Positions 1 to 10,467 of a stretch of 10,467 bases of DNA are shown here, piece after piece. Both the position numbers and the translations under genes were made by a program. Each line of letters starts with the position of its first letter. Position 1 is the stretch's first letter. This stretch comes from Lachnospiraceae bacterium. GTDB lineage: Bacteria > Bacillota > Clostridia > Lachnospirales > Lachnospiraceae. Below the pieces are notes generated by a model. It made no database searches. It saw only the letters and a list, made by a program, of their open reading frames with translations, and had not been told where the DNA came from. The stretch spans positions 9,520-19,986 of the forward strand of contig JAAUZS010000098.1 in NCBI GenBank assembly GCA_014804495.1, in the 5' to 3' direction.

Positions 1-2
1 AC

Positions 3-80
3 GAACTTAGACAAAATAAACAAAAACGGTGCTCGTCGCAAGCGTAATCGCACCTTATTTTGTTTATTTTGTCTAAGTTC
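3..80. repeat. 78-bp palindromic hairpin repeat, copy 1
   Basis: This is a near-perfect inverted repeat. The left arm (3-32) begins GAACTTAGACAAAATAAAC and ends GGTGC; the right arm (50-80) begins GCACC and ends GTCTAAGTTC. The arms differ only by a small bulge near the GC-rich inner part. The 17-nt loop contains CGCAAGCG. The same element recurs at 4407-4484 with equal length and about 90% identity (8 differences counted by eye). The GGTGC/GCACC core is followed by a T-rich run on both strands, so it could also act as a bidirectional transcription terminator; that is inference. It lies upstream of coaE at the window edge, so its left neighbour is unknown. No transposase is associated, so a MITE-like or REP-like element fits best. 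Confidence 0.9.
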
Positions 81-189
81 TGGGTGTCGGAAAGAGTTCT
101 GTTTATTGGAATATGATTCAGTGTATTGAAATAGAGTTTTGAAAATGCCAAACAGATATATTGATATGGAAAGGAACATTGGTATAATA

Positions 190-798
190 ATGAGAATAAT
201 CGGGATTACCGGTGGAGTTGGGGCGGGGAAATCGGAGATTCTGGCGTATATAGAAGAACATTATAACTGTCAGGTGATTTTGGCTGATAAGGTGGCGCAT
301 CGGGTAGAGGAGCCAGGGCAGAAATGTTATGATGAACTGGTTATGCTTCTGGGGAAATATATTTTGAATCCGGATGGAAGTATAGATAAGGCGAAGATGG
401 CAGAGAAGATTTTTGCTGATAAAAATATTCTGGAAAAAGTAAACGGTATCATACATCCGGCGGTAAAAAAGTATATTATGCAGGAGATTGGGGATAGACG
501 CACGGAGGGAAAGCTGGACTTTGTTTTTGTGGAAGCGGCGCTTCTGATTGAAGACGGATACGGTCAGATAGTGGATGAACTTTGGTATATATATTCGGAA
601 ATTGATATCAGAAGAAACAGGCTGAAAGAATCAAGGGCGTATTCGGACGAGAAGATAGATAGCATTTTAAATGGGCAGCTGTCAGATGAAGAATTCAGGC
701 AGCATTGCAAAGTAGTCATTGATAATAATGGGACTATTGCAGATACCTGTAAACAGATTGATAAGAAATTGGAGGAATATCTGTGTCAGAGACAATGA
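190..798 (+). CDS. coaE: Dephospho-CoA kinase
   Basis: This enzyme catalyses the ATP-dependent 3'-phosphorylation of dephospho-CoA, the last step of coenzyme A synthesis in the cytoplasm. The 202-residue product opens with MRIIGITGGVGAGKS, the usual CoaE N-terminus with its Walker A P-loop at residues 8-15. It also shows the family landmarks ADKVAHRVEEPG after the P-loop, IIHPAV near mid-protein, a VEAALLIE stretch where many relatives have a D-PLLFE motif, and a conserved Q in NGQLSDEEF. The reading frame is open back to 139, but ATG 190 is chosen because it matches the family start and follows GGAAAGGA at 168-175 (spacing 14, rather long). An upstream in-frame ATG at 166 has no ribosome site. 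The gene's end overlaps the next start by 16 bases, so translational coupling with the FtsA-like gene is likely. Length is normal for the family (about 200). Confidence 0.95.
   Translation: MRIIGITGGVGAGKSEILAYIEEHYNCQVILADKVAHRVEEPGQKCYDELVMLLGKYILNPDGSIDKAKMAEKIFADKNILEKVNGIIHPAVKKYIMQEIGDRRTEGKLDFVFVEAALLIEDGYGQIVDELWYIYSEIDIRRNRLKESRAYSDEKIDSILNGQLSDEEFRQHCKVVIDNNGTIADTCKQIDKKLEEYLCQRQ
771..775 (+). promoter_or_regulatory. Shine-Dalgarno site deciding a GTG start inside coaE
   Basis: GGAGG lies 7 nt before GTG 783, an ideal distance. The in-frame ATG at 795, which would give a textbook ATGA overlap with the coaE stop, is 19 nt away, too far for this site. The FtsA-like protein therefore most likely starts at GTG 783, with the signal and start both buried in the end of coaE. 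Confidence 0.75.
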
Positions 799-3071
799 AA
801 TTACCGGGTCAATTAGTATTTGGTCTGGATATTGGAACGAGAAGTATTGTAGGAACGGTAGGATATCGAACAGGAGAACATTTCCATGTTGTGGCACAAT
901 GCATAAGGGAACATGAAACACGCGCCATGCTGGACGGGCAGATTCATGACATTCATAAGGTAGGAACTACGATCAGCGAAGTGAAGCGCAATCTGGAAGA
1001 AAAGACCGGCAGGAACTTTACAGACGTATGTATTGCTGCAGCCGGACGTGTGCTGCGTACTATGACGACAAATGTGGAGTATGAGTTTCCGGCTGATAAA
1101 GAAGTAAATGGCGAGGATATATATGCTCTTGATTCTATGGGTGTAGAAAAGGCATATGAGGAATTCTTAAAAACCGATAATACTGAAATGAAATTCTATT
1201 GTGTCGGATATTCTGTAGTGAGATACTATTTGAATCATTACCCGATTGGAAATCTGGAAGGACATAAGGCGAAGCACATAGGAGCGGATGTCATTGCAAC
1301 ATTTCTTCCGGATGATGTGGTAGACGGATTATATAAAGCGGTGGGGCTCGCAGGGCTTGAAGTTGCGAATCTGACGCTTGAGCCTATTGCAGCGATTCAG
1401 GTAGCCATACCCGAGATGTATCGCATGTTAAATATTGCCTTGGTCGATGTGGGCGCGGGTACGTCTGATATTTCTATTACAAATGACGGAAGCATTATTG
1501 CTTACGGTATGATTCCTATTGCAGGCGACGCGCTGACAGAGGTAATTGCCAAGCATTGTCTGGTTGATTTTAAGACCGCAGAGCAAATCAAACGCGAAGC
1601 CGGAGAAAAAGAAACAATTGAATATAAAGATATTATGGGACTTTCCCAGACTATTTCCAGAGAGAAGGTACTGGAAGTAGCTGCTCCTGTCATCAAGGAT
1701 ATGACCAAGCAGGTTGCTGATAAGATTAAGGAGTTAAACGGTAATAAGTCTGTCAGTGCGGCGTTTGTGGTAGGCGGCGGCGGAAAACTGCCGGGATATA
1801 CGGATGAACTGGCTTCGCAGCTTAATATTCAGCATGAAAGGGTTGCGGTGCGCGGTGAGGAAGTTATGCTAAACATAGTGTTCCATGAGGAGGATGCAAG
1901 GAGAGATTCCCTGATGGTAACACCTATTGGAATCTGCCTTAGTTTCTATGAACAGAGTAATAATTTTATCTTTGTATACTTCAATGATCAGAGGATTAAG
2001 CTTTATGATAATAATAAACTTGCAGTTGTAGATGCCGCGATGCAGGCGGAATTTGCGAATTCCGGACTTTTCCCGAAACGTGGAAAGGAACTGAATTATT
2101 TCGTTAATGGCAAGCCGCGTATTACAAGAGGCTCTTTAGGAGAAGCCGCCGTAATCATGGTAAATGGGCAGGAGGCCGATATTTATACTCCTATTCATGC
2201 CAATGACCAGATTAAGGTAGTGGAATCGACTGCAGGAGAGCCGGCAGCTTTAGACATTGACAAGCTTCCGGAATATGGCGCAGCCTTGTGGGTAGAGGTC
2301 AATGAAAAGAAAGTGGAACTGCCTGTGTTTGCTATGGTAAACGGTCACTTGCAGTCGGGTTTTTATGGTATCAAAGAAAATGACTCGATTGAGTTTTTGA
2401 ATTATTATACAGTCAGACAGATTGCAGAGTTCATGGATGTAATCATCAATCAGGATATGAATATTTATGTGAATAATAAACTGGCGGATATGGATACCAA
2501 GGTTTATGAGAATTTCTCTGTTATCTGGACAATGGAAGAACTGCAGCTGTCAGACAGGGATATATATGGAAGCGGGGCACCTGACACTTATGCCAATCTG
2601 CCGGAAGATGACGGAAGCTATGTGAAGAGTGAGCCGCGAAAAGAAGAGAAGAATTTGTTTACGGAAGAGAACAGTATGCTTAATGCCGGAACCGGAATGG
2701 AATCAGAAGGTGAAGGCGCTCAGGAAGCGAATACGGACCCGGTAAAAACGGATGCAAATGCAATAAAGACGAATGCAGATACAGTTACGGATGTATCAGG
2801 AGCAAATGAAAGTAAATCTGAGGGAACTGACAATGAGACTGAAAACAGTAAGTATAATATTCCCAGAAGCATACAGGTTACGGTTAATGGAGAGCAGATT
2901 CGTCTGGAGGGTAAGACAGAGTATATATTTGTAGACGTATTTGATTACATAGACTTTGACTTGTCAGTACCGCAGGGAAGCGGCATTGCAACGAAGTTAA
3001 ACGAGAAGGATGCGCAGTATATGGAACCGATTCACAGCGGCGATGTGATAAAAATTTATTGGAAAGACTGA
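783..3071 (+). CDS. FtsA-like actin-fold ATPase with long C-terminal extension
   Basis: This is a 762-residue member of the FtsA/PilM/MreB actin-like superfamily (COG0849 type). FtsA proper tethers the FtsZ ring to the membrane and is about 420 residues, so this is nearly twice as long. Visible motifs are phosphate-1 GLDIGTRSIVG (14-24), an SHS2/1C-like segment around 80-160 beginning VCIAAAGRVLR, phosphate-2 DVGAGTSD (222-229) and the adenosine motif VGGGG (330-334). The ATPase core ends near 380. The rest (about 380-762) holds several beta-rich stretches with a VNG turn (441-443, 519-521, 701-703) and two similar ends, YTPIHANDQIKVV (468-480) and MEPIHSGDVIKIY (747-759). A low-complexity Asp/Glu/Thr/Asn linker covers roughly 605-690. 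No C-terminal amphipathic membrane helix like that of FtsA is evident, as the protein ends IKIYWKD. It is probably cytoplasmic and linked to cell division or envelope work, but the true role is unknown. It sits between coaE and walJ in one transcription unit. Confidence 0.85.
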   Translation: MSETMKLPGQLVFGLDIGTRSIVGTVGYRTGEHFHVVAQCIREHETRAMLDGQIHDIHKVGTTISEVKRNLEEKTGRNFTDVCIAAAGRVLRTMTTNVEYEFPADKEVNGEDIYALDSMGVEKAYEEFLKTDNTEMKFYCVGYSVVRYYLNHYPIGNLEGHKAKHIGADVIATFLPDDVVDGLYKAVGLAGLEVANLTLEPIAAIQVAIPEMYRMLNIALVDVGAGTSDISITNDGSIIAYGMIPIAGDALTEVIAKHCLVDFKTAEQIKREAGEKETIEYKDIMGLSQTISREKVLEVAAPVIKDMTKQVADKIKELNGNKSVSAAFVVGGGGKLPGYTDELASQLNIQHERVAVRGEEVMLNIVFHEEDARRDSLMVTPIGICLSFYEQSNNFIFVYFNDQRIKLYDNNKLAVVDAAMQAEFANSGLFPKRGKELNYFVNGKPRITRGSLGEAAVIMVNGQEADIYTPIHANDQIKVVESTAGEPAALDIDKLPEYGAALWVEVNEKKVELPVFAMVNGHLQSGFYGIKENDSIEFLNYYTVRQIAEFMDVIINQDMNIYVNNKLADMDTKVYENFSVIWTMEELQLSDRDIYGSGAPDTYANLPEDDGSYVKSEPRKEEKNLFTEENSMLNAGTGMESEGEGAQEANTDPVKTDANAIKTNADTVTDVSGANESKSEGTDNETENSKYNIPRSIQVTVNGEQIRLEGKTEYIFVDVFDYIDFDLSVPQGSGIATKLNEKDAQYMEPIHSGDVIKIYWKD

Positions 3072-3078
3072 GATACTT

Positions 3079-3876
3079 ATGAGATTATGCAGTATAGCAA
3101 GCGGCAGCAGCGGTAATTGTATTTATGCAGGTTCTGATGCAACGCACCTTTTGATTGATGCAGGCATCAGTTGTAAGCGTATTGAAGAGGGGATTTCTAC
3201 ACTTGGTGTAAAAATATCGGAATTGGACGCTATATTTATTACCCATGAGCATGCAGACCACATAAACGGTTTAGGAGTTATAGCAAGAAAATATGGAATT
3301 CCCATTTACGGAACGGCAGGAACGATACAGGAGATAAAGAAGACAGCTTCTTTGGGGAATATAGACGATTCCCTTTTTCACTGTATCAGGGCAGATGAAA
3401 AATGCATAGTAAAGGATATGACTCTGTATCCTATGCGAACTTCTCATGATGCTGCCGAGCCGGTAGCATACAGAATCAGCCATGATAAAAAGAAGATGGG
3501 CATTATTACTGATTTAGGATGTTATAATGATTATACAGTTGCCTGTCTTAAAGATTTGGACGTATTGTATCTGGAAGCAAATCATGATGTAAATATGCTT
3601 CAGGTCGGGCCATATCCGTATTTCCTGAAACAGCGGATATTAGGCGACAGAGGGCATCTGTCCAACGAGACATCGGGCAAACTTCTCAGCAGACTGTTGA
3701 ATGACCATTTGCAGGCTGTTGTGTTAGGGCATCTGAGTAAGGAAAATAATATGCCGGAGCTTGCTTATGAGGCGGTAAAATTGGAAATTATGATGTCGGA
3801 AACAGGATATAGGGAAGATGACTTCCCTATTTATGTTGCAAAGAGGAATGAAGTATCAGAGATGATTGAGATATAA
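3079..3876 (+). CDS. walJ: Metallo-beta-lactamase-fold nuclease, WalJ/YycJ family
   Basis: The 265-residue protein shows the metal-binding signature THEHADH (H56, H58, D60, H61), a further histidine in SHDAAEP (H123), aspartate D145 in TDLG, and H218 in LGHLSKENN. The stretch LEANHD (165-170) followed by GPYPYFLKQRILGDRGHLSN (177-196) is the hallmark of the YycJ/WalJ group. Known relatives are reported to be DNA exonucleases, linked to mismatch repair in Bacillus; in B. subtilis the gene sits in the walRK two-component operon. Here it is detached from any walRK genes and lies 7 bp after the FtsA-like gene, so the two are probably co-transcribed. A GGAAAG stretch at the end of the upstream gene can serve as ribosome site. 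The large palindrome begins 4 bp after the stop and may mark the end of the transcription unit. Confidence 0.9.
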   Translation: MRLCSIASGSSGNCIYAGSDATHLLIDAGISCKRIEEGISTLGVKISELDAIFITHEHADHINGLGVIARKYGIPIYGTAGTIQEIKKTASLGNIDDSLFHCIRADEKCIVKDMTLYPMRTSHDAAEPVAYRISHDKKKMGIITDLGCYNDYTVACLKDLDVLYLEANHDVNMLQVGPYPYFLKQRILGDRGHLSNETSGKLLSRLLNDHLQAVVLGHLSKENNMPELAYEAVKLEIMMSETGYREDDFPIYVAKRNEVSEMIEI

Positions 3877-3880
3877 TAGG

Positions 3881-4078
3881 TAATTGCAGAGCTCACTTTT
3901 TGAAACAGTCCGTTGTACAATATATACAAATCAACGCAGGCACGCTTGCGCTGCATTGCCGCTCGTAGCGGTAGTAAGCTCGAAAAGACCTCGCTAACTA
4001 CCGACGGCGGCAGAGCACCTGCTTTTGTTTTGTATATATTGTACAACTACATTTTGGAAATAGAGAGTTTTGCAATTA
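3881..4078. repeat. ~198-bp imperfect palindrome filling the walJ-ACT gap
   Basis: Outer arms TAATTGCA (3881-3888) and TGCAATTA (4071-4078) are exact complements. In register with them, GTTGTACAATATATACAAA (3912-3930) pairs perfectly over 19 bp with 4029-4047. Further in, GCAGG pairs with CCTGC, TGCCGC (3957-3962) with GCGGCA (4007-4012), and GGTAGT (3970-3975) with ACTACC (3997-4002), leaving a small apex. Several outer mismatches would be G-U pairs in plus-strand RNA. It starts 4 bp after the walJ stop and ends 37 bp before the ACT gene. It differs in sequence from the 78-bp hairpin repeat, apart from an inverted CGCTTGCG/CGCAAGCG octamer, and only one copy is present here. A MITE-like element or a structured untranslated region are both possible. 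Confidence 0.8.
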
Positions 4079-4082
4079 TATA
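4055..4082 (+). promoter_or_regulatory. Possible promoter of the ACT gene, overlapping the palindrome's right arm
   Basis: TTGGAA (4055-4060) and TATATA (4077-4082) are 16 bp apart, a sigma-A-like arrangement. The predicted transcription start near 4089 would leave a leader of about 27 nt that still includes the AAAGGAA ribosome site at 4098-4104. The -35 box and most of the -10 box lie inside the palindrome's right arm, so the element itself may supply the promoter. The A/T-rich setting makes chance matches common. Confidence 0.4.
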
Positions 4083-4115
4083 TGAGATATAGTACAGAAA
4101 GGAATAGGTTTATTT

Positions 4116-4388
4116 ATGAAGAAAACAATTATTACAGTGGTAGGAAAAGATACGGTTGGTATTATTGCGAAAGTGTGTACATATTTAGCGGATAACGGAA
4201 TTAATATTCTGGATATTTCACAGACGATAGTACAGGATTATTTTAATATGATGATGATTGTAGATATGAATAAGGCAAGTAAGGATTTTGGTGTTATAGT
4301 AGAAGAACTGGCTAAGCTCGGTGAGAGTATCGGGGTTATTATTAAGTGTCAGAAGGAAGAGATTTTTAATCAGATGCATAGGATATAG
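4116..4388 (+). CDS. ACT domain protein, UPF0237 family
   Basis: This is a 90-residue single-domain ACT protein. The N-terminus KKTIITVVGKDTVGIIAKV (2-20) has the beta strand followed by the GKD-xx-GI loop typical of ligand-binding ACT domains, and ADNGINILDISQTI (25-38) is the usual helix-to-strand continuation. Length and sequence fit UPF0237, related to the regulatory ACT domains of GcvR. ACT domains bind amino acids or other small ligands and regulate partner proteins. The ligand here is unknown. The family is often encoded directly before a DUF711/UPF0210 gene, as it is here, so the two products probably act together. ATG 4116 follows AAAGGAA by 11 nt. Unlike compact versions of this pair, a 78-bp hairpin and a promoter-like sequence lie between the two genes. 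Confidence 0.9.
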   Translation: MKKTIITVVGKDTVGIIAKVCTYLADNGINILDISQTIVQDYFNMMMIVDMNKASKDFGVIVEELAKLGESIGVIIKCQKEEIFNQMHRI

Positions 4389-4406
4389 AATGTTATTGCA
4401 TGTGAC

Positions 4407-4484
4407 GAACTTATCCAAAATAAACAAAAACGGTGCTCACCGCAAGCGAAATCGCACCTTATTTTGTTCATTTTGGATAAGTTC
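4407..4484. repeat. 78-bp palindromic hairpin repeat, copy 2
   Basis: This is the second copy of the element at 3-80, same orientation and same length. Its left arm is 4407-4436 (GAACTTATCC...GGTGC) and its right arm 4454-4484 (GCACC...GGATAAGTTC). Compared with copy 1, GA at stem positions 8-9 has become TC, and the opposing TC at 70-71 has become GA, so both pairs are kept. The remaining changes are three in the loop and one in the right arm. It begins 18 bp after the ACT stop and ends 67 bp before the DUF711 start. The GC core plus T-rich tail could terminate transcription after the ACT gene. Confidence 0.9.
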
Positions 4485-4490
4485 TGGATA

Positions 4491-4520
4491 TTGAAATAGA
4501 ACTTCATGATTGCTTAATAT
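4491..4520 (+). promoter_or_regulatory. Probable promoter of the DUF711 gene
   Basis: TTGAAA (4491-4496) and TAATAT (4515-4520) are separated by 18 bp. Transcription would begin near 4527, just ahead of the AGAGGAG ribosome site (4533-4539) that serves ATG 4552. The -35 box starts only 7 bp beyond the hairpin repeat and belongs to a TTGAAATAGA motif also found downstream of copy 1. If active, it gives the DUF711 gene its own transcript. Confidence 0.55.
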
Positions 4521-4551
4521 GTGTGGGATTAGAGAGGAGTATTAATATTTA

Positions 4552-5916
4552 ATGATTAATATATTTGAAGTCGCAGAAACAAATGAGATGATAGAGAAGG
4601 AAAATCTGGATGTCAGGACAATCACGTTGGGGATTAGTCTGTTGGATTGTATAGATTCGGATTTGGGGAAACTGAATGAGAAGATTTATAATAAAATATA
4701 CGATGCAGCAAAGGATTTAGTGGCGACAGGAGAGCAGATTTCGAGAGAATATGGTATTCCGATTGTCAATAAGAGAATTTCTGTTACGCCGATTGCCATC
4801 ATAGGCGCGGCGGCATGTAAATCATCGGATGATTTTGTGACGATTGCAAAGACATTAGATAAAGTAGCGCATAAAGTGGGGGTAAACTTTATCGGAGGAT
4901 ATTCTGCTTTGGTTTCAAAGGGGATGACCATGGCGGATGAGCTTTTAATCCGTTCCATTCCTCAGGCACTGTCTGTTACGGAAAGAGTATGCAGCTCCGT
5001 CAACGTAGGTTCTACCAGAACGGGTATTGATATGGATGCAGTAAAGCTGATGGGAGAAGTGATAAAGCAGACGGCGCTGGCAACTAAGGAATTCGATTCA
5101 CTTGGCTGCGCCAAACTGGTAGTATTCTGTAATGCTCCGGATGATAATCCTTTCATGGCGGGTGCTTTTCATGGTGTGACAGAGGCGGACAAGATAATCA
5201 ATGTCGGCGTCAGCGGTCCCGGCGTTGTCAAGACTGCACTCAGCATGGTAAGAGGCGAGAGTTTCGAGGTATTATGCGAAACAATTAAAAAAACCGCATT
5301 TAAAGTAACGCGTGTGGGGCAGCTGGTGGCAAAAGAAGCTTCAAGAAGGCTTAATGTACCGTTCGGTATCGTGGACTTATCGCTTGCACCTACGCCGGCA
5401 ATCGGAGACAGTGTTGCGGATATCCTTTGTGAAATCGGATTGGAGTATGCCGGAGCTCCCGGTACAACGGCCGCGCTTGCCCTGCTTAATGATCAGGTTA
5501 AAAAGGGCGGTGTTATGGCATCGTCTTATGTAGGCGGTTTAAGCGGAGCTTTTATTCCGGTCAGCGAAGATCAGGGCATGATTGATGCAGTGAGCGCAGG
5601 AGCGCTTACCTTAGAAAAACTGGAGGCAATGACATGCGTCTGCTCCGTAGGTCTTGATATGATTGCAATTCCCGGTGATACTAAGGAAACGACCATCTCA
5701 GGTATCATTGCTGATGAGATGGCTATCGGCATGGTGAACCAGAAAACGACGGCGGTTCGTCTGATTCCCGTGATTGGTAAAGGCGTGGGTGAAACCGTAG
5801 AATTCGGCGGGCTGTTAGGCTATGCGCCTATTATGCCGGTTAATCAGTTCTCGTGCGATGCATTTATTAACCGCGGCGGAAGAATTCCGGCTCCGATACA
5901 TAGTTTTAAGAATTAA
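4552..5916 (+). CDS. DUF711/UPF0210 family (PFL-like) protein
   Basis: This 454-residue protein is full length for UPF0210/DUF711, annotated in many genomes as PFL family protein because its fold resembles pyruvate formate-lyase. Recognisable segments are [20 protein letters not shown] at the N-terminus, [11 protein letters not shown] (25-35), VGSTRTGID (152-160), [12 protein letters not shown] (219-230) and the C-terminal [14 protein letters not shown]. The family has no established reaction. The recurrent ACT partner just upstream suggests a metabolic enzyme or sensor controlled by a small ligand, but this is inference. ATG 4552 is preceded by AGAGGAG with a spacing of 12. Its coding G+C is higher than that of the two genes that follow. 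The last codons enter an A/T-rich hairpin. Confidence 0.92.
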
Positions 5917-5930
5917 GGAATTTTTAAAAC
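5903..5930. other. A/T-rich hairpin spanning the DUF711 stop codon
   Basis: GTTTTAAGAATT (5903-5914) and AATTTTTAAAAC (5919-5930) pair over 12 positions with one G-U and a 4-nt AAGG loop that includes part of the TAA stop. There is no following T-run on the plus strand, so it is not a standard intrinsic terminator. It may slow 3' exonucleases or be chance in A/T-rich DNA. Confidence 0.35.
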
Positions 5931-5977
5931 AAAAAATATTGTTTATGAAAAACTCAAGAAGGAGCATGGTTATTGTT

Positions 5978-6394
5978 ATGAAAGATGCGGAAAAAACAGT
6001 CGGAAAAATGATTGATAAATCAAGTACAAGCTTTATTTCATATGTGGATGATGAAGGATACCCTATCACAAAGGCTATGTTGAAGCCGAGAGAGCGGGAA
6101 GGAATAAAAACTATTTATTTTTCTACGAACACATCTTCTAATAAGGTGAAATATTTTAAGCAGAATAATAAAGCAAGCGTTTATTTTGTTGACAGGCGTT
6201 TCTTCCGTGGTGTCAGTCTGGTTGGAACCGTAGAAGTATTAGAAACACAGGAAGCAAAAGAAAGAATTTGGCAAAAAGGAGATACTCTTTATTATAAAGA
6301 AGGGGTCACAGATCCGGATTATTGTGTTTTAAAATTTACGGCGGAAAAAGGGAGATATTATAGTAATTTTAGATCTGAAGATTTTGAAATCTGA
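5978..6394 (+). CDS. Pyridoxamine 5'-phosphate oxidase-like split-barrel protein
   Basis: The 138-residue product has the opening of small FMN-binding split-barrel proteins: a short helix, then FISYVDDEGYPITKAML (19-35), where the strand and the DEDGYP-type turn are typical, followed by IKTIYFSTNTSSNKVKYF (43-60) and KASVYFVDRRFFRGVSLVG (66-84). Members of this group (PNPOx-like, general-stress type) bind flavins or haem and are seldom true PdxH enzymes, so the substrate is unknown. ATG 5978 is preferred: AGAAGGAG (5957-5964) precedes it by 13 nt. The in-frame ATG 5966 is only 1 nt from that site, and ATG 5945 has no nearby site. It is followed after 13 bp by the lipoprotein gene, so they probably share a transcript. 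Coding DNA is more A/T-rich than that of the upstream housekeeping genes. Confidence 0.8.
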   Translation: MKDAEKTVGKMIDKSSTSFISYVDDEGYPITKAMLKPREREGIKTIYFSTNTSSNKVKYFKQNNKASVYFVDRRFFRGVSLVGTVEVLETQEAKERIWQKGDTLYYKEGVTDPDYCVLKFTAEKGRYYSNFRSEDFEI

Positions 6395-6407
6395 AGGGCA
6401 GGTTATT

Positions 6408-7895
6408 ATGATAAAAAAATCAAAATTCTTATTATGCGAACTATTATTGATTATATTGGTTTTATCAGGATGCGCTTCGGTAAGTGAAAATGATGCTGTA
6501 GAATCTGGTGACAGTGATAATTATGCACAGATAGAAGAAGAGGAGCAGAATGAATTAGCAGGTCAGGGAGCGACTGAAAACCAGGAAGTAGCAAAACAGG
6601 AAATGCTGGATAGTCAGGAAGCAGAAGAACAGGAAGTGTCAGATAACCAGAATGCAGTTGAACAGGATGTGGAAGACAATCAGGATGCCGCAGAACAGGA
6701 AGATTGGAACGAACTCTCAGATGAGGAGTTAAACAATTTTACGGATTTTTTCCAAAGTTATGAAAATTATGGTTTTTTGCTGTCGGATTATACAACTCCC
6801 ATAGATGTTGATTTAAATGAAGTTTTTTATTGTGGTGCCGGAATTGCTGCCCATGTATTGTCGGACGATGTGGAGGCAGCATACGAACAAGAAACCGGTT
6901 GGACGATAGAATTGGATGTTGAATGTCTTACAACCAGACAGATAGATGATCTTTTGATAGAGAAGACAGGATATTCGTTAGAGGAAATGAATAAAACTCT
7001 TGAGTGGGTTTATCTGGAACAATATGATTCTTATATCGGTCAGCATGGAGACACAAACTATATTCCTTTTGTCTGTATCAGCGGGAAAAGAATAGAAGAA
7101 GATGTTTTTGAACTTAAATATCAAAGCGTTTATGAATTCCAAGGAGAATTGATATGTGGTGATTATCACGGTGTTGTTACATTAAGAAAAAACGGTGAAA
7201 ATTATCTATTTATATCCAATCAGATGCTTGATGGTTCTGCTTTATCAGGTCTTTCCTGCAAAGAGGTAAGTCAGCTTAAATTTTTTGCGGAAAATAAAGA
7301 TTCTTGGAATATAAGTAAATATACACCTAGGGCATTCTACTATGCTGTATTTGATTTAGACAATGACGGAAGATTAGAACTTATTACAAGTGCAATTTCC
7401 GGTACAGGACAGTATTCGGAAAATCATTTTTACCGTAGAAATGATGATGAAATCGAGGAACTGCCACAGAAATACTCAGGAAAGAAGTTAGAGTCAGACT
7501 CAGAACTGGATTTTACTCTTTTTGACTATAAATATGCTTATACAAATGGAAAAGTGACATATTATCCTGCTTCTGATTTTATCAGAGACGGATTTCAATG
7601 GTCATCTTCTGCTGACGGAGCGTATTATCTCAAAGACGGAACGGTGTATATTGATATATATAGGAGTGACTATACTTTATACAAAGATGATGGTGAAACT
7701 ACCTGTTATGATGCTGATGGAAATGAAATTACGCAGGAAGCATGGGAAAAACTTGAGGAAAATTATTATGCAGGAATGGATGCCATAACTTATCCTATCT
7801 GTTGGGTGTATATAAGTCCCTCTGAGCTTAAGCAGGACACATATCAGAAAATATTCAGAGAGCTGGTAGATAATTATAAAAAAGGAGTAGAGTAG
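6408..7895 (+). CDS. Secreted lipoprotein with 11-residue repeat and EF-hand-like loop
   Basis: This 495-residue protein is probably anchored on the outer face of the membrane. It has a lysine-rich N-terminus, a hydrophobic core and the lipobox LSGC with the lipidated cysteine at residue 22. Next comes an acidic, Gln-rich stalk (about 25-105) that includes four 11-residue repeats (57-100). The body starts with ELSDEELNNFTDFF, an opening I recognise from uncharacterised clostridial lipoproteins. Later, DLDNDGRLE (316-324) matches a calcium-binding DxDxDG loop as in EF-hand or VCBS-like repeats. The C-terminal third is rich in Tyr and Asp. No catalytic motif was found and the function is unknown. 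ATG 6408 follows AAGGG by 9 nt; earlier in-frame codons would spoil the signal peptide. It ends 14 bp from the stop of the convergent MATE gene. Confidence 0.8.
   Translation: MIKKSKFLLCELLLIILVLSGCASVSENDAVESGDSDNYAQIEEEEQNELAGQGATENQEVAKQEMLDSQEAEEQEVSDNQNAVEQDVEDNQDAAEQEDWNELSDEELNNFTDFFQSYENYGFLLSDYTTPIDVDLNEVFYCGAGIAAHVLSDDVEAAYEQETGWTIELDVECLTTRQIDDLLIEKTGYSLEEMNKTLEWVYLEQYDSYIGQHGDTNYIPFVCISGKRIEEDVFELKYQSVYEFQGELICGDYHGVVTLRKNGENYLFISNQMLDGSALSGLSCKEVSQLKFFAENKDSWNISKYTPRAFYYAVFDLDNDGRLELITSAISGTGQYSENHFYRRNDDEIEELPQKYSGKKLESDSELDFTLFDYKYAYTNGKVTYYPASDFIRDGFQWSSSADGAYYLKDGTVYIDIYRSDYTLYKDDGETTCYDADGNEITQEAWEKLEENYYAGMDAITYPICWVYISPSELKQDTYQKIFRELVDNYKKGVE
6576..6707 (+). repeat. 33-bp in-frame minisatellite, four units
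   Basis: Four consecutive 33-bp units encode ENQEVAKQEML, DSQEAEEQEVS, DNQNAVEQDVE and DNQDAAEQEDW. The [ED]-[NS]-Q at positions 1-3 and E/K-Q-[ED] at positions 7-9 are kept while DNA and other residues have drifted. It forms the acidic stalk between the lipid anchor and the folded part of the lipoprotein. Unit number may vary between strains. Confidence 0.85.
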
Positions 7896-7909
7896 AAGAA
7901 AAGGTAGAG

Positions 7910-9277
7910 TCACAGAATACCTTTCTTACGCCAACCGCCTTGAAAATATCTGGCGGCGGCTACGATAAGCGCAATAACCCAACCTGCGCAGAATGCCCAC
8001 CAGATAATATCTACGCCGGCAATATGTGCGAAGCCTACGGTCAGAAATAATCGGATAAAAAAGCTCAGTAAAGTTGTTATTATAAACCAACTCATGTCGC
8101 CGCTTCCTTTGAAGGTAGCTTTCACCAGCATAAATGTAGAGAATACCACGAGGAATGCACCGACGACTCTGATATATGCAGAACCTACTGCCATGACCTG
8201 CTCAAGATTTGATTCAGTTTCATCTATGAACATGCCGATGATTTGATTAGGAAATATCTCAAAAGCAGCGGTAATGGCAAGGGAAAGCACTCCGCAGCTG
8301 AGAATAGACGCCTTAAGTCCGGGCCAGATACGTTCCTCTTTACCGGCGCCCATATTTTGACCTACATAATTAGAATACGCGTTACTGAAATTGATAGGAA
8401 CGGCAGTAGCCAGATTAACTACCTTTGAAGCCGCAGCGCTGCCTGCCATTACAGCCGCGCCAAAACTGTTGATTGTCGCCTGCACGATAACTGAGCCTAC
8501 CGATACAATAGACTGCTGTAATGCAGATGGCAGCGCAAATCTAAGCATCGTAAGAAGAAGCGTGCCATCAAAAAATTTCATATCTTTGCTATATTCAAAT
8601 TCCTTAAGCAGTTTGGGAATGTCTTTCATCGCCAAAAGAGCTGCCGCCAGTTGTGAAATAGCCGTTGCAAGCGCCGCGCCTCCGACTCCTTTATTCAGTC
8701 CAATAATGAATAATAAATCCAAAAAAACATTGATAACAGATGATATTATTAAGAACTTCAGGGGAGTACGAGAATCTCCTAACGCTACATAAACACCATT
8801 TAGCGCATTGTATACGAAAATGGGGATGCATCCCAAAAAGTATAAGCGTAAATAACTGACACCCATGTCAACAATGTACTCCGGTGTGTTAACTACCAAC
8901 AGAAGCGGTCTTGCTTCTATCCAAATGATAATTGTCGATACAAGTGAAATTATAGCCGAGAATATAGTGGAAGTGGTGGTACATTGCCATATTTTCTCGG
9001 TTCTGCCGGCGCCGAAATACTGTGCAATCACAATAGAGCCACCGAGCGCAAATCCGGTCGCCAGCTGTACAAATACCGCAGTAATGCTGCTTGCGCTCCC
9101 GACTGCCGCCAGAGCATCTGTCCCAAGCCGTTTGCCTACTATTACAGTATCTATGACATTATAGAGCTGCTGAAAAAGATTGGACAGAATCATCGGCACT
9201 GCAAAAAGGAGAATCGTGCTAAGCGGATTCCCCTCTGTCATCTTATGTGTTTTCGTTTCAGTAGTGATTCCAAACAT
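7910..9277 (-). CDS. MATE family efflux transporter
   Basis: This 455-residue polytopic membrane protein belongs to the multidrug and toxic compound extrusion family, which exports organic cations and other small molecules using Na+ or H+ gradients. The N-terminus contains MTEGNPLSTILLFAVPMIL and then LFQQLYNVIDTVIVGK, typical of clostridial members. The two half-protein repeats are visible in IAQYFGAGRTEKIW (84-97) and YVGQNMGAGKEERIW (303-317). About twelve hydrophobic segments can be counted, and the length is normal. The substrate cannot be read from the sequence. The gene is read from its own minus-strand promoter, with GAGG 7 nt before ATG 9277. It converges on the lipoprotein gene and diverges from the RNase H gene, so it forms a single-gene unit. 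Confidence 0.93.
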   Translation of the reverse strand: MFGITTETKTHKMTEGNPLSTILLFAVPMILSNLFQQLYNVIDTVIVGKRLGTDALAAVGSASSITAVFVQLATGFALGGSIVIAQYFGAGRTEKIWQCTTTSTIFSAIISLVSTIIIWIEARPLLLVVNTPEYIVDMGVSYLRLYFLGCIPIFVYNALNGVYVALGDSRTPLKFLIISSVINVFLDLLFIIGLNKGVGGAALATAISQLAAALLAMKDIPKLLKEFEYSKDMKFFDGTLLLTMLRFALPSALQQSIVSVGSVIVQATINSFGAAVMAGSAAASKVVNLATAVPINFSNAYSNYVGQNMGAGKEERIWPGLKASILSCGVLSLAITAAFEIFPNQIIGMFIDETESNLEQVMAVGSAYIRVVGAFLVVFSTFMLVKATFKGSGDMSWFIITTLLSFFIRLFLTVGFAHIAGVDIIWWAFCAGWVIALIVAAARYFQGGWRKKGIL

Positions 9278-9315
9278 ATTGTATCCTCGTTAATGTTTGC
9301 CCTGTATACTAAAAA

Positions 9316-9344
9316 ATATTAACATTTTTATTAATTTAATACAA
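9316..9344 (-). promoter_or_regulatory. Probable promoter of the MATE gene
   Basis: Read on the minus strand, TTGTAT (9344-9339) and TAATAT (9321-9316) are 17 bp apart. Transcription would start near 9309, giving a leader of about 32 nt that contains the GAGG ribosome site. The region is very A/T-rich, so other matches are possible. Confidence 0.5.
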
Positions 9345-9377
9345 TCTGATACGATATATTGTGAAAAATGTGTTGAA

Positions 9378-9401
9378 AACGTATACGGTATATGATACGT
9401 T
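9378..9401. promoter_or_regulatory. Operator-like palindrome in the MATE/RNase H divergent region
   Basis: AACGTAT (9378-9384) and ATACGTT (9395-9401) form perfect 7-bp arms with a 10-bp spacer, so the half-sites fall about 17 bp centre to centre, roughly one and a half helical turns. A second TGATACG (9347-9353) repeats the right-arm region (9393-9399). It lies 73 bp upstream of the RNase H start and overlaps a TTGAAA (9373-9378) that could be a -35 box. The regulator is unknown; a dimeric repressor controlling the transporter or the RNase H gene is conceivable. Confidence 0.35.
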
Positions 9402-9474
9402 TATTATGTATTTTATGCTAAAAATGAAAGAATATTGATTTCCCTAATGGAATTATCATAATTTGGAGGGGACT

Positions 9475-10128
9475 ATGGCTAAAAAGAAAGTGTATGCTGT
9501 ACGAAAAGGAAAAACAGAGGGAATATTTGAAACATGGGATGAGTGCAAGGCGGCGGTAGATGGCTATTCCGGAGCAGAGTACAAAAGCTTTTCTACAAAA
9601 GAGGAAGCTTTGGCATATTTGGGTAAAGATGGCGATACATTTGTTGATGATATTTCTTTGGCTGATTCGCCGGAACTAAAAGAGAATCAGGTTATTGCAT
9701 ATGTGGATGGCAGTTTTGATGAAAGCATTGGCAAGTATTCGTTTGGCTGCATCCTGATTTTGCCAGACGGAGAAATCGTTCGTGAATCCGGAAATGGGGA
9801 TAATCCTGAATCCATTGCATTAAGAAATGTTACCGGAGAAATGCTGGGAGCTATGTATGCTGTAAAGTGGAGCATAGTAAATGGGTATTCTTCTGTAAAG
9901 ATTTGCTATGACTACAGTGGAATAGAAATGTGGGCTGTAGGCCAATGGAAGGCAAAAAATGATTTAACAAAGAAGTATGCAGATTTTATGAAGGAGAATT
10001 CTAGGAATATAGAAATCAGCTTTCAGAAGATAGCGGCACATACCGGAAATAAATATAATGAAGAAGCTGATAAATTAGCGAAAACGGCGTTGACGGAAGG
10101 GAATGGGGTGCCTAAAATTAGAAAATAG
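9475..10128 (+). CDS. Viroplasmin-domain ribonuclease HI
   Basis: This 217-residue protein removes RNA from RNA-DNA hybrids. Residues 1-50 form a caulimovirus viroplasmin-type (Cauli_VI) hybrid-binding domain, KKKVYAVRKGKTEGIFETWDEC with a Ser-Phe-Ser and EEALAYL end, as in eukaryotic RNase H1 N-termini. A short linker leads to an RNase HI domain (about 72-205). Catalytic acids are visible as D78 in YVDGS, E122 in TGEMLGA, D146 in CYDYSGI and D199 in EEADKLA, together with H189 in AAHTGN. The tail is cut short after the last helix. ATG 9475 is chosen over TTG 9463 because GGAGGGG (9465-9471) is ideally placed for it and overlaps the TTG. The gene stands alone, diverging from the transporter. 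Confidence 0.92.
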   Translation: MAKKKVYAVRKGKTEGIFETWDECKAAVDGYSGAEYKSFSTKEEALAYLGKDGDTFVDDISLADSPELKENQVIAYVDGSFDESIGKYSFGCILILPDGEIVRESGNGDNPESIALRNVTGEMLGAMYAVKWSIVNGYSSVKICYDYSGIEMWAVGQWKAKNDLTKKYADFMKENSRNIEISFQKIAAHTGNKYNEEADKLAKTALTEGNGVPKIRK

Positions 10129-10202
10129 GAACTTATTTTAATTTGCCGATAACAGTCAACTGTGCAGGACTGAACTGAGGAAGAAATTTAATGTGAATTT
10201 TA

Positions 10203-10231
10203 TTGTAAAGATAGGCAATTTTTTGTATAAT
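10203..10231 (+). promoter_or_regulatory. Strong-looking promoter for the partial transposase-like gene
   Basis: TTGTAA (10203-10208) and a perfect TATAAT (10226-10231) are 17 bp apart. Transcription would start near 10238, with a leader of about 60 nt ending in GAGGTGAT before GTG 10299. Confidence 0.65.
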
Positions 10232-10298
10232 TGAAGTGTAACAGGAGTAGGCTATATCGTATCTTGAAACACATATCTTTAGAAATCGAGGTGATAAG

Positions 10299-10467
10299 GT
10301 GCAGGACGATACAAAGCAGACACAAGAAGTCATGGCAAAGCGTACCGCAAAAAATAGCGTATTTCTTGACCTTTTTCAAAATAAGAGTTATCTGCTAAAG
10401 CTGTATAAAACGCTCCATCCAGAGGACACCATAGCAACAGAGGACTCATTGACCGATGTAACAATAG
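10299..10467 (+). CDS. Rpn / PD-(D/E)XK nuclease family transposase-like protein, N-terminal part
   Basis: The first 56 codons are present and the gene runs off the right edge. The segment NSVFLDLFQNKSYLLKLYKT followed by LHPEDT and LTDVTI matches the conserved N-terminus of the large Lachnospiraceae family annotated as Rpn family recombination-promoting nuclease or PD-(D/E)XK nuclease family transposase. Characterised Rpn proteins cut DNA and raise RecA-independent recombination. The catalytic region lies beyond the window, so integrity cannot be judged. GTG 10299 is preferred because GAGGTGA stands about 5 nt upstream; ATG 10332, in frame and preceded by AAGAAG, is the alternative. No terminal inverted repeat or target duplication was seen on its left side. 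Confidence 0.78.
   Translation, partial: MQDDTKQTQEVMAKRTAKNSVFLDLFQNKSYLLKLYKTLHPEDTIATEDSLTDVTI

What the first reader, a model, noticed from the sequence alone, without database searches (positions are those of the whole stretch)
3..4484. Two hairpin copies with paired compensatory changes
The 78-bp palindromes at 3-80 and 4407-4484 are the same length and about 90% identical. Of eight differences, four are two base-pair swaps at stem positions 8/71 (G-C to T-A) and 9/70 (A-T to C-G), three are in the loop and only one disturbs a stem pair. That pattern is expected if the folded form, as RNA or as a cruciform recognised by a protein, is under selection. A family of dispersed hairpins without its own transposase could be a MITE, a REP-like unit moved by a distant transposase, or a bidirectional terminator family.
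Basis: partly seen in the sequence, partly recalled or inferred. Interest (0 to 1): 0.7.

Follow-up and report, generated by a model that had tools for sequence, protein, structure and literature searches.

The report
Dispersed hairpins whose arms co-evolve
Gut bacteria of one genus carry up to about a hundred copies of a small mobile hairpin, and the matched changes in its two arms look as if one arm is copied onto the other in the DNA, rather than selection rescuing a folded RNA one base at a time.

Summary
In detail: two 78-bp palindromes, 70/78 identical, two swapped stem pairs. They belong to a family: at least 107 copies in this genome, 47, 93, 69 and 21 in four relatives; 8 of 61 genomes searched carry it, all of one genus, apparently Lachnospiraceae. 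Where ends survive, the hairpin lies in a ~142-bp MITE-like element with 17-bp terminal repeats and 8-12-bp target duplications (26 of 44 elements of all kinds; shuffled mean 1.6). Window copy 2 has an empty site in the sister species. Arm ends, inner arm and loop are conserved; arm positions 8-14 vary but stay symmetric. At 19 and 7 orthologous sites, 12.8% and 14.3% of those pairs changed symmetrically, near the flank divergence (15%); a pairing-selection model gives at most 0.5%, arm-to-arm copying 9-12%. G.T and A.C mismatches are equally common (54:60). Best reading: a MITE-borne hairpin whose core is conserved and mostly co-oriented with transcription (139:45) and whose arms are homogenised by template switching. 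The mechanism is inferred; transposase and core function are unidentified.

The parts
3..80 (+). Hairpin copy 1 (conserved core of the element); outer arms 3-25 and 58-80, inner hairpin 28-54; lies before coaE
   Evidence: coaE. Orthologue at the same place in G011 (C400:4686-4767)
10..16 (+). Hypervariable but symmetric segment (arm positions 8-14) of copy 1, left arm; partner 67-73
   Evidence: per-position counts; orthologue counts
67..73 (+). Hypervariable segment of copy 1, right arm
4407..4484 (+). Hairpin copy 2; outer arms 4407-4429 and 4462-4484 (one mismatch); between an ACT-domain gene and a DUF711 gene
   Evidence: Absent at the orthologous place in G011
4386..4520 (+). Approximate extent of the eroded element that carries copy 2 (ends not recognisable; inferred from where similarity to G011 stops)
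   Evidence: inference
3877..4082 (.). Second MITE-like element of another interior kind (206 bp, 'type B') with the same kind of ends, flanked by TGAGATATA at 3867-3875 and 4083-4091
   Evidence: absent in G011

Best explanation
The hairpins are the conserved cores of old, non-autonomous (MITE-like) elements that spread through the intergenic DNA of several species of one genus, with target duplications of up to 12 bp (shown). After insertion the outer ends erode while the arm ends, inner arm and loop change much more slowly than the flanks, so the core is probably still used (shown as rates, read as purifying selection). The middle of each arm is free to change in sequence; when one arm mutates, the two arms are made identical again by copying one from the other while the strand is folded back during replication or repair, i.e. 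quasipalindrome template switching (inferred). About half of such events would spread the new base and half erase it, so each pair behaves like one neutrally evolving site and the changes look compensatory. The core, mostly co-oriented with and just downstream of genes, may act in the transcript as a 3'-end element, such as a terminator-like or end-protecting hairpin (inferred, weakly supported).
For: Element: terminal repeats and target duplications, 26 of 44 (15 of the 27 that carry this core), shuffled control mean 1.57, maximum 8; empty sites in G011 for window copy 2 and the type-B element. Conservation: at 19 G000/G011 and 7 G021/G007 orthologous sites, per-site divergence 0.030 and 0.040 in the conserved arm, 0.073 and 0.044 in loop plus inner stem, 0.152 and 0.156 in adjacent flanks. 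Arm copying: symmetric changes in 17 of 133 and 7 of 49 middle pairs against about 0.8% by chance; a model with the flank rate and one parameter fitted to the mismatch frequency predicts 0.093 and 0.124 for arm copying, 0.003 and 0.002 for pairing selection. Compensated length changes at two sites (C10_19413/C224_2372, C125_10418/C332_9170). Of 104 copies of the main loop type, the asymmetric junction is kept in 70, both arms carry the left form in 24, the right form in 8, one is swapped, one is a chimaera, none half-converted (tallied by hand). Three of 107 copies have the same end type on both sides and one has both ends swapped. G.T 54 and A.C 60 over four genomes. Orientation: 139 with and 45 against transcription, pooled p = 2e-12.
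Against: The copying model over-predicts one-sided differences in the first species pair (0.151 predicted, 0.079 seen on 18 sites) and under-predicts symmetric ones (0.093 against 0.135). Seventy of 104 copies keep the asymmetric junction, which copying alone should erase, so selection or recency must protect it. Copies were found with a model that rewards pairing, and the main mismatch counts use only copies with at least 17 of 23 paired positions (91 of 98 in G000), so badly unpaired copies are under-counted. Ectopic conversion from other copies is not excluded at about half of the changed sites. At one site (C118_6587/C54_12247) the core changed more than its flanks (flanks 2/120), as conversion from another copy would give. 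The orientation bias is not significant alone in G011 (p 0.25) or G036 (p 0.096). The terminator scan marks both window copies on the minus strand only; its loop limit of 8 excludes the full hairpin. No single copying event was observed.
Confidence: 0.6

Rival explanations
1. Selection on the folded form (an RNA hairpin, a terminator working on both strands, or a DNA cruciform bound by a protein) keeps the middle of the arms paired; the changes are ordinary two-step compensatory pairs.
For: 97.4% of cells paired and strong covariation in 28 copies; core slower than flanks; orientation with transcription.
Against: A point-mutation model with pairing selection gives at most 0.5% symmetric pairs at any strength, against 12.8% and 14.3% seen; it needs a local mutation rate raised 10-15 fold. 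G.T does not exceed A.C, against selection on one RNA strand. The model ignores compensation within polymorphic populations.
Confidence: 0.2
2. Ectopic gene conversion or replacement between the roughly 100 copies in a genome swaps whole cores, bringing both arms at once.
For: Core changed more than flanks at C118_6587/C54_12247; chimaeric copy C172_7927; shared loop variants among copies.
Against: In 6 of 12 changed orthologue pairs neither arm sequence (positions 8-14) occurs in any other copy examined in its genome (for G007 74 of 93 copies were examined). Compensated indels in otherwise unique arms.
Confidence: 0.12
3. Symmetry is set at each transposition, through a folded single-strand intermediate copied from one arm, as proposed for hairpin-type mobile DNA.
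For: Every species has its own loop but the same symmetric variable middle.
Against: Symmetric changes also occur in copies that stayed in place in two species pairs; the ends have terminal repeats and target duplications, as cut-and-paste type elements do.
Confidence: 0.04
4. Assembly artefact of short-read bins makes arms look symmetric.
For: All genomes used are drafts; some copies contain N.
Against: Flanks are collinear at the orthologous sites, and the pattern repeats in five assemblies.
Confidence: 0.03

Closest known systems
REPINs (inverted REP doublets, moved by RAYT Y1 transposases)
   Same: High-copy intergenic hairpins with conserved ends and a less conserved, paired middle; [quoted passage not shown]
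   Different: Here terminal inverted repeats and target duplications; no RAYT found: the only Y1 protein of G000 is IS200-type and not beside a copy, and G007, with 93 copies, has no PF01797 match.
Bacterial MITEs and small repeats such as RUP, BOX and SPRITE of pneumococcus
   Same: Non-autonomous, terminal repeats, target duplications, intergenic; SPRITE is terminator-like and lies near gene 3' ends (PMC3049150, passages seen).
   Different: A different sequence family; here a long palindromic core with hypervariable but symmetric arm middles. Partner transposase unknown.
Quasipalindrome template-switch mutation
   Same: Arm homogenisation and multi-base compensatory change in one event (PMC8794818 and PMC8604942, abstracts and outlines seen; E. 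coli work PMC7202029, listing only).
   Different: Those concern RNA genes, yeast coding DNA or reporter hot spots; here a dispersed bacterial repeat family with replicate orthologous sites and a rate test.

Membership tests
MITE (non-autonomous element) | Terminal inverted repeats | tested here: met
   TAGNNAATTGCGAAACT at both ends; 97 matches with up to 2 mismatches in G000 against 13 for the reversed control pattern
MITE (non-autonomous element) | Target site duplication | tested here: met
MITE (non-autonomous element) | Empty sites in relatives | tested here: met
   G011 lacks window copy 2 and the type-B element
MITE (non-autonomous element) | Autonomous partner with the same ends | tested here: inconclusive
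   PF01609 matches in relatives without these ends; 20 stretches around exact ends show short elements or run off contigs
REPIN/REP | RAYT gene flanked by the repeats | tested here: not met
   in draft genomes
Intrinsic terminator | G+C-rich hairpin followed by a T tract | tested here: inconclusive
   Inner GGTGC/GCACC with T-rich arm by eye; the scan reports both copies on the minus strand only and cannot model the 17-base loop
Intrinsic terminator | Transcripts end there | not testable with these tools
   needs term-seq
Known Rfam family | Match at the gathering score | tested here: not met
   none at gathering in L005, L026, L030; in the window only three weak sub-threshold matches
Template-switch homogenisation | Single-event multi-base arm copying in both directions | tested here: inconclusive
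   End products and rates fit; single events not observed

The most novel reading that the evidence does not exclude
In these bacteria the two arms of dispersed hairpins undergo arm-to-arm copying some 20-40 times faster per pair than point mutation (fitted), so that textbook covariation arises near the neutral rate without selection for pairing; compensatory changes cited for REPIN-like and other intergenic hairpins would then need re-reading.
Probability: 0.45. Interest if true: 0.75.

Novelty: new variant of a known kind. Interest (0 to 1): 0.57.

Why it matters
Covariation is often taken as the best evidence for a functional fold. This family is a natural experiment: hundreds of copies in five genomes, replicate orthologous sites and flanks as a clock, in which a rate comparison separates pairing selection from DNA-level arm copying. 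It is also a repeat family that I did not find described: the listings (an open-licence library) show no paper on it, and Rfam gave no match at threshold.

Tried and rejected
Selection on one RNA strand: not supported, G.T = A.C (an earlier cruder count gave 50:54 and 22:21). IS4-type partner (PF01609): G000 has no match; matches in relatives lack the ends. RAYT partner: not met. Ectopic conversion as sole cause: no donor found in 6 of 12 pairs. Rfam: nothing at threshold.

Rows dropped or partial. One search gave 32 flank links; 23 were taken as site pairs by reading the list. One search left out five of these 23 (one chimaera, three whose adjacent flanks do not align, one whose ends do not fit the layout) and one of 8 G021/G007 pairs. 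On checking I found that one further pair with one matching flank (C60_2355/C362_6558) had been overlooked; one search adds it (19 sites: symmetric 17 of 133 instead of 17 of 126). One search was run with the 18-site figures. Four of the 19 sites have only one matching flank. Two pairs with indels were counted for arm positions 1-16 only. One search stopped with an error after 13 of 19 pairs and was replaced. One search used 91 of 98, 39 of 39, 30 of 30 and 30 of 30 copies offered, and only 30 of 93 (G007) and 30 of 69 (G036) had been offered; 74 of 93 G007 copies entered. One search left out 7 of 107. Single-genome model searches scored 150 of about 2,900-3,600 first-look candidates, so copy numbers are floors. 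Orientation counts pool species that share some sites and rest on simple ORF calls; 22 of 279 cores overlapped an ORF call and 12 lay at edges.

Full report
OBSERVATION. The two palindromes are as described: 70/78 identical, differences at positions 8, 9, 33, 34, 43, 63, 70, 71; two pair swaps, three loop changes, one stem mismatch. Both fold far better than shuffles.

A FAMILY. A DNA search with copy 1 gave 40 scored places on the matching strand; all 40 recur in the model search. A covariance model from 28 copies (R1) gave 107 distinct places in the same genome, 3.75 Mb in 182 contigs. Of 61 genomes searched (own, 36 of the same genus, 24 of other families of the order), 8 have matches, all in the genus (stricter filters). 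Single-genome searches gave 47 distinct places in G011, 93 in G007, 69 in G036 and 21 in G021; G004, G006 and G035 have 8, 3 and 3 matches. That the window's host is a Lachnospiraceae is inferred from this.

IT SITS IN A MITE-LIKE ELEMENT. Many copies continue on both sides into TAGNNAATTGCGAAACT...GTCAC and TGGTTATTGAAATAG...AGTTTTGCAATTNNCTA. Elements bounded by such ends, about 140-150 bp with this core and about 50-227 bp with other interiors, are flanked by direct repeats: 26 of 44, control mean 1.57, maximum 8 in 200 shuffles; 27 of the 44 carry this core and 15 of those have the repeat. The window holds one of the other kind at 3877-4082. At the orthologous place G011 lacks this element and window copy 2, while copy 1 has an orthologue. 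The transposase was not found: PF01609 gives no match in G000, and matches in relatives lack the ends; 22 of 41 genomes of the genus have exact ends, and 20 stretches around such ends show short elements or run off contig ends.

WHAT IS CONSERVED. In G000, G011, G007 and G036 the arm ends (positions 1-7), inner arm (15-23) and loop are the more conserved parts, while positions 8-14 vary, position 9 through all four bases in each of G000, G011 and G007, mostly with the matching partner: 1992 of 2079 pairs in 91 G000 copies and 678 of 690 in 30 G007 copies are Watson-Crick. In G036 positions 5-7 also vary. Loops and inner stems differ between species but stay largely paired.

EVOLUTION IN PLACE. 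Flank matches identify orthologous insertions. At 19 sites (G000/G011; 18) and 7 (G021/G007) positions 8-14 diverged by 0.195 and 0.194 per site, adjacent flanks by 0.152 and 0.156, the conserved arm by 0.030 and 0.040, loop and inner stem by 0.073 and 0.044. So ends, inner arm and loop look constrained and the middle does not; yet 17 of 133 and 7 of 49 middle pairs changed symmetrically, where independent change would give under 1%. One-sided changes: 10 of 133 (plus 4 two-sided unpaired) and 5 of 49. Two sites show compensated length changes. A 16-state model with the flank rate and one parameter fitted to the mismatch frequency predicts symmetric fractions of 0.093 and 0.124 for arm copying and 0.003 and 0.002 for pairing selection (18-site figures). 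Selection matches only with a local mutation rate raised 10-15 fold. Arm copying is not a perfect fit: in the first comparison it predicts 0.151 one-sided, 0.079 was seen.

FURTHER SIGNS OF COPYING. The junction of outer arm and inner hairpin is normally asymmetric (AAAAACGG against CCTTATTTT). Of 104 copies of the main loop type in G000 and G011, 70 keep it (two of them with one further change), 24 have the left form on both arms, 8 the right form, 1 is swapped, 1 is a chimaera, none is half-converted (tallied by hand). Three of 107 copies have one end type on both sides and one has both ends swapped, as arm copying and spacer inversion would give. That 70 keep the asymmetry shows that something protects it.

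WHICH LEVEL. If the gene-sense RNA were selected, G.U should exceed A.C. It does not: 29:34, 9:16, 6:5, 10:5 in G000, G011, G007, G036. This leaves DNA-level processes or selection acting equally on both strands.

FUNCTION OF THE CORE. Of 279 cores in five genomes, 139 read with and 45 against two same-direction neighbours, 35 lie between divergent and 26 between convergent genes, 22 overlap an ORF call, 12 are at edges; per-genome p values run from 7.5e-7 (G007) and 5e-5 (G000) to 0.25 (G011). The median distance after the upstream stop codon is 10-33 nt. In the window, copy 1 precedes coaE and copy 2 lies between an ACT-domain and a DUF711 gene. A transcript 3'-end role is my best guess, unproven; the terminator scan marks both window copies only on the minus strand.

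LITERATURE. REPINs show the same style of compensated middle (PMC3116915; passages and first part of section 10). Template switching as a source of compensatory change is described for RNA genes (PMC8794818) and yeast inverted repeats (PMC8604942), abstracts and outlines seen. SPRITE repeats resemble terminators near gene 3' ends (PMC3049150, passages). None of the listings seen names this family.

Noticed in passing
window 3877-4082; also L002, L003, L134, L159, L205, L207 and L383-L391: A second kind of MITE-like element, about 200-225 bp, shares the ends but has another long palindrome; exact ends occur in 22 of 41 genomes of the genus, more than carry the hairpin described here.
   Followed up: partly
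L188 (G000:C172:7927-8009): A chimaera: left half of this hairpin joined to an arm of the other element kind.
   Followed up: no
G000:C9:10274, C47:4226, C85:11066, C138:6681; related arm in C173:1856: Four copies share the same small palindrome (CAGATAATTTACGAAGTAAATTTTCTG) inserted in the right arm; a fifth has a like sequence in its left arm.
   Followed up: no
G064, G017, G015, G003, G001, contig starts: Exact terminal repeats lie within 100 bases of contig ends in several assemblies, which may mark unresolved multi-copy elements, perhaps the missing autonomous one.
   Followed up: partly
window 6384-7892: A 503-aa open frame with a lipoprotein-like start (my reading) and no Pfam match at 1e-5.
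   Followed up: no
G000:C50:20090-20446: The only Y1 transposase match in the genome; NCBIfam calls it IS200/IS605 type.
   Followed up: yes
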